NCBI GenBank assembly: GCA_024637045.1
Contig: JAGXFX010000007.1
Coordinates: forward strand, 1 to 64,000
Direction of reading: 5' to 3'
Length of the DNA stretch: 64,000 nt
Source of the DNA: Soehngenia sp.
GTDB lineage: Bacteria > Bacillota > Clostridia > Tissierellales > Tissierellaceae
The notes under the pieces are model-generated. The model made no database searches and was not told where the DNA came from. It worked only from the letters and a program-made list of their open reading frames with translations. The position numbers and the translations under genes are program-made. Positions 1 to 64,000 of the stretch are shown in pieces; position 1 is the stretch's first letter, and each line of letters begins with the position of its first letter.

Positions 1-31
1 CTATTTGATACAGATTAAAGTTTATTGCCTG

Positions 32-60
32 TTGCCCTATTTCAAAAAATTGGGTATAAT
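32..60 (+). promoter_or_regulatory. sigma70-type promoter (TTGCCC-N17-TATAAT)
   Basis: -35 TTGCCC at 32-37, -10 TATAAT at 55-60, 17-nt spacing. Confidence 0.55.
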
Positions 61-65
61 AGGTA

Positions 66-143
66 TTGTTCATGATAGTTATAGTATACACTATAGCGGG
101 GAGTAAGATGGCTGCAATTGGCCATCTTTTTCCTTTTTTTTTG
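66..143 (+). ncRNA. candidate short RNA ending in an intrinsic terminator
   Basis: Downstream of the 32-60 promoter; hairpin tatagt/actata (80-85/90-95), then aagatggc/gccatctt (105-112/121-128) followed by a T-rich tract; no substantial ORF. Confidence 0.35.
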
Positions 144-231
144 CAAAAAAGTGAAAGAATCAGTATCCTCATTTAAGAGTGTACTGATTCTTTTTTTTAA
201 GGCTATTTCCCGACAGCCCCGTTTTGATTAA

Positions 232-594
232 CTAAAGATTTTCAACAAATTGTACATTGAATCCATCTGGATCCTTTACATACAAAAATCTGATTTCCGG
301 ATTTGGTTGGAAGGGACCACTATGTATGTCTATTCCTTTGTTGCTTAACAGTTCTTTTAAACTCTCCAAGGACTCCACTTCAAATCCCATGGATATACCT
401 TCCCCCAGACAGTCCGGCCTAATATCAGTATCACATATCAACTCAATTTTTGTTTCTCCATCTCCTAGAAAACAAATCTCTGTATCAGGTCCTGCATTGA
501 ACCGCCTATCCAACTTCAATCCTGCTATTTCAGTGTAAAACTCAATTGATTTTTCCATGTCATTGACGGTCAATGTTGTCCAGCAAAATTTCAT
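232..594 (-). CDS. VOC/glyoxalase family protein
   Basis: MKFCWTTLTVNDMEKSIEFYTEIAGLKLDRRF... and ...YVKDPDGFNVQFVE are typical of the glyoxalase/bleomycin resistance fold. Confidence 0.85.
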   Translation of the reverse strand: MKFCWTTLTVNDMEKSIEFYTEIAGLKLDRRFNAGPDTEICFLGDGETKIELICDTDIRPDCLGEGISMGFEVESLESLKELLSNKGIDIHSGPFQPNPEIRFLYVKDPDGFNVQFVENL

Positions 595-685
595 CGTTTA
601 TCCTCCTCTGGTTAATTCTGAAAAAACATCCTCCAACATAATCATACCCCTGAAATGATTTATTACACTTATCCACATGAAAAAA

Positions 686-705
686 GAGCCTGGTTTTCCA
701 GGCTC
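686..705 (-). terminator. intrinsic terminator of the 723-1844 lipoprotein gene
   Basis: gagcctgg-tttt-ccaggctc with a T-run on the minus strand. Confidence 0.8.
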
Positions 706-722
706 CATAAACTCATATTTAA

Positions 723-1844
723 TTATCTAGCCATTTCAGCTGCTTCTTCAACAACTGCAATGTAACCTTCAACAGTTATTGTAACAGATGAAGTAAGCTC
801 TGGTACATTTGGAACGTTTTGGTGAGTTTCGTCTCTTTCCATTACTTCAAGATTTCTGATCTCTTCAATGTTTTTTCCTACCATCCACTCTTCAAAAGCT
901 TCCATTTGCTCATACCACTCTTTGCCTATGGATGATGCTTTTACCATTCCATAGTCTTCTTTAAGCTCGTGCTTGGTCTTTCCTTCAACTGAAGTATCAG
1001 TTGCAAGTGTTCCGTCAAGCTCGTATGCTACTCTTACCTGTGCATTGTCAATTATTGTAGCTACTACATTTCCATCAGCATCAAATGCTGTTGCAGCCAT
1101 ATAAGTGTCAACTTGTGCCTGTGCTCCTGCATCTGCAGTAGCATCTTTTGATTTGTTTATATGAGTCTCAATTCCAAGACCTACAGTTTCTGCTCCTGTT
1201 GCATCAACAGATTTGTTCCAAGCTTCTTCAACTGCAGCAATATATGATTCTACAGTTATAGTTACTGATGAAGTAAGCTCTGGTACATTTGGTACGTTTT
1301 GGTGAGCTTCATCTCTTTCCATAACTTCAAGGTTCTTGATCTCATCAACTGTCTTACCAATCATCCATTCTTCAAAAGCTTCCATCTGCTCAAACCATTC
1401 TTTGCCTATGGATGATGCTTTTACCATCCCATAGTCTGGTCCAAGTTCTTTTTTGCTCTTCATTAATTCTTCTTTGTCTGATGTAACAACCATATTCTCA
1501 TCAAAAGCTACTCTTGTTTGAGCAACATCAACAGTTACGGTTGCGACCTTACCATCTGCATCAAATCCTACAGCAGCTATTGTTACGTCTGCCTGTGCTT
1601 GAGCATTTGCATCATCAGCTTTTGGCTTTGACTTGGAAGTTGAAATAACTTGTCCTAATCCTAGCTTAGCAATTTTTCCTTCTTCAGCCGGCTCTTCTGC
1701 AGCAGGCTCTTCTGCAGCAGGTTCTTCTGCAGCAGGTTCTTCTGCAGCAGGTTCTTCTGCAGCAGGTTCTTCTGCCGGTGTACATCCTGCAAGCATACTA
1801 AAGCTTAGTGCGAACACTAACAATAACATTAATAATTTCTTCAT
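723..1844 (-). CDS. secreted lipoprotein with Pro/Ala/Glu repeat linker and two tandem homologous domains
   Basis: [21 protein letters not shown] lipobox; start moved to ATG at 1844 behind GGAGGGTCAAGAA; PAAEE repeats; two ~150-aa repeated domains ending VMERDE(A/T)[19 protein letters not shown]. Confidence 0.8.
1690..1776. repeat. 15-bp coding tandem repeat (ggctcttctgcagca)
   Basis: Five near-identical 15-bp copies plus a partial one, encoding PAAEE units. Confidence 0.9.
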
Positions 1845-2097
1845 TTCTTGACCCTCCATTTTATGTATTGTTTGATATTTAATTAACATCTTTGATTATA
1901 ACAGATACATATTTTTTCCACAAGTCTTTTTCCATTTAACCATTTGTATATGTGTATATTTAATGATTTTTTGGACGAAAGTCCCTTTTTAGCTATTTAT
2001 TCTTATTAATCATACCCTGGACCTGTATTACACATTGACGTTTTTCTATATTAAAGTAGTTTCGGTCTTTGATATATATATTTCAATGCATTAAAAT

Positions 2098-2129
2098 AGC
2101 CAGGATATTTTTCTACAAATATCCTGGCT
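2098..2129 (-). terminator. intrinsic terminator
   Basis: 13-bp perfect stem agccaggatattt/aaatatcctggct, T-rich on the minus side, follows the 2141 stop. Confidence 0.7.
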
Positions 2130-2140
2130 GGTCCAAATCT

Positions 2141-2557
2141 TTAATATCCACTTGTGGCGTCTGGAAATCTCCCATAAGCATGTTGCATTAATCTACTCTT
2201 GTTTACTATATGCCTTTCATATTTTCCTTTAAGAAATCTTCCTTGGCTGTCAAATCCTTCCACATCAATAAACACTTTATTGTGCTCAACTTCTGATACC
2301 TTAAGTCTTATATTGACCGGTTCACCTACCAGAGTAGGACTTTCGTGTGATAATTCTATGTGTGTACCTACTGTAGTATAGTCTGAAGGAAGAAGGGCAT
2401 CCAACATCTCCGTGGATGCTTCAATTACCATATCTACAATAGCAGGTGTAGAAACAAGATATGATAGCTCCAATGATCCGGGTAAATCAGTCCCATCAGA
2501 TGGTCCTGTAATCTTTCTATAATCCTTTATTATGCCTGGTTCAATTCTATGTTCCAT
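2141..2557 (-). CDS. hotdog-fold thioesterase family protein (FlK-like)
   Basis: MEHRIEPGIIKDYRK...GTHIELSHESPTLVGEPVNIRLKV; AAAGGAGG before ATG at 2557. Confidence 0.65.
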   Translation of the reverse strand: MEHRIEPGIIKDYRKITGPSDGTDLPGSLELSYLVSTPAIVDMVIEASTEMLDALLPSDYTTVGTHIELSHESPTLVGEPVNIRLKVSEVEHNKVFIDVEGFDSQGRFLKGKYERHIVNKSRLMQHAYGRFPDATSGY

Positions 2558-2637
2558 TATTAATCCTCCTTTTGAAAACATAAGTAAATTCAACATTATC
2601 TTAGTTTATACTGTTATATATTATATACCTGTTTTTA

Positions 2638-3354
2638 TCAACCATAAACACGACCCTTAATATCTCTATCTATAACCACTAGAGCCAGCATGACCCAGCC
2701 TGGTATATATGTCAGCCAAACTACATTCAGCACCAATGCATCTCTTAAAAGATAAAAATGTGGGTAGAAAAGATCAAAAGCTACTCCATAATCACAGATA
2801 ACCATCAACAAACCTGAAAGAGCCATCATAACAGCAACTCTCTTTTTATAAAATTCATTCCATAATGCTGATGCTCCTGCCCATGCCATTATAGTGACTG
2901 TTAAAGCAACAACTGATCCTAAAACGATCTCAACACCATCTATCAGTGGATAAATGTAAATACCCAGAGTTCCAATGAAGAGCCCATAAATTATAGCTAG
3001 TATAAGAATCTTTTTATTAAACTTGAATCCTGCCAGATATACTTTTGTAATAATAATATATGCAATGGAAAACGGTATAAATCCAAAATATCTTAAAACT
3101 TCAGGGAATCCTTCTAGTGTGTATGAATACACAAGAAAAAAATCCCCAACTACCATCATTGGAAATGCCCAAAATAGGATTCTTTGTGCCTTAGTGGGTC
3201 CTCTTCCAACATACGCTAATGCGCAAAGACTCAACATCACTGCATATCTGGCATAGCTGATTAGATCCTCATTAATTCCCCACGCTTCCATTGTGATGAG
3301 AATAATAGTAAACACTGTATATACAACCAGAAGCATCCTTCCAAACTTTGTCAT
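2638..3354 (-). CDS. integral membrane protein, possibly YhhN/lysoplasmalogenase-like
   Basis: Multiple hydrophobic segments; VVGDFFLVYSYT...FIPFSIAYII resembles the YhhN pattern only loosely. Confidence 0.45.
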   Translation of the reverse strand: MTKFGRMLLVVYTVFTIILITMEAWGINEDLISYARYAVMLSLCALAYVGRGPTKAQRILFWAFPMMVVGDFFLVYSYTLEGFPEVLRYFGFIPFSIAYIIITKVYLAGFKFNKKILILAIIYGLFIGTLGIYIYPLIDGVEIVLGSVVALTVTIMAWAGASALWNEFYKKRVAVMMALSGLLMVICDYGVAFDLFYPHFYLLRDALVLNVVWLTYIPGWVMLALVVIDRDIKGRVYG

Positions 3355-3366
3355 AAAAACACCTTC

Positions 3367-4053
3367 CTAAAATCCTCTTCTCTGTCCTCTCCATGGTGGA
3401 GTTTTGTTTTCCCTGTACTCATCAATACCAGGTCCACGGAGGTTCCTTAGTCTCCATGTTCCGTACAAATAGCTTAATATCAGGACAGTTAATGTAGCTG
3501 GAAATCCGAGCAATGTATTTGCCCATGCCATTACTAATAAATTTCCTCCTCTGTATAGAAGAAGCTGCAGATACATTCTCAACAAGAATAATAATGCCCA
3601 AACAATTGATACTTCCCTGTAGGCAGGTTTAACATCTTTTCTCATAAACCATTCCAAATCCCAACCTCTTGATATGTGACTGGAAAGAGCTGCTATTGGC
3701 TTTCCAACTATAATGCTTATGACAGAAACAAGAAATAAAAATCCACTTGTAATAATTCTTGGAAGGAAGTAATCCGCTGCATTGCCCGCATAATATGAAA
3801 ACGCAGAAGCTACAAGAACTCCTACCAGTCCACCAGCCGCATATTTTATTGTTTCACCCTTCAAATACCTTTGAATTCCTATAATCACAGCAGTTAGAAC
3901 CGCTGCCAGGATTGCCCAGAGAAGTCCAAAAATACTATTTGTAATTACAAAAACAATAGGTGGGACTATTGCACCAATGGTCTTGCCACCAAAAACGCTT
4001 TTTACTTCATCTGTTATTTCATACAAGATATTTTTCATTTTGACATCTCCCAA
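3367..4053 (-). CDS. DUF3159-like integral membrane protein
   Basis: FGGKTIGAIVPPIVFVITNSIFGLLWA... and GWDLEWFMRKDVKPAYREVSIVWAL. Confidence 0.55.
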   Translation of the reverse strand: MGDVKMKNILYEITDEVKSVFGGKTIGAIVPPIVFVITNSIFGLLWAILAAVLTAVIIGIQRYLKGETIKYAAGGLVGVLVASAFSYYAGNAADYFLPRIITSGFLFLVSVISIIVGKPIAALSSHISRGWDLEWFMRKDVKPAYREVSIVWALLFLLRMYLQLLLYRGGNLLVMAWANTLLGFPATLTVLILSYLYGTWRLRNLRGPGIDEYRENKTPPWRGQRRGF

Positions 4054-4067
4054 TATCCATTTGTTTG

Positions 4068-4400
4068 CTACCCTTCACTTCTCCATCCCATGAAAAATTT
4101 ATTCCAATCTCCTTTGCTCTTGCCAAGATGAATAGCTACATACAGACTGCCTGTCAAGAATCCAAACATCATCATTGCTATAATCCATATAATCGAAGAA
4201 AAAAGATTTTTCTCTCTGAAAAATATCCACATTGAAAACAAAATAAAGCCAACATATAAATCGACCATGGATACAATTCCCCATGGATTATCAAGAATCA
4301 TTCCTCCATCAATAAAAAAATTTCCCTCTGTAAAACCATAATAGAGAGCTACCGACATTGCCAAGACTCCAATCCAAGCTATACTCCTTGACATTTTCAT
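4068..4400 (-). CDS. small DUF1475-like membrane protein
   Basis: NPWGIVSMVDLYVGFILFSMWIFFREK motif with TM segments. Confidence 0.55.
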   Translation of the reverse strand: MKMSRSIAWIGVLAMSVALYYGFTEGNFFIDGGMILDNPWGIVSMVDLYVGFILFSMWIFFREKNLFSSIIWIIAMMMFGFLTGSLYVAIHLGKSKGDWNKFFMGWRSEG

Positions 4401-4525
4401 TTTAATTCCTCCTCGTTGTACTTAAATATATTTACCCTGAACACACACTCCTAACTCCAAATTGAGTAGCAAATGAATCTAATTGGGTATATAATTTTTA
4501 ATATGTTTAATCCAAGGAGGCCAAA

Positions 4526-5629
4526 ATGAAAATACACGAACTTGATACACCATCCCTCGTAGTCAGAAAAGATGTTTTGCTTGATAATATACACTCTATG
4601 CAGGATTATGCCAATAGAAACAACGTTGCTCTAAGACCACACACAAAAACCCATAAGACATCTCACCTGGCATTACTGCAGCAGGAAAAAGGTGCAATAG
4701 GAATTACTGTGGCAAAGGTGGGAGAAGCAGAAGTTATGGCATCAGCCGGAATAACGGATATTTTTATTGCAAATGAGATTGTTGGGGAGACTAAGCTCCA
4801 AGTAATAAAGACTCTTCAGGAAACAATAAATATATCTTTCGGATTGGACTCCATCCCTCAAGCAAGAATGATAGAAAAAGTATTTACAAGTGACAACAAG
4901 GCACATGTTTTGATTGAAATTGAAGTAGGCGAAAACAGATCAGGTATAATTGAAGATATTGATTTTATAAGACTTCTAGACTATATCAAGTCTTCTGAAA
5001 ACATCCATTTCAAGGGAATATTTTCTCATGATGGACATTCTTACAGTGCCAGTAATCTTGATGACTTAAGAAAAATTCACGATGAAAGTCAGAAGAGAAC
5101 ACTTCATTTTGCATCTCTGGCAATTGAAGCTGGACTCAATTCGGAAGTTGTAAGCATTGGCTCAACTCCATCCCTTATACAAGACTTCCCAATAATGGAA
5201 GGAGTCACGGAAATCAGACCTGGAACCTATATATTTATGGATGCTTCTCAGGCAAATGTTGTAGGAGATTTCCACAAAAATGCGACGACTGTTCTTGCAA
5301 CAATTATTAGCAAGCCTACAGATGAAAGGGTAGTTCTTGATGTAGGTGCAAAGGGCTTGACCATGCAAAAGAGATCGAAAGGAATTACTGCAACAGAGGG
5401 ACTTGGAAGAATTGTAGGTTTTGACGACGTTGTAATAAACTCAATGTATGATGAACATGCTCTGATATATAATAAGGATTTTAGAAACAAAGTTCAGGTA
5501 GGTGACAAAGTTGAGATTATACCAAATCACATCTGCCCGGTTGTAAATTTATATGATAGTCTTTATCTTGTTTCAGGGGAAGATGTGCTTGAAGAAATCC
5601 AAATTGACTGCAGAGGAAAATTAAAATGA
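4526..5629 (+). CDS. D-threonine aldolase / D-serine dehydratase-like PLP enzyme (alanine racemase N-terminal fold)
   Basis: LDTPSLVVRKDVLLDNI..., LRPHTKTHK PLP lysine region, C-terminal PNHICPVVNLYD metal-site motif. Confidence 0.9.
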   Translation: MKIHELDTPSLVVRKDVLLDNIHSMQDYANRNNVALRPHTKTHKTSHLALLQQEKGAIGITVAKVGEAEVMASAGITDIFIANEIVGETKLQVIKTLQETINISFGLDSIPQARMIEKVFTSDNKAHVLIEIEVGENRSGIIEDIDFIRLLDYIKSSENIHFKGIFSHDGHSYSASNLDDLRKIHDESQKRTLHFASLAIEAGLNSEVVSIGSTPSLIQDFPIMEGVTEIRPGTYIFMDASQANVVGDFHKNATTVLATIISKPTDERVVLDVGAKGLTMQKRSKGITATEGLGRIVGFDDVVINSMYDEHALIYNKDFRNKVQVGDKVEIIPNHICPVVNLYDSLYLVSGEDVLEEIQIDCRGKLK

Positions 5630-5655
5630 AAAAACGGCTTGAAAAAGCCGTTTTT
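5630..5655. terminator. bidirectional terminator
   Basis: aaaaacggctt-gaaa-aagccgttttt, 11-bp stem between convergent genes. Confidence 0.9.
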
Positions 5656-7102
5656 AATCTTTCGGAACCCATACACTTACGCCTGCTGATGGAGTATAAA
5701 AATCACCGAATCCATCTTCTTTAATTTCTACCAGACTATTCTCGTTATTTAATTTATCGATAAATTCTCTTCCGCTAAATTCTTCGCCGATATACATCCT
5801 GATCATTCCACCAACTTTATTGGAAATAACCACTGCTGCTTTTACTGGGTTATCTTCTGTTCCTTTTCTTACCCAGCCAATGAAGTTAGGCTCCTGAAAA
5901 TAATCATCCTCTTCGCCAAAGCAGTAGTTCTGCCTTATGTGGATAAGCCTGTCTATCTTGTCCTTCATTCCTTCGTATGGATGATCCCCTCCACTCCCGT
6001 AGTAATCACCATAAAACACACAAGGGTAACCTTTACTCCTTAAGAGTATCAGAGCATATGCGATTTCCTTGAACCAAGGTTCCACCCATGATTGCAATCC
6101 CTGACCAGGTTGAGAGTCATGATTATCCACAAAAGTGACTGCCGATGTAGGATGCCTTGATACAAGCGTATTATCAAGTATTTTTCTTAAATCGTATCCA
6201 TCCCCATCCATTGATGCCTTATGAAGTTTGAAATGAAGAGGTACATCAAACAAGTCTACATTGAATGAAGTTTTATTAAGGAATTCTTCAATCCACTCTA
6301 TGTTGTCTGACCAGTATTCTCCTAGAATATAGAACTCATCTCCAGCCGTATTTCTTACACTTTCGATAAAGTCCCTTAAAAATGCCACATCGATATGCTT
6401 TACAGCATCCATTCTGAATCCATCCACTCCCGTTTCCTTGATAAACCATTCAGCCCAATTCATAAATTCCAATTTTACTTCCGGGTGTGCATGGTCTATG
6501 TCTGAAAACATCAAGTAATCGTAGTTTCCTCTTTCATAAGAAACGCCAAGATTCCAGCCCTTATTCTCGCCTATTATCCTAAATATTCCTTTTCTTCCTG
6601 TAAGGTCATCGTAATCAACTCCGTTGAAGTGATTGAAATTCCACTTGAATTCGGAATACTTCCCACCTCTTCCGGGAAAATCAAATCCAGTCCAACCGCT
6701 GATATCTTTAGCTTTTCCGATTTCCTTGTTACGGTCTTCCATATCCACTTCGACTGCAATGAAATTCTCTTGCCTATCTCCACCAGCCTTGTGATTCATA
6801 ACAATATCTGCATATATATGTAATCCATGTTCGTGAAACACATTTATCATCTGAAGAAGATCTGACTTTATTCCATATTTTGTTCTCACTGTCCCCTTCT
6901 GATCAAATTCACCCAAATCAAACATATCATATATTCCATATCCGACATCATTAGTTCCTGTGCTCTTAAAAACCGGTGGAATCCAAACAGCCGTAAACCC
7001 AACATTCTTTAATTCCTCAACTCTTTCTGTCATCATTCTATAATAGCTGCCATCTTGAGGCAGATACCATTCGAAACCCTGAAGCATAACTCCATTATAC
7101 AT
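5654..7102 (-). CDS. alpha-amylase (GH13, cytoplasmic type)
   Basis: MLQGFEWYLPQDGSYY, YADIVMNHKAGGD, VDGFRMDAVKHID, FVDNHDSQPGQ; no signal peptide. Confidence 0.95.
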   Translation of the reverse strand: MYNGVMLQGFEWYLPQDGSYYRMMTERVEELKNVGFTAVWIPPVFKSTGTNDVGYGIYDMFDLGEFDQKGTVRTKYGIKSDLLQMINVFHEHGLHIYADIVMNHKAGGDRQENFIAVEVDMEDRNKEIGKAKDISGWTGFDFPGRGGKYSEFKWNFNHFNGVDYDDLTGRKGIFRIIGENKGWNLGVSYERGNYDYLMFSDIDHAHPEVKLEFMNWAEWFIKETGVDGFRMDAVKHIDVAFLRDFIESVRNTAGDEFYILGEYWSDNIEWIEEFLNKTSFNVDLFDVPLHFKLHKASMDGDGYDLRKILDNTLVSRHPTSAVTFVDNHDSQPGQGLQSWVEPWFKEIAYALILLRSKGYPCVFYGDYYGSGGDHPYEGMKDKIDRLIHIRQNYCFGEEDDYFQEPNFIGWVRKGTEDNPVKAAVVISNKVGGMIRMYIGEEFSGREFIDKLNNENSLVEIKEDGFGDFYTPSAGVSVWVPKD

Positions 7103-7118
7103 CCTTAATCCCCCTCGT

Positions 7119-8015
7119 TTATTCCCTGATATCGTATTTGCCTACCAGCTCCGATCCTCTTATAACCTCTCTTCTAGCATGAAGTATGCCCTCCTGATTT
7201 ACTCTCATTTTCCATGTTACAATCTGGACACGATCATCCTCAATTTCTATTGCAGTGATTGTAGTAGGGTATATGCAACATCCGGTATTGAAATAAGGCA
7301 ATTCATCTGTTCGAGGAAATTTGAATCTGTGTGTATGCCCACAAATCAGCATTTTCCTGTTTTTTAATATCCACTTGTTGAAATTTTTTTCTATCTTGTG
7401 TCTTTTATAGACGTTCTTTGTAGGACTGGCAGGGCTTTTGATCCCGAATGAGTGCATAAATCTCCAAAAATACTTCACTGACAGCATCGTAGGATACCAC
7501 AACTGGTCATTTGCAAGATCTCCTTGATGACCATGAACTACAAATATTTCCTGCCCGGTTTTTCTATGCTTCAAAACAAGAGCTTCAATAGGTTTCAGCC
7601 CTTTTAAAAAATCAAATCTTTGCTCTCTGTATTCATTGTAATACGATGTATAGTTTTCCTCAACATACTCAGGATCCTTTAGATAAATATTATGGTTTCC
7701 GTATAGCATAATAAGTCTGTCATGATAAAAAAACTTCTTCATGCTTTCAAAAACGTCATAATGAGCATTCTTGATATACTTAAACTTCGGTTGTTCCCAA
7801 AGCTCGTCTCCATCTCCCACCTCTACGTATACGAAATCATTCTTGTAATAGTGGTCCATTGCAAACAGAAATAAATTCTGGTTCTTTGTGAATTCATCCG
7901 TATGACTACCATCACCTCTATGATTATCACTCATAAATACAAATTTTGAGGTGTTGTCAAAATACTCAACTCTGGCGTTTTTAAAGGCTTCATCCAGTCT
8001 TTTTTGTGTAAACAT
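7119..8015 (-). CDS. metallophosphoesterase
   Basis: FMSDNHRGDG, VGDGDELWE, GNHNIY, CGHTHRFKFP motifs. Confidence 0.9.
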   Translation of the reverse strand: MFTQKRLDEAFKNARVEYFDNTSKFVFMSDNHRGDGSHTDEFTKNQNLFLFAMDHYYKNDFVYVEVGDGDELWEQPKFKYIKNAHYDVFESMKKFFYHDRLIMLYGNHNIYLKDPEYVEENYTSYYNEYREQRFDFLKGLKPIEALVLKHRKTGQEIFVVHGHQGDLANDQLWYPTMLSVKYFWRFMHSFGIKSPASPTKNVYKRHKIEKNFNKWILKNRKMLICGHTHRFKFPRTDELPYFNTGCCIYPTTITAIEIEDDRVQIVTWKMRVNQEGILHARREVIRGSELVGKYDIRE

Positions 8016-8045
8016 CTATCTCACTCCCTGCTTTCCAAGCTAAAG

Positions 8046-8732
8046 CTACCTTCTTACATCCATATCCACTCTTCCATCCTTTAGCTCAATTATTCGATCA
8101 GTTTTCTCAGCTATTCTTTGATCGTGAGTTATTATTATGAAAGTAGTACCGTATTCCTTATTAATATCTCGCAGCAGCTTGTATATAGTCTCTGAAGTAT
8201 CAGAATCAAGATTTCCGGTGGGTTCATCTGCCAGTATTATAGAAGGCTTATTTACAAGTGCTCTGGCTATTGCAGTTCTTTGTTGCTGACCTCCGGACAT
8301 TTCATTCGCCATGTTGTTCTTGACCTTGGATAGTCCTGTAAGCTCAAGTAGTTCGTCTGCCCACTGGTCTACTTCAGGCGTCAATTTATAATTCATGATT
8401 CTACTTGGCATCAGCACGTTCTCTTTGGCAGTAAACTCTGGTAAAAGGTAATGAAACTGGAAAATAAACCCCATTGTCCTATTCCGGAGTTCTGCCAGTT
8501 GAATTCCATTCATGGTATCAGTTCTCTGGTCATTAATAAATATTCTGCCATCAGTTGGCTTGTCAAGAGTTCCAACTAAATTAAGAAGTGTACTCTTTCC
8601 ACTTCCAGATTGCCCAATTATGGAATTGAAACTATTTTCCTCAAAGCTAAGATTAATGTCAAACAACACCTGAGTTCTTATTTTGTCACCGTAAAACTTA
8701 TCAATATTTTCCAATCTTACTATATCAGCCAT
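8046..8732 (-). CDS. ABC transporter ATP-binding protein (LolD/MacB type)
   Basis: Walker A GQSGSGKST, signature MSGGQQQRTAIARAL, Walker B IILADEPTGNLD. Confidence 0.95.
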   Translation of the reverse strand: MADIVRLENIDKFYGDKIRTQVLFDINLSFEENSFNSIIGQSGSGKSTLLNLVGTLDKPTDGRIFINDQRTDTMNGIQLAELRNRTMGFIFQFHYLLPEFTAKENVLMPSRIMNYKLTPEVDQWADELLELTGLSKVKNNMANEMSGGQQQRTAIARALVNKPSIILADEPTGNLDSDTSETIYKLLRDINKEYGTTFIIITHDQRIAEKTDRIIELKDGRVDMDVRR

Positions 8733-9885
8733 TCTTGATCACCTCAATCGGATTAAGTCTAGAAGAAATTCTTGCTGGTATCAATGAAGCTATCATGGCA
8801 GATACTATTGCAAACATTCCTGATAGTGCAATAAAACCATAATTTATATATACTGGAACAACTGGAGTTCCATCAGGATTCACTGCAAATTTTGTAAAGG
8901 AATACAATAATCCAAATCCGAATGCTATCCCCATTATTGCTCCAAGTATTCCCAGCATAAGTCCCTGGAAGACAAATATCAAACTTGCTTCTTTATCTTT
9001 TATACCCATTGCTTTCAGTATTCCCAGTTGCTTTGATTTTTGAACGACAGAAATTGCAAGAACACTTGATATTCCAAGCAGCACAGCTACAAGCACAAAT
9101 ATTTGAATCATATAACTTGAAACACTTTGCCCGTTTAGTCCGCTTAATAGACTTTGATTCTGATCTTTCCAATTGTCGACCTTAAGATTGGGATCCGATA
9201 CGGCATAACCTATTCTATTGCCGATAACATCTGCATCAAATACTTCGCTAACCTGCATTTCAACAGAAGAAACCTTATTGCCCATTCCCAAAAAATCCTG
9301 TGCAGTCTGTAAATTAGTTATAATCCATGACTCATTTATGGATGACACTTGAAGATCATAAAGTCCTGTTACATCAAATCTAGCTGATCCTCCACCGGGA
9401 TTTAGGACAAGTATTCTATCTCCTGAGCTAACACCTGTAATTAGTGCCAGTTCTCGCCCAATTAAGACTTCATCTTTTCGTCCAGGTAATCTTCCCTCGT
9501 ACAATCCTTCTTCAATATTATATATTTTATTTGATTCCTCGATATCGAATCCTCTTATAAGAACCGGAGCAGTGTCCGCCTCATAATCCAGAGTAGCTGG
9601 ACCATCAGCTGAAACTGAAACATTTGTAACCTCAGGTTCAAACATTTTGGCTTCATATACTATTCTATCCCAATTATCGATTAGTTTGTCATCAGTTGTC
9701 GATGTTATCGTAACCTGTGATGAACTACCAATTGTTGTATCGATAAGATTGATTTGAAGACCCTGAATCAGGGACCCAATAAATAATTGAACAGAAACAC
9801 CAATAGAAATACCTAGAACAATAAGAATTGTTTGTCCACGACCTGATTTAAGAAATCTTAGGGCGATTTTTAGTGCGAGTCTCAT
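8725..9885 (-). CDS. ABC transporter permease (FtsX/MacB-like)
   Basis: MRLALKIALRFLKSGRGQTILIVLGISIGVSVQ..., C-terminal IPARISSRLNPIEVI; 8-bp overlap with the ATPase gene. Confidence 0.9.
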   Translation of the reverse strand: MRLALKIALRFLKSGRGQTILIVLGISIGVSVQLFIGSLIQGLQINLIDTTIGSSSQVTITSTTDDKLIDNWDRIVYEAKMFEPEVTNVSVSADGPATLDYEADTAPVLIRGFDIEESNKIYNIEEGLYEGRLPGRKDEVLIGRELALITGVSSGDRILVLNPGGGSARFDVTGLYDLQVSSINESWIITNLQTAQDFLGMGNKVSSVEMQVSEVFDADVIGNRIGYAVSDPNLKVDNWKDQNQSLLSGLNGQSVSSYMIQIFVLVAVLLGISSVLAISVVQKSKQLGILKAMGIKDKEASLIFVFQGLMLGILGAIMGIAFGFGLLYSFTKFAVNPDGTPVVPVYINYGFIALSGMFAIVSAMIASLIPARISSRLNPIEVIKNG

Positions 9886-10532
9886 TTATTCTCCCCCTCT
9901 CGCAGGGCAAGAACATCATTATAATCTTGAATATAAATGTCTCCTCCAATTTCTTGAATTGTATGAGGATTGTTCCTGAATGCTTGTCCACCAAGAAGAA
10001 TCTTAATGTCTTTGACACATTCCGTCTTTATTCTCTCAACAATCTTTTTCGCCTCAAAGAGCAAATAGTAATCGGTTACACTTATACCCACATAATTTGG
10101 TTTCTCTGTCGTTATTGCTTGCCAAACCTGATCTCTTGGGGTGTTGCTTCCAATATAAATCACCTGATAGCCATTTATCTGAAAAAAATCCGACATCATC
10201 CTGAGACCAACTTCGTGATACTCCTTTTCAGGACAGACCAGTACAATTTTATCTCCTGTTTTCTCTGCTTTCCTTCCAAGATCAATTACCATGGGATAAA
10301 GAACTTCAATTATGGTCCTTATTATTGAGGTTTTTACATGCTCATCCCAGATGCATCCAGGGTCATTCTCAGGACAATCATCAATGCTATAAAGAGCAGG
10401 GACAAGGATTTCTTCATAGAGAACCGGTATTGTTATCATTCCACTCCCTACCTCTTCCATGGCTGAAACCACACAGTCATCCATTCTGTTCAGAGAAAAA
10501 AGCTCCATAAATTCATTGTAAAATTTATCCAT
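9882..10532 (-). CDS. cobalamin (B12)-binding domain protein
   Basis: EYHEVGLRMMSDFFQINGYQVIYIGSNTP (E-x-H-x-x-G B12 motif), VGISVT, LLGGQAF; N-terminal helical region with WDEH; 4-bp overlap with the permease gene. Confidence 0.85.
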   Translation of the reverse strand: MDKFYNEFMELFSLNRMDDCVVSAMEEVGSGMITIPVLYEEILVPALYSIDDCPENDPGCIWDEHVKTSIIRTIIEVLYPMVIDLGRKAEKTGDKIVLVCPEKEYHEVGLRMMSDFFQINGYQVIYIGSNTPRDQVWQAITTEKPNYVGISVTDYYLLFEAKKIVERIKTECVKDIKILLGGQAFRNNPHTIQEIGGDIYIQDYNDVLALREGENK

Positions 10533-10542
10533 GTTTTTCCTC

Positions 10543-11808
10543 CTATTCTACAGTGATTACAGCTGAGCCATTCTGAAGTTCTTCAGGAGGGTTTAGAACC
10601 ACAATATCTCCCAACTCCAAGCCATCTACAATCTCAGTCAGGTATCTGTCTGTTATTCCTCTTTGAACTGATGTTTTAACTGCTATTCCATTTTCCATAG
10701 TAAAAACATATGCACCTATATCACCATCTTCTCTGATTGCCTCATTATTTACCAATAACACATTATCTACACTTCCAGTAATAACTTGTGCATCAGCATC
10801 ATATCCGGATACAATTCTGTCGTCCACCGCTGATAATTGGATTGTAATTTTAACCTTTGGACTGCTGCTTCCACTGGAAGGATCTGTTTCTGCCTTGTTT
10901 CCTATTTCAGCAATTGTACCTTTATAATCACCTTCTATTCCAATCACCTTTATGCTTGCGTTTTGGCTCCTTTTAATATTCACAGCATCTTCCTGCGTTA
11001 CAAAAGCTTCAAATAAAAACTTTTCCGTATCCTGAACCACAATCTTAGAATCTGTACCAACTGCTCTATTTGCCTTGATCTCCAATGAAACAACTGTTCC
11101 ATCAAGGTCAGCTATTATTTTAGTGTCAGCTATTTGTTCTTTCAATTGTTCAATATCCAATAAGATCGATCTTCTTTGTCTTTCCAGACTACCAGTTGTG
11201 CTGGATGTAGTGGATCCGAGGTCAGAGTACCTAAGTTTTGCGTCTTCAACATTCAATGCGGCTGTTTTGACACTTGACTCTAAACTCTTTAGTGCATTCT
11301 CCTGATTCTCATACTCTGACAGACTTATGGCTCCATTTTCGTAAAGGATTTTTATGTCCTCCAGTTTCTCCTTGGATATTTCATAATCTCTTTGTACAGT
11401 ACTTAAGGATTCCTGAGCCTTTTGAAGATTGTTCTGAAGTATTTGTCTGTCCGCTGATCCTCCTGCTACTTTCAGATCTGCTTCAACCTGCTCGAGATTA
11501 ATTATTTGTTTTGCAAGGCTGGTCTCCAACTGGGATGGATCCAATACAGCCAATACATCCCCTTTGATTACATTTTCCCCTTCTTCGAACATTACCTGGA
11601 GGACTTCTGTGCCTGCGGGCACAACAATTTCCTGGATATCCTCTGAAATGACTTTCCCGGTTATATCCAGTCTTTGTTCAATTGAACCTTCAGTGACTTC
11701 CATTGAGTTTACTTCTATCTCTGTGGATCTATTAATACCAAAAAAATATATCAATGCACCTATTCCGATAACAGATACAATTATCAGAAATCCTTTTTTC
11801 TTTAACAT
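10543..11808 (-). CDS. efflux periplasmic-adaptor/membrane-fusion-type protein (HlyD/MacA-like)
   Basis: N-terminal TM, barrel-sandwich EEGENVIKGDVLAVLDPSQ, coiled coil, D-x-x-V-V-x-L-E hybrid motif; start moved to ATG at 11808 behind GGAGAGAAAGA. Confidence 0.88.
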   Translation of the reverse strand: MLKKKGFLIIVSVIGIGALIYFFGINRSTEIEVNSMEVTEGSIEQRLDITGKVISEDIQEIVVPAGTEVLQVMFEEGENVIKGDVLAVLDPSQLETSLAKQIINLEQVEADLKVAGGSADRQILQNNLQKAQESLSTVQRDYEISKEKLEDIKILYENGAISLSEYENQENALKSLESSVKTAALNVEDAKLRYSDLGSTTSSTTGSLERQRRSILLDIEQLKEQIADTKIIADLDGTVVSLEIKANRAVGTDSKIVVQDTEKFLFEAFVTQEDAVNIKRSQNASIKVIGIEGDYKGTIAEIGNKAETDPSSGSSSPKVKITIQLSAVDDRIVSGYDADAQVITGSVDNVLLVNNEAIREDGDIGAYVFTMENGIAVKTSVQRGITDRYLTEIVDGLELGDIVVLNPPEELQNGSAVITVE

Positions 11809-11921
11809 TCTTTCTCTCCTCCCAATTTCTGTATAATCCATATATACTCTAAAAAGACTCATATCAACCAGTAGGAGGTGCGTTTTTTGTAATATGTTCA
11901 ATTATTTTATCCAATAAAAGT

Positions 11922-11958
11922 AATAGACTACCACTTTTTTACGGTGCGGTAGTCTATT
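11922..11958 (-). terminator. hairpin overlapping the response-regulator stop; weak terminator or attenuator
   Basis: aatagactacc/ggtagtctatt 11-bp perfect stem, 15-nt loop, followed on minus by ACTTTTATT. Confidence 0.5.
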
Positions 11959-12643
11959 CATCTGTAAATCTATATCCAACGCCAACTTCTGTTACAATGA
12001 ATCTGTGACTGGTGTTGTCTTTTTCAATTTTCCTTCTTAAATTTGCCATAATTACCCTTAGACTCTTTGTATCGCTTTCGCCTGAGTATCCCCATACATG
12101 CTTGATAATATAATTATGAGTTAAGACCTTACCTCTGTTGTCGATTAAAAGTCTTAATAACTTATATTCCAGGGGTGTAAGATGGACATCTTCTCCATCA
12201 ATCTGGACCTTCCTCTTCTCATAATCTACTGTCAAATATCCACACTCGAATATCTTTGGATTATCTAATCCCAAATTTGACATTGATCTCTCAACTACGC
12301 GGATTCTAGCCATCAGTTCTCCCATAAAAAAAGGCTTTGTTACATAATCACTGGCACCTAAATCCAATGCTTCAATCTTATCTTTTTCAAGTCCTCTTGC
12401 AGAAACTACAATTATGGGAATATTGCTAAACTCTCTTAATTCCTTAATAATGTCCAAACCATCTCTGTCCGGCAATCCTAGATCAAGTATTATGATTTCA
12501 GGATTATACGATGTAAATTTGAACAAACCATCCGAAGCTGAACTTGCAGTAATCACTTCATAATCATCCTTGTTAAGTGAAACCTCGATAAAGTTGGATA
12601 TGTATTTATCGTCTTCAATTATCAAAATTCTCGAGTTTTTCAA
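11954..12643 (-). CDS. OmpR-family response regulator, KdpE-like
   Basis: RILIIEDDKYISNFIEVSL, IILDLGLPDRDGLDII, C-terminal winged helix. Confidence 0.9.
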   Translation of the reverse strand: MKNSRILIIEDDKYISNFIEVSLNKDDYEVITASSASDGLFKFTSYNPEIIILDLGLPDRDGLDIIKELREFSNIPIIVVSARGLEKDKIEALDLGASDYVTKPFFMGELMARIRVVERSMSNLGLDNPKIFECGYLTVDYEKRKVQIDGEDVHLTPLEYKLLRLLIDNRGKVLTHNYIIKHVWGYSGESDTKSLRVIMANLRRKIEKDNTSHRFIVTEVGVGYRFTDE

Positions 12644-14064
12644 TTTAGTTCCTCCTCTACAGGAAGTGTAAAGCTAAACTTTGATCCTTTAGGAAGATTA
12701 TGTTCTGAGAATATTTTCCCACCATGTGCTTCCACTATGGCCTTACAAATAGTAAGTCCAAGACCAATTCCTCGCTTGCCATCAGTTATGCCTTTGTCCA
12801 ATGTTACAAATCTATCGAAAAGACTGTCCTTAATACTATCGTCGATACCTCCCCCAGTATCACTTACTACAAATTCTACACAGTTATCTTTAATTTTTAC
12901 ATCCAATCTAACAGAGCAGTCCTTTGATGTGTGTCTTACTGCATTTTCAAGAAGATTAACAAGAACCTGTACAATCAGCTTACCGTCCATCGGTACTGAA
13001 ACTACCTCTTCAGGCAATGTCACAGTGAAGCTTCTGTCGTTAAGTATCCTCTTGGTTCTTGAAACGGCTTCACTGACAACATCATCAATTACTTCCTCAT
13101 CCCTATTAAGTATTAATTGCTCGTTGCTTATTCTAGTCATATTCAGTATGTTTTCCACTAAATTTGTAAGCCAACCTATTTCCTCACTGATATCTGTGGC
13201 CAGCTTCTTTTTTTCATCATCCTTTAATACATCAAAATTCTCTGCAAGAAGATTGCCTGCACCGGATAATGCAGTAAGGGGAGTTCTAAGATCGTGTGAA
13301 ACTGATCTCAACAAATTAGCCCTTAATCTCTCTTTTTCCATAGCAACTCTAATCTGCTCTCTTTCAGCATATAGCTTGTTTCCTTCAAGAGCTATTCCGA
13401 GTTGAGTTGCAATCGATTGAATAATTATTTCGTTTTGCTTATCAGTATCTCCCTTATCCTTAAATACTCTAATTTCACCAATTACACCATCTGACCCATT
13501 AACTGGGTATTCATAATAATTACTTGCATCATTATTATAATCTTCATTATTATAATCTTCATCATTATCAAATATTATTATTTCATTCTTTAATCCCGTA
13601 TAATTATCAACAAAATATTTTGCTCTGCTTATAATATCTTTTTCTCCACTTATTGCAATAAAACCTGATGCGATTTTATACAAGACCTGGGTTGTCCTTT
13701 CATTTTTCTCGGCAATTTCTATCTGTTTCTGAAGTCTTGATGTTATGGTTCCAGATACAACTGCTGTTATCAGGAAGAATAACAACAAAACAAGATCGCC
13801 ACTATCATATATTACAAATGTATACCTTGGCTCAGTAAAAAGAAAATTCATTGCCATCATGCTAACCACAGATGTAATAATTCCCCACATGGAACTACTT
13901 GTAACAATTGTTGAAAAAATGACACCAAGTAAAAACAACATAATGATACTTTCCTTGGCAACTCCAAGGTAGCTTATCCCAAGAGAACCCAGAATTGATA
14001 TCCCGATTATTATTGTAGTCTTTATCCAGTTTACTTGTCTTTTAGAATTGCTTGGCAATACCAT
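12640..14064 (-). CDS. sensor histidine kinase with DUF4118/KdpD-like membrane domain, lacking the KdpD N-terminal sensor and USP domains
   Basis: Four TM DUF4118-like region, SVSHDLRTPLTALSGAGNLL H-box, GGIDDSIKDSLFDRFV; protein is only 474 aa. Confidence 0.88.
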   Translation of the reverse strand: MVLPSNSKRQVNWIKTTIIIGISILGSLGISYLGVAKESIIMLFLLGVIFSTIVTSSSMWGIITSVVSMMAMNFLFTEPRYTFVIYDSGDLVLLLFFLITAVVSGTITSRLQKQIEIAEKNERTTQVLYKIASGFIAISGEKDIISRAKYFVDNYTGLKNEIIIFDNDEDYNNEDYNNDASNYYEYPVNGSDGVIGEIRVFKDKGDTDKQNEIIIQSIATQLGIALEGNKLYAEREQIRVAMEKERLRANLLRSVSHDLRTPLTALSGAGNLLAENFDVLKDDEKKKLATDISEEIGWLTNLVENILNMTRISNEQLILNRDEEVIDDVVSEAVSRTKRILNDRSFTVTLPEEVVSVPMDGKLIVQVLVNLLENAVRHTSKDCSVRLDVKIKDNCVEFVVSDTGGGIDDSIKDSLFDRFVTLDKGITDGKRGIGLGLTICKAIVEAHGGKIFSEHNLPKGSKFSFTLPVEEELN

Positions 14065-14098
14065 AATACCAGCTCCTTAATTACAGTATACCATTCAT

Positions 14099-14767
14099 CT
14101 ATTTCTTTTCCATCAATCTTATAATATCTTTTTTGCTCCCTGCAATAAGAATATGTTCATCTCCTGTAAATGTGTATCCGGCATTAGTCATCGGTGTTAC
14201 ATGACTATTGATTTTGAATCCAATTACATTTACATTGTATACTGAACGTACATTAAGCTCTGTTATGGTCTTCTCCTTCCAACTATCGGGAACAAGAATC
14301 TCAGAAATGGCATATTCCTCTGTAAGTTCAATATAATCCAATGCAAGACTGGAACTGTATTTCACTGCTGTTCTTTGAGCCATGTCCCTTTCAGGGTAAA
14401 CAACATCATCTGCACCAATTCTTAGTAGGAACTTGGCGTGAATATCCCTGTCTGTCTTTGAAATTACATATGGTGCCCCAAGATCCTTAAGCAAGGATGT
14501 TATCTCCAGTGACGATTGGAAATTTTCACTGATACAAACAAAACATATATCGAAGTTGCTTACTCCAAGAGTCCTTAGCACATCTGCATCCTTACAATCA
14601 CCAATCTGCGCCTTTGTCACAAGATGGGCTATCTTGTCAACAGACTCTTCATCGGTATCCACTACCATTACCTCATTTCCCAACTCAGCAAGCTTTATGG
14701 CAAGATGAGTACCAAATCTTCCTAATCCTATAACCATCATCGATTTCATATTAACACTCCTATCCAA
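14099..14767 (-). CDS. TrkA/KtrA-family K+ uptake regulatory protein
   Basis: MMVIGLGRFGTHLAIKLAELGNEVMVVDTDEE Rossmann motif plus RCK C-domain. Confidence 0.92.
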   Translation of the reverse strand: MDRSVNMKSMMVIGLGRFGTHLAIKLAELGNEVMVVDTDEESVDKIAHLVTKAQIGDCKDADVLRTLGVSNFDICFVCISENFQSSLEITSLLKDLGAPYVISKTDRDIHAKFLLRIGADDVVYPERDMAQRTAVKYSSSLALDYIELTEEYAISEILVPDSWKEKTITELNVRSVYNVNVIGFKINSHVTPMTNAGYTFTGDEHILIAGSKKDIIRLMEKK

Positions 14768-16097
14768 TAATTATCTTTTCCATTGGGTTTCTTACTTTCC
14801 GGTAATTTCTTTTTTCCGTCACTGCCATAAATACTGTAAGACTTCCAAGTCTTCCGATATACATTAAACTGACAATTACAATCTTTGACAGCGCTGAAAG
14901 ATCCCTTGTTATGCCCAAGGACAAACCTACTGTACCTATCGCTGAAAGAGTTTCAAATAGTGCTTCCTTCATTGGAATTCCCTGATTTGCAACTATTATA
15001 AAACAACCGGCAAGTACTAGTAGAGTGTAGTAGGTAACGCTGAAATATGCTCTCTTCACTATCTTGGCATCCAGTCTTCTTTTGAAAATATTAACATCAT
15101 CTGATTTTCTGAAATACGTAATCACTGAAAGGATGATTACTACGAATGTAGTTATTTTAATTCCTCCTGCAGTTGAACCGGGACTTGCTCCAATAAACAT
15201 AAGTATCATGGTGAGCATTGAACCTGCCTCGCTTAAGGCTGCTGTATCAGTTGTATTAAATCCAGCGGTCCTTGGTGTCACTGAATGAAAGAAGGCTGCA
15301 AGAATTCGCTCTCCAGTCTCCATACCACTTAGTGTCGCTTCTTTTTCTATAACTAAAAACAGTATTGTCGAAACAAGAATCATAAAAAGAGTTGAAACTA
15401 GAACAACTTTTGTATGAAGATTATACTTTGAAAAATTAAATCTGTTAATAAAAAGATCTTCCCATATTACAAATCCAATACCACCTGTTACAATCAATAC
15501 CATCACCGTAATATTTACAGCCAAATCTGATGAGAATCCAGTAAGACTTGTGTATGGTCCCAAGCTACCCATCAGGTCGAATCCAGCATTGCAAAATGCT
15601 GATACCGAGTGAAAAATACCAAACCATATTGCTCTTGAATCTCCAAATACACTGTAAAACCTAGTTGCCAGTATAGCTGCTCCTATGAACTCAAATATCA
15701 AGGTTCCAATCAATATGTGTTTTACTAGCCTGATTACTCCACTTATTTGCAATGAGTTAACTGCCTCCATTGCAAATGATCTTTCCCTTAATCCAATTCT
15801 TTTTCTAAGGACCATTGAAAATAGAATTGCAATTGTCATAAATCCCAACCCGCCTATCTGAATAAGTAATAGTATCACCACTTGTCCAAAAATAGTGAAC
15901 TGTGACCATGTGTCATACACAACAAGTCCAGTAACACAAGTAGCAGATGTAGATGTAAACAACGCATCAAGAAAAGGCAGAAATTCTCCGCTCTTGTTCG
16001 ATATAGGTAGCATAAGCAAAAGAGCTCCAGTAAGAATTATAACTACGAATCCTACAGCCAGTGTCTGTTTTGCTCCCAATCTTGGAAACTTATTCAT
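14760..16097 (-). CDS. TrkH/KtrB-family K+ transporter
   Basis: TSTSATCVTGLVVYDT, ISAFCNAGFDL-like HSVSAFCNAGFDL, SPGSTAGGIKITTF selectivity-filter motifs. Confidence 0.95.
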   Translation of the reverse strand: MNKFPRLGAKQTLAVGFVVIILTGALLLMLPISNKSGEFLPFLDALFTSTSATCVTGLVVYDTWSQFTIFGQVVILLLIQIGGLGFMTIAILFSMVLRKRIGLRERSFAMEAVNSLQISGVIRLVKHILIGTLIFEFIGAAILATRFYSVFGDSRAIWFGIFHSVSAFCNAGFDLMGSLGPYTSLTGFSSDLAVNITVMVLIVTGGIGFVIWEDLFINRFNFSKYNLHTKVVLVSTLFMILVSTILFLVIEKEATLSGMETGERILAAFFHSVTPRTAGFNTTDTAALSEAGSMLTMILMFIGASPGSTAGGIKITTFVVIILSVITYFRKSDDVNIFKRRLDAKIVKRAYFSVTYYTLLVLAGCFIIVANQGIPMKEALFETLSAIGTVGLSLGITRDLSALSKIVIVSLMYIGRLGSLTVFMAVTEKRNYRKVRNPMEKIIIG

Positions 16098-16548
16098 AAG
16101 CAGATACCCCCTGGAGTGACTCGATTATTCTTTCAGGTGTTATGGCTCCGGTTATTACCTTGTTTACACCAACCTTCCTATAAAGATCTGCATAAACATA
16201 GTCATTGACCTTAGCAATTATCCATACATTTTGCTGTTTCTTTTTAACGAGTCTGATAAAGAACAAATTTTCACCGTCATCTGAAGACAATGCAAAAAAA
16301 GTAGCAAATTCCAAATTCTCAGGTACTACTGCATTATCTATTAAGTAATACGAGAACTTGAGGTTCTCAAAGACTTTGCATAGTTTTTCTTCAGAATCCG
16401 AGTCTGTGAAAATCAGAGTTGATCTTTTATCTACTATTAATTCTGCTGTGGATTCTGTATTTTTGACAAAGAGTTCGCCTACTCTATCCATAAGAAAATA
16501 TCCTAAAATCATTAAAATAACTATTGAAGCAACTGCAAATATTTCCAC
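16090..16548 (-). CDS. membrane-anchored degenerate TrkA-N-like protein
   Basis: One N-terminal TM, then LIVDKRSTLIFTDSDSEEKLCKVFENLKFSYYLID...KVGVNKVITGAITPERI; 8-bp overlap with trkH. Confidence 0.6.
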   Translation of the reverse strand: MEIFAVASIVILMILGYFLMDRVGELFVKNTESTAELIVDKRSTLIFTDSDSEEKLCKVFENLKFSYYLIDNAVVPENLEFATFFALSSDDGENLFFIRLVKKKQQNVWIIAKVNDYVYADLYRKVGVNKVITGAITPERIIESLQGVSAYE

Positions 16549-16689
16549 TGATAAGACCTCCTCTCAAGTAAATCTTATCGCAGAAAATATTAAAATAGTG
16601 TTTTGATTCTCATCCAGATGTTATTTTTGTGCAAAGAAAAAGATATCCCCCTAAAAGGGAATATCTTCTTACTCTACTTCAATTTATTT

Positions 16690-17075
16690 TTACCTTACAT
16701 CTACTATTTCCAAACTTTCATTTACTTCCACAACTAGAACTCTGGTTTCAATAGCAGTTTCCTTATCCTCCCAGCTTCTGTAGTATGAGAAGACTATTTC
16801 TTCTACTCCTTCTTCCTCAGGAACGAATACCCATGTATGCTCACCACCTGAACCAACAACATCTGCTGATACGGCATAAGCATCATCATGACCATGTTCA
16901 TCATTGCGGCAGCTTCAGCTCTTGTTGACGTAGTTTCATCTGCTCCAGGACTGAACCGTCGATTCTGAATCAGTTGTTTACTTCCATTCTTATCTGAGCC
17001 TGATCCTCATCACTTATATTTGACTGTACCCAGTCCCTGTCCTGAATCTGATTCTGATTCATGGGTTGAACCCAT
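16690..17075 (-). pseudogene. degenerate SLH-domain plus chagasin (I42 inhibitor) remnant
   Basis: FSPGADETTSTRAEAAAMM (SLH) in one frame; VVGSGGEHTWVFVPEEEGVEEIVFSYYRSWEDKETAIETRVLVVEV (chagasin) in another; stops and frameshift between. Confidence 0.7.
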
Positions 17076-17082
17076 GGCCACA

Positions 17083-17787
17083 TCAACCTTTGTAATTCCA
17101 GCCCTGATCATTATTGTAAATCATCAATTTTGTCATTCCACCATCAATTGTGATGTTTTCACCGGTAATAAATCCAGCATCCTTGCTGCAAAGATAAAGG
17201 ACCATCTTTGCAATATCTTCCGGCCTTCCCACTCTACCAGCTGGGTGCTGGGTGTTGTTAGCTCCTGAAAATTCGTTCTCCTCTGTATCAATCCAGCCGG
17301 GACTTATGGAATTAACCCTGATTCTTCCAGACAAGCTCACTGCCAATGCATGGGTCAATGCAGCTATTCCACCCTTTGCTGCTGTGTAGCTTTCTGTATC
17401 CTTTTGGCTCATCCTGTCCCGTGTGGATGATATATTGACAATAGAGCCATCTTCAGTGAAATAGTCCAAAAATATTTTGGCCAACATAAATGGAGCGGTA
17501 ACCCCTGTTCTAAGTACATAGTTGAAATCTTCATAGTCACATGTGAATATCCCGCCTCTGGAAAGGCATGCACTATTGATCAAAAAGTCAATCTTACCAT
17601 GTTCACTTATTACCTTGGTTGCAAAATCTCTAAGAATAGATTCGTCTGAAATATCTCCAACAAAGTAATCGTTCGGTTCCTTGTCTACAATACAAATTTT
17701 CGCTCCCTTATCAATAAAGCTATTTGCTATGGTTTTTCCAATTCCATTGGCACCGCCAGTAATTACTACAACTTTGTCCTCAAACAT
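17083..17787 (-). CDS. SDR-family oxidoreductase
   Basis: VVITGGANGIGKTIA, YTAAKGGIAALTHALAV, C-terminal ITIDGGMTKLMIY. Confidence 0.93.
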   Translation of the reverse strand: MFEDKVVVITGGANGIGKTIANSFIDKGAKICIVDKEPNDYFVGDISDESILRDFATKVISEHGKIDFLINSACLSRGGIFTCDYEDFNYVLRTGVTAPFMLAKIFLDYFTEDGSIVNISSTRDRMSQKDTESYTAAKGGIAALTHALAVSLSGRIRVNSISPGWIDTEENEFSGANNTQHPAGRVGRPEDIAKMVLYLCSKDAGFITGENITIDGGMTKLMIYNNDQGWNYKG

Positions 17788-17874
17788 ATTGCACCTCCAT
17801 AGTAGAATTTACATCATCAATATTTAGCTCTCACTTTTAATTTATACCCATAACAGGATCGTTATATATGAAAA

Positions 17875-17901
17875 ATCAGCAGGCGTTATTTGCCTGCTGA
17901 T
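17875..17901 (-). terminator. intrinsic terminator
   Basis: atcagcaggc-gttattt-gcctgctgat, then T5 on minus. Confidence 0.85.
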
Positions 17902-17905
17902 AAGT

Positions 17906-19414
17906 TTACACGTAATATAAGTTTTCTGATGGATATACCGGATCACAGGTAACATCCACGCCAAGCTTTCTTAGTATCTGTTCGTCATTGTCATTAAGCA
18001 TCACTGTTGAATGGGCTTGAGCTCCCTTAAGGTCCTGAAGCTTGCTCATAGCCAGTTGAGCTGTAGGATTTGTAACTGCACCAATACTTAATGCAATCAA
18101 GGCTTCGTTAGCATCAAGTGTTCCCACCTTGCCCTTAAGACTTTCCATTTTAAGGTTTTGGATTGTATCAATAATAAGTGGTGAAAGGAGCAGTATTTCA
18201 TCACCGATGTTTGCAAGTGTCTTGATTGAGTTTAGAATTGCAGCCGATGTTGCATCCAGAAGTTGAGAACCTCTTCCAGTGATAATTCTTCCGTCATTAA
18301 GTTCAATTGCTATAACAGGAGGCATGTCACTTTTTTCGCCCTTTTCTTTCAGGCTTTCTGAGTATTTTCTGGCAGGAACGACAGCAGCCCTGTCCTCCCT
18401 CTTCAATTCAAGCTCTTCCATGATAATTCTCATTCTGTTAAGTATCTCTTCATCTGCAAGTCCCTTTTTGTAATCGCATTCAGTTGCAAATCCTCTTCTT
18501 ATAATCTCTTGTCTTGAAGCATCTCTTATTACCTGATCATCTATTATTCCAAATCCAATTCTATTTACTCCCATATCAGTAGGTGAGTAATAAGTTGATT
18601 CCTTGCCGGTTATCTTTTCAATGATTCTCTTAATAACAGGAAACATCTCCAGATCTCTATTATAGTTAACTGCAACCTCATTGTATTTTTCAAAATGGAA
18701 ATAATCCATCATATTAACATCTTTAAGATCCACTGTTGCAGCTTCATAAGCAATATTCAAGGGATGCTTCAAAGGAATATTCCAAACTGGGAAGGTCTCG
18801 AACTTTGAATAACCAGCAACCTTATCCATCTTGTGTTCATGATAAAGCTGATTCAAACATGTTGCAAGTTTACCACTTCCAGGACCTGGAGCTGTTACTA
18901 CAACAATTGGCTTAGTTGTCTCAATATATGGATTTCTGCCATAACCTTCTTCGCTTACAATCATATCCACATCTGAAGGATAGCCTGGTATTGCCGAGTG
19001 TGTGTATACCTTGATGTCTCTTCTCTCCAACTTTGTTATAAACTGTTTAGCTGTAGGTTGACCATTATATCTAGTAATAACAACACTGTTTACCTGAAGC
19101 TGGTACTCTCTTAATTCATCAATCTGCTTTAGGACATCCATGTCATATGATATTCCATAGTCTCCCCTGATTTTGTTTCTTTCAATATCCCCAGCATAAA
19201 CGCAGATAATTATCTCGGCTTTGTCCTTCAGCTTATGAAGGAGTTTTATCTTTGCATCAGCATCAAATCCAGGCAGGACTCTTTGAGCATGAAGATCCCC
19301 AATAAGCTTTCCACCGAACTCAAGATATAGCTTGTCAAAGTTATTCACTCTCTCAAGAATAAACTTTGACTGCTCTTCTATATACTTCTGAGGGTCAAAT
19401 CCAATTTTTCTCAT
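17906..19414 (-). CDS. DUF1846 domain-containing protein
   Basis: [37 protein letters not shown]...[19 protein letters not shown]. Confidence 0.92.
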
Positions 19415-19587
19415 ATATCTGCTCCTTTTTATTTTAAATTTCCTCTAAACACACATCAGTTATTATACCATAAGGAAGGGAGATATTACAGGTCCAAAAA
19501 AACAGATCCTGTTATCTCCCTTATTGTCTTAATCCTCTAATTTAAGCTATTTGTTGATAAATTCCAAATCTGAATCGTCAAATATTT

Positions 19588-20622
19588 CTATATTTTTTTT
19601 ATGTCTTCCACAAGCTTGTCTACATTTTTTTCTTCTGTTACCCAACTGGTACAAAACCTTACTGCATCCCGAGTTTCATCTACCTTTGTCCAATGCTGAA
19701 ATGAATAATTCTGTGCCAATTTATCAATCTGGTCTTGGGTCAAGATTGGGAATTGCTGGTTTGTTGGGGAATCATAAAGAAATTCGCATCCCTTTTCCTT
19801 GAAGGCATTTTTAATCTTCATAGCCATCTTGATTGCATTCTTTGATATTTCAAAATATAGACCATCCTGAAACAAAGCTTCAAACTGTATTCCAAGCAAC
19901 CTTCCTTTTGCAAGCATACCACCACGCTGCTTGATATTGTATCTGAAATCCTTCTTAAGAGCTTCTGTTCTTATAACAACAGCTTCGCCAAAAAGAGCCC
20001 CTACCTTTGTCCCACCTATGTAAAAGACATCGCACAGCTTGGATATTTCAGGAAGCGAAAGATCATTTCCGTCAGACATCAGTCCATACCCCATTCTTGC
20101 TCCGTCCATAAACAGTGGAAGTCCTAGTTCATTGCATACCTGGCTTATCTCTTCAAGATCCTTCCTGGAATAAATTGTTCCATTTTCAGTTGGATGCGAT
20201 ATATATACCATTCCTGGTTGCACCATATGCTCATGAGTAGCATCATTCCAGTGGTTGTCATAGACTTCCATTATCTGGGCAGCAGTTAATTTTCCATCCT
20301 CACTATCCACAGAAATTACTCTATGTCCCGTTGCTTCAATTGCTCCTGTTTCATGCACGTTTATATGTCCTGTATTTGCTGAAACAACTCCCTGATAGGG
20401 CTTTAGAATTGATGCAATTACAGTTGTGTTAGCCTGAGTTCCTCCGACCAGGAAGTGAACATCCAGGTTTTCGTCCTCGCAATAGTCTTTTATGTATTTT
20501 CTTGCGTTGTCACAATGATAATCCATTCCATACCCTGGTGTCTGCTCCATATTTGTATCCACTAGCATATCTAGAATCCTCTGGTGAGCTCCTTCGGAAT
20601 AATCGTTTTCAAATCTAATCAT
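19588..20622 (-). CDS. threonine aldolase-family PLP enzyme (beta-eliminating lyase)
   Basis: FENDYSEGAHQRIL..., GGTQANTTVI, FYIGGTKVGALFGEAVV (PLP Lys). Confidence 0.9.
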   Translation of the reverse strand: MIRFENDYSEGAHQRILDMLVDTNMEQTPGYGMDYHCDNARKYIKDYCEDENLDVHFLVGGTQANTTVIASILKPYQGVVSANTGHINVHETGAIEATGHRVISVDSEDGKLTAAQIMEVYDNHWNDATHEHMVQPGMVYISHPTENGTIYSRKDLEEISQVCNELGLPLFMDGARMGYGLMSDGNDLSLPEISKLCDVFYIGGTKVGALFGEAVVIRTEALKKDFRYNIKQRGGMLAKGRLLGIQFEALFQDGLYFEISKNAIKMAMKIKNAFKEKGCEFLYDSPTNQQFPILTQDQIDKLAQNYSFQHWTKVDETRDAVRFCTSWVTEEKNVDKLVEDIKKI

Positions 20623-20798
20623 ATTTATTCCCTCCTGTCAGATATCTTTTCTTATAACGAATAGGAAATTTCTACTACTAAAATTCTTGAAATTTCCGTC
20701 TATGAGTTTCATAAAAAGCTACATTGATGAATTTCAGATGCTTTTTATATATATATACTATATCATAATGATATTGTCATGATGACCAAAAAAAATAA

Positions 20799-20825
20799 TT
20801 CCCGGGATAATTTCTTTCCCGGGAA
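20799..20825 (-). terminator. intrinsic terminator of the clostripain gene
   Basis: ttcccggga/tcccgggaa stem with T8 on minus. Confidence 0.85.
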
Positions 20826-20832
20826 GATTATA

Positions 20833-23211
20833 CTAATCAGTTATAACTGGACTCCAATAACTGTTCCCATATATATCAGTAATTTTATAGGTCATAATAT
20901 AGTCAAGATTTGAGATGGCAAGATTCTCAATATACCAGTCGCCTGTTGCATAGTAGGGTTCCCCAAGATAGTATGTGTCATCAAAATCCCCCTGGTAGCT
21001 ATAGTAGTCAGTAAGGTAATCAATTTGATCCTCAGGCTCAATATCTATAAGCCCCTTCGGAAGAGTAGCAGTTTCTTCTTCCTTGTCATAGATTATCCTA
21101 GCTCCCAAAACCTCTCCGTATGGGTTGTCCTGGTCGAAGGATACTATAATATCCACCAGCTGATCATTAAGCATGGCAGGAACTCTACCCATTATCTTGT
21201 AGTCATCTCCCTGATAATCGTAGCTTGTCATAAAGTAGCTTACCATTCTATCATTTATTGCCATCCATGTTCCGTCAAACTCGAGAATCAAGTCTCCATC
21301 CTGGTTGTATTCAATTACATTGTCTCTTCCAAGATCTATGAAACCTTCCCCGTCATCAATAAATAAGCTGAGTTCCATATTGTGAACAAGATCCCACTCT
21401 TTTTCTGAAAACTCAAGGACTCTTTGCCCGTCTTTCTGGGTTATCACAATTGATGCAGGATCCAGCATGTTTTCACTGTAATAGTCAGCTGAGTCTGTTA
21501 TTTGATTTGTATCAACCCATTCAGGTTGCTGCTGGGTTCCTCCGGTGATGGAAGAAAAGTCTCCCTGAGAAAGAAAGTTACTGATCAATGAACCGATTAT
21601 GCTGCTTCCTATTCCCTGTGATGCTCCAGACTGACCTCCTCCAAGAAGAGTTTCCACTAATCCTCCTCCAGGGGATGCCATCTGTCCACCTGCGTTTACA
21701 TTTGCAAAGCTTCTTATGGCTCTTGTATAATTTTCATCCATACCAATTTCTTCATAGGTTCGAAGCATAGAGGAAACATCACTCAGTTTACCGTATGGAA
21801 AGAAAATTGAAACTCCATTGGCATTTGTTATGTTGTCAGACATCCTGTTGTATTTCACTGCATCCCCAAGAGCTTGTGCAAAGTTCTCTGCTTCAGGTGT
21901 TCCGAGTCTATTGGCAAAGTCTATAAGGTCAATCTGATTTATCTTCGAGGAGGATGCAAATTCCTTTGTTCCTGCCCTTGAATCAGATACTCGCTTAAAT
22001 TCTTCCGTATCGATCAGTTCTCCAGTTGATTGCGAGAATTCACTGAATGTCGGCGGAACAGTTGCACTAAGTTCTGCCAGGTCAATTAGTGATAGTGTTG
22101 CCTGGGATTTAGGTGTTTGTCGTTTCACCTCTTGCACATAATCATCAACTAGTTTCTTGCCAAGATCAATTGTTTCAATTGATGGATTCTTTGAAAGTTC
22201 ATCCAGCCATCCAGTATAATACCAACCGATTCCCGGTTCAAGTTCTTCTGATGCAATCAGATAGTCAGAATAGGGTTCAACTACAAATGCGGTCTCGAGT
22301 GTTGCCATTAAACACGCATCAAATCCTACCATATCAAACTCAGCTCCTGAGTTAAAAAGCGCACGTTCAATTTCATCCAGGGTCATTGTATCTCCCTTGA
22401 AATACTCGTCATAGCCATATCCGGTTACAGATCCTCCGCCGTGATCCCAAAGAATCAAGAAGTATCTTTCTGCAGGAAAGTTTTGCTCAGAATATCTGAT
22501 AAAATCGGTCAGTGTATTCGGGTCAACCATGGACTTTCTCCCAAGATTATCCTCGAGTCTGCTAAGACCCTCTGAACTTATTAGATATCTCTGGTTTGTT
22601 CCACTATCCATTACATCATTTTTCCACTGAGCCGTCCCGCCTGTTTCTATAACAATATTCACATTGTCAGACAGATCAGCTTCCAGCATCTCCTGAAGAT
22701 CCATTGTAGCCATTCCGCTTCTTGATTCAAGGTCTGTTCCAAGAAGATAAACCATAACTGTAGCTTGATCCCTTCCTCCACCAAGAAGTGTAGTCCTCTT
22801 TGGTCTTGCCATATTGGAAACGGTCCTGTCAACAGAATAAGCGCCGCTGTCGTATGTTGGGCTGCCTGCCTCTGAAGCTAAGTTATCAGTACCTGTTCCT
22901 GGATCTTTGATTGGAGCTTCCCCACTTCCTCCGCCCAGTCTTGATATAAAGAAGGATACAGCCATCAAAATTATAAATATAATAATATACTTGCCAAACC
23001 CTCCTGAGCTTCTTCCGCCTGTGGAAGGATAGGAGTTTTGTCCGAATGATTGATTGCTGGATGAAGACGAGGACTGTCTACCAAAGAATCCTCCTGTACC
23101 TCCGGTCGGTCCGGATGACTTTCTTCCTAATCCACTTCCTCGTTTCTGAACTTTTGAACTACCAGTTCCAACCCTCTTTTTTCTGCCTGATGGCCTGTTT
23201 TTTCTATCCAT
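20833..23211 (-). CDS. clostripain-like (C11) cysteine peptidase, membrane anchored
   Basis: TVMVYLLGTDLESR, YFLILWDHGGGSVTGYGYDE (catalytic His), FDMVGFDACLMATLETAF (catalytic Cys); TM after a Gly/Ser-rich N-terminus. Confidence 0.92.
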   Translation of the reverse strand: MDRKNRPSGRKKRVGTGSSKVQKRGSGLGRKSSGPTGGTGGFFGRQSSSSSSNQSFGQNSYPSTGGRSSGGFGKYIIIFIILMAVSFFISRLGGGSGEAPIKDPGTGTDNLASEAGSPTYDSGAYSVDRTVSNMARPKRTTLLGGGRDQATVMVYLLGTDLESRSGMATMDLQEMLEADLSDNVNIVIETGGTAQWKNDVMDSGTNQRYLISSEGLSRLEDNLGRKSMVDPNTLTDFIRYSEQNFPAERYFLILWDHGGGSVTGYGYDEYFKGDTMTLDEIERALFNSGAEFDMVGFDACLMATLETAFVVEPYSDYLIASEELEPGIGWYYTGWLDELSKNPSIETIDLGKKLVDDYVQEVKRQTPKSQATLSLIDLAELSATVPPTFSEFSQSTGELIDTEEFKRVSDSRAGTKEFASSSKINQIDLIDFANRLGTPEAENFAQALGDAVKYNRMSDNITNANGVSIFFPYGKLSDVSSMLRTYEEIGMDENYTRAIRSFANVNAGGQMASPGGGLVETLLGGGQSGASQGIGSSIIGSLISNFLSQGDFSSITGGTQQQPEWVDTNQITDSADYYSENMLDPASIVITQKDGQRVLEFSEKEWDLVHNMELSLFIDDGEGFIDLGRDNVIEYNQDGDLILEFDGTWMAINDRMVSYFMTSYDYQGDDYKIMGRVPAMLNDQLVDIIVSFDQDNPYGEVLGARIIYDKEEETATLPKGLIDIEPEDQIDYLTDYYSYQGDFDDTYYLGEPYYATGDWYIENLAISNLDYIMTYKITDIYGNSYWSPVITD

Positions 23212-23289
23212 GGTATTTCATCTCCTGTATGTAAATTCAATATCCTACTTTACTTTATACCCCATATAAGCTCTTTGGGTTCAAAAAAG

Positions 23290-23323
23290 AACTGCTCCTT
23301 TCCAGTTACTGGCAGCAGCAGTT
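23290..23323 (-). terminator. intrinsic terminator of the ABC exporter operon
   Basis: aactgct/agcagtt outer stem and ccagt/actgg inner stem, then T6 on minus. Confidence 0.75.
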
Positions 23324-23331
23324 TTTTCGAT

Positions 23332-25260
23332 TTAATCCAATTCAAAAGCACCGGTATAGAGCTGATAATACTTCCCTTTTTCATCAACCAGCTCATCATG
23401 ACTTCCTTTCTCAATGATCCTTCCTTTTTCAAGAACCATAATTACATTAGAATTCTGAACCGTTGATAGCCTATGGGCAATTACGAATACAGTTCTTCCC
23501 TTCATCAAGGCGTCCATACCCTTTTGGACAATGGACTCTGTTCTCGTATCTATTGAAGATGTGGCTTCATCAAGAATCATTACTGGTGGGTCTGCTACAG
23601 CTGCCCTTGCAATAGACAATAGCTGTCTCTGTCCTTGTGAGAGTCCCCCGCCGTCTCCAGTTAAGACTGTCTCATAACCTTCTGGTAACATCCTGATAAA
23701 TCCATCTGCATTGGCGAGCTTTGCAGCCTCCACACATTCTTCATCAGTTGCATCCAGCCTGCCGTATCTTATATTGTCTATTACTGTTCCAGTAAAGAGA
23801 TTTACATCCTGAAGAACAATTCCAAGAGATCTTCTAAGATCTGCCTTCTTTATCTTCTTAATGTTAATTCCATCATATCTGATCTTGCCATCGGCAATAT
23901 CATAGAACCTGTTGATAAGGTTTGTTATAGTAGTCTTTCCTGCACCTGTTGCGCCAACAAAAGCAATCTTCTGACCCGGCTCGGCATAAAGTGTGATATC
24001 GTGAAGGACCACTTCGTCCTCGTTGTAACCAAAATCTACATCATAGAACCTTACTTCACCTTTTAAGAGAGTATAGGTAGTGGTTCCATCACCGTGTGGA
24101 TGCTTCCATGCCCATATTTCTGTTCTATGGTCAGCTTCTTTGACTTCACCATTCTCATATTTCGCATTGACCAGGGTTACATATCCCTCATCAGTTTCCG
24201 GTTCCTGATCCATCAGATTGAATATCCTCTCTGCACCAGCAATTGCCATGACAACTGCATTCAGCTGCTGAGATACCTGCGCTATAGGCTGGATAAAGTT
24301 TCTGGATAATTGAAGAAATGATGCAATCATACCAAGTGTCACTACATCTGCTCCGGTAATGCTAAAGTTCTGTATTCCCCCAACGGCCAGTATACCACCA
24401 ACTATTGCAAGAAGAACATAAAGCACATATCCAAGGTTCATCATAATGGGCATTAGGATATTGGCATATTTGTTCGCCTTTGTAGCATTATCCCTAAGAA
24501 TCTCATTTCTCTCATCAAAATCCTTCTTAACGATCTCTTCATGATTGAATACTTTTACAACCTTAAGACCATTTATCATTTCCTCGATATATCCATTCAG
24601 GTCACCAAGGGATTTCTGTTGCTCGACAAAATATTTACCACTGCGTCCGGCGATTATTTTTACTATGTTCAAAACTATAAATACAAACAAGATTACAACT
24701 CCGGTCATCCAAAGGCTAAGATATAGCATTGCAGACAACACTGCCACTATCGTAACTACTGATGAAAACATCTGTGGAAGACTTTGAGATATCATCTGAC
24801 GCAGGGTGTCTATGTCGTTGGTGTAGTGACTCATCAAATCACCATGGCTATGTGAGTCAAAGTATCTGATTGGAAGACTCTGCATTTTTGAGAACAGCTC
24901 ATCCCTTATTCTTTTTAATACTCCCTGTGATATTGACACCATCGTTCTTGTGTAAAAGAGCGATGCAAGTACGCCGATAATGTATATTCCACCCATCATT
25001 AGGATTACCCTGAACAATCCAGAGAAGTCAGGCACAGCCTGAAGCAGCATTGGAGTTATATAGTCATCAATAAGTGTCTTTAGGAAAAGTGAAGCTATTG
25101 CTCCTGTAAATGCACTGATTATTATTGAAACAACAACAAATATCAATCTGATTCGATACTTTCCTACATAGGACAAGAGTCTTTTGACTGTGCCCTTGTT
25201 TACATCCTTGATACTTCCTGATCCCATTCCATGGGGACCTTTTCCTATCGGTCTAGGCAC
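23332..25260 (-). CDS. ABC exporter half-transporter (TMD-NBD)
   Basis: AFVGATGAGKTTITNLINRFYD, LSQGQRQLLSIARAAVADPPVMILDEATSSID. Confidence 0.95.
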   Translation of the reverse strand: MPRPIGKGPHGMGSGSIKDVNKGTVKRLLSYVGKYRIRLIFVVVSIIISAFTGAIASLFLKTLIDDYITPMLLQAVPDFSGLFRVILMMGGIYIIGVLASLFYTRTMVSISQGVLKRIRDELFSKMQSLPIRYFDSHSHGDLMSHYTNDIDTLRQMISQSLPQMFSSVVTIVAVLSAMLYLSLWMTGVVILFVFIVLNIVKIIAGRSGKYFVEQQKSLGDLNGYIEEMINGLKVVKVFNHEEIVKKDFDERNEILRDNATKANKYANILMPIMMNLGYVLYVLLAIVGGILAVGGIQNFSITGADVVTLGMIASFLQLSRNFIQPIAQVSQQLNAVVMAIAGAERIFNLMDQEPETDEGYVTLVNAKYENGEVKEADHRTEIWAWKHPHGDGTTTYTLLKGEVRFYDVDFGYNEDEVVLHDITLYAEPGQKIAFVGATGAGKTTITNLINRFYDIADGKIRYDGINIKKIKKADLRRSLGIVLQDVNLFTGTVIDNIRYGRLDATDEECVEAAKLANADGFIRMLPEGYETVLTGDGGGLSQGQRQLLSIARAAVADPPVMILDEATSSIDTRTESIVQKGMDALMKGRTVFVIAHRLSTVQNSNVIMVLEKGRIIEKGSHDELVDEKGKYYQLYTGAFELD

Positions 25261-27004
25261 TTGCCATACCCCCCTTCACCTGTGAATCATATACTTCTCT
25301 GTAAATGTCGCTGTCTTTTAGAAGTTCTGCATGCGTTCCAATAGCTTTTATTTCACCATCATCCATCACTATAATCCTGTCGGCATCCTGCACTGAGGAT
25401 ACTCTCTGAGCTATTATGATTTTTGTTGTATATGGGATTTCTTCCAAAAATGATCTTTTAATTATAGCATCCGTCCTCGTATCCACTGCACTTGTTGAGT
25501 CGTCCAGAATCAATATCCTGGGCTTTTTAAGCAAAGCCCTGGCAATTGTAAGCCTTTGCTTCTGGCCTCCTGAAATATTGCTTCCTCCCTGCTCAAGATG
25601 TGCATCATATTTATCTGGCAATTCACGAATAAACTCATCAGCCTGGGCAAGGGTTGCCATGCGCTCTACTTCATTGTCGCTGGCATTCTCATCTCCCCAT
25701 CTAAGATTCTCATTGATGGTTCCCGAGAATAACACGTTTTTCTGAAGGACAACCGCAACCTGGTCTCTTAAGGTCTTTAAGTCATACTCTCTTACATCTC
25801 TGCCCCCGACCTTAACAATTCCTTTTGAAGCATCGTAGAGCCTTGGTATAAGCTGAATAAGACTTGTCTTGGATGAACCGGTTCCTCCAATTATTCCTAT
25901 GGTTTCTCCAGCATTAATCTTAAGGTTGATATCCCTCAATGCCATCTTATCTGCCTTGTTTGAATAGCAGAAGCTGACATTTTGAAATTCTATGCAGCCG
26001 TCTGCCACTTCATAGACTGGATTATCATTGTTTTTCAAATCGGTTTCTTCATCCAGCATCTCCACAATTCTTTCAGCCGATGCTCTTGAAATGGTTATCA
26101 TAACAAATACAAAGGAAAGCATCATTAGACTTATCAAAATCTGCATCGTATAGGTCATAAGACTCATCAGTTGGCCTGTACTAAGTCCAACAGCTGCATT
26201 GTTTCCAGATGCCACAATCGCTCTGGCTCCAAACCATGATAGGAGTAGCATTGACCCAAACATGCAGAATTGAATCAAAGGCATATTGAATGCCAAAAGT
26301 TTTTCAGCTTTTGTGAACTTGTCGTAAATTTCCTTGGATATGTCTTCGAACTTCTCTCTTTCATGGTCCTCTCTTACAAATGCCTTCACAACCCTTATTC
26401 CTCTTACGTTTTCCTGCACAATGCTGTTGAGTTTGTCATAGGTCTTGAATACCTGCCTGAAAATTGGATGCGCATTCTTTATTATAAAGAACAATCCTAT
26501 TCCAAGTATGGGCATTGCTCCAAGAAAAATCATGGAAAGACTTCTGTTAATGCTGAATGCAGCAAACAATGAAAATATTAGCATGATCGGACTTCTTGAT
26601 GCCATCCTAAGAAGCATCTGATATGAATTTTGAACATTTGTAACATCTGTTGTCAACCTGGTAATAATACTTGATGTGGAAAACTTGTCTATGTTTGAGA
26701 AGGAGAACCCTTGCACATTATAGAACATATCCTGTCTCAGGTTCTTTGCAAATCCTGCTGATGCTATGGCGGCGCTTCTTCCGGACAATGCACCGAATGT
26801 CAAGGCAACCATTGCTGCTCCTAGAAGAAGTAACCCCAGTCTCAATATTACGTCCATATTCCCTGCGTCGATTCCCTGGTCAATAAGTCTTGCCATTATA
26901 AAGGGAATCATAACTTCAAACAGAACTTCAAGCATTACAAATATAGGTGTGAGTATGGAATTTTTTTTGTATTCCCTGATACTTTTTGCCAATGTTTTTA
27001 TCAT
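25253..27004 (-). CDS. ABC exporter half-transporter (TMD-NBD)
   Basis: GIIGGTGSSKTSLIQLIPRLYD, ISGGQKQRLTIARALLKKPRILILDDSTSAVD; coupled to the preceding gene. Confidence 0.95.
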   Translation of the reverse strand: MIKTLAKSIREYKKNSILTPIFVMLEVLFEVMIPFIMARLIDQGIDAGNMDVILRLGLLLLGAAMVALTFGALSGRSAAIASAGFAKNLRQDMFYNVQGFSFSNIDKFSTSSIITRLTTDVTNVQNSYQMLLRMASRSPIMLIFSLFAAFSINRSLSMIFLGAMPILGIGLFFIIKNAHPIFRQVFKTYDKLNSIVQENVRGIRVVKAFVREDHEREKFEDISKEIYDKFTKAEKLLAFNMPLIQFCMFGSMLLLSWFGARAIVASGNNAAVGLSTGQLMSLMTYTMQILISLMMLSFVFVMITISRASAERIVEMLDEETDLKNNDNPVYEVADGCIEFQNVSFCYSNKADKMALRDINLKINAGETIGIIGGTGSSKTSLIQLIPRLYDASKGIVKVGGRDVREYDLKTLRDQVAVVLQKNVLFSGTINENLRWGDENASDNEVERMATLAQADEFIRELPDKYDAHLEQGGSNISGGQKQRLTIARALLKKPRILILDDSTSAVDTRTDAIIKRSFLEEIPYTTKIIIAQRVSSVQDADRIIVMDDGEIKAIGTHAELLKDSDIYREVYDSQVKGGMASA

Positions 27005-27039
27005 ATTAGTTCCTCCGATGTTGATTATTGATTTTGTGC

Positions 27040-27498
27040 TTATTCATTCACTGAGTTCACAGGTGAACTCTCCATGTTACTTTTCATTCTATCTATAAAC
27101 AATAACAGCTGCTCTTTTTCTTCATGTGAAAAGTCCTTCATCAGTCTGGTTTCAATCTCCATCAAATCGTTTTTTACAGCCTGATGAATTCCCCTTGCCT
27201 TATCAGTAAGAACAATTTTCTTAAGCCGTGCATCTTCTTCTACGCTTAGTCTTTCAATCAGTCCCTTTTGCTCCATAAGCTTTAGAACCTTTGATATCGT
27301 TGAACGGGTTATGGTAAATCGTTCTTCCAAGTCTCTCTGAAAGACATCATTTCCTTCATTCTCAAATAAGTATGCTATTATCCAGCCGTTTGTTCCGGTT
27401 ATTTTCTTTGCATATTGAAAATGCTGTGAATTCTCAACATATCTCTTCAAGAGGTTGTTAAGTGAACGTAATTCCATTCCTACAGTTTTCTTTTTCAT
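27040..27498 (-). CDS. MarR-family transcriptional regulator
   Basis: winged-helix FTITRSTISKVLKLMEQKGLIERLSVEEDARLKKIVLTDK. Confidence 0.92.
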   Translation of the reverse strand: MKKKTVGMELRSLNNLLKRYVENSQHFQYAKKITGTNGWIIAYLFENEGNDVFQRDLEERFTITRSTISKVLKLMEQKGLIERLSVEEDARLKKIVLTDKARGIHQAVKNDLMEIETRLMKDFSHEEKEQLLLFIDRMKSNMESSPVNSVNE

Positions 27499-27518
27499 GA
27501 TCTGCCTCCAAATAAAAA

Positions 27519-27582
27519 ATAATGTTGTATGCCTAACTGTTTGACATCCAACATTATATATCCCACTCTATTTATTTGTCAA
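27519..27582 (-). promoter_or_regulatory. promoter of the marR-ABC operon with an overlapping 9-bp inverted repeat
   Basis: TTGACA (27577-27582), 18-nt spacer, TATAAT (27553-27558); ataatgttg/caacattat at 27519-27527/27549-27557. Confidence 0.7.
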
Positions 27583-27610
27583 TATAATTTTTATATACAT
27601 CATCAAACAC

Positions 27611-29383
27611 CTATATCCATATAAACATAATAAGCGGAACCGCCACTACAACAACAATTATTTCAAGTGGCAGACCCATCTTCCAATAATCTCCAAACTT
27701 ATATCCTCCTGGGCTCATGACCAATGTATTTGACTGATGACCTATTGGAGTAAGGAATGAACAGGATGCACCGATTGCAACACTCATAAGAAATGCATCC
27801 GGGGAAGCTGAAAGTCCTCCTGCAATCTCAATGGCTATGGGTGCCATAATTAATACTGCAGCAGCATTATTTACTATATCCGATAGAGTCATTGATATTA
27901 CAAGGACAGCCAGGACCATTGCCCATATTGGTAGTCTATCTGCCAGACTCAGCACACTTCCTGCAATTAGCTGAGCTCCGCCAGTAGTTTCAAGAGCCCT
28001 GCTGACCGGAATTATCGAACCCAAAAGTACAATTATTGACCAGTCAATACTTTCATACATTTCCTTCACAGAAATAAAGTTTCCAAGCACCATTGCTACA
28101 GCAGCCATCATAAATGAAACCTGCACAGGAATAATGCCAAGAGCTGTTAGAACGAGAGCGGTGGCAAAAACCAGAACACCAGGAACGAGTCTCCTGGGTT
28201 TCCCAAGGCTTATTCCTCTTCCAGCAAGAGGAAGACAACCCCACTGAGTAATCATTTCAGATAGCGTATCAGGAGGGCCTTGTAATAGAAGTATATCTCC
28301 AACAATAAATTTTATTGAATCAGGAGACTTGTTTATTCTTACACCTTCCCTGGCTACACCAAGAATATTTATTCCATACCTGCTTCTGATTCTCATTGCC
28401 TTTGCAGTTCTTCCTATAATAAATGCATTTGTCATAACTACTGCTTCCATTATCTCTACATCATCTGTTTTTATATCCTCCTGTGACAATTTATCATTAT
28501 CTGCAAGCTTAAGGTCTGTTGCATCCAGAATCTCCTGAATTTTTCCTGCTGTTGCCTCCACAATCAAGGAGTCACCTTCTTCAAGTGATAGTCTAAGAGA
28601 AGGAGCTGCATAATTCTTATCTTTCCTTATAACTGAAACAATCTTTAATTCCCCTTCAACTGATTCTTCAAGCTCATGAACTGTTTTTCCTGCATATTTT
28701 GATTCTTCAGGTACCTTCAATTCTGTTATGTAATCCTTTATTTCAAACAGATCCTCCTCTGATTTTCCGCCTGTTCTCTTTGGAATAAGTCTCCAGCCAA
28801 TAAGAAGTATAAATGTTACTCCTGCCAGCGCCACTGCTCCTCCCACCGGAAGGAAGTCGAACATTTTGAAAGCTTCCCCAGTGTAGTCTGCCCTGAAAGT
28901 TGAAATAATAATGTTTGGAGGTGTTCCCACAAGAGTTGTCATTCCTCCTAAAAGCGATCCGAAGGCAAGAGGCATAAGAAAGATTGATGGTGATTTATTG
29001 TTCTTTCTAGCCATCTTTATGGCAACAGGCATCATCAATGCCAGCGCACCAATATTGTTCATAAATGCGGAGCTTATTGTAACGGCAAGAACAAGAGATG
29101 TCATCTGGACTATAATATTATCTCCAAGCCTTAGTAGATACCTGGCCATAAAGTCAACCACTCCTGCATTCATAAGTCCCTTGCTTACAACTAATACGGC
29201 CGCAACTGTAATAACAGCAGGGTGACCAAATCCCTCGAAAACCGCATCCATGGGAACAAGACCTGTAAGACTTGCCACAATGAGAGTTACGAGTGATACA
29301 ATATCATATCTCCATTTTCCCCAAACAAAGAAAACGAGCATCAGGATGATAAGTCCAAATATCATATATATTTCAGTTGTCAT
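27611..29383 (-). CDS. SLC13/DASS-family transporter with central RCK/TrkA-C domains
   Basis: MTTEIYMIFGLIILMLVFFVWGKWRYDIVSL, VGTPPNIII, SFLTPIGHQSNTLVMSPGGYKFGDYWKMGLPL; start moved to 29383 (GGAG-N9-ATG). Confidence 0.88.
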   Translation of the reverse strand: MTTEIYMIFGLIILMLVFFVWGKWRYDIVSLVTLIVASLTGLVPMDAVFEGFGHPAVITVAAVLVVSKGLMNAGVVDFMARYLLRLGDNIIVQMTSLVLAVTISSAFMNNIGALALMMPVAIKMARKNNKSPSIFLMPLAFGSLLGGMTTLVGTPPNIIISTFRADYTGEAFKMFDFLPVGGAVALAGVTFILLIGWRLIPKRTGGKSEEDLFEIKDYITELKVPEESKYAGKTVHELEESVEGELKIVSVIRKDKNYAAPSLRLSLEEGDSLIVEATAGKIQEILDATDLKLADNDKLSQEDIKTDDVEIMEAVVMTNAFIIGRTAKAMRIRSRYGINILGVAREGVRINKSPDSIKFIVGDILLLQGPPDTLSEMITQWGCLPLAGRGISLGKPRRLVPGVLVFATALVLTALGIIPVQVSFMMAAVAMVLGNFISVKEMYESIDWSIIVLLGSIIPVSRALETTGGAQLIAGSVLSLADRLPIWAMVLAVLVISMTLSDIVNNAAAVLIMAPIAIEIAGGLSASPDAFLMSVAIGASCSFLTPIGHQSNTLVMSPGGYKFGDYWKMGLPLEIIVVVVAVPLIMFIWI

Positions 29384-29446
29384 GGTCGTCATCTCCAATC
29401 TGCTTGCACAGGTTAATGAATACTCTATTCCAAATATATACCAAAA

Positions 29447-29482
29447 ACCGGTACTGATGAAACTTATTTCATCAGTACCGGT
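29447..29482 (-). terminator. intrinsic terminator of the phoH-like gene
   Basis: 16-bp perfect stem accggtactgatgaaa/tttcatcagtaccggt, T5 on minus. Confidence 0.9.
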
Positions 29483-29504
29483 CAATATCGGGTCAATCTA
29501 ATAT

Positions 29505-30872
29505 CTACATTCTGGTTGATGCATCCTGGGCCAAGATGGATCTTAAGCATTCATCAGTCCTCATTGTTATCTGGAAGCAAAGAGGACTTCCCTTCATCTT
29601 CTCGGATGCGTAGCTTAGACCATTTGTCCTTTCATCCAGAAGTGGATGGTCAATTTGCTGAGGATCTCCAAGAAGGACGACTTTTGTTCCCCTTCCTACC
29701 CTTGTGACTATTCCCTTGACCTGTTTAGGAGTAAGGTTCTGTGCTTCATCAATTATAAGGAAAGTATTTGTTATCGATCGACCTCTAATGAAGTTCATTG
29801 CCTCTGCCACAATAACTCCTCTGTAGAAGAGTTCGTCTATTTTATCCTTTAGTTGTTTTTCATTTTTATATCTTTCATTTTCATTTCGGTCTACAAGTAT
29901 CTCCAGATTGTCAATTATTGGTCTTAAGTAAGGTGCAATCTTTTCCTGTTCTGTTCCAGGAAGAAAACCTATATCCTCGTCAAACTGAACATTTGGTCTT
30001 GTTATAAGAATCTTTCTATATCTTCTAGAAGCAGGTTCATATGTATGCTGCAACCCAACCGCCAGGGAATAGAATGTCTTTGCAGTACCTGCTGTTCCCT
30101 TTACTATTACAAGCGGAGCTGTTTCCGGATCCTGCATAAGTGCTTCCTGAAGAAATCTCTGACCTACATTTCTTGGTTTTACTCCGAATGGTTCTTCATT
30201 AAGACTCCATAATGGAACTATTTTGTCTCCATTAAATCTTCCAAGCAGTGTCTTTTTTTCACTTGTCTCAGAATGAAGAATAAAAAACTGATTTGGAACC
30301 GGATCAACATTGACTCTTTCTAGGCCATCCATTACGAATGCATTTTCAGGGCTTATTCCCTTCTTCTTAAATTCACCCATGGCCTTATCGCTAATATACG
30401 CGTCCATCCTTCCGGTGTATTGCGCTTCAAAGCTTGGCGATTGCTCCGTTGTAAAGTCCTCGGCAGGTACTCCCATCATCTGTGCCTTCAGTCTTACGAT
30501 AATATCCTTTGTTACCAGGATTACATTGTCTCCCTTTTCCATGAGACCCTTGCAAACCTTCAGAATCCTGTTGTCACAGGTATCTCCATGGAATCCGTCT
30601 GGAATCTGGACTGATGTGTAGTTTGTCTCAATCTTGAGCATCCCACCTGTATCCAGCATAACTCCTTCGTATAGACTTCCCTTTGTCCTTAAGCTTTCCA
30701 GAAATCTGATTGCCTGTCTGCAGTTTGCACCTCTCTCAGCATCGTCGTTCTTATGCTTGTCGAGTTCCTCAAGGACAGCAACCGGCAGAATTACCCTGTT
30801 GTCTTCAAATGAGTACAGAGCGGCAGGGGATTGAATGATAACATTTGTGTCAAGCACATAGGTTTTTTTCAT
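29505..30872 (-). CDS. PhoH-family protein with N-terminal PIN domain (YlaK-like)
   Basis: KTYVLDTNVIIQSP PIN start; VIVKGTAGTAKTFYSLAVGL Walker A; FLIIDEAQNLTPKQVK Walker B. Confidence 0.92.
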   Translation of the reverse strand: MKKTYVLDTNVIIQSPAALYSFEDNRVILPVAVLEELDKHKNDDAERGANCRQAIRFLESLRTKGSLYEGVMLDTGGMLKIETNYTSVQIPDGFHGDTCDNRILKVCKGLMEKGDNVILVTKDIIVRLKAQMMGVPAEDFTTEQSPSFEAQYTGRMDAYISDKAMGEFKKKGISPENAFVMDGLERVNVDPVPNQFFILHSETSEKKTLLGRFNGDKIVPLWSLNEEPFGVKPRNVGQRFLQEALMQDPETAPLVIVKGTAGTAKTFYSLAVGLQHTYEPASRRYRKILITRPNVQFDEDIGFLPGTEQEKIAPYLRPIIDNLEILVDRNENERYKNEKQLKDKIDELFYRGVIVAEAMNFIRGRSITNTFLIIDEAQNLTPKQVKGIVTRVGRGTKVVLLGDPQQIDHPLLDERTNGLSYASEKMKGSPLCFQITMRTDECLRSILAQDASTRM

Positions 30873-31058
30873 GGGCCGACCTCCGTTTTATTTAGTTACC
30901 GTATTAACTTCCTGCTTCTATTATACTACATTCGACATAAGTTTTAAATCAATAAATTGTATATTTTGGTAAATTAATTATAAAAAACAACTATATATTG
31001 TGGACAACAAAAAACCGATACCTTTATGATTTAACATCGGTACCGGTTCTTAATATTA

Positions 31059-32318
31059 TCAGTAGTTGAAAAAGCTTCTTATGCTTTCATAGCTATCCTC
31101 AGTTATGTTCGTCCTCATTCCATCAAGTCCGCCTTGGTAGAATATTTCACCCTGGTCGATATAGATGTAGTTTTCCTTTGTTTCTCCTTCTTCAAATAGA
31201 TGATCCATCAATATGTAATATTCATCCAGCTCCCTAACATCAATGCCTTCCCAGGCGGCTGATCTTATCATATGGTCCATCACGACCTCAGTTATGATAT
31301 CCATCGAGCAATTGTCAGCAATCTCAACGGTTCTATCAACCTTACCATTTACAACTTTTTTTAAAGACGTCTTTATGGACCTTTGAAATTCTCCTCCTTG
31401 AACCACAATTGGAGTTGGACCTTCTGACCCACCGATAATAGCGTCGTATGATTCTGACAGAACTACACTCTCACGGTTTTTATCCCACATTATATACAGC
31501 TCCATATTCCTGCCGGGAGAGAAATTGCTTGTAAATTCTTCCTGTACAAGAATACTATCCTCCTTGTCAAAAACCTTTACTGCATAAGAGAGGCCTTCCT
31601 GATTAGGCATTATAAAATCAAAGCTCGCTCCAAGTTCCATGGCAGTACTGTCGGCATTTGTGCCTCCATTTAAAGTACTATCCCAGTTAACCTCAACTCT
31701 CCATACCTCTTCTTCAACATCCCAGTTTGTGATTTTAAGATTGGAAACACCATAGGATATTAACCTTGAAAGGTCCCTAAAATTTGGTCTAAGCACATCT
31801 ACCTTCCATTCTCCCTCTACTTCCTTCATAACTATTTCACCTACTACCATTGTGTTTTCTACTTCTCCATTTGCAAGGACAATTTCAACGGGAACCTGGT
31901 ATTTGTAATATATCCGACCATCCTTATACTCTTGATAATCAATCAGAGTTACTGAATCTGCAAACATTTTATTGCCTGTACCTCTAACAGACACCCCGCC
32001 TCCGGGAATAAACCTGTTTGCCATAGCCTCCTCTAAACCTTCCACTGTCATCAATGGTCCGTACTTCTCCTTGACCATATTTCCGAACTCCTCGAGAGCG
32101 TCCATATTTGGTTTAGGATTTCCGACCACTTCTTCATAAAAGAAATCAGCAAGCTCAGAATCGTCAACAGTGTAATAATCTTTTAGGAAATTATATGCCA
32201 TACGCTCAGGAGTGTTTTCATCACCACTTCTAGCATTCCAAATGAATATTCCCGCTATTGCTATAAGCAAAACCACACCTACAATTTTCCAGTTTATGTT
32301 TTTACTGTCTTCACTCAA
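31059..32318 (-). CDS. membrane-anchored extracytoplasmic protein of unknown function
   Basis: One N-terminal TM (WKIVGVVLLIAIAGIFIW); no recognised domain. Confidence 0.75.
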   Translation of the reverse strand: MSEDSKNINWKIVGVVLLIAIAGIFIWNARSGDENTPERMAYNFLKDYYTVDDSELADFFYEEVVGNPKPNMDALEEFGNMVKEKYGPLMTVEGLEEAMANRFIPGGGVSVRGTGNKMFADSVTLIDYQEYKDGRIYYKYQVPVEIVLANGEVENTMVVGEIVMKEVEGEWKVDVLRPNFRDLSRLISYGVSNLKITNWDVEEEVWRVEVNWDSTLNGGTNADSTAMELGASFDFIMPNQEGLSYAVKVFDKEDSILVQEEFTSNFSPGRNMELYIMWDKNRESVVLSESYDAIIGGSEGPTPIVVQGGEFQRSIKTSLKKVVNGKVDRTVEIADNCSMDIITEVVMDHMIRSAAWEGIDVRELDEYYILMDHLFEEGETKENYIYIDQGEIFYQGGLDGMRTNITEDSYESIRSFFNY

Positions 32319-32371
32319 TAGATTCTCCCCCTATCGCTATTGATACTATTGTAACACAGTGTCACGAAAAA

Positions 32372-32399
32372 ATGGAACCTGATTTCCATCAGATTCCAT
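32372..32399 (-). terminator. intrinsic terminator
   Basis: atggaacctgat-ttcc-atcagattccat, then T6 on minus. Confidence 0.75.
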
Positions 32400-32419
32400 G
32401 ACCATATCTCTATTAATTT

Positions 32420-33076
32420 TTAGAATATATTCTTGAGCTCGGCTATGCTTCCTATCTTGATATCAGCATCGGATAATTCCTCTTCAGTTCCAAATCCGTA
32501 TTTGCAACCGATTGTAAAAATCCCGCTGGCCTTGCCTGCATCCATGTCTTTTTTCCTGTCTCCAACAATAGCCATCTCTTTGGGATAATTTATAATTATG
32601 CTTTTTAAAATATCCTGTTTTGGCATAAAATCATATTCTTCTGAGCAAACCATATTAATAAAATACTTCTCTAGGTCAAAAAGTTCCTTATGATTCTCCA
32701 TGTATTTTTTCCTACAATTACTTATAAATACAAGGATGTATCCCTTTTTCTTAAGATACTCAAGAATTTCAATAGAATCTTCATATAACACAGGATAACC
32801 AAGTTTTATAAGTCTATTCATTTCTTTTCCAATAAGCTCACTGCTGGCGTTCCTTATATCTTCGTTTAGATTTGGTATAAACTTCTCCCACATTTCTCTA
32901 GGGTTATACCCAATCCAGCTTGATATTTCATCATCAGACCAGAGTTTTGGTTCAGCATATCCATTTTCCACTAAGTTCTCATATGCCTTCCTGAATGCAG
33001 GAGCATATATTGCCATGCTATTATGCAATGTTCCATCATAATCAAAAAATATAGTTTTAATGTTATTTATTTTCAA
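32420..33076 (-). CDS. HAD-superfamily hydrolase
   Basis: IFFDYDGTLHNSM, VFISNCRKKYM, MAIVGDRKKDMDAGKASGIFTIGC. Confidence 0.9.
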   Translation of the reverse strand: MKINNIKTIFFDYDGTLHNSMAIYAPAFRKAYENLVENGYAEPKLWSDDEISSWIGYNPREMWEKFIPNLNEDIRNASSELIGKEMNRLIKLGYPVLYEDSIEILEYLKKKGYILVFISNCRKKYMENHKELFDLEKYFINMVCSEEYDFMPKQDILKSIIINYPKEMAIVGDRKKDMDAGKASGIFTIGCKYGFGTEEELSDADIKIGSIAELKNIF

Positions 33077-33092
33077 AGACAGAATAACCTCC

Positions 33093-33554
33093 TTAAATCT
33101 GTTTCAATAAATTAGCCATTTCAATTGCTGTCATAGCAGCATCATATCCCTTGTTTCCAGCTTTTGTTCCAGCTCTTTCAATTGCCTGTTCAATTGTATC
33201 AGTAGTTAATACTCCGAAAATAACTGGAACATTTGATTCAAGTGACACATGTGCAACTCCTTTTGTTACTTCGCTGGATACGTAGTCAAAGTGTGGAGTT
33301 GATCCTCTTATAACCGCTCCCAGCGTTATTACTCCATCATATTTTTCTGAATTGCTCATTTTTTTAGCAGCCAATGGAATTTCAAATGCACCTGGTACCC
33401 AAGCAATTTCAATGTTTTCTTCCTCAACACCATGTCTTTTAAGAGCATCGATTGCTCCTCCCAGGAGTTTTGAACCTATGAACTCATTGAATCTGCCTAC
33501 AACTATTCCAAATTTTAAGCCTTCACCAATTAGATTTCCTTCATAAATTTTCAT
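33093..33554 (-). CDS. ribH: 6,7-dimethyl-8-ribityllumazine synthase
   Basis: [42 protein letters not shown]. Confidence 0.97.
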
Positions 33555-34787
33555 TTACTTATCCTCCTTGAATTTTAGTATGTGACCCATTTTATTTTTT
33601 TTTGTTCTTAAATAGTTTCTATTTCTTTCATTGTGATTCATCTGGATTTCTACTCTGTCCACTATCTCAATTTCGTAGCCTGAAAGTCCTTTGATTTTTT
33701 TTGGATTATTGGTCATAAGCTTGACTTTTTTTATACCCAAGTCTGCAAGTATTTGTGCACCAATTCCGTATTCCCTTAAGTCCTCACCAAATCCTAAAGC
33801 TAGATTTGCCTCTACAGTATCCATTCCCTGATCCTGGAGGGAATATGCTCTGATTTTGTTTATCAGTCCGATTCCTCTTCCTTCCTGACGCATATAAAGA
33901 AGAACACCTCTTCCCTCTTCTTCAATCCTTTTCATAGCATCTGCATACTGTTCGCCACAGTCACATCTCAACGATCCAAAGGCATCTCCTGTAAGGCACT
34001 CCGAATGAACCCTGACAAGAACAGGTTCGCCATCTGAAACATCTCCTTTAACAAGAGCAACATGATGCTCTCCGTTAAGGACATTCTCATATCCTACCAA
34101 CTTGAACTCACCGTATTTAGTTGGCAGATCTGCTTCTGCCGCTCTTTCAATAAGCACTTCCTTATGTCTTCTGTAGAATATCAGGTCAGCTATTGTAACA
34201 ATCTTTAGATTATGGTCTCTGGCGTATTCCATCAATTCCGGTACTCTTGCCATTGTCCCATCATCACTCATGATTTCACAAATCACTCCAGCAGGGTTCA
34301 ACCCAGCTAGCTTAGCAAAATCAACAGCTGCCTCTGTATGCCCTGCCCTTCTTAGAACCCCACCCTCCTGGTATCTCAATGGGAAAATATGTCCTGGCCG
34401 TTTGAAGTCAATTGCAGAAGCATCTTCTTCCAGAACTTTTTTTATTGTCAATGCTCTTTCAAATGCAGATATTCCAGTTGTTGTTTCCAAAGCGTCTATT
34501 GATACGGTAAAAGCAGTTTGATGTGAATCTGTATTTCTGTCAACCATGTATGCTATACTTAGTTCTTCCAGTCTATCTCCTGTGACAGGCATGCAGATTA
34601 GTCCTCGGCCATGTTTGGTCATGAAGTTTATTGCCTCTGGAGTCACCATTTCTGCTGCCATCAGGAGATCTCCTTCGTTTTCTCTGTCTTCGTCATCTAC
34701 AACTACAATCATTTTGCCTTCTCTAATATCCTCTATTGCTTCTTCAATTGTATTGAAAGTTGCCATTTTATCTTCTCCTTTACACAA
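33555..34787 (-). CDS. ribBA: bifunctional DHBP synthase / GTP cyclohydrolase II
   Basis: [64 protein letters not shown]. Confidence 0.97.
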
Positions 34788-35430
34788 ATCCGTTTCTTTG
34801 CAGAAACTCCATGTCTATTTTGCTTTCTACAGGTTCATTTTTACCGTAAATCATAAGCTTTTCGATATACTTTCCTACGAGATCACACTCTAGGTTCAAT
34901 ACATCGCCCACCTTTTTGTGAAGCAGTGTGGTGGATTCCTTTGTATGTGGAATGATGGAAACCTCGAAGACATTATCATCAACATATGCCACGGTAAGAC
35001 TTATCCCATCAATGGCTATTGAACCTTTGGATATTATATATTTTAATAAATTTCTTTCTGCTGATACAGTCACCCAAACTGCATTATCCTCTTTTTTTAG
35101 GCTAACTATTTTCCCAGTTCCATCTATATGTCCGCTTACAATATGGCCTCCAAGTCTGTCACTTGCCTTTAATGCTCTTTCGAGGTTCACTTCCATATCA
35201 GGGGTTAAAAGACCAAGGTTACTCCTTCGTATCGTTTCAGCCATAACATCAACTGTGAAACTACTCTTTGAAAAATCTGTTACTGTAAGGCAGACTCCAT
35301 TTGTGGAGATACTATCCCCAAGTTTTACGTCTTCAAGAACCCTGATTGCATCAATACTGATTCTTGCTGCCTTTTCACTTTTAGTAATCGCTCGTACTGT
35401 ACCAATTTCTTCTATAATTCCTGTAAACAA
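34780..35430 (-). CDS. ribE: riboflavin synthase alpha subunit
   Basis: [15 protein letters not shown], two homologous lumazine-binding repeats, [12 protein letters not shown]. Confidence 0.97.
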
Positions 35431-35436
35431 CTTAAA

Positions 35437-36534
35437 TCACCTCCTAACCGGGTAACCAGTTACCAATATATCTTCCCCAATTATGCATGTACTCATTTTA
35501 TCAATATTTATTGCATCCTTCATAAGAGCTATTCCGATACCTCCAAGAGGGGTTTTAGACTCTTCTCCGCCTACTACTTTTGGTGCTATGAAGAACAGAA
35601 CCTTATCAATCATTTGCTCTTCGAGAAATGAATACGCAATGGTACTACCACCTTCAACAAGAATGCTATCAATTCCCATTTCACCAATCATTCTTATCGC
35701 ATTGGGGATATCGACTCTTCCTTCCTTGGTTGGAGATATTAGTATTTGCATTCCTTTAGAAGCTAGATTTTCAAGCTTTTCCTTTGGTGCAAAATCGGTA
35801 GTTACAAGTAAAGTTCTGACTTCACCAGCTGTTCTTACAATGTTTGATTCCATTGGAATCTTTGCCTTCGTATCAACTATTATCCTGAGTGGATTCTTTG
35901 TCTCAGTATCTTCAATTCTAGATGTAAGCATTGGATCATCTGCGAGTAGAGTTCCTACTCCTACAAGGATTCCTGATACTCTTTGCCTTATCCGGTGTAC
36001 ATATTCTCTTGATTCTTCGCCACTTACCCATCTGGAGTCTCCTGTATGAGTTGCAATTTTACCATCTAGAGTCATTGCAGACTTAAATATGCAAAAAGGC
36101 ATTTTTGTGGTTATATATTTATTGAATATTTCATTTTGTACTCTACATTTATCTTCAAGCATTCCTGTGAAAACTTCTAAACCGTTGTCTTCAAGAATCT
36201 TAACTCCTCTGCCTGATACCAAAGGGTTTGGGTCTACCATTCCTATTACTACTTTTTTGATGCCTCTTCTTATTATTTCATCTACACATGGGGGAGTCTT
36301 TCCATAATGCGAACATGGTTCAAGAGTTACATACATTGTTGCTCCTTCAACATTTTCCTTTGCATTCTGGAATGCATTTACTTCAGCATGTGGTCCTCCA
36401 TAGTATTGATGATACCCTTCTCCAATTATCCTCTCATCCTTTACAATAACAGCTCCTACAAGAGGATTGGGATTAGTAAAGCCTGAACCTTTTTCAGCCA
36501 GTTCCAATGCGTATTCCATATATTTATTGTCCAT
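35437..36534 (-). CDS. ribD: bifunctional deaminase/reductase
   Basis: NPNPLVGAVIVKDERIIGEGYHQYYGGPHAEVNA, TLEPCSHYGKTPPCV, DGKIATHTGDSRWVSGEESR. Confidence 0.97.
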   Translation of the reverse strand: MDNKYMEYALELAEKGSGFTNPNPLVGAVIVKDERIIGEGYHQYYGGPHAEVNAFQNAKENVEGATMYVTLEPCSHYGKTPPCVDEIIRRGIKKVVIGMVDPNPLVSGRGVKILEDNGLEVFTGMLEDKCRVQNEIFNKYITTKMPFCIFKSAMTLDGKIATHTGDSRWVSGEESREYVHRIRQRVSGILVGVGTLLADDPMLTSRIEDTETKNPLRIIVDTKAKIPMESNIVRTAGEVRTLLVTTDFAPKEKLENLASKGMQILISPTKEGRVDIPNAIRMIGEMGIDSILVEGGSTIAYSFLEEQMIDKVLFFIAPKVVGGEESKTPLGGIGIALMKDAINIDKMSTCIIGEDILVTGYPVRR

Positions 36535-36555
36535 AAGACCTCCTTGAAAATCAAA

Positions 36556-36580
36556 AAGCCCTGATTAAAAATCAGGGCTT
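36556..36580 (-). terminator. terminator of the FMN riboswitch expression platform
   Basis: aagccctgat-taaaa-atcagggctt, T5 on minus, between the aptamer and ribD. Confidence 0.88.
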
Positions 36581-36606
36581 GAAAATCAAAAACATGCTTT
36601 GAATGT

Positions 36607-36715
36607 ATAATCTTCTTTCATCCAGACTTTACTGTCGGCTTCGGAATTTAACCGAATCAGCCTTACGGCTCGCGGGCTTTACCGCCGGTAGGGAATTTCA
36701 CCCTGCCCTGAAGAT
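36607..36715 (-). ncRNA. FMN riboswitch (RFN element)
   Basis: Minus strand AGGGCAGGGTGAAATTCCCTACCGGCGGTAAAGCCCGCGAGCC...GATTCGGTTAAATTCCGAAGCCGACAGTAAAGTCTGGATGAAAGAAG matches the RFN consensus. Confidence 0.97.
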
Positions 36716-36804
36716 TTAATATTAAGTTCGACAAAACTATATCATTAATATGGAAGTTTGTCAATTTAAACTTCCAGTAAATTTCACTTTAATTAATCAT
36801 ATAT

Positions 36805-37119
36805 TTACTTGACTGGTGCCGGTGCCTTTACAATAATAAGTTCCAGCGTTTCTTCATCTCTATTCTTTACATTCATCTTGATATCCACTGGGATCTTCAA
36901 TATGCTACCCTTTGGATACTTGTTTACCTCCTGGTCACCGAGTGCTATCGAAAGTGTTCCCCTCAATACAGTCATATAGACATTTGAGTTCGAAAAGTGC
37001 TCAGGAAGACCTTCATCCTTATTAAATACCATATGAACATAGTTGATATTGTCATCAAAAATCAGCTTTTCCACTGCAAAATCATCGCTTGTTGAATAAT
37101 TAAATACCTGTTCTATCAT
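36805..37119 (-). CDS. cupin-domain protein
   Basis: VHMVFNKDEGLPEHFSNSNVYMTVLRGTLSIALGDQEV...GSILKIPV. Confidence 0.85.
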   Translation of the reverse strand: MIEQVFNYSTSDDFAVEKLIFDDNINYVHMVFNKDEGLPEHFSNSNVYMTVLRGTLSIALGDQEVNKYPKGSILKIPVDIKMNVKNRDEETLELIIVKAPAPVK

Positions 37120-37244
37120 CTTTATCCCTCCAAAAATTTGTATTGCATTTTATGCTAATTATAGCATCAATCCAAGCATATATCCGTAACATCTGTTACA
37201 GAATAAAACCTTCTAGTTGAATATCTGATTTTTTTCTTGAGATT

Positions 37245-38042
37245 CTATATAATGATTTTTCTCTCTATTCTCTTTGTAAATGATGATACTTCATTAAAGC
37301 CCAATGATTTCAATTGACTCATTCCCTCAACAATTCCTGCATAATAATGGTCATTGAAATGGGCATCTGAACCCAGGGTTATTGTCCTTCCTCCTAAATC
37401 ATAGTATCTCTTCAATACCTCTTCCTTTGGAAATGAGATGCCGAGTGGCCCTCTTAATCCTGATGTGTTAAGCTCAAGTCCCTTCTTTTTTTGTATCAAT
37501 GCTACCAATATAGAGTCTATTATATCCTCAAATACCTCGTATTCGTAAAATTTATCCTCAAATGGTCCATACCGTGTGATGTAATCCAAATGTCCCACCA
37601 CATCGAAATTTCCAAAGTCTTGAACCATCTCCTTTACAATCTCAAAATATCTCAGATACGATTCACTTTGATTTTTGCCCTGGAAAAAATCCCCCAGATA
37701 GAAATCCTTTCCGTCTCCATAGTGTACCGAGGCAATGACGAAGTCAAATGGATATTTCTCCAAAAATTCATCAATTTCATTCTTATGGTTTTTTTCATAG
37801 CCAATTTCTACTCCTATCTGAATAGGAATATCATACTCCTCCTGCAGATGCTTCATTCTACTGAAATATTCCACATAATCAATTCTCTCCTTGAAAAGCT
37901 CGTCGGTTGTTCCAATGTCTATATGATCTGTGAACATTACAAAATCGAGTCCCAACCCTTTGGCTTCAATCAGATATGCTTTGATATCCGCCTCGCTGTC
38001 TGGTGAATAACTTGTGTGTACATGATGGTCCGTATATATCAA
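37245..38042 (-). CDS. hisJ: histidinol-phosphatase, PHP family
   Basis: YTDHHVHTSYSPDSEADI, FTDHIDIG, ASVHYGDGKDF, GSDAHFNDHYY. Confidence 0.9.
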   Translation of the reverse strand: MIYTDHHVHTSYSPDSEADIKAYLIEAKGLGLDFVMFTDHIDIGTTDELFKERIDYVEYFSRMKHLQEEYDIPIQIGVEIGYEKNHKNEIDEFLEKYPFDFVIASVHYGDGKDFYLGDFFQGKNQSESYLRYFEIVKEMVQDFGNFDVVGHLDYITRYGPFEDKFYEYEVFEDIIDSILVALIQKKKGLELNTSGLRGPLGISFPKEEVLKRYYDLGGRTITLGSDAHFNDHYYAGIVEGMSQLKSLGFNEVSSFTKRIERKIII

Positions 38043-38057
38043 AGCACATTCCTCCCT

Positions 38058-38657
38058 TTATTTCATTCGTTTATCGAGTTCATTATATATATCATCCAGT
38101 GTAACTCCTTCGTTTACCAGCAATACCAGCAGATGATAGATCAAATCGCTGGATTCATAAACAAGCTCTTCCCTATTATTTTTAGCTCCTATGATTACCT
38201 CTGCTGACTCCTCACCGATTTTTTTGAGTATCTTATCTATTCCCTTGTCAAAAAGATAGTTTGTATATGAGTCCTCCTTTGGATTGATCTTTCTATCCAA
38301 AATTACCTTATACAGCTCCGGTAGAGTGTCATTGGCATTTTTTGCTCCCACCACCTCATTGAAAAAACAGGAATAACTTCCTGTATGACAGGCAACGCCC
38401 ACCTGATTTACTTTAAGGAGTATGGTGTCTCCATCACAGTCGTAATAAAATCCCTTAACCTCCTGAAAATTTCCCGATGTTTCTCCCTTTTTCCAAAGGC
38501 ATTGCCTTGAGCGGGAATAGTAGTGAGCAATCCTGCTTTCCAGAGTCAGTCTGACTGCTTCCTCATTCATGTAGGCAAGCATCAGAACCTCCCCGGTGGA
38601 TATATCCTGAGCTATTGCTGGAACCAATCCGTCCTTGTTATACTTGATCTCCATCAT
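38058..38657 (-). CDS. hisIE: bifunctional phosphoribosyl-AMP cyclohydrolase / phosphoribosyl-ATP pyrophosphatase
   Basis: [42 protein letters not shown]-terminal [16 protein letters not shown]. Confidence 0.97.
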
Positions 38658-39412
38658 AATCGAACCTCGATTCCTTTTGACTTCAGGTATTCTTTTAATT
38701 CCTTGATTTCAATCTCCTTGTAGTGAAATACACTGGCCGCTAAAACACCATCAACATCAGCTTCAATAACAGCTTTGGCAAAATCATCAAGCTTGCCTGC
38801 TCCACCTGATGCAATCACTGGTACTCCGACTCTTGAAGTAATTGCCTTTAAGAGCTCTAGATCATAACCTTCCTTCATTCCATCTGCATCAATACTATTT
38901 ACGACCAATTCTCCGGCACCAAGTCGAACTCCTTCTATTGCCCACTCCAGTGCGTCCAACCCGGTATCGACTCTTCCACCGTTTACATATACTCTCCACT
39001 TACCTGAATCCACTTTTTTTACATCCATCGATAGTACCACACATTGAGCCCCGTATTTCAATGATGCCAGTGTGATAAGCTCAGGAGTCTTCACAGCAGC
39101 TGAATTTACAGATACCTTGTCAGCACCTTTTCTTAGAATTTCAGTAAAATCATCTATGCTATTGACTCCCCCTCCCACACAAAATGGGATGTTTATTTTG
39201 GAAGCCACCTTTTCAATAAATTCCAGGGATATTTTTCGAGCTTCGTTGGTAGCAGTAATATCGTAGAATACCAGTTCATCTGCCCCAGCCTTTGAATAAA
39301 ATTCTCCCAAAACCTCTGGATCCTCAACATCTACAATATTTTGAAATTTCTTACCCTTGACCACTCTGCCGTCCCGTACATCCAAGCATGGAATAATTCG
39401 TCTTGTCAACAA
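38654..39412 (-). CDS. hisF: imidazole glycerol phosphate synthase cyclase subunit
   Basis: [48 protein letters not shown]. Confidence 0.98.
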
Positions 39413-40113
39413 TTCAAAACCTCCTCCAAATCCAAATTTCCATTGTATAGAGCCTTCCCAATAATTGCGCCATAAATCCCCATTCCTTTAAGCCTCTTAA
39501 TATCTCCCATAGTTGTAATACCACCGGATGCTATTACCTCAATGGATAAAGCCTGCTGCAATTCTTCATACATCTGAAAATTCGGTCCGCTGAGCATCCC
39601 ATCCTTTTCAATATCAGTATACACTATCCGCGTTAATCCATAGGACTCCAGCTCCTTGATATAGTCCAAAGCTCTTGTACTGGATACAGTCTCCCAACCA
39701 TCCGTTGCAATCAATCCCTTTTTTGCATCTATTGAAACCACTATCCTTCCTCCATGAACTTTTAGCATTTCAGTTATCCAGGGTTTGTTTTTTAGTGCTG
39801 CTGTGCCAATGATAACCTGAGCAACTCCCAGATCCAAAAAAGTCTCTACTCCTTGAGTGTCTCTAATCCCTCCCCCCAGTTGGACTGGAATGTGGACATT
39901 TTTAAGAATTCTTTTTACAACAGGTTCATTGACCCTCTCCCCATTCCTGGCTCCGTCAAGATCTACCAAATGCAGTATACTTGCTCCCTTGGCTTCCCAG
40001 TCCTTGGCTACTTTTATCGGATCCGCTTCGTATACTGTCATCCTTTCGTAGGATCCCTGAGTCAAGCGTACACAGGATTGATCCTTCATATCTATTGCCG
40101 GATAAATTATCAT
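39406..40113 (-). CDS. hisA: ProFAR isomerase
   Basis: [53 protein letters not shown]. Confidence 0.97.
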
Positions 40114-40712
40114 AATATAATCTCCCCCAAGGCTTTCAGTAGAAGAGCTCCAACCTCTGAGCTCTTTTCCGGGTGAAATTGAAATCCTATGATATTTCCT
40201 TTTCTCACTACTGCGGGTATCTTCTCTCCATACTCAGTGTAGGCAAGAATTTCATCTCCACTGGATTTGGCATAATATGAGTGAACAAAGTAAACGAAGT
40301 CTCCTGTGGATGTATATTTTGTTAAAGGATCCTCTTTTTCTATAGTTAGGTTGTTCCAACCCATGTGAGGAATCTTTGGCATTTCCACCAGCTTTACAAT
40401 CTCTCCGGGGATCAGACCCAAACCCTCGTATTCGCCGTTTTCAAAGCTTTTATCATAAAGCAGCTGCATCCCTAAACAAATCCCTATGATATAGACTCCT
40501 TCCCCGCTTCTTTTCCTTAATAGCTCAGCAAGACCACTATCCCATAGTGCATTTGAAGCATCTCTAAATGCTCCTACTCCCGGCAGGAATATAGCAGTTG
40601 CACTAGATATCTCTTCCGGATCATTGCTGATCTTAGCCTTTATTCCCTGCCCTTCCAGGGCAGTTTGGAGACTCCTTAAATTTCCAAGACCATAATCTAA
40701 TATTATAACCAT
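40110..40712 (-). CDS. hisH: imidazole glycerol phosphate synthase glutaminase subunit
   Basis: ILDYGLGNLRSLQTALEG, IIGICLGMQLLYDKS, FQFHPEKSSEVG. Confidence 0.97.
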   Translation of the reverse strand: MVIILDYGLGNLRSLQTALEGQGIKAKISNDPEEISSATAIFLPGVGAFRDASNALWDSGLAELLRKRSGEGVYIIGICLGMQLLYDKSFENGEYEGLGLIPGEIVKLVEMPKIPHMGWNNLTIEKEDPLTKYTSTGDFVYFVHSYYAKSSGDEILAYTEYGEKIPAVVRKGNIIGFQFHPEKSSEVGALLLKALGEIIL

Positions 40713-41308
40713 TACAGGACCCCCTTAGTGCTCAATATATCATTCCCCACAATCCTAACAGACTCCTTCAACGATCTGCCCAGTCCCTTGAACACTGCTT
40801 CAATCTTGTGGTGGTCATTTTCCCCTCTCATCAGATCGATATGAAGTGTCAACCCGGCTGAAAATGCAAATGCCCTGAAAAATTCCTTGAAATCCTCAGT
40901 ATTCATCGTTCCCAATCTATCGCTGTTGAACCATAAATTCTCCACTAAAAATGGACGATTTGAAATATCAATTGCAACCAGGACCAGGCTTTCATCCATG
41001 GGTGTGATGGTTGATGAGAATCGCTGGATTCCCTTCTTATCTCGCAGAGCTTCCTTGAAGGTTTCTCCCAAGGCCAATCCAATATCCTCAACAGTGTGAT
41101 GGCTGTCAACATCGAGGTCTCCTTCACACAAAAGCTTTAAGTCAAATCCTGCATAGAAAAACATTGCCTTAAGCATGTGATCAAAAAATCCTATTCCCGT
41201 TTGAATGTTGATATCTCCAGAGCCCTCAATCCTCATTAAATCTATTTCGATCTTTGTCTCCAGTGTACTTCTACTTAAGCTTGCTTCTCTCATTTTGTAC
41301 CTCCTCAA
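40712..41308 (-). CDS. hisB: imidazoleglycerol-phosphate dehydratase
   Basis: GIGFFDHMLKAMFFYAGFDL, DSHHTVEDIGLALG, DHHKIEAVFKGLGRSLKE; true start may be the internal ATG near 41293. Confidence 0.97.
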   Translation of the reverse strand: MRRYKMREASLSRSTLETKIEIDLMRIEGSGDINIQTGIGFFDHMLKAMFFYAGFDLKLLCEGDLDVDSHHTVEDIGLALGETFKEALRDKKGIQRFSSTITPMDESLVLVAIDISNRPFLVENLWFNSDRLGTMNTEDFKEFFRAFAFSAGLTLHIDLMRGENDHHKIEAVFKGLGRSLKESVRIVGNDILSTKGVL

Positions 41309-42287
41309 TAGCTTTTAGTACCGCGTCATTTTCTAAGGGAGTTCCTATTGTCAATCTATAAAAGCCTTCCAGTTCACCACCAAAGCTTCTGATTAATATT
41401 CCCTTTTCAGCCAGAGAATTTCCCAAACCCATCTCTCCAGGGAAAAACAAAAAGTTCGCCTGAGAATCGAGTGGTTTGAATCCCATTTTCTCCAATTCAT
41501 TTTTCATCCTGCATCTTTCCGATTTTATCATTTCTATATTTTTCTTGGTGGTGCCTTCGCCCTCCAAAGCCTTTATTCCAACACTTTGGGTGAGAACATT
41601 CACATTATATGGTGATCTTACTCTGTTGATATAACCGATTATCTCCTCATGACCTATCATATATCCCAGTCTGATTCCAGCTAAAGCCATACCCTTGGAA
41701 AAGGTCCTCAGTACAACCAAATTCTTGAATTCTCCTGTATCATCTCCTGAAGGATAATCCGAAAACTCAATGTATGCCTCATCAAGCACCACCATGGCGT
41801 CAACAGAGCTTATTATTCTAAGGATATCCTCCTTTGGAATCAAGGACCCAGTTGGATTATTTGGATTACACAAAACTACCAGCTTTGCATTTTTCTCGTC
41901 TACAAATTCAATAAACCTGTCTACATCAATTCTTTCCATGCCATCCAGAGGATACTCCTCATATCGACCCTTGTGAATAATGGTAAAAATTCTGTACATG
42001 CTGAATGTTGGAGAAATACTCACAACGGTTTCGCCTGCTTCCAAGTATGCCTTCATCATCAATTCAATCAGTTCACTGGATCCATTTCCTAGAAGCAGCT
42101 CCTGTGCTCTTTTGTGGAGGTTTTTTGCCAATTTTTCCCTCAATTCATCGCTTCGATCCAGGGGATAACGGTTAAGGCCATCCATCCAATCTATTCCTTC
42201 ATTTGCATCCAGCTTAACCTTGTATTCCATTTCATTGACTCTATATGCCTTGAGATTTTTAATCTCCTCTCTTAAATACTTATACAT
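41271..42287 (-). CDS. hisC: histidinol-phosphate aminotransferase
   Basis: LLGNGSSELIELMMKA, LCNPNNPTGS, RTFSKGMALAGIRLGYMIG. Confidence 0.96.
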   Translation of the reverse strand: MYKYLREEIKNLKAYRVNEMEYKVKLDANEGIDWMDGLNRYPLDRSDELREKLAKNLHKRAQELLLGNGSSELIELMMKAYLEAGETVVSISPTFSMYRIFTIIHKGRYEEYPLDGMERIDVDRFIEFVDEKNAKLVVLCNPNNPTGSLIPKEDILRIISSVDAMVVLDEAYIEFSDYPSGDDTGEFKNLVVLRTFSKGMALAGIRLGYMIGHEEIIGYINRVRSPYNVNVLTQSVGIKALEGEGTTKKNIEMIKSERCRMKNELEKMGFKPLDSQANFLFFPGEMGLGNSLAEKGILIRSFGGELEGFYRLTIGTPLENDAVLKAIEEVQNERSKLK

Positions 42288-43572
42288 CTTGATCCTCCAT
42301 TCTCACCCTGATTGAATTTGCATGACCTGTCAAAGCTTCATCAGTTGCCAGGGTAATTATATCTCCTGCCGCTCCCTTCAAAGCCTCCTTGGAATAATAC
42401 AGCAAAGATGTCTTCTTGCAGAAATCATCAACGCCAAGGGCCGATGAGAATCTTGCTGTCCTTGATGTTGGAAGTGTATGATTCGGTCCAGCATAATAAT
42501 CTCCTACTGGCTCTGGTGTATATTCCCCAAGAAATATCGCACCTGCATTCCGGATTCTTTTGTAATCCTCAAAGGGATTATCAGTTAAGATCTCCAAGTG
42601 CTCCGGAGCAAGTCTGTTGGCTATGTCAAAGCTTTCCTCCATATTCCCGGTTATGATTATTGCTCCGTAATTTGTCAGGGAGCTTTCTGCTATCTTGCTC
42701 CGATCAAGCGTCTTAAGCTGTAGTGAAATCTCTTCCTGAATCCTATCCGCCAAATTCTCAGAATCTGTTACCACAATGCTTGCCGCTCTTTCATCATGTT
42801 CTGCTTGAGCTATAAGGTCTGCAGCGATAAATCTTGCATTGGCATTTTTATCTGCCAAAACAACAACTTCACTGGGTCCTGCAATCATATCAATTCCGAC
42901 GATTCCTGAAACCTTGCGTTTAGCCATGGCTACGTATATGTTTCCAGGTCCGACTATCTTATCAACCTTTGATATGGTTTCAGTCCCGTAACAAAGAGCT
43001 CCCACAGCCTGGGCGCCCCCAATCTTATAAATTTCAGAGACTCCAAGGAGATTTGCTGCCACTAAAACTGAATCCCTTATATTGCCTTCCTTGTCTGCCG
43101 GAGTTACTATTACTATTTCTTCTACTCCAGCCAAATTTGCCGGAATCACATTCATCATAACCGTTGAAGGATATGATGCAGTCCCACCTGGGATGTATAT
43201 GCCAACTCTTTCAATGGGGCTTATCAATTGACCAAGGATGATTTCTGGATTCTCTTGAATAGTGTATCCTTTTTTTATCTGCTTTTCGTGGAATTTTGTT
43301 ATGTTAACAATGGCATTCTCGATTGCTTTTTTAAGACCATCATCAATGTTCCTTTTAGCCCTCTTAATTTCCTCCTTAGTTACCTGGAGACTACTCAACC
43401 CGTGTCCATCATACATTTGCGTAAATTTAAGGACAGCTTCATCTCCACGAAGTCTTACTTCTTCCAATATATCATCCACCCTTTGGAGCACTTCCTTTGA
43501 ATCCATCTGGGTGCGGGTCAATATTTTCTCCAAACTTTCAATTTCACTCATCCCATTTATTTTCTTAATCAT
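42280..43572 (-). CDS. hisD: histidinol dehydrogenase
   Basis: GIYIPGGTASYPSTVMMNVIPA, IAGPSEVVVLADKNANARFIAADLIAQAEHD, APEHLEI, GPNHTLPTS. Confidence 0.98.
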   Translation of the reverse strand: MIKKINGMSEIESLEKILTRTQMDSKEVLQRVDDILEEVRLRGDEAVLKFTQMYDGHGLSSLQVTKEEIKRAKRNIDDGLKKAIENAIVNITKFHEKQIKKGYTIQENPEIILGQLISPIERVGIYIPGGTASYPSTVMMNVIPANLAGVEEIVIVTPADKEGNIRDSVLVAANLLGVSEIYKIGGAQAVGALCYGTETISKVDKIVGPGNIYVAMAKRKVSGIVGIDMIAGPSEVVVLADKNANARFIAADLIAQAEHDERAASIVVTDSENLADRIQEEISLQLKTLDRSKIAESSLTNYGAIIITGNMEESFDIANRLAPEHLEILTDNPFEDYKRIRNAGAIFLGEYTPEPVGDYYAGPNHTLPTSRTARFSSALGVDDFCKKTSLLYYSKEALKGAAGDIITLATDEALTGHANSIRVRMEDQDV

Positions 43573-44193
43573 CTACTCCCCTCCCAGAATCTTCTCAATT
43601 TTTTGTATAGTCTCATACTTGAATCTATAACTCACCTTGTTTACAATAAGGCGTGCGCTTATGGGGTCAAGCTCTTCCAAAATCTCCAGTCCATTATCCC
43701 TTAATGTGTTTCCCGTCTCAACTATATCAACTATAACATCACTTAATCCTATCAACGGAGCCAGCTCTACAGAGCCATTCAATTTAATGATTTCTATTCT
43801 CTGATCTCGATTTTCAAATACAGATTGAACATACTGAGGATACTTGGATGCGATCCTCAATACATCATTTTTTTTAACTGAATACAAATTCTTAAAGCCT
43901 GCTATGACAAATCTGCATCTTCCGTAGTTAAGGTCCATGATCTCATAAATATCCTTGTTCTCCTCCAGGATTACATCCTTGCCTACAATACCCAAGTCCA
44001 CCACGCCCTTTTCCACGTATGTTACTACATCCGCAGGTTTTACGAAAATATATGTGGTTTTTTCCTTGGAATCTTTGAAAACCAGTTTCCTTGAATCCTC
44101 TTCACGAACAATTTCCATGTCCGTATTCTTAAAAAGCTCCAGTCCCTTTTCACCCAATCTTCCCTTTGCTATAGCAATGGTAATATTATCCAT
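43573..44193 (-). CDS. hisG: ATP phosphoribosyltransferase, short form
   Basis: ITIAIAKGRLGEKGLELF, VDLGIVGKDVI, GLSDVIVDIVETGNTLRDNGL. Confidence 0.97.
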   Translation of the reverse strand: MDNITIAIAKGRLGEKGLELFKNTDMEIVREEDSRKLVFKDSKEKTTYIFVKPADVVTYVEKGVVDLGIVGKDVILEENKDIYEIMDLNYGRCRFVIAGFKNLYSVKKNDVLRIASKYPQYVQSVFENRDQRIEIIKLNGSVELAPLIGLSDVIVDIVETGNTLRDNGLEILEELDPISARLIVNKVSYRFKYETIQKIEKILGGE

Positions 44194-45143
44194 TATTTCT
44201 CCCCCTTGTTTCTGATTCGTGTTACCAGATCCATATCAATCATAAACCCTATTGCAGGAACCCGAACCCCAAACTCCTCAGTCAATCTGTCATAACGTCC
44301 ACCGCTTAAGATTTTATTGGGTATGCTCTGGCAATAACCCTTGAATACAATACCATCGTAATAATCCAGATCAGGCAACATTGACAGGTCAAATTTTATT
44401 CCCTTTGCCATTTGCTTATCTGTAAAAAATTCTCTGAGATTCTCCAGTTCATCCAGAGCTTCCTTCATTTCATGATTAATCTCATGTGAGTAGGCCATCT
44501 TGATTACCTCTTCCATATTCCCCTGCATATCGAGCACAAAATCCAATATGGTTCCTTCAATCTGCAGAGATTGAAGCTTCCGTCGAAGACTGTATCTATT
44601 CTTTTTGCTTATAAGCTCACGAATTTCACTCTCATCAGAAGCATTCATGGCTATTTCCCTGAAAAAACCATCCAGATATTTGCTTGATCCCAATTCCAGG
44701 ATAAATGGCTCTCCAAGAGTTCCCATTAGGGCTGTAGCCATTTCAACAATTTCCTTATCTGCATCTAAAATATCATCCCCCAAGGATTCAATTCCCATCT
44801 GGTAGTTTTCAAGAATCTTTCCCCCTGGTTTGTTAAGATATATTTTTGAATTGTAATATACCTTAAGAGGTGGCTCTCCATCCCATTTTGAGAATATCTC
44901 CCCCAGAACATTGGTTGTTATGTCAGGCCTTAAAATAAATATTCTGGAATTCCCGCTAAGAACCTTCACTGTTTTTGATGAGTCCTGTCTAAAATTTGAA
45001 CGGACGTACTCGTCGTATTTCTGAAATATCCTGGGCTCTATAAGGGAAAATCCCTTACTCTCAAAATATCCTTCGATTTCCCGTTCAATGCCTTTTTTCA
45101 ACTTAGTTACTGCCAGTTCCTCTGAAATAGTTGTAAATCTCAT
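44193..45143 (-). CDS. hisZ: ATP phosphoribosyltransferase regulatory subunit
   Basis: HisRS-like: FSLIEPRIFQKYDEYV, ILRPDITTNV, ILSGGRYDRLTEEFGVRVPAIGFMIDMD; next to short hisG. Confidence 0.94.
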   Translation of the reverse strand: MRFTTISEELAVTKLKKGIEREIEGYFESKGFSLIEPRIFQKYDEYVRSNFRQDSSKTVKVLSGNSRIFILRPDITTNVLGEIFSKWDGEPPLKVYYNSKIYLNKPGGKILENYQMGIESLGDDILDADKEIVEMATALMGTLGEPFILELGSSKYLDGFFREIAMNASDESEIRELISKKNRYSLRRKLQSLQIEGTILDFVLDMQGNMEEVIKMAYSHEINHEMKEALDELENLREFFTDKQMAKGIKFDLSMLPDLDYYDGIVFKGYCQSIPNKILSGGRYDRLTEEFGVRVPAIGFMIDMDLVTRIRNKGEK

Positions 45144-45176
45144 GACACCCTCCTCTTTTTTATCAAAAAACTAAAA

Positions 45177-45201
45177 AACCATATAGGCAGGCTATATGGT
45201 T
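45177..45201 (-). terminator. his leader terminator (attenuator)
   Basis: aaccatatag-gcagg-ctatatggtt, 10-bp perfect stem then TTTTTTAGTTTTTT on minus. Confidence 0.9.
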
Positions 45202-45288
45202 AAAATACAAATTCCATCATAGATCCTTGCCCGTGTTTTAGAACAGCTTAACAAGAGCATGCATCTATGAACTGTTATAAGCTCATAA

Positions 45289-45348
45289 TTACAAACTCTG
45301 TGGTCTATGATGATGTAGTTTTGCAATTGCAATTGTATTGATTTTCAT
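45289..45348 (-). CDS. his operon leader peptide MKINTIAIAKLHHHRPQSL
   Basis: GAGGGTGAAGAT-ATG start; CAT CAT CAT at 45315-45307; TAA at 45291-45289; upstream of terminator and hisZ. Confidence 0.82.
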   Translation of the reverse strand: MKINTIAIAKLHHHRPQSL

Positions 45349-45382
45349 ATCTTCACCCTCAAGTCAAATCTTACTGTGTTAA

Positions 45383-45411
45383 ATTATAACATTATCACGG
45401 TAGATTGACAA
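45383..45411 (-). promoter_or_regulatory. his operon promoter
   Basis: TTGTCA (45406-45411), 17-nt spacer, TATAAT (45383-45388). Confidence 0.8.
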
Positions 45412-45669
45412 GTGTTTCATTTAATTATTTATAGATAATACACTAATTTAAAATTATACCCCCATTTGCAAAACACCAAAATATCTCAAGCATTCTCTCT
45501 TTTAGTCGAATACCCTAAATATATTGCTAAATTTTTATCAATTTTGCACTAAGCCCTTGATTTATATTCAAGTTGGTCTATAATAGGATTTGTAGGTAGC
45601 AAATTAGGGGCGATATTTTTTTGAAGATTTATGTTAATTATTTAACTTATAGGAAAGGAGTGGATTTAT

Positions 45670-46821
45670 TTGAACAAAGGAATGAATTTTGATCTTAGCC
45701 CAAAACAGACGATGATGCAAAAACTATTCAGGGAATTTGCGGAAAAAGAGGTTGAGCCAATAGCAGCCGATATCGACGAGGAGGAACGATTCCCAGAAGA
45801 AACTGTTAAGAAAATGAGTGAAATCGGCATGATGGGGATACCATTTGAAAGCAAGTACGGTGGCTCTGATGGTGATAATCTATCATATATCCTTGCTGTG
45901 GAGGAGTTGTCAAAGGTTTGCGGTACAACTGGAGTTATCCTTTCAGCACATACCTCTTTGGCATGTAATCCCATATATACATATGGCACTGAAGAACAAA
46001 AACAAAAGTATCTTATCCCTCTTGCAAGTGGGGAGAGACTTGGAGCATTCGGGCTTACTGAACCCAATGCAGGATCGGATGCAGCGATGCAGCAGACAGT
46101 AGCTGTGAAAGAAGGAGATTTCTACAGAGTAAACGGAACAAAGATATTTATTACAAATGGTGGTTATGCACACACCTATGTAATTTTAGCAATGACTGAC
46201 AAATCGAAAAGAAATAAAGGTATTTCAGCTTTCATTATGGATACCGACATGGAAGGTTTTTCGATTGGAAAGACAGAGCATAAACTTGGAATCAAGGGAA
46301 GTTCCACAACAGAATTGATTTTTAAGGATGTAATGGTTCCAAAGGAAAATCTTCTTGGACCTGAGGGCAAGGGATTTATGATTGCAATGTCAACCCTTGA
46401 TGGTGGAAGAATTGGTATAGCTGCACAGGCTCTTGGAATCGCACAGGGATCACTTGACCAGGCAGTAAAGTATACTAAAGAAAGAAAACAGTTTGGAAAG
46501 ACAATCTCCGCATTCCAAAACACCCAATTTACAATAGCTGATCTTCAAACAAAAATTGATGCAGCAAGACTTCTTGTATACAGGGCTGCATATACAAAGG
46601 ATATGAACAGAAACTACAGCTCCGAGGCTGCAATGGCCAAGCTATTCGCATCAGAGGTTGCCATGGAAGTGACGACAAAATCAATCCAACTTCACGGTGG
46701 CTACGGATATACAAGAGATTACCCGGTGGAAAGAATGTTCAGAGATGCAAAGATTACTGAAATCTATGAGGGTACATCTGAAGTTCAAAAAATGGTTATT
46801 GCAAGCAAAATCTTAAGATAA
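45670..46821 (+). CDS. acyl-CoA dehydrogenase (butyryl-CoA dehydrogenase-like)
   Basis: FGLTEPNAGSDAAMQQT, ITNGGYAHTYVI, QLHGGYGYTRDYPVERMFRDAKITEIYEGTSEVQ; TTG start after AGGAAAGGAG. Confidence 0.95.
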   Translation: MNKGMNFDLSPKQTMMQKLFREFAEKEVEPIAADIDEEERFPEETVKKMSEIGMMGIPFESKYGGSDGDNLSYILAVEELSKVCGTTGVILSAHTSLACNPIYTYGTEEQKQKYLIPLASGERLGAFGLTEPNAGSDAAMQQTVAVKEGDFYRVNGTKIFITNGGYAHTYVILAMTDKSKRNKGISAFIMDTDMEGFSIGKTEHKLGIKGSSTTELIFKDVMVPKENLLGPEGKGFMIAMSTLDGGRIGIAAQALGIAQGSLDQAVKYTKERKQFGKTISAFQNTQFTIADLQTKIDAARLLVYRAAYTKDMNRNYSSEAAMAKLFASEVAMEVTTKSIQLHGGYGYTRDYPVERMFRDAKITEIYEGTSEVQKMVIASKILR

Positions 46822-46833
46822 TGGAGGTGTGTT

Positions 46834-47622
46834 ATGAATATACTGGTATTGTTAAAACAGGTTCCGGATACAACGGAAATGAAAATAGACAAGGAAAAGG
46901 GTACCCTTATTAGAGAAGGAGTTCCTACAATCACAAATCCCGATGACCTTGCGGGAATGGAAGTGGCACTTCAACTGAAGGACAAATACGGTGCTAATGT
47001 AACAGCAATTACAATGGGACCGCCACAGGCTGAAAATATGCTTAGAGAACTATATGCCATGGGTGCTGATGAAGCTGTTCTTATAAGTGACAGAAAGTTT
47101 TCTGGCGCAGATACGTGGGCAACATCAAATACGCTTGCTGCATATATCAAGACAGTGGACTATGACCTGATAATTGCAGGCAGACAAGCAATTGATGGGG
47201 ATACAGCTCAGGTTGGTCCACAGACTGCTGAAAAGCTTGGTCTACCACAGATATCCTATGTCGATGAGGTAATGGAGTTTTCCAAGGATAAAATCGTTGT
47301 CAAGAAAGCACTTGAAAACAACTACGAGGTTCTTGAATGCTCACTGCCTTGTGTAATAACTACATTAAGTACAATTGCAAAGCCAAGATATATGCATGTA
47401 AGAGGTATCTCCCATGCTTTTGAAAAAGACATACCTGTAAAGGGATTCGATGATTTAGAGATTGATCCAGCGATAATCGGACTTAAGGGTTCGCCTACAA
47501 AGGTTAAGAAGACCTTTACGAAAGAAGTTCACTCAAATTCAGATATATTGAATCTGGATGGAAAAGCTTCTGCAAGAAAGGTCGCTGAAATACTTATAGA
47601 TATGAACTTTATTGGAAAATAA
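46834..47622 (+). CDS. etfB: electron transfer flavoprotein beta subunit
   Basis: MNILVLLKQVPDTTEMKIDKE, IIAGRQAIDGDTAQVGPQTAEKLGLPQISYV. Confidence 0.96.
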   Translation: MNILVLLKQVPDTTEMKIDKEKGTLIREGVPTITNPDDLAGMEVALQLKDKYGANVTAITMGPPQAENMLRELYAMGADEAVLISDRKFSGADTWATSNTLAAYIKTVDYDLIIAGRQAIDGDTAQVGPQTAEKLGLPQISYVDEVMEFSKDKIVVKKALENNYEVLECSLPCVITTLSTIAKPRYMHVRGISHAFEKDIPVKGFDDLEIDPAIIGLKGSPTKVKKTFTKEVHSNSDILNLDGKASARKVAEILIDMNFIGK

Positions 47623-47635
47623 GGAGGGATTGAAT

Positions 47636-48661
47636 ATGAATATAGCTGAATACAAAGATATTTATGTCTTCTGTGAAGAGCGGGAAAACAAGATACACGA
47701 TTCATCCCTCGAACTTCTTGGAGAGGCAGTAAGACTTGTAAATGACAGACCTTCACTTAATTACAAAGTGGTTGGTGTAGTAATCGGAAATCATTCAGAT
47801 GAGCTGGCTGAAATTGCTGGACATTACGGCGCAGACAAGGTTATCTTTCTGCATAACGAAAAATTAAAACATTACAGCACAGAGATTTATACTGAACTTT
47901 TTATGGATATTATTAAGAATGACAAGCCGGATATCATCCTTATCCCTGCAACTGTACTGGGAAGGGATCTTGCTCCAAGGATTGCAGCAAGATGTGATAC
48001 AGGACTCACGGCTGATGCTACCAAGCTTGATTTTGATCCTGAAAACGAGGAATCTCCACTGCTTTATGTTACAAGACCTGCATTTGGAGGAAACCTTTTC
48101 GGAACCATAATCAATGAAACGAAAAGACCTCAAATGACAACAATCAGACCGGGCGTAATGGAGCCTGTACACAAGGATGCTACTAGAAAGTTTGAAATGG
48201 ACAAAAGAGAAGTAGATATCGATAACATAGAGGATAAAGTTAAGTTGATCGAAGTTCTAAAAAAGGACATTATGGCTGTTGATATTACAAAGGCTGATAT
48301 TATTCTTTCAGGAGGAAGGGGTGTCGGTGATAATTTCCACGTCCTTGAAGAATGTGCAAAGATGATCGGAGCAGAGGTTGGTGCTTCAAGAGGAGCTGTA
48401 GACAAGGGATTTATAGATAAGGACCATCAGGTTGGTCAGACAGGAAAAACCGTAAGACCAAAGGTTTATATTGCTTGTGGAATATCCGGGGCAGTTCAGC
48501 ATCTTGCAGGAATGGAGAAATCAGACTTCATCATCGCAATAAACAAGGATCCAGGTGCAGCAATTTTCAGTGTTGCAAATATCGGACTTGTGGGAGATGC
48601 GCTGGAAATACTTCCACTCCTTACAGAAGAAATTAGGCTCTATAGAGAAAGACCATACTAG
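47636..48661 (+). CDS. etfA: electron transfer flavoprotein alpha subunit
   Basis: RDLAPRIAARCDTGLTADATKL, ILSGGRGVGDNFHVL, VGASRGAVDKGFI, GISGAVQHLAGMEKSDFIIAINKDPGAAIF; start ATG at 47636 behind AAGGAGGG. Confidence 0.96.
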   Translation: MNIAEYKDIYVFCEERENKIHDSSLELLGEAVRLVNDRPSLNYKVVGVVIGNHSDELAEIAGHYGADKVIFLHNEKLKHYSTEIYTELFMDIIKNDKPDIILIPATVLGRDLAPRIAARCDTGLTADATKLDFDPENEESPLLYVTRPAFGGNLFGTIINETKRPQMTTIRPGVMEPVHKDATRKFEMDKREVDIDNIEDKVKLIEVLKKDIMAVDITKADIILSGGRGVGDNFHVLEECAKMIGAEVGASRGAVDKGFIDKDHQVGQTGKTVRPKVYIACGISGAVQHLAGMEKSDFIIAINKDPGAAIFSVANIGLVGDALEILPLLTEEIRLYRERPY

Positions 48662-48678
48662 ACTCAGAGATTTATTGA

Positions 48679-48700
48679 AAACGAGGTGAGAGCCTCGTTT
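48679..48700 (+). terminator. intrinsic terminator of the bcd-etfBA operon
   Basis: aaacgagg-tgagag-cctcgttt followed by T-run. Confidence 0.88.
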
Positions 48701-48820
48701 TTTTCTTGTCTATTGTGATTTCGATGGATTAGTCATTAGGGATAGAGCGATTGACTGAATTTATAGGTAACATTGAAATTGAAATACTTATTGAGGAATA
48801 AATAATACTAAATTTAGCTT

Positions 48821-48859
48821 AAAAGTGCCCAGGGGATCGTCCGTCCCCTGGGCACTTTT
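48821..48859 (-). terminator. strong hairpin/terminator at the DUF5714 stop
   Basis: aaaagtgcccagggga-tcgtccg-tcccctgggcactttt, 16-bp perfect stem overlapping the TAA. Confidence 0.75.
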
Positions 48860-49637
48860 ATTGACAATAATACTTACACTTTCCTTCTCTACATCCATGT
48901 GGATGTCTATCAACATGCTCGCATATTATCTTTTGTTCGTTTAATGGCAACTCCACATTAAGATGCTCCTTAACCAATTCAACCGCTTCCTTCAATGAGC
49001 TTCTTACAAAACTCTTGCAGCAGCAAGGTCCGGTTTCATCTGCAATGACATTGACTATTCTGCCTACAACCCTCATGGTTGTTGCAGTTTCATAATCTTT
49101 TGGACATGCAGCTCCAAGGAGGACACTAAAACCCGCACCGATTGCTGGCGCGATACCACAGACTCCTGTAAGTCCACAATACCCTCCAATTGCTTGTTTT
49201 CTGGTTCTTATCAAAGTTTCTTCAATCTGTTTATCCTGTACTTCTATAGTCCCCTCATTCTTTAATGCAGCCATTAAAGCTCCAGCAGCAATCCATGCAT
49301 TTTCACAACCAAGCATTGGGATTTCTTTTTTCAAGTTCATCAATCCTTCTGCTATATGTATCGGATCCTTCAATTCAGTTGAAAGTATTCGTCTCCTTAT
49401 TATCTCAAAGGCATCTGCCCCATGGCACTCATCGCAGATAAAATGACCATTTTCGCAGCTGATATTAGCATATTCATTGCTACCACAATGGTAACAGGTT
49501 AATTCCCTGCCTTCACTGAAGTAGTCTAGTTTATTCCCACAAACCTGACAATTTTCTGTGTTGCTCTTTTCCTGATGTATCACGACATCTTCAACAGGAT
49601 CTCAGCAACTACCAGCCTTATTAAATCTATCTGTCAT
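48858..49637 (-). CDS. DUF5714 protein, candidate selenoprotein (UGA at 49604-49602 read as Sec); Cys-rich
   Basis: AAAGGAGATATACA-ATG at 49637, then MTDRFNKAGSC-UGA-DPVEDVVIHQEKSNTENCQVCGNKLDYF... in one frame; annotated ORF 48858-49583 would need a GTG start with no SD. Confidence 0.6.
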
Positions 49638-49644
49638 TGTATAT

Positions 49645-49845
49645 CTCCTTTCCACATCTATAATAGATACTCCCAAAATACTCTGCATTTTCAATGGTAC
49701 AGTTGTCCCTTCAATATTTATCCTTGTTTTCAAATCCAATATTTTCATAACACCTAATTGCTGTTTTATTAAACTTTTTACTTCCAATGCTTCTTAGACA
49801 TGTTTCTACGATCTTTATAATATTTAACTGCATATAGGCTTTCAT
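49645..49845 (-). pseudogene. fused remnants of a deoxyribosyltransferase-like gene 5' end and a GNAT gene 3' end
   Basis: MKAY...VKYYKDRRN-like start (cf. 52406) joined to SKKFNKTAIRCYENIGFENKDKY*RDNCTIENAEYF (cf. SFNKRAIKCYENIGFEIKDKYCRETLTIKNAEFY at 50655-51146). Confidence 0.75.
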
Positions 49846-49846
49846 G

Positions 49847-50281
49847 CTACTCCAAGACCATTTTGATATGAGGAATACCATCCTCCATAAACTCTTCTGA
49901 AACTTTTTCAAATCCTACTTTTTCATAAAACTCTCTTGCATGAGACTGAGCCTCTATGACAATCTTGTCAGCATTCATTCTCTCCTTGGCAACCTTGATA
50001 CCCTCTAAAAGAATCCTCTTTCCTAGACCAATTCCCCTTTCTATGGTCAAGACACGTCCAATTGATACCTCTTCATGAGACACGCCTTTATCAACCACCC
50101 TTAAGTAGGCCTTTATTTCAGTATCATCCTTAAGATACACGTGATAAGAATGTTTATCTCTACCGTCGATCTCAGGATATATGCAATTCTGCTCCACAAT
50201 AAAAACTGCAAATCTCACTTGCAGTATTTCATAGAGTTCATCAACTGATAATTCTTCAAATCGTTTCACAATCAATTCCAT
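49847..50281 (-). CDS. GNAT acetyltransferase, ElaA-like (copy 1)
   Basis: FEELSVDELYEILQVRFAVFIVEQNCIYPEIDGRDKHSYHV...IGRVLTIERGIGLGKRIL; paralog at 52403-52840. Confidence 0.9.
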   Translation of the reverse strand: MELIVKRFEELSVDELYEILQVRFAVFIVEQNCIYPEIDGRDKHSYHVYLKDDTEIKAYLRVVDKGVSHEEVSIGRVLTIERGIGLGKRILLEGIKVAKERMNADKIVIEAQSHAREFYEKVGFEKVSEEFMEDGIPHIKMVLE

Positions 50282-50328
50282 GTTTTACCTCCACCACGTA
50301 TTGATATTAATCTTGTCTATTTGCAGTT

Positions 50329-50580
50329 CTAAATCTGCTCCGTGGAAATCTGAATCATATGCAGGTAGTTCGGATCAAGTCCTTCAATTCCATATTCATT
50401 GAGGGATTCCTCTGTAATCTGGATTTTTTTACCATTGCTTGCTTCTTCCCTAGCAACTTGAACTATCTTTCCAATAACCTCACTGACTTCATTATCTGAC
50501 ATGCCTGGAAATATCTTTTGCTTATAATCCAGGTCATACCCCACCCCAAAAAACCTGATCTATTCTCTCTCAAAATGTAA
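50329..50580 (-). pseudogene. C-terminal fragment of the 52888-53859 lipoprotein gene
   Basis: MGYDLDYKQKIFPGMSDNEVSEVIGKIVQVAREEASNGKKIQITEESLNEYGIEGLDPNYLHMIQISTEQI is near identical to the intact C-terminus; homology begins at DYILRE. Confidence 0.85.
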
Positions 50581-50581
50581 T

Positions 50582-50612
50582 CGGGACGCCGGGGACGGTC
50601 CTTTTTGTCCCA
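50582..50612 (+). repeat. dispersed REP-like repeat copy
   Basis: cgggacgccggggacggtcctttttgtccca; 30/31 identical to the inverted copy at 61199-61229. Confidence 0.85.
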
Positions 50613-50654
50613 AAATGTGTCGGGAATGGTAACCCTTGCATCAACAAAACACTT

Positions 50655-51146
50655 TTAATGGTTCTCTTTAGGACAATCTATATATTCCATATAATAGAAC
50701 TCTGCATTTTTTATAGTAAGGGTTTCCCTGCAATATTTATCCTTGATTTCAAATCCAATATTCTCATAACACTTAATTGCTCTTTTATTAAAACTCCTTA
50801 CTTCCAATGCTATGGGTCTGACTGGGAATCTATTCTTGCTCTCTTCTATCAACAAATTCATAATATCCTTTCCAAGGCCCTTACCACACATTGAGGGTTT
50901 CAATCCGATTCCGAGAAGCACAGTATCATTTTTAAATGTTATCACACCATAAGCTACTAAATGACTGTCCTGAGTAACTGATAAAAAATTAGCTTCTCTC
51001 TCTTCCTTTACAGCTAACTCCCATCTGTTCTCTACTATTGTATCCCAATCTGAAAGATTATATACAGAATACTCATCATTGTACTTCCATGTGCATATCT
51101 CCTTCGCTTGTTCTTCATTCATAATTGATAAATCATACTTATACAT
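50655..51146 (-). CDS. GNAT acetyltransferase
   Basis: VLLGIGLKPSMCGKGLGKDIMNLLIEESKNRFP, LEVRSFNKRAIKCYENIGFE. Confidence 0.9.
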   Translation of the reverse strand: MYKYDLSIMNEEQAKEICTWKYNDEYSVYNLSDWDTIVENRWELAVKEEREANFLSVTQDSHLVAYGVITFKNDTVLLGIGLKPSMCGKGLGKDIMNLLIEESKNRFPVRPIALEVRSFNKRAIKCYENIGFEIKDKYCRETLTIKNAEFYYMEYIDCPKENH

Positions 51147-51161
51147 AATTACCTCCCGTAA

Positions 51162-51527
51162 TTACATTATACTCTCTGCTTCTGTCACAGTTCCCTGATG
51201 AAAGTATATCTTCCAATCCACTCCATCCTTTACCCATACAGAGGTTCTAAGTGCATGGATTCCTAAATCCTTTTCATTTGAAATATAGTTGGCCATTATT
51301 AAATCATCATTAATCTTCTTGATTCCAAAATCAATAATTTCGATATCTCGGTCTGTGTCCAGATTGCTCAAGAATTCAACAATTGAACTTTTCTTAAATA
51401 ACATACCCGATTTCCCAAACTCACGAAATTCATCATGAATCCTCTTATCCAGGTTTTGTATGCTCTTGCAAAAGTCTTTTCTGAAGAAATCATTCTCATA
51501 TTCCAAAATCAGCTTTTCAAGTTCCAT
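51162..51527 (-). CDS. DUF4440/SnoaL-like (NTF2-fold) protein
   Basis: LEYENDFFRKDFCKSIQNLDKRIHDEFREFGKSG...ALRTSVWVKDGVDWKIYFHQGT; start after AGGAGG at 51527. Confidence 0.75.
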   Translation of the reverse strand: MELEKLILEYENDFFRKDFCKSIQNLDKRIHDEFREFGKSGMLFKKSSIVEFLSNLDTDRDIEIIDFGIKKINDDLIMANYISNEKDLGIHALRTSVWVKDGVDWKIYFHQGTVTEAESIM

Positions 51528-51549
51528 GATTGGTCCTCCTTTAAATAGG

Positions 51550-52002
51550 TTAAACCTCAATTGAATATATGCGTGAACTATCTCCCCATGGGTGATAACC
51601 TGTGCCAATATGCTCAAAACCATATTTTTCATAGTACCCTACATGATCTGTACAAAGATATAGGTTGGAAAATCCACCTTCCCTTGCATCTGTCTTGGCT
51701 TTTTCCATAAGTAGTGACCCATAGTTGTTGCCCCTATGATTTTCATCAATGTATATTGCACAAACCCAAGGATAAAGGTCCATGCGGCTAATGAAATCAT
51801 TTGTGATCAAGCCTGCACAGCCAACAACTGCATCTTCTTCCATCAGCAAATACCATTGGGGCAAGGGATTGGTCGCATCAATAGAGTTTTTAATACTGTC
51901 TTCGTATACCTTCATGCTCGCTGGTGATGCCCATATCCTTTGAAAATACTCAATTGCCTTGCTTGTATAATCCGGGTTTTCCCTTACGGAAATAATTATC
52001 AT
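51550..52002 (-). CDS. GNAT acetyltransferase
   Basis: WYLLMEEDAVVGCAGLI...AIYIDENHRGNNYGSLLMEKAKTDARE...YEKYGFEHIGTGYHPWGDSSRIY. Confidence 0.9.
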   Translation of the reverse strand: MIIISVRENPDYTSKAIEYFQRIWASPASMKVYEDSIKNSIDATNPLPQWYLLMEEDAVVGCAGLITNDFISRMDLYPWVCAIYIDENHRGNNYGSLLMEKAKTDAREGGFSNLYLCTDHVGYYEKYGFEHIGTGYHPWGDSSRIYSIEV

Positions 52003-52406
52003 GGTCTTCCCACCTTTAAAATATCTTTTAATTCAAACTCTAACTCTTCTATATTTTCGTAATAGATGATGCTTCTTGATATCCCTTCCAGGGTTTCTGA
52101 TACATCTGAGCCTTGCTTGGCTATTGTAATGACAGGTATATCCTTTGCATAGGCATATCCCGCCTCAATTCCTAATCCCACACCCTTCTCAGACAAGTCT
52201 ATTATCACCAGATCACATCCATCAATTTTTACAAAAGTCATCTTCATTAAATCATATGAATTGGCAAATTCGTTCGTTCCTCTGTAGTCATCTCCCACGA
52301 TGCAAACAGTTTCAAAACCTTTCTTTTCAAATGTAGATTCCAATTTATCAATAACATCCTTGTTTCTACGATCTTTATGGTATTTAACTGCTATGTATGC
52401 TTTCAT
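51999..52406 (-). CDS. nucleoside 2-deoxyribosyltransferase-like protein
   Basis: MKAYIAVKYHKDRRNKDVIDKLESTFEKKGFE...CDLVIIDLSEKGVGLGIEAGYAYAKDIPVITI. Confidence 0.7.
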   Translation of the reverse strand: MKAYIAVKYHKDRRNKDVIDKLESTFEKKGFETVCIVGDDYRGTNEFANSYDLMKMTFVKIDGCDLVIIDLSEKGVGLGIEAGYAYAKDIPVITIAKQGSDVSETLEGISRSIIYYENIEELEFELKDILKVGRP

Positions 52407-52840
52407 ACTTCCAGAACCATTTTGATATGAGGAATCCCGTCTTCTATAAACTCCTCTGATACTTGCTTAAATCCTGCTTTTTCATAGTATTCTTTTGCGT
52501 AGGATTGAGCTTCTATAATTATTCTATCTGCATTCATTCTCCCTCTGGCAACCTTGATCCCCTCAGAAAGAATCCTCTTTCCCAGTCCAATTCCTCTCTT
52601 CGTGGTCAAAACTCGTCCAATTGATACCTCTTCATGAGATATGCCTTTGTCAACTACCCTTAAGTAAGCCTTGATCCCTGTATCATCTCTTAGAAAAACA
52701 TGGTATGAGTATTGATCTTTACCATCTACTTCTTGATATATACACTCTTGCTCCACAATAAATACTGCAAATCTCACTTGCAGTATTTCGTACAGTTCAT
52801 CAACCGATAATTCTTTAAATCGTTTCACAACCAATCTCAT
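52403..52840 (-). CDS. GNAT acetyltransferase, ElaA-like (copy 2)
   Basis: Near-identical paralog of 49847-50281. Confidence 0.9.
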   Translation of the reverse strand: MRLVVKRFKELSVDELYEILQVRFAVFIVEQECIYQEVDGKDQYSYHVFLRDDTGIKAYLRVVDKGISHEEVSIGRVLTTKRGIGLGKRILSEGIKVARGRMNADRIIIEAQSYAKEYYEKAGFKQVSEEFIEDGIPHIKMVLEV

Positions 52841-52887
52841 AATTTACCTCCACCATACATAGCTATAAGCTTTTGTCTATTGCAGCT

Positions 52888-53859
52888 CTAAATCTGCTCC
52901 GTGGTAATCTGGATCATATGCAGGTAGTCTGGATCAAGTCCTCCAATTCCATACTCATTGAGAGATTCCTCTGTAATCTGGAACTTTTTATCCTTACTCG
53001 CTTCTTCCCTTGCAGCTTGGACTATCTTTCCAATAACCTTACTTACTTCATCATCTGACATTTCTGGAAATATCTTGTCCTTGTAATCAAGATCATACCC
53101 GACTCCAACAATGCCAGAACTCTCATCTCGCAGAATATAGTCAGTCATCTTAGTCTCTTCCCATTCCACACTATTGGGAGATACATTTGAGTATAGAGTA
53201 ATGTTGTCCTGTTCATCCATTACAACTTTGAAATCAAAATTCATTTCCTTTGGCTGAAGATATTCATCATACATCAGCTGATAATTCTCATTTCCGCTTT
53301 CCTTGGCTTCTTTTATATAGCCAGCAGTGTCAGGGTCTCTGTCATAGTTCTTGCTTACAATTGTGTACAAGAACTCAGCTTCTACATTTCCATCAACCAT
53401 TTCTTCATTGTAATCTGAGATCCTAAATTCCAGGAGTTCATAATATGGTGAAAAAGCTTCTATGCTCTCTCCTTTCAAATACTCGCTTATTTTCATATAT
53501 GCGGAATCTTCTTCCTGCTCCACTGGCTTCGCTTCAGGCTTTTCATCCCTTTCAATAAGCTCTACGGATATGGTCTCAATACCAAGAGGATATTTTTCCT
53601 GTATGGGTCCTTTATGGGTTACTTTTACCCGATCGCCAACCATGAATTCAAAATTGTCACTTACAGAAAGGCTTACCTCAACCAGGTCTCCTGATCTTCT
53701 GATATCCTCACCTTCGTCTGCCAATACAATAGCTGTCAGCCCACTTATCTCAGTTATTGTTCCAACAAACTCTTCCTCAAGCTCTTGGCTACAGCCTGAA
53801 ACAACAATTCCTAGTATAACTGTTAAAATCATCAAAAGTTTATTTTTCATTTTCTCCAC
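52888..53859 (-). CDS. lipoprotein with DUF3221-like domain
   Basis: LLMILTVILGIVVSGCSQ lipobox; EFVGTITEISGLTAIVLADEGE...VGDRVKVTHKGPIQEKYPLG. Confidence 0.75.
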   Translation of the reverse strand: MEKMKNKLLMILTVILGIVVSGCSQELEEEFVGTITEISGLTAIVLADEGEDIRRSGDLVEVSLSVSDNFEFMVGDRVKVTHKGPIQEKYPLGIETISVELIERDEKPEAKPVEQEEDSAYMKISEYLKGESIEAFSPYYELLEFRISDYNEEMVDGNVEAEFLYTIVSKNYDRDPDTAGYIKEAKESGNENYQLMYDEYLQPKEMNFDFKVVMDEQDNITLYSNVSPNSVEWEETKMTDYILRDESSGIVGVGYDLDYKDKIFPEMSDDEVSKVIGKIVQAAREEASKDKKFQITEESLNEYGIGGLDPDYLHMIQITTEQI

Positions 53860-53864
53860 ACTCC

Positions 53865-54446
53865 TTAATAATCAAATATTAGTGATTTAACTACAGCAAA
53901 GTACTCCCGTATATATGATTGTAATAAAATTGATTGCGGAATTTTTGAAGGTAACCCATATGCCTCCATCCCCTGCCTTTTAGCCAAGAATTTTGCCCTG
54001 AATATATGATGTTTATTAGTTATAACCAAAACTGTGACTGGTTCACCAGTATCTTCCTTAATTAATTCCTTCGAATATTTCATGTTCTCATATGTAGATG
54101 TAGCTCTGTCTTCAACCACGATTCTATCTTCATCAATTCCATTTTCTATAAGGTACTTTCTCATTGCATGGGCTTCGGGTATTGTCTCATCTGTTCCTTG
54201 TCCTCCTGTAACAATTGCTCTGGTACTCGTGTTCTGTAGGAGATAATCCTTTGCCACCTTAAGCCTTTCTACTAGCGCTGGTGATGGTAGATCACCATAG
54301 AGCCTCGCTCCAAGAACTATTACATAGTCAACCTGGGGTGCTTCTGCTTCTCTTCCTTCGAAAAGAATGATACCTTCTACAAGAATAAAAGATATTATTA
54401 ATAATGAAACTATCAAAATCAGTATTCTTTTATAAATATTTTTCAT
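53865..54446 (-). CDS. YdcF/SanA-like (DUF218) membrane protein
   Basis: DYVIVLGARLYGDLPSPALVERL, IVTGGQGTDETIPEAHAMRKYLI, VEDRATSTYENM; start chosen at MKNIYKRILI. Confidence 0.88.
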   Translation of the reverse strand: MKNIYKRILILIVSLLIISFILVEGIILFEGREAEAPQVDYVIVLGARLYGDLPSPALVERLKVAKDYLLQNTSTRAIVTGGQGTDETIPEAHAMRKYLIENGIDEDRIVVEDRATSTYENMKYSKELIKEDTGEPVTVLVITNKHHIFRAKFLAKRQGMEAYGLPSKIPQSILLQSYIREYFAVVKSLIFDY

Positions 54447-54731
54447 TATCCTCTCCATTTTGAATTTATGACTTAATTTGTATATGGTATACTCGTCTCT
54501 CATATAGCTAATAACCCTTTTGTAACTGTATAAAACAAAGGTTAATATTAAAATTTAATATCATAATATAAATTACCTCGTTCTAATACCATTATATCGA
54601 AAGTGCGATGTATTTGATTACAATTAAATTACAATTATTGCTATTTTATGTAGTTGTCGAAAACTAATCAATTTTCTGGAGTATTGCATAAAATTACCAG
54701 CTGAGGGAATATAATACTTGAGGTGATAAAC

Positions 54732-55274
54732 GTGTTACCAATTAGCTGGAATTCAGAACTATCAATATTCAAAGACAAGACTATATTGAAGCAGCTGGGA
54801 ATTGCCATTGGAATACCCTTTGGTATATTGCTTGTCTTCCTCGTTATTATAAAGGCATGGTATGGAGCCCTTCTAGTAACTGCAACCCTTATTCTGGGCT
54901 ATATCTTTGTATATGTCGTCTATGGGGGCAAGTACTCTGTAAACTATGTTATTGATGAAAATGGCATCATGATGGAATCAGATGATAACCATAAAAAGAA
55001 GGCGAATACTGTTGGAATTCTTACATTCCTTACAGCAATATTTTCAAAGAGTCCCACCGTATCAGGGGCAGGGCTATTATCCACTTTCAATGATAGCAGA
55101 AGTATTCCTTGGGAAAAAATCAAGGATATCCAATACAACAACAGCAGAAGTCTCATAGTTGTTAAGGCTTCTTCTGCAGATAAGATATATCTTTTCTGTC
55201 CGCCAGAGCTTTATGAAACAATCAGAGAAACCTTAAGGGATGTTCTGGACAAAAATAAAAATCATCACCACTAA
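54732..55274 (+). CDS. membrane protein, YcxB-like C-terminus (tentative)
   Basis: Two TM segments; SIPWEKIKDIQYNNSRSLIVVKASSADKIYLFCPPELYETI; GTG start behind GAGGTG. Confidence 0.5.
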   Translation: MLPISWNSELSIFKDKTILKQLGIAIGIPFGILLVFLVIIKAWYGALLVTATLILGYIFVYVVYGGKYSVNYVIDENGIMMESDDNHKKKANTVGILTFLTAIFSKSPTVSGAGLLSTFNDSRSIPWEKIKDIQYNNSRSLIVVKASSADKIYLFCPPELYETIRETLRDVLDKNKNHHH

Positions 55275-55301
55275 AAAAATCAGGCAAATGCCTGATTTTT
55301 T
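55274..55301. terminator. bidirectional terminator
   Basis: aaaaaatcaggc-aaat-gcctgatttttt. Confidence 0.9.
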
Positions 55302-55305
55302 AACG

Positions 55306-55659
55306 CTATTCTTTAATTTGAAAATCTTTTTCATCTTCCAAGATTCCAAGCTCTGATACTATAACATTTTTAACTTTGGCTCTCTTTAAGGATTTCATAA
55401 ATCCAATCAGAAAGTCTATCATCTCCCTCTCACCTTGAAGCTGAGTCCTTACGTTTCCATCTGGTAGATTTTCAACCCACCCAGTTAGACCTAGCCTGTT
55501 TGCAAGTTCATATACCTCCAATCGAAATCCAACCTTCTGAACCTTACCGGAGAATGCAATCTCTTTTCTAATTATCTCTGAAGTATTAAAATCAGGAAGC
55601 TTCAGATTTTTTACCTGTTTTATTACATAATTGTTTTGCCATTCACTTACAAAGCCCAT
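55306..55659 (-). CDS. acylphosphatase
   Basis: FSGKVQKVGFRLEVYELANRLGLTGWVENLPDGNVRTQLQGE. Confidence 0.9.
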   Translation of the reverse strand: MGFVSEWQNNYVIKQVKNLKLPDFNTSEIIRKEIAFSGKVQKVGFRLEVYELANRLGLTGWVENLPDGNVRTQLQGEREMIDFLIGFMKSLKRAKVKNVIVSELGILEDEKDFQIKE

Positions 55660-55769
55660 ATAGTATCCTCCTTGCCGTTTACGATATTATGAAACTAAGT
55701 AGATATCCAGTTGTTAGTTTTTTCCATGAATGTTACAATACATTAAGAACTAAAAAAGACGGTGATTCT

Positions 55770-56957
55770 ATGAATAAATTCTTAAACATTTCATATGGTG
55801 CGGTGCATGGATTCTATTGGATGTATTTTGCAGTTATTATAAGCTTTGCATCTGTTTTTCTGCTTGATCGAGGATATTCCAATTCACAGATTGGCTTTAT
55901 ACTTGCCTTTGCAAATATCCTTGCTGTAATGATTCAGCCCATCCTTGCTGACATCGCTGATAGGTCTAAAAAACTTTCTCTAGTCTCCATTCTAGGGGTT
56001 ATGGGTGCTGCCCTAATTGTAGGTACAAGCTCCTTATATTTTATGGATTACAAATCCATTCTTCTAACATCCGTGTTCGTTCTTACCGGAGCATTGCAGA
56101 TCTCATTGCAGCCTTTGATAAACTCAATTGCATTTCATTTCAGCAAAACAGGAAGCTACATAAACTTTGGAGCCGCAAGAAGCGTCGGCTCTGTTGCATA
56201 TGCATTTATAAGCTCAATCCTTGGTTTTCTAGTACTTCGTTTTGGTACCAGAACCATTCCCCTTACAGGTATTGTGGTTATAATGCTCCTTATGACAGCG
56301 TTATTTCTTACAGACAAGCTCTTCAAAAAGAATCTGACCCTTCATATTTCGGATCAGTCCTTTGATGACTCAAAGGAAGATGCTGCCATAACACTCCTTC
56401 AGTTTATGAAGAGAAACAAGATTTTTGTTGTGCTTACTATTGGGATTATGCTTGTGTTTTTTCAGAATGCTGTAATCAACAACTTCCTTATTCAGATACT
56501 TAGAAATATCGGCGGAGACAGCAGTCAGATGGGAAGACTATTTTCCTTTATGGCTCTTCTTGAGATGCCTGGGCTGTTTTTTTTCAGCAAACTAAGAACT
56601 AAGTTTAGAAGCCAGACAATGCTAAAGATTTCATCAATTGCTTTTATTGGCAAGGTGTTCTTTACATATCTTGCACCATCTGTCGGATTTGTCTACCTTG
56701 CATTCCTGTTTCAACTGATTTCATTCCCACTTTTCCTATCATCTGCAGTACATCTGGCAGATGAGGTAATGGAAAAAGGAGAGGCTGTAAAAGGTCAGTC
56801 CCTTGTTACGGGAATGATGACCTTAAGTGGCGTGTTTGCTAGCCTTCTTGGTGGTGCAGTCCTCGATATTGGTGGACCTTCACAGCTACTTCTTATTAGT
56901 ACAGGTCTTACAGTTATTGGAACTGTGTCCATATTCTTAACCGTCAACAAGGTCTAA
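55770..56957 (+). CDS. MFS transporter (nucleoside:H+ symporter/LacY-like)
   Basis: YGAVHGFYWMYFAVIISFASVFLLDRGYSNSQIGFILAFANILAVMIQPILADIADR. Confidence 0.88.
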   Translation: MNKFLNISYGAVHGFYWMYFAVIISFASVFLLDRGYSNSQIGFILAFANILAVMIQPILADIADRSKKLSLVSILGVMGAALIVGTSSLYFMDYKSILLTSVFVLTGALQISLQPLINSIAFHFSKTGSYINFGAARSVGSVAYAFISSILGFLVLRFGTRTIPLTGIVVIMLLMTALFLTDKLFKKNLTLHISDQSFDDSKEDAAITLLQFMKRNKIFVVLTIGIMLVFFQNAVINNFLIQILRNIGGDSSQMGRLFSFMALLEMPGLFFFSKLRTKFRSQTMLKISSIAFIGKVFFTYLAPSVGFVYLAFLFQLISFPLFLSSAVHLADEVMEKGEAVKGQSLVTGMMTLSGVFASLLGGAVLDIGGPSQLLLISTGLTVIGTVSIFLTVNKV

Positions 56958-57487
56958 ATTGGGTATTCCAACTGAATATCCCTGGGGTCGTTATCATAGA
57001 ACTCCTTGTTGATTTCTTCAGCATCCATACAGCCAATCCTTCTATAAAATGCTATTGTATCCTCCGCTGAACCGGCGCATATGTAGATCTTGTCCGCATT
57101 CCATATTCTTGCCTGGTCAACGCACAAATTGAAGAGAGTTTTGCCGATACCCCTACCCCTTTGTTCATTAGATATAAATATCTGATCCAGAAGTACATGC
57201 TTGTACTTTTCCCCAAAAACATCCCTGTTTAGAGTTGCAAAACCAAGTAGCCGTCCATCTTTTTCATAAGCACCGAATGCTTTTCCTTCGTTTTTTATAG
57301 TATCTTTGAGACCTTCCAGGTGTTTTTCATAACCATTTGGCCATGTCTTGTCATGATAATCAAGGTCTATCAAAATTCTTTCCCCGTCAACCTCTCTCCA
57401 TGCTCTCTTAATATACTGGGAAGCATCGATTTCCTTTATCTTTTCTGCATCCTGAATATCCATTTCTTTATAAATTATACTCTCCAT
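56954..57487 (-). CDS. GNAT acetyltransferase
   Basis: LLDQIFISNEQRGRGIGKTLFNLCVDQARIWNADKIYICAGSAEDTIAFYRRIGC. Confidence 0.92.
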   Translation of the reverse strand: MESIIYKEMDIQDAEKIKEIDASQYIKRAWREVDGERILIDLDYHDKTWPNGYEKHLEGLKDTIKNEGKAFGAYEKDGRLLGFATLNRDVFGEKYKHVLLDQIFISNEQRGRGIGKTLFNLCVDQARIWNADKIYICAGSAEDTIAFYRRIGCMDAEEINKEFYDNDPRDIQLEYPI

Positions 57488-57490
57488 TAT

Positions 57491-58072
57491 TCAACCATTC
57501 ATTTTTTCAAGATTTGCTGTAAAATCGTCCTTCGTGATACCCAGAAGGATTTCATCGTGATATCTTCCATCTGTATAAACCATCTTGATTCTTCTTCCTT
57601 CTTCCTTGCATCCAAGTTTCTTAAGCATCGTAGCTGATGCTATGTTTCCTTCAAGAACGCTTCCATAGTACTTGTTCAGTCGTCTTTCAAAAAATGCGTA
57701 TCTGAACATTATATCCATTGCCGCAGTTCCGTATCCCTTTCCTCTTTGATCGCGGTCAATCTGCATTCCTATGCTAAATGTACCATTTCTTTCATCTATG
57801 GAGTTGATGTTGCCTGCTCCAACATTATGACCTTCAAGGGTTTCAATCGTAAACATAAGTCTTCCTGTCCCTGCTTTGAAATTCTGAAATAGACCTGTCA
57901 TTTCTTTTGCCTCTTCAACAGTTGGTGGTAGCTCTACTTCGTAATCCAATAATCTTCTTGCAGGTGTGTCAAACCTATTGTAATAGTGAATCTCCCAGTC
58001 ATCCTCTCCCATTGCCCTTAGTCTTACCAAATCATTTTGCCAAAAATAATTTTCATAATTTTCTTTTCTCAT
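57491..58072 (-). CDS. GNAT acetyltransferase (RimJ/RimL-like)
   Basis: FSIGMQIDRDQRGKGYGTAAMDIMFRYAFFERRLNKYYGSVLEGNIASATMLKKLGCKEEGRR. Confidence 0.92.
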   Translation of the reverse strand: MRKENYENYFWQNDLVRLRAMGEDDWEIHYYNRFDTPARRLLDYEVELPPTVEEAKEMTGLFQNFKAGTGRLMFTIETLEGHNVGAGNINSIDERNGTFSIGMQIDRDQRGKGYGTAAMDIMFRYAFFERRLNKYYGSVLEGNIASATMLKKLGCKEEGRRIKMVYTDGRYHDEILLGITKDDFTANLEKMNG

Positions 58073-58097
58073 ATATTCACTCTCCTGTTAATTTATT

Positions 58098-58490
58098 TTA
58101 CTTCTTCTCAATTTCCACAACACATTGTGTCTTTATCTTTTCAACCAGAAACTGAAGGGCATCGATTACATGTGGTCTGATATCTCCTCCAACAAGGACA
58201 TACATAATATCATCCCCAACCTTAAGCTCACCTTCATTTAACCAGGCCTTTACATAGTAGATTCCCTCGAGAATTTTGGTTTCCTCAATTGCAGCCTGAA
58301 CCTTTTCTTCATCGTAGCCAAACTCCATTCCAGTGACCTGTGAACCGTCGTCAATCCCTTGTCTGACTTTGGCTTTTGGGGTCTCCCTTACGACTCCGTT
58401 GTGAAACAAATACATCCCAACCTGCGAAGCATTAGGGTCTTTTTTTGCTTTCTCTAGCCATTTATCCATTGATGGTGATTGTTTTGACAT
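58098..58490 (-). CDS. MoaE-like protein
   Basis: VGMYLFHNGVVRETPKAKV...AWLNEGELKVGDDIMYVLVGGDIRPHVIDALQFLVEKIKTQ resembles MoaE; C-terminal PIWKKE-type motif not present. Confidence 0.65.
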   Translation of the reverse strand: MSKQSPSMDKWLEKAKKDPNASQVGMYLFHNGVVRETPKAKVRQGIDDGSQVTGMEFGYDEEKVQAAIEETKILEGIYYVKAWLNEGELKVGDDIMYVLVGGDIRPHVIDALQFLVEKIKTQCVVEIEKK

Positions 58491-58506
58491 GTTATCATCC
58501 TTTCTC

Positions 58507-59601
58507 TTAATGGTCTGATTTAAGTCCTGCTCCGCACATGGGGATTAGCGAATCGGGAATTCTTCCCTCCTGCTCAACCAGCTTAAGGTATGCAGCATAG
58601 GTTGCCGCAGTTGTATGCTCAATGTAAATTCCCTTCTTTGCGAGCTTATCCCTTGCTGGCAGGATTCCATCCTCAGGTGCAGTTATTACCTTAATATCGT
58701 ATTTATATATATACTCCAGAATTTCATTTCCACGCATGGGTGCTCCGATTGCAATACCTTCAGCCATTGTCTCCTTCGGAATGATATGTCGTATCTCTTT
58801 TTCCCCAGATTTAACTGTTTCTGCAAATGGTGCGCAGTTTTCTCCTTGAACGGCATATATATTTGGCATTTTTTCAATTGTTCCTGATTCCAACAATTCC
58901 TCTAAGCCTATCATTACGCCTATGAATAGTGTTCCATTTCCTAGTGGAACAAAAAGATTCTCAGGGATTCTCTCAAGCTGCTCATATACTTCATAGATAT
59001 ATGTCTTGGTCCCCTGATAGAAGAATGGATTGAACACATGACTTGCATAGTATATTTCCTCTTCCTCCGCTTTCCTTCTGCATGCATCCGCGCACTTGTC
59101 CCTTGAGCCTGGAACCACATTCACCTTTGCTCCGTGTGAAAGAATCATATCTATTTTTTTAGGCGATGTCCCTTCAGGTACAAATATTTCGCATTCTATT
59201 CCAGCCTTTGCGCTGTATGCTGCAATACTGTTTCCCGCGTTCCCACTGCTGTCCTGGACAACTGACTCCACACCGATTGATTTAGCATGTGCCATAAGAA
59301 CCGCAGCTCCCCTGTCCTTAAATGACATAGTAGGCATAAAATAATCCATCTTCAACATAACATCCTCATCAAGATGAATAACTGGGGTCATTCCTTCACC
59401 CAGGGAAACCTTTCCCAGTGCCTTTTTGTCGACAGGAATCCATTCCCTGTATCTTAACAGTCCCCATTTATCCTTGTGTACCTTATCGAGATCGAACTTC
59501 GGTGCATCGTATTGAAGCTTCCAAAGTCCACCACATTCACATTTTGCTATCCTTGTATGGACACTTTCTTCATGATTGCATTTTGAACAGTAAAAATTCA
59601 T
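58507..59601 (-). CDS. threonine synthase-like PLP enzyme
   Basis: N-terminal zinc ribbon CSKCNHEESVHTRIAKCECGG, LKMDYFMPTMSFKDRGAAVLM, QDSSGNAGNSIAAYSA, PLGNGTLF. Confidence 0.9.
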   Translation of the reverse strand: MNFYCSKCNHEESVHTRIAKCECGGLWKLQYDAPKFDLDKVHKDKWGLLRYREWIPVDKKALGKVSLGEGMTPVIHLDEDVMLKMDYFMPTMSFKDRGAAVLMAHAKSIGVESVVQDSSGNAGNSIAAYSAKAGIECEIFVPEGTSPKKIDMILSHGAKVNVVPGSRDKCADACRRKAEEEEIYYASHVFNPFFYQGTKTYIYEVYEQLERIPENLFVPLGNGTLFIGVMIGLEELLESGTIEKMPNIYAVQGENCAPFAETVKSGEKEIRHIIPKETMAEGIAIGAPMRGNEILEYIYKYDIKVITAPEDGILPARDKLAKKGIYIEHTTAATYAAYLKLVEQEGRIPDSLIPMCGAGLKSDH

Positions 59602-59616
59602 TATAATTTCCCCCGA

Positions 59617-60183
59617 TCAAATTCCTTTTACTGGCTTTGATGTATCATAGCCCAACTCGTAGTAGTTGTTATTGTTAAATTGGAAGTCCTTTATTACATC
59701 CAGACCCAACTTGTCCACATGAGCTTTGTATGATCTTGGATTTATGTGGTTTATAAAGGTTATAAGAATCGGAAATCTCTTGTTCATCTGCTCTCTGGAA
59801 AAATCAAATAGCTTTGGCAGTACTTCCGTGCTTCTGTACTTCTTGTCAATACATATTGGCCCGTATTGGTAGGAGTTCTCTGTCGAAAGTGTCTCGCCCA
59901 AATACTCAGTTTCAGGAAGGTCCTTTATCATGTGTTGAAACAGAGGCCATTCTGACCAGTATTCCCAGGATGCAGCCATTGCATAGGCAATGACCTCGTC
60001 GCCATCACATGCAATTGCTATTCCCTGCTCCTTTCCTATAAGCTCCCCAAACTTCTCAGGAGTAAAAAGTGTTGTTACAAAACCATCCGGCTTGTCCTCT
60101 TCCCTTATGGTAGAGACATGGTATTTCTTCTGAAGCTCTGATATTTGTGGTATGTCCTCTATCGTTGCATTTCTGTAAATCAT
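59617..60183 (-). CDS. GNAT-like acetyltransferase
   Basis: MIYRNATIEDIPQISELQKKYH...GIAIACDGDEVIAYAMAASWEYW...GPICIDKKYRSTEVLPKLFDF. Confidence 0.75.
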   Translation of the reverse strand: MIYRNATIEDIPQISELQKKYHVSTIREEDKPDGFVTTLFTPEKFGELIGKEQGIAIACDGDEVIAYAMAASWEYWSEWPLFQHMIKDLPETEYLGETLSTENSYQYGPICIDKKYRSTEVLPKLFDFSREQMNKRFPILITFINHINPRSYKAHVDKLGLDVIKDFQFNNNNYYELGYDTSKPVKGI

Positions 60184-60286
60184 ATTTGCCCTCCTTCATT
60201 TTGTCTTTTAGAAAGTCCTTCTTTGATTTTAACATATTTACTGAATGTTTCTACTATTTCATATGATTTTTACACATAAAAATAAA

Positions 60287-60315
60287 TACCCCTTTCGGCT
60301 GAGTCGAAAAGGGTA
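60287..60315 (-). terminator. intrinsic terminator
   Basis: tacccctttcg/cgaaaagggta stem (one GU), T-rich on minus. Confidence 0.75.
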
Positions 60316-60325
60316 CCAAACACCA

Positions 60326-61132
60326 TTATACAAATATCTCCGGTTCTTTTGTATCCTGAAATTCCTCTTCTAGTTCCTGTTTATGCTTTAAGTAGTCTTC
60401 ATCATCAAAGTACTTTGCATGGACAGGGCACTTCTTGATGCAAGCTCCGCACTTTATGCAGATTCCAATAAGAATCTTAACATTGTCTTCTGGAATTGAT
60501 CCCATCGGGCAAACTCTTGAACATATTTTACAATCCGTGCAGGTTTCCTTTGTTTTTGGAGTTACTCTTCTAATATCAACTGGATTTCCATCCTTATCAA
60601 GGGGTTTGTAGTATTTATTATAGCTCGGATTTCCCTTTACATTGATTTGTAGATCCTTTTTTCCAATATTATGTACTGTCTTTTCTGCAAAATCAGCTAC
60701 GATTTCTAGATCCTTCTTATCAGGTCTATCCTTTGCTAGCTTATATGAGAAGGAATGCTCTCCGATAAATGCAGCTGCTCCAATTACATCGAAACTACCA
60801 CTCACCAGAATATCCCTAAGCTCAAGAAGGGCATCATCATAATCCCTATTTCCGTAAAGGACTACAGCAACTGCCTTTGCCCCTTTGCCATTTATTCCTG
60901 AAAGGTAATCCAGGAGAATATTTGGCACCCTTCCTGCATATACTGGAACTCCAACAACGACAATGTCATTCTCGCAAAAATCAGGATACTCTTTTCTTTT
61001 AGGGGGCAATGTAAAATCATAGTTATTTATACTTTCCAGATCCATGCCCTCTGCTAGTTTTTCTGCAATTTTAGTTACAATTTTTTCAGTTGTCCCTGTT
61101 GGGCTAAAGTAAAACTTTTTTACTCTATTCAT
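60326..61132 (-). CDS. EFR1-type flavodoxin/ferredoxin protein
   Basis: FYFSPTGTTEKIV flavodoxin loop; CTDCKICSRVCPMGSIP and CIKCGACIKKCPVHAKYF 4Fe-4S motifs. Confidence 0.93.
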   Translation of the reverse strand: MNRVKKFYFSPTGTTEKIVTKIAEKLAEGMDLESINNYDFTLPPKRKEYPDFCENDIVVVGVPVYAGRVPNILLDYLSGINGKGAKAVAVVLYGNRDYDDALLELRDILVSGSFDVIGAAAFIGEHSFSYKLAKDRPDKKDLEIVADFAEKTVHNIGKKDLQINVKGNPSYNKYYKPLDKDGNPVDIRRVTPKTKETCTDCKICSRVCPMGSIPEDNVKILIGICIKCGACIKKCPVHAKYFDDEDYLKHKQELEEEFQDTKEPEIFV

Positions 61133-61198
61133 AGATGCCTCCCACTATGATTAATGTTTTGGATTTTCGAAGCAAAGGTACGTCCCTGGCGCTTTAAC

Positions 61199-61229
61199 TG
61201 GGACAAAAAGGACCGTCCCTGGCGTCCCG
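61199..61229 (-). repeat. dispersed REP-like repeat copy, inverted relative to 50582-50612
   Basis: tgggacaaaaaggaccgtccctggcgtcccg; reverse complement matches 50582-50612 at 30/31. Confidence 0.85.
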
Positions 61230-61231
61230 AA

Positions 61232-62332
61232 TTAAAGAATCCCTGATTCTGCCAGCTTGCTTTTAATTGAGCCCATTGAAAGGACTCCTGACTTCAGAAT
61301 CAGAAATCTTGTAATATCATTATACATTAAAAACGATTTGATATTCTTCCATCTTATATTCATTCTAAGCTTACCGGTATTTCTTCTATAACCAGCCACT
61401 GATGTATCTATATCCTTTTCAATACCTTCTGACAGTGCCAAAGCACTCCTAAAACAATAGCTTAGTCCTTCCGCTGAACTTGGACTTATCCATCCTGCCG
61501 CTTCTCCAATCAAGGCAACATTACCATCCCCGTGTAATATCTCTCCAACTTTACCCGGCCTGGAAATATATGCTCCATCTCTTTTTAAACAGGGCCCAAA
61601 AGAGAATCCTCTCTTCTGCAGTCTTTTTTTCAATTCAATAAACTTTTCCAAAGGTTCTTCTTCCGGATTCAAGGCTGCTCCAAGTATCAGTATTCCATCC
61701 TTGGGGATGGTCCATGAGTAGAAATCGGTAATGTCCTTGTCAAATATCGACGAATAATACGGCATCTCTCCATCCATCCTGTAGTATTCCTGTATGGCAA
61801 TGTACTGTTTTGGCATGGGGTAATCAGGTGAAAGAATTCTTCTTACTTTTGAGTAGGAACCATCTGCTCCTACGAGAAGTTTCGCTGCAACCTTTCTCTT
61901 CTTCTTGTCCTTTACATAAGTTATTTCTACACCACTATTTGTATACTCAAACCCTTTGAAAATTGCCTCACATTCCACTTCAACCTCGGATGGAATCAAT
62001 GAAAACAGCCATCTGTCAAATCTTTCCCTGTCAACATTTATGTAATGGCGCTGGTAGTACCTCTCAAGATTGCTTTTTTCATCTATTGTCCTCACAGTAA
62101 AAAGCTGAGGTCCATCGAGAATATGCTGTGGAATTCCCAACCCGAATTCAGCCAACATCTTTTGTGCATCAGGAGCTATAAGGCCGCCGCAGCATTTCTG
62201 AAAACTATCTCTTCCTGATTCTATAAACATATTACGTCTTTCAAGAACCAGAACTTTTCTTTTCTTGCCAATCAACTTTGCAAGCGTAGCTCCGGCTGGT
62301 CCGCCTCCAACAATTACAACATCATACATCAC
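61232..62332 (-). CDS. geranylgeranyl reductase-family FAD-dependent oxidoreductase
   Basis: YDVVIVGGGPAGATLAKLIGKKRKVLVLERR, KLLVGADGSYSKVRR, GNVALIGEAAGWISPSSAEGLSYCFRSA. Confidence 0.92.
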   Translation of the reverse strand: MMYDVVIVGGGPAGATLAKLIGKKRKVLVLERRNMFIESGRDSFQKCCGGLIAPDAQKMLAEFGLGIPQHILDGPQLFTVRTIDEKSNLERYYQRHYINVDRERFDRWLFSLIPSEVEVECEAIFKGFEYTNSGVEITYVKDKKKRKVAAKLLVGADGSYSKVRRILSPDYPMPKQYIAIQEYYRMDGEMPYYSSIFDKDITDFYSWTIPKDGILILGAALNPEEEPLEKFIELKKRLQKRGFSFGPCLKRDGAYISRPGKVGEILHGDGNVALIGEAAGWISPSSAEGLSYCFRSALALSEGIEKDIDTSVAGYRRNTGKLRMNIRWKNIKSFLMYNDITRFLILKSGVLSMGSIKSKLAESGIL

Positions 62333-62562
62333 GACTCACCTTCCTCAGAATCATCTCTGTATTCAAGAATGTCCCCTGGCTGACAATCAAGAGCTTTGCA
62401 GATTCCTTCAAGGGTTGACAACCGTATTGCCTTTGCCTTGCCGTTTTTGAGCACGGAAATATTGGCCATGGTTATTCCAACCTTCTTAGATAGTTCTGTA
62501 ACACTCATTTTTCGCTTTGCCAGCATAACATCAATATTTATAATAATGGCCATGTTAGTCAC
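62329..62562 (-). CDS. XRE-family HTH regulator
   Basis: MLAKRKMSVTELSKKVGITMANISVLKNGKAKAIRLSTLEGICKALDCQPGDIL. Confidence 0.93.
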   Translation of the reverse strand: MTNMAIIINIDVMLAKRKMSVTELSKKVGITMANISVLKNGKAKAIRLSTLEGICKALDCQPGDILEYRDDSEEGES

Positions 62563-62563
62563 C

Positions 62564-63031
62564 TCAAATCGTTAGATCGTTATCTTCTTTTATCTCGATT
62601 GCCTTGGCAAGGAGTTTCTGAAGTACGGCCGCAAAAGTAGCAATCACTATTGATGCAAAGACTATAATAATTGGAAACCCTACCACTCCAGGTGCATCAT
62701 CCGCATCAGCAACTGGGTATAAGAAGGGTAGCATAATAATATATATTCCACTTATGACAAAAGCTGCATATTTTATCAACCCAAGAGCTGTCACCGAATC
62801 TCTTGAGAATGCCTTGTTCTGGTCAATAAAGTTAAGTAGCTTGAATGTTTGGTAGAGAGCAAAGAAATAAGCCATGGCTGTTCCATAAGCTCCAAGTATT
62901 ATTAATAAGTTGAAATACCCATACATTACCGGTAGCCAAAAAATACAAATAGCCAGAATCGGTAATGCCATTACCAGAACTGTTCCTTTAAGGAAGAGTG
63001 TAGTCCCTTTTTTCATAATCAAACACCTCAC
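62564..63031 (-). CDS. DUF2975 membrane protein
   Basis: Four TM segments; upstream partner of the XRE gene, a known DUF2975-HTH pairing. Confidence 0.85.
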   Translation of the reverse strand: MRCLIMKKGTTLFLKGTVLVMALPILAICIFWLPVMYGYFNLLIILGAYGTAMAYFFALYQTFKLLNFIDQNKAFSRDSVTALGLIKYAAFVISGIYIIMLPFLYPVADADDAPGVVGFPIIIVFASIVIATFAAVLQKLLAKAIEIKEDNDLTI

Positions 63032-63152
63032 ATTATTAATTCAATATATTAATTTTAGCAGAATATTTATCGTTTTACAATAAATATTTATTCTTTTAAG
63101 TAAATTCTGTTAACATCGATTAAGGAGAAAGTATTTGAATGTAATAGAAAAA

Positions 63153-63190
63153 ATTTCAGGTATGGAGGATTAATCCTCCATACCTGAAAT
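63153..63190 (-). terminator. intrinsic terminator containing the DAGK stop codon in its loop
   Basis: atttcaggtatggaggat-ta-atcctccatacctgaaat, 18-bp perfect stem, T-rich on minus. Confidence 0.88.
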
Positions 63191-64000
63191 AACCCTCAGG
63201 TGGCCTTTTAAAACACTTAATTCAAGAGGCAGATCTGGTCCCTTCTCCCCATCCACATCACTTTCAAGCTTTTCCCCATCTACAGTCTTTACACTGAGGG
63301 TTTTTGACTTGAAATAGTGTACATCATCTGATTCGGAAAGTTTCCCTGATAACACTGAAGATGTCATCTTCACAGTTTCCGGGATATTAAGCTTCTCTAT
63401 TGCCAGGATATGAAGCACTCCACCACTTAACTCAGCTTCCGGAAAAACAGTTCTGACACCACCCAAAGAATCTATCAGACCTGCAATTAAGACTGATACC
63501 TCTCCTTCCCACTGCTCATCATCCATTTGCAGTTCTACTTGGAATGTTTCGCCATCCATAAACTCCCTTACAGAAGCCAGAAAATATGCAAGTGGTCCCA
63601 GCATTGCCTTTTCCTCGCTTTCAACATCATGAATAGCTTCTGCAATATTACCGACACCAACGATGTTAGTAAAATACCTGTCATTTACCTTTCCGATGTC
63701 AATTGCCTTTTCCTTTCCGATTCCTAGAAGACTTATTGCATCCTCTGGCTTAAGTGGTATCTGGAGAGCTCTTGCAAGATCATTTACCGTTCCCATTGGA
63801 ATTATTCCAAGAAGGGGTGGACTCTCAAGACCCGCCAGACCATTTACTGTCTCATTTACCGTACCGTCACCACCAAGAGATACTACCAGATCAAAACCTT
63901 TATTTCCTGCATCAGAAGCAAATTTAGTGGCATCACCTTTTCCTTCTGTGTAAATCACTTCCATTTCATCATAGTTTTTCTCAAGAACATTTTTAATCAT
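63170..64000 (-). CDS. diacylglycerol/lipid kinase family protein (5' end probably truncated by the window edge)
   Basis: LVVSLGGDGTVNETVNGLAG, LGIIPMGTVNDLARALQIP; N-terminus likely extends past 64000. Confidence 0.9.
   Translation of the reverse strand: MIKNVLEKNYDEMEVIYTEGKGDATKFASDAGNKGFDLVVSLGGDGTVNETVNGLAGLESPPLLGIIPMGTVNDLARALQIPLKPEDAISLLGIGKEKAIDIGKVNDRYFTNIVGVGNIAEAIHDVESEEKAMLGPLAYFLASVREFMDGETFQVELQMDDEQWEGEVSVLIAGLIDSLGGVRTVFPEAELSGGVLHILAIEKLNIPETVKMTSSVLSGKLSESDDVHYFKSKTLSVKTVDGEKLESDVDGEKGPDLPLELSVLKGHLRVISGMED

Follow-up and report, generated by a model that had tools for sequence, protein, structure and literature searches.

A probable stand-alone, single-selenocysteine relative of MbdU in Soehngenia sp.

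Within the stretch of DNA analysed here (64,000 nucleotides of Soehngenia sp. contig JAGXFX010000007.1, hereafter the window), a gene on the minus strand between positions 49637 and 48858 very probably encodes a genuine selenoprotein, which, judged from sequence, would be a stand-alone, single-Sec homologue of the DUF5714 part of MbdU. This reading, put forward as a candidate in the initial annotation of the window, is strongly supported by the sel genes of the genome, by the presence of a Cys-UGA dipeptide in homologues, by start sites that lie upstream of the UGA and by a covarying hairpin. UGA recoding and the protein family are both already known in kind; the stand-alone, single-Sec form appears new.

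Read directly on the minus strand, AAAGGAGATATACA leads into an ATG at 49637, a stretch encoding MTDRFNKAGSC, a UGA at 49604-49602 and then DPVEDVVIHQEKSNTENCQVCGNKLDYF, with 247 sense codons after the UGA keeping the frame open to a TAA at 48860-48858. Direct reading thus confirms the Shine-Dalgarno-driven ATG, the in-frame UGA and the open frame that had been described previously. An ORF caller that takes no account of recoding starts instead at the GTG at 49583, giving a product of 241 amino acids; as had been stated, this GTG has no Shine-Dalgarno sequence and lies in a hairpin loop. Since a 14-bp inverted repeat directly follows the stop codon, the gene has its own terminator, which faces a convergent electron-transfer-flavoprotein gene. 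The features of the gene are as follows.

49645..49649, minus strand: Shine-Dalgarno sequence AGGAG (within AAAGGAGATATACA), read directly, 7 nt 5' of the ATG
48858..49637, minus strand: complete putative selenoprotein gene, ATG to TAA, short MbdU-like with DUF5714; 259 residues, one Sec
49605-49607, minus strand: Cys11 codon TGC, directly before the UGA
49602..49604, minus strand: UGA codon 12, predicted to be read as selenocysteine; all 31 distinct sequences have Cys-UGA in this column
49581..49583, minus strand: GTG, the false start of a naive ORF caller, inside the hairpin loop and without a Shine-Dalgarno sequence
48823..48857, minus strand: transcription terminator, a perfect 14-bp inverted repeat (AAGTGCCCAGGGGA/TCCCCTGGGCACTT) with a T-rich end, read directly and in agreement with a terminator scan

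The genome that contains the window (G000; 2.37 Mb, 93% complete) possesses the machinery that such decoding calls for. SelB was identified at 383 bits, with selA adjoining selB; SelD scored 403 bits and the tRNA-Sec 68.8 bits (gathering score 47), so that all four genes named in the initial annotation as a check (selA, selB, selC and selD) were found. This SelD carries an in-frame UGA of its own (SSGUAAKI), at the site where SelD proteins that contain Sec usually have it, and provides a positive control for the decoding of Sec in the genome. There is a compact selD-selA-selB-selC cluster at C24:177474-182689 (loci L001, L008 and L066), the SelD of which is a selenoprotein. Genome-wide reassignment of UGA was considered and rejected, as 11 of the window's 45 long open frames have TGA as their stop.

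We then compared the N-termini of homologues, where the same extension with Cys-UGA proved common to the relatives, as the initial annotation had proposed to check. The Cys-UGA dipeptide is present in every one of 31 distinct sequences, the window's included (29 from the main set, together with two added from G506 and Acetoanaerobium noterae), and the relatives span Gudongella, Clostridium, Desulfosporosinus, Desulfoscipio and Acetoanaerobium. Two congeners, one of them Gudongella sp. M17C-05 (L030), have the same frame with one TGA and the same SC-UGA, at identities of 66% and 55%. A scan of the genome collection yielded 13 loci, from Gudongella, Clostridium carboxidivorans, Clostridium drakei, Desulfosporosinus, Desulfoscipio and other Bacillota, with Cys-UGA in the same column at 12; at the thirteenth, L036 from a metagenome bin, the Cys-UGA segment is absent and the frame opens just 5' of the first CxxC. 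There (L036:321-400) the Cys-Sec/SECIS segment is missing and the apparent start is a downstream ATG, reflecting either a real loss or an assembly error. Across 74 genomes of the Desulfosporosinus order, all matches above 420 bits (29 places) contain exactly one TGA, and, if a single frameshift-split copy is set aside, the next matches fall below 150 bits. Searching the order to which the window belongs yielded one further relative, G506. Starts led by a Shine-Dalgarno sequence were found 5' of the UGA in 27/31 sequences and in none of the 31 within the interval from the UGA to the first conserved CxxC, and in 19/31 the next start codon of any kind lies at or beyond that CxxC. Within the close clade we found no close homologue with Cys in place of Sec. 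Distant DUF5714 proteins (L045, L065 and L127) do have CC or CxC tails, whose column-by-column alignment is not confident. The conservation of Cys-UGA is, on these counts, more than chance.

A hairpin downstream of the UGA forms the remaining line of evidence.

49574..49589, minus strand: bacterial SECIS-type hairpin, GAUGU (49589-49585) paired with ACAUC (49578-49574), supported by covariation
49584-49579, minus strand: hairpin loop CGUGAU, 17 nt after the UGA
49570..49599, minus strand: possible lower stem, UCCU (49599-49596) with AGGA (49573-49570), in this genome only; constrained fold -5.6 kcal/mol

Support for this hairpin is comparative rather than energetic, because the window hairpin is weak and, taken alone, no better than shuffles. 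In an alignment that is gap-free from the UGA, with positions counted from the UGA, the helix joining +13..+17 with +24..+28 was the best among all 5-bp helices in the region, and RNAalifold, unprompted, predicted the same helix. Across 13 sequences, 95% of cells are paired, with compensatory changes in four of the five pairs. When 29 sequences are compared, each of the four core pairs is 100% paired and each varies, with two-sided changes in three of them (11 two-sided changed cells versus 3.0 in shuffles), and sliding the helix by a single column reduces pairing to 2-6%. The loop is UGGUCA in 20/29 sequences; the E. coli formate dehydrogenase SECIS likewise has GGUC in its loop. The initial annotation was right to expect a hairpin after the UGA, which covaries, but not in the pairing it proposed: UCCUG(U)UG/CA(U)CAGGA can fold (MFE -5.7, z = -0.14, no better than shuffles), yet it is rejected as the conserved SECIS, as 35% of its cells are paired, fewer than the shuffle mean, whereas the inner GAUGU/ACAUC helix is conserved. 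In the window, the fold with the conserved helix (-5.6 kcal/mol) is essentially isoenergetic with that containing the outer UCCUG/CAGGA helix (-5.7). The bSECIS model describes a stem of 4-16 bp and a loop of 3-9 nt lying 16-37 nt after the UGA, with a G within the first two nucleotides of the loop, usually with G or U as the next nucleotide, and an MFE limit of -7.5 kcal/mol or lower (PMC13188914). The window hairpin has this geometry (5 bp, a 6-nt loop, a G in the second loop position and then a U, 17 nt) but lies above the MFE limit, at -5.6 to -5.7 kcal/mol for a 37-nt element versus -7.5, a value which is one search tool's threshold and no defining feature of selenoproteins; the same element in five relatives ranges from -6.0 to -10.5 kcal/mol. 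Rfam gave no match of meaningful score at the hairpin site. In the mechanism we propose, SelB with Sec-tRNA(Sec) would read UGA codon 12 as selenocysteine, with insertion directed by this hairpin, the loop of which starts 17 nt past the UGA.

Turning to the identity of the protein, residues 80-257 match Pfam PF18978 (DUF5714) at 172.2 bits (E 9.8e-51; gathering score 26.2 bits), and residues 16-258 match the first 267 positions of NCBIfam NF045648 (MbdU) at 375.1 bits, against a curated cutoff of 600; none of the other NCBIfam models in release 20.0 was matched. NF045648 describes a DUF5714-DUF2284 protein with two Sec, named metal-binding double selenoprotein, and MbdU has been listed with the motif CU and 2 Sec, credited to Haft & Tolstoy 2025 (PMC13188914). 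The statement in the initial annotation that no Sec-containing DUF5714 was documented is therefore outdated, MbdU being such an example. Full MbdU-type proteins from Desulfosporosinus lacus (L042, 803 bits) and SKS3.bin19 (L039, 795 bits) consist of a Cys-Sec tail and DUF5714, followed by DUF2284 with a second in-frame UGA (GTG[SP]S-U-QTGQN). The window protein is 59-60% identical to these two and has the same N-terminal Cys-Sec tail, zinc-ribbon-like segment and DUF5714 domain, whereas it is without the C-terminal DUF2284 and the second Sec, and is 259 rather than about 456 amino acids long. No DUF2284 gene was found in its genome or in two congener genomes (G003 and G004). Since it is without DUF2284 and a second Sec and reaches 375 bits against a cutoff of 600, we regard it as a stand-alone, single-Sec variant, which the curated NF045648 model is too strict to recognise.

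Other families share parts of this architecture. PF18978 proteins in general have the DUF5714 domain in common with the window protein, but typical members are without the Cys-Sec tail. The NF041536 arsenite methyltransferase/DUF2284 double selenoprotein has DUF2284 in common with full MbdU (265 bits for L039), implying that DUF2284 has been joined to either ArsM or DUF5714; the window protein has neither DUF2284 nor the methyltransferase. Window residues 139-216 also resemble C_GCAxxG_C_C (PF09719) at E 0.0037, a similarity below the gathering score for which no membership is claimed. The C_GCAxxG_C_C family, too, has Sec-containing members (PMC13188914). In addition, we noted radical SAM-DUF5714 fusions of about 730 amino acids (L062:31-2229 and L063:1510-3699), for which no listed NCBIfam model reaches its cutoff; in L062, several CC motifs precede the DUF5714 part.

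A tree of 51 DUF5714 domains placed the Sec clade on one side of a long branch (length 1.96, support 100/100). Fused forms occur at two separate places among the short forms (L039/L042 and L097), and the inner branches of the clade are only partly supported. In this sample the short single-Sec form is commoner than the fused form and MbdU fusions are nested within its clade, a pattern that suggests that the short form may be older, or that DUF2284 may have been gained or lost more than once. One DUF5714-Sec protein, L098, has a frame of 336 amino acids closed by TAA, intermediate in length between the short (about 265) and fused (about 456) forms, and is possibly a truncated DUF2284 fusion.

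A comparison of gene neighbourhoods over 13 loci revealed no conserved partner gene. The TrsS radical-SAM selenoprotein was not found above cutoff in the window's genus; TrsS is present in two other genomes, away from their DUF5714-Sec loci. Upstream of the gene, the window contains an imperfect duplication of a GNAT-acetyltransferase block (49680-52998; 300 nt 80% identical and 119 nt 89% identical, each at a spacing of 2559), including a 94-nt remnant at 49680-49773 that is 87% identical to 50699-50792 within an intact GNAT gene (50655-51146). In Gudongella M17C-05, an intact GNAT gene lies directly upstream of the selenoprotein gene. Elsewhere, the window contains an FMN riboswitch (36606-36719, minus strand, 125.7 bits), and a 2.63-Mb Acetoanaerobium noterae "plasmid" (L122; NZ_CP154629.1) carries an aminoacyl-tRNA synthetase gene and, judged by this gene and its size, looks like a chromosome that was deposited under a plasmid label.

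The predicted product would carry, in order, a flexible N-terminal tail with the adjacent Cys-Sec, a zinc-ribbon-like Cys-rich segment and the DUF5714 domain.

49422..49556, minus strand: Cys-rich, zinc-ribbon-like segment, residues 28-72; C30xxC33, C48xxC51, C61 and C68xxC71H72 invariant in the Sec clade
48867..49400, minus strand: DUF5714 domain, residues 80-257; invariant C111, C154, C160, C178, C205-C207, C239, C249 and C254

Residues 1-27, Cys-Sec included, are predicted to be disordered (pLDDT <50), with most of the body at 80-97. Residues 28-72 contain a weak match to Pfam Zn_ribbon_IS1595 (E 0.017). A Foldseek comparison of the predicted model (pLDDT 77.5) with the PDB gave no usable match (best E 0.5), and a sequence search of the PDB yielded nothing beyond weak, zinc-finger-like matches to ClpX (E 0.02 or higher). 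We infer that the zinc-ribbon-like segment holds a metal and that the protein works through its Cys-Sec pair.

Two alternative accounts of the gene must be weighed against the proposed selenoprotein. Were the UGA a true stop, ending a short leader peptide or marking a decayed start, the GTG at 49583 would begin an ordinary, non-seleno DUF5714 protein; automatic ORF calling does pick this codon, and distant DUF5714 proteins mostly start just before CxxC and lack an N-terminal Cys-Sec tail. An invariant Cys-UGA in all 31 distinct sequences, starts with a Shine-Dalgarno sequence 5' of the UGA (27/31) rather than between it and the first CxxC (0/31), a next start codon at or past that CxxC in 19/31 and the covarying hairpin all argue against this account, which we consider very improbable. 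Alternatively, the window protein could be MbdU itself, an NF045648 member shortened by loss or assembly, as its 375 bits over the first 267 model positions and a Cys-Sec tail identical in kind to that of full MbdU might indicate. This seems unlikely in view of a score below the curated cutoff of 600, the clean TAA and terminator in a gene that has neither DUF2284 nor a second UGA, the failure to find a DUF2284 gene in G000, G003 or G004, and the short form of most clade members, among which fused forms occupy two places in the tree.

For the stand-alone selenoprotein that we favour, the chemistry of the Cys-Sec pair is a further question. An adjacent thiol and selenol on a flexible tail, together with a Cys-rich body, fit either a protein that captures a soft metal(loid) and passes it on or one that carries out a redox step. 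Most likely the pair would act as a soft-metal(loid) ligand or trap from which the Cys-rich body receives the cargo (or electrons), and a metal(loid)-handling role for the window protein, which is read from sequence and context, has in our view about an even chance of being correct. Hints come from the naming of MbdU as metal-binding by NCBI curators, from the fusion of DUF2284 to DUF5714 or to arsenite methyltransferase, and from the radical SAM enzymes to which some DUF5714 domains are joined. In Desulfosporosinus metallidurans (L033), a Cd/Zn-type P-type ATPase and an ArsR/SmtB regulator lie directly upstream, a metal-export context seen at this one locus only. The pair might instead form a thiol/selenol redox centre that exchanges electrons with Fe-S/Cys centres of DUF5714 and traps no metal, a real possibility from which we nonetheless incline away. 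Consistent with it, DUF5714 shows a weak resemblance to C_GCAxxG_C_C, a putative redox-active family (E 0.0037 with the window protein, E 0.00012 with L045), and electron-transfer-flavoprotein and acyl-CoA dehydrogenase genes are neighbours of the gene in both the window and L030. These flavoprotein genes are, however, convergent to the selenoprotein gene and form no operon with it; the fused relative MbdU carries the curators' metal-binding name, and Cys next to Sec is a motif given for SaoL, an organometal protein, as well (PMC13188914).

More speculatively, and with just short of an even chance, the short form could have founded a separate family of single-Sec proteins and be its most widespread member, a stand-alone soft-metal trap built on Cys-Sec. 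MbdU would then have arisen from the short form by later fusion to DUF2284, and, since none of the curated models accepts the short form, its start would probably be wrongly placed in most genome annotations. Judging from the NF045648 cutoff and the start chosen by the ORF caller, the gene is probably called in truncated form, without the Cys-Sec site, in genomes from at least five anaerobic genera. With this finding, a selenoprotein family that is catalogued solely as a fusion with two Sec would gain a stand-alone architecture with a single Sec. As an unfused protein of 259 residues and one Sec, it would be a simpler biochemical object than MbdU, and as a small, Cys-rich selenium protein it very probably occurs in many anaerobic Firmicutes.
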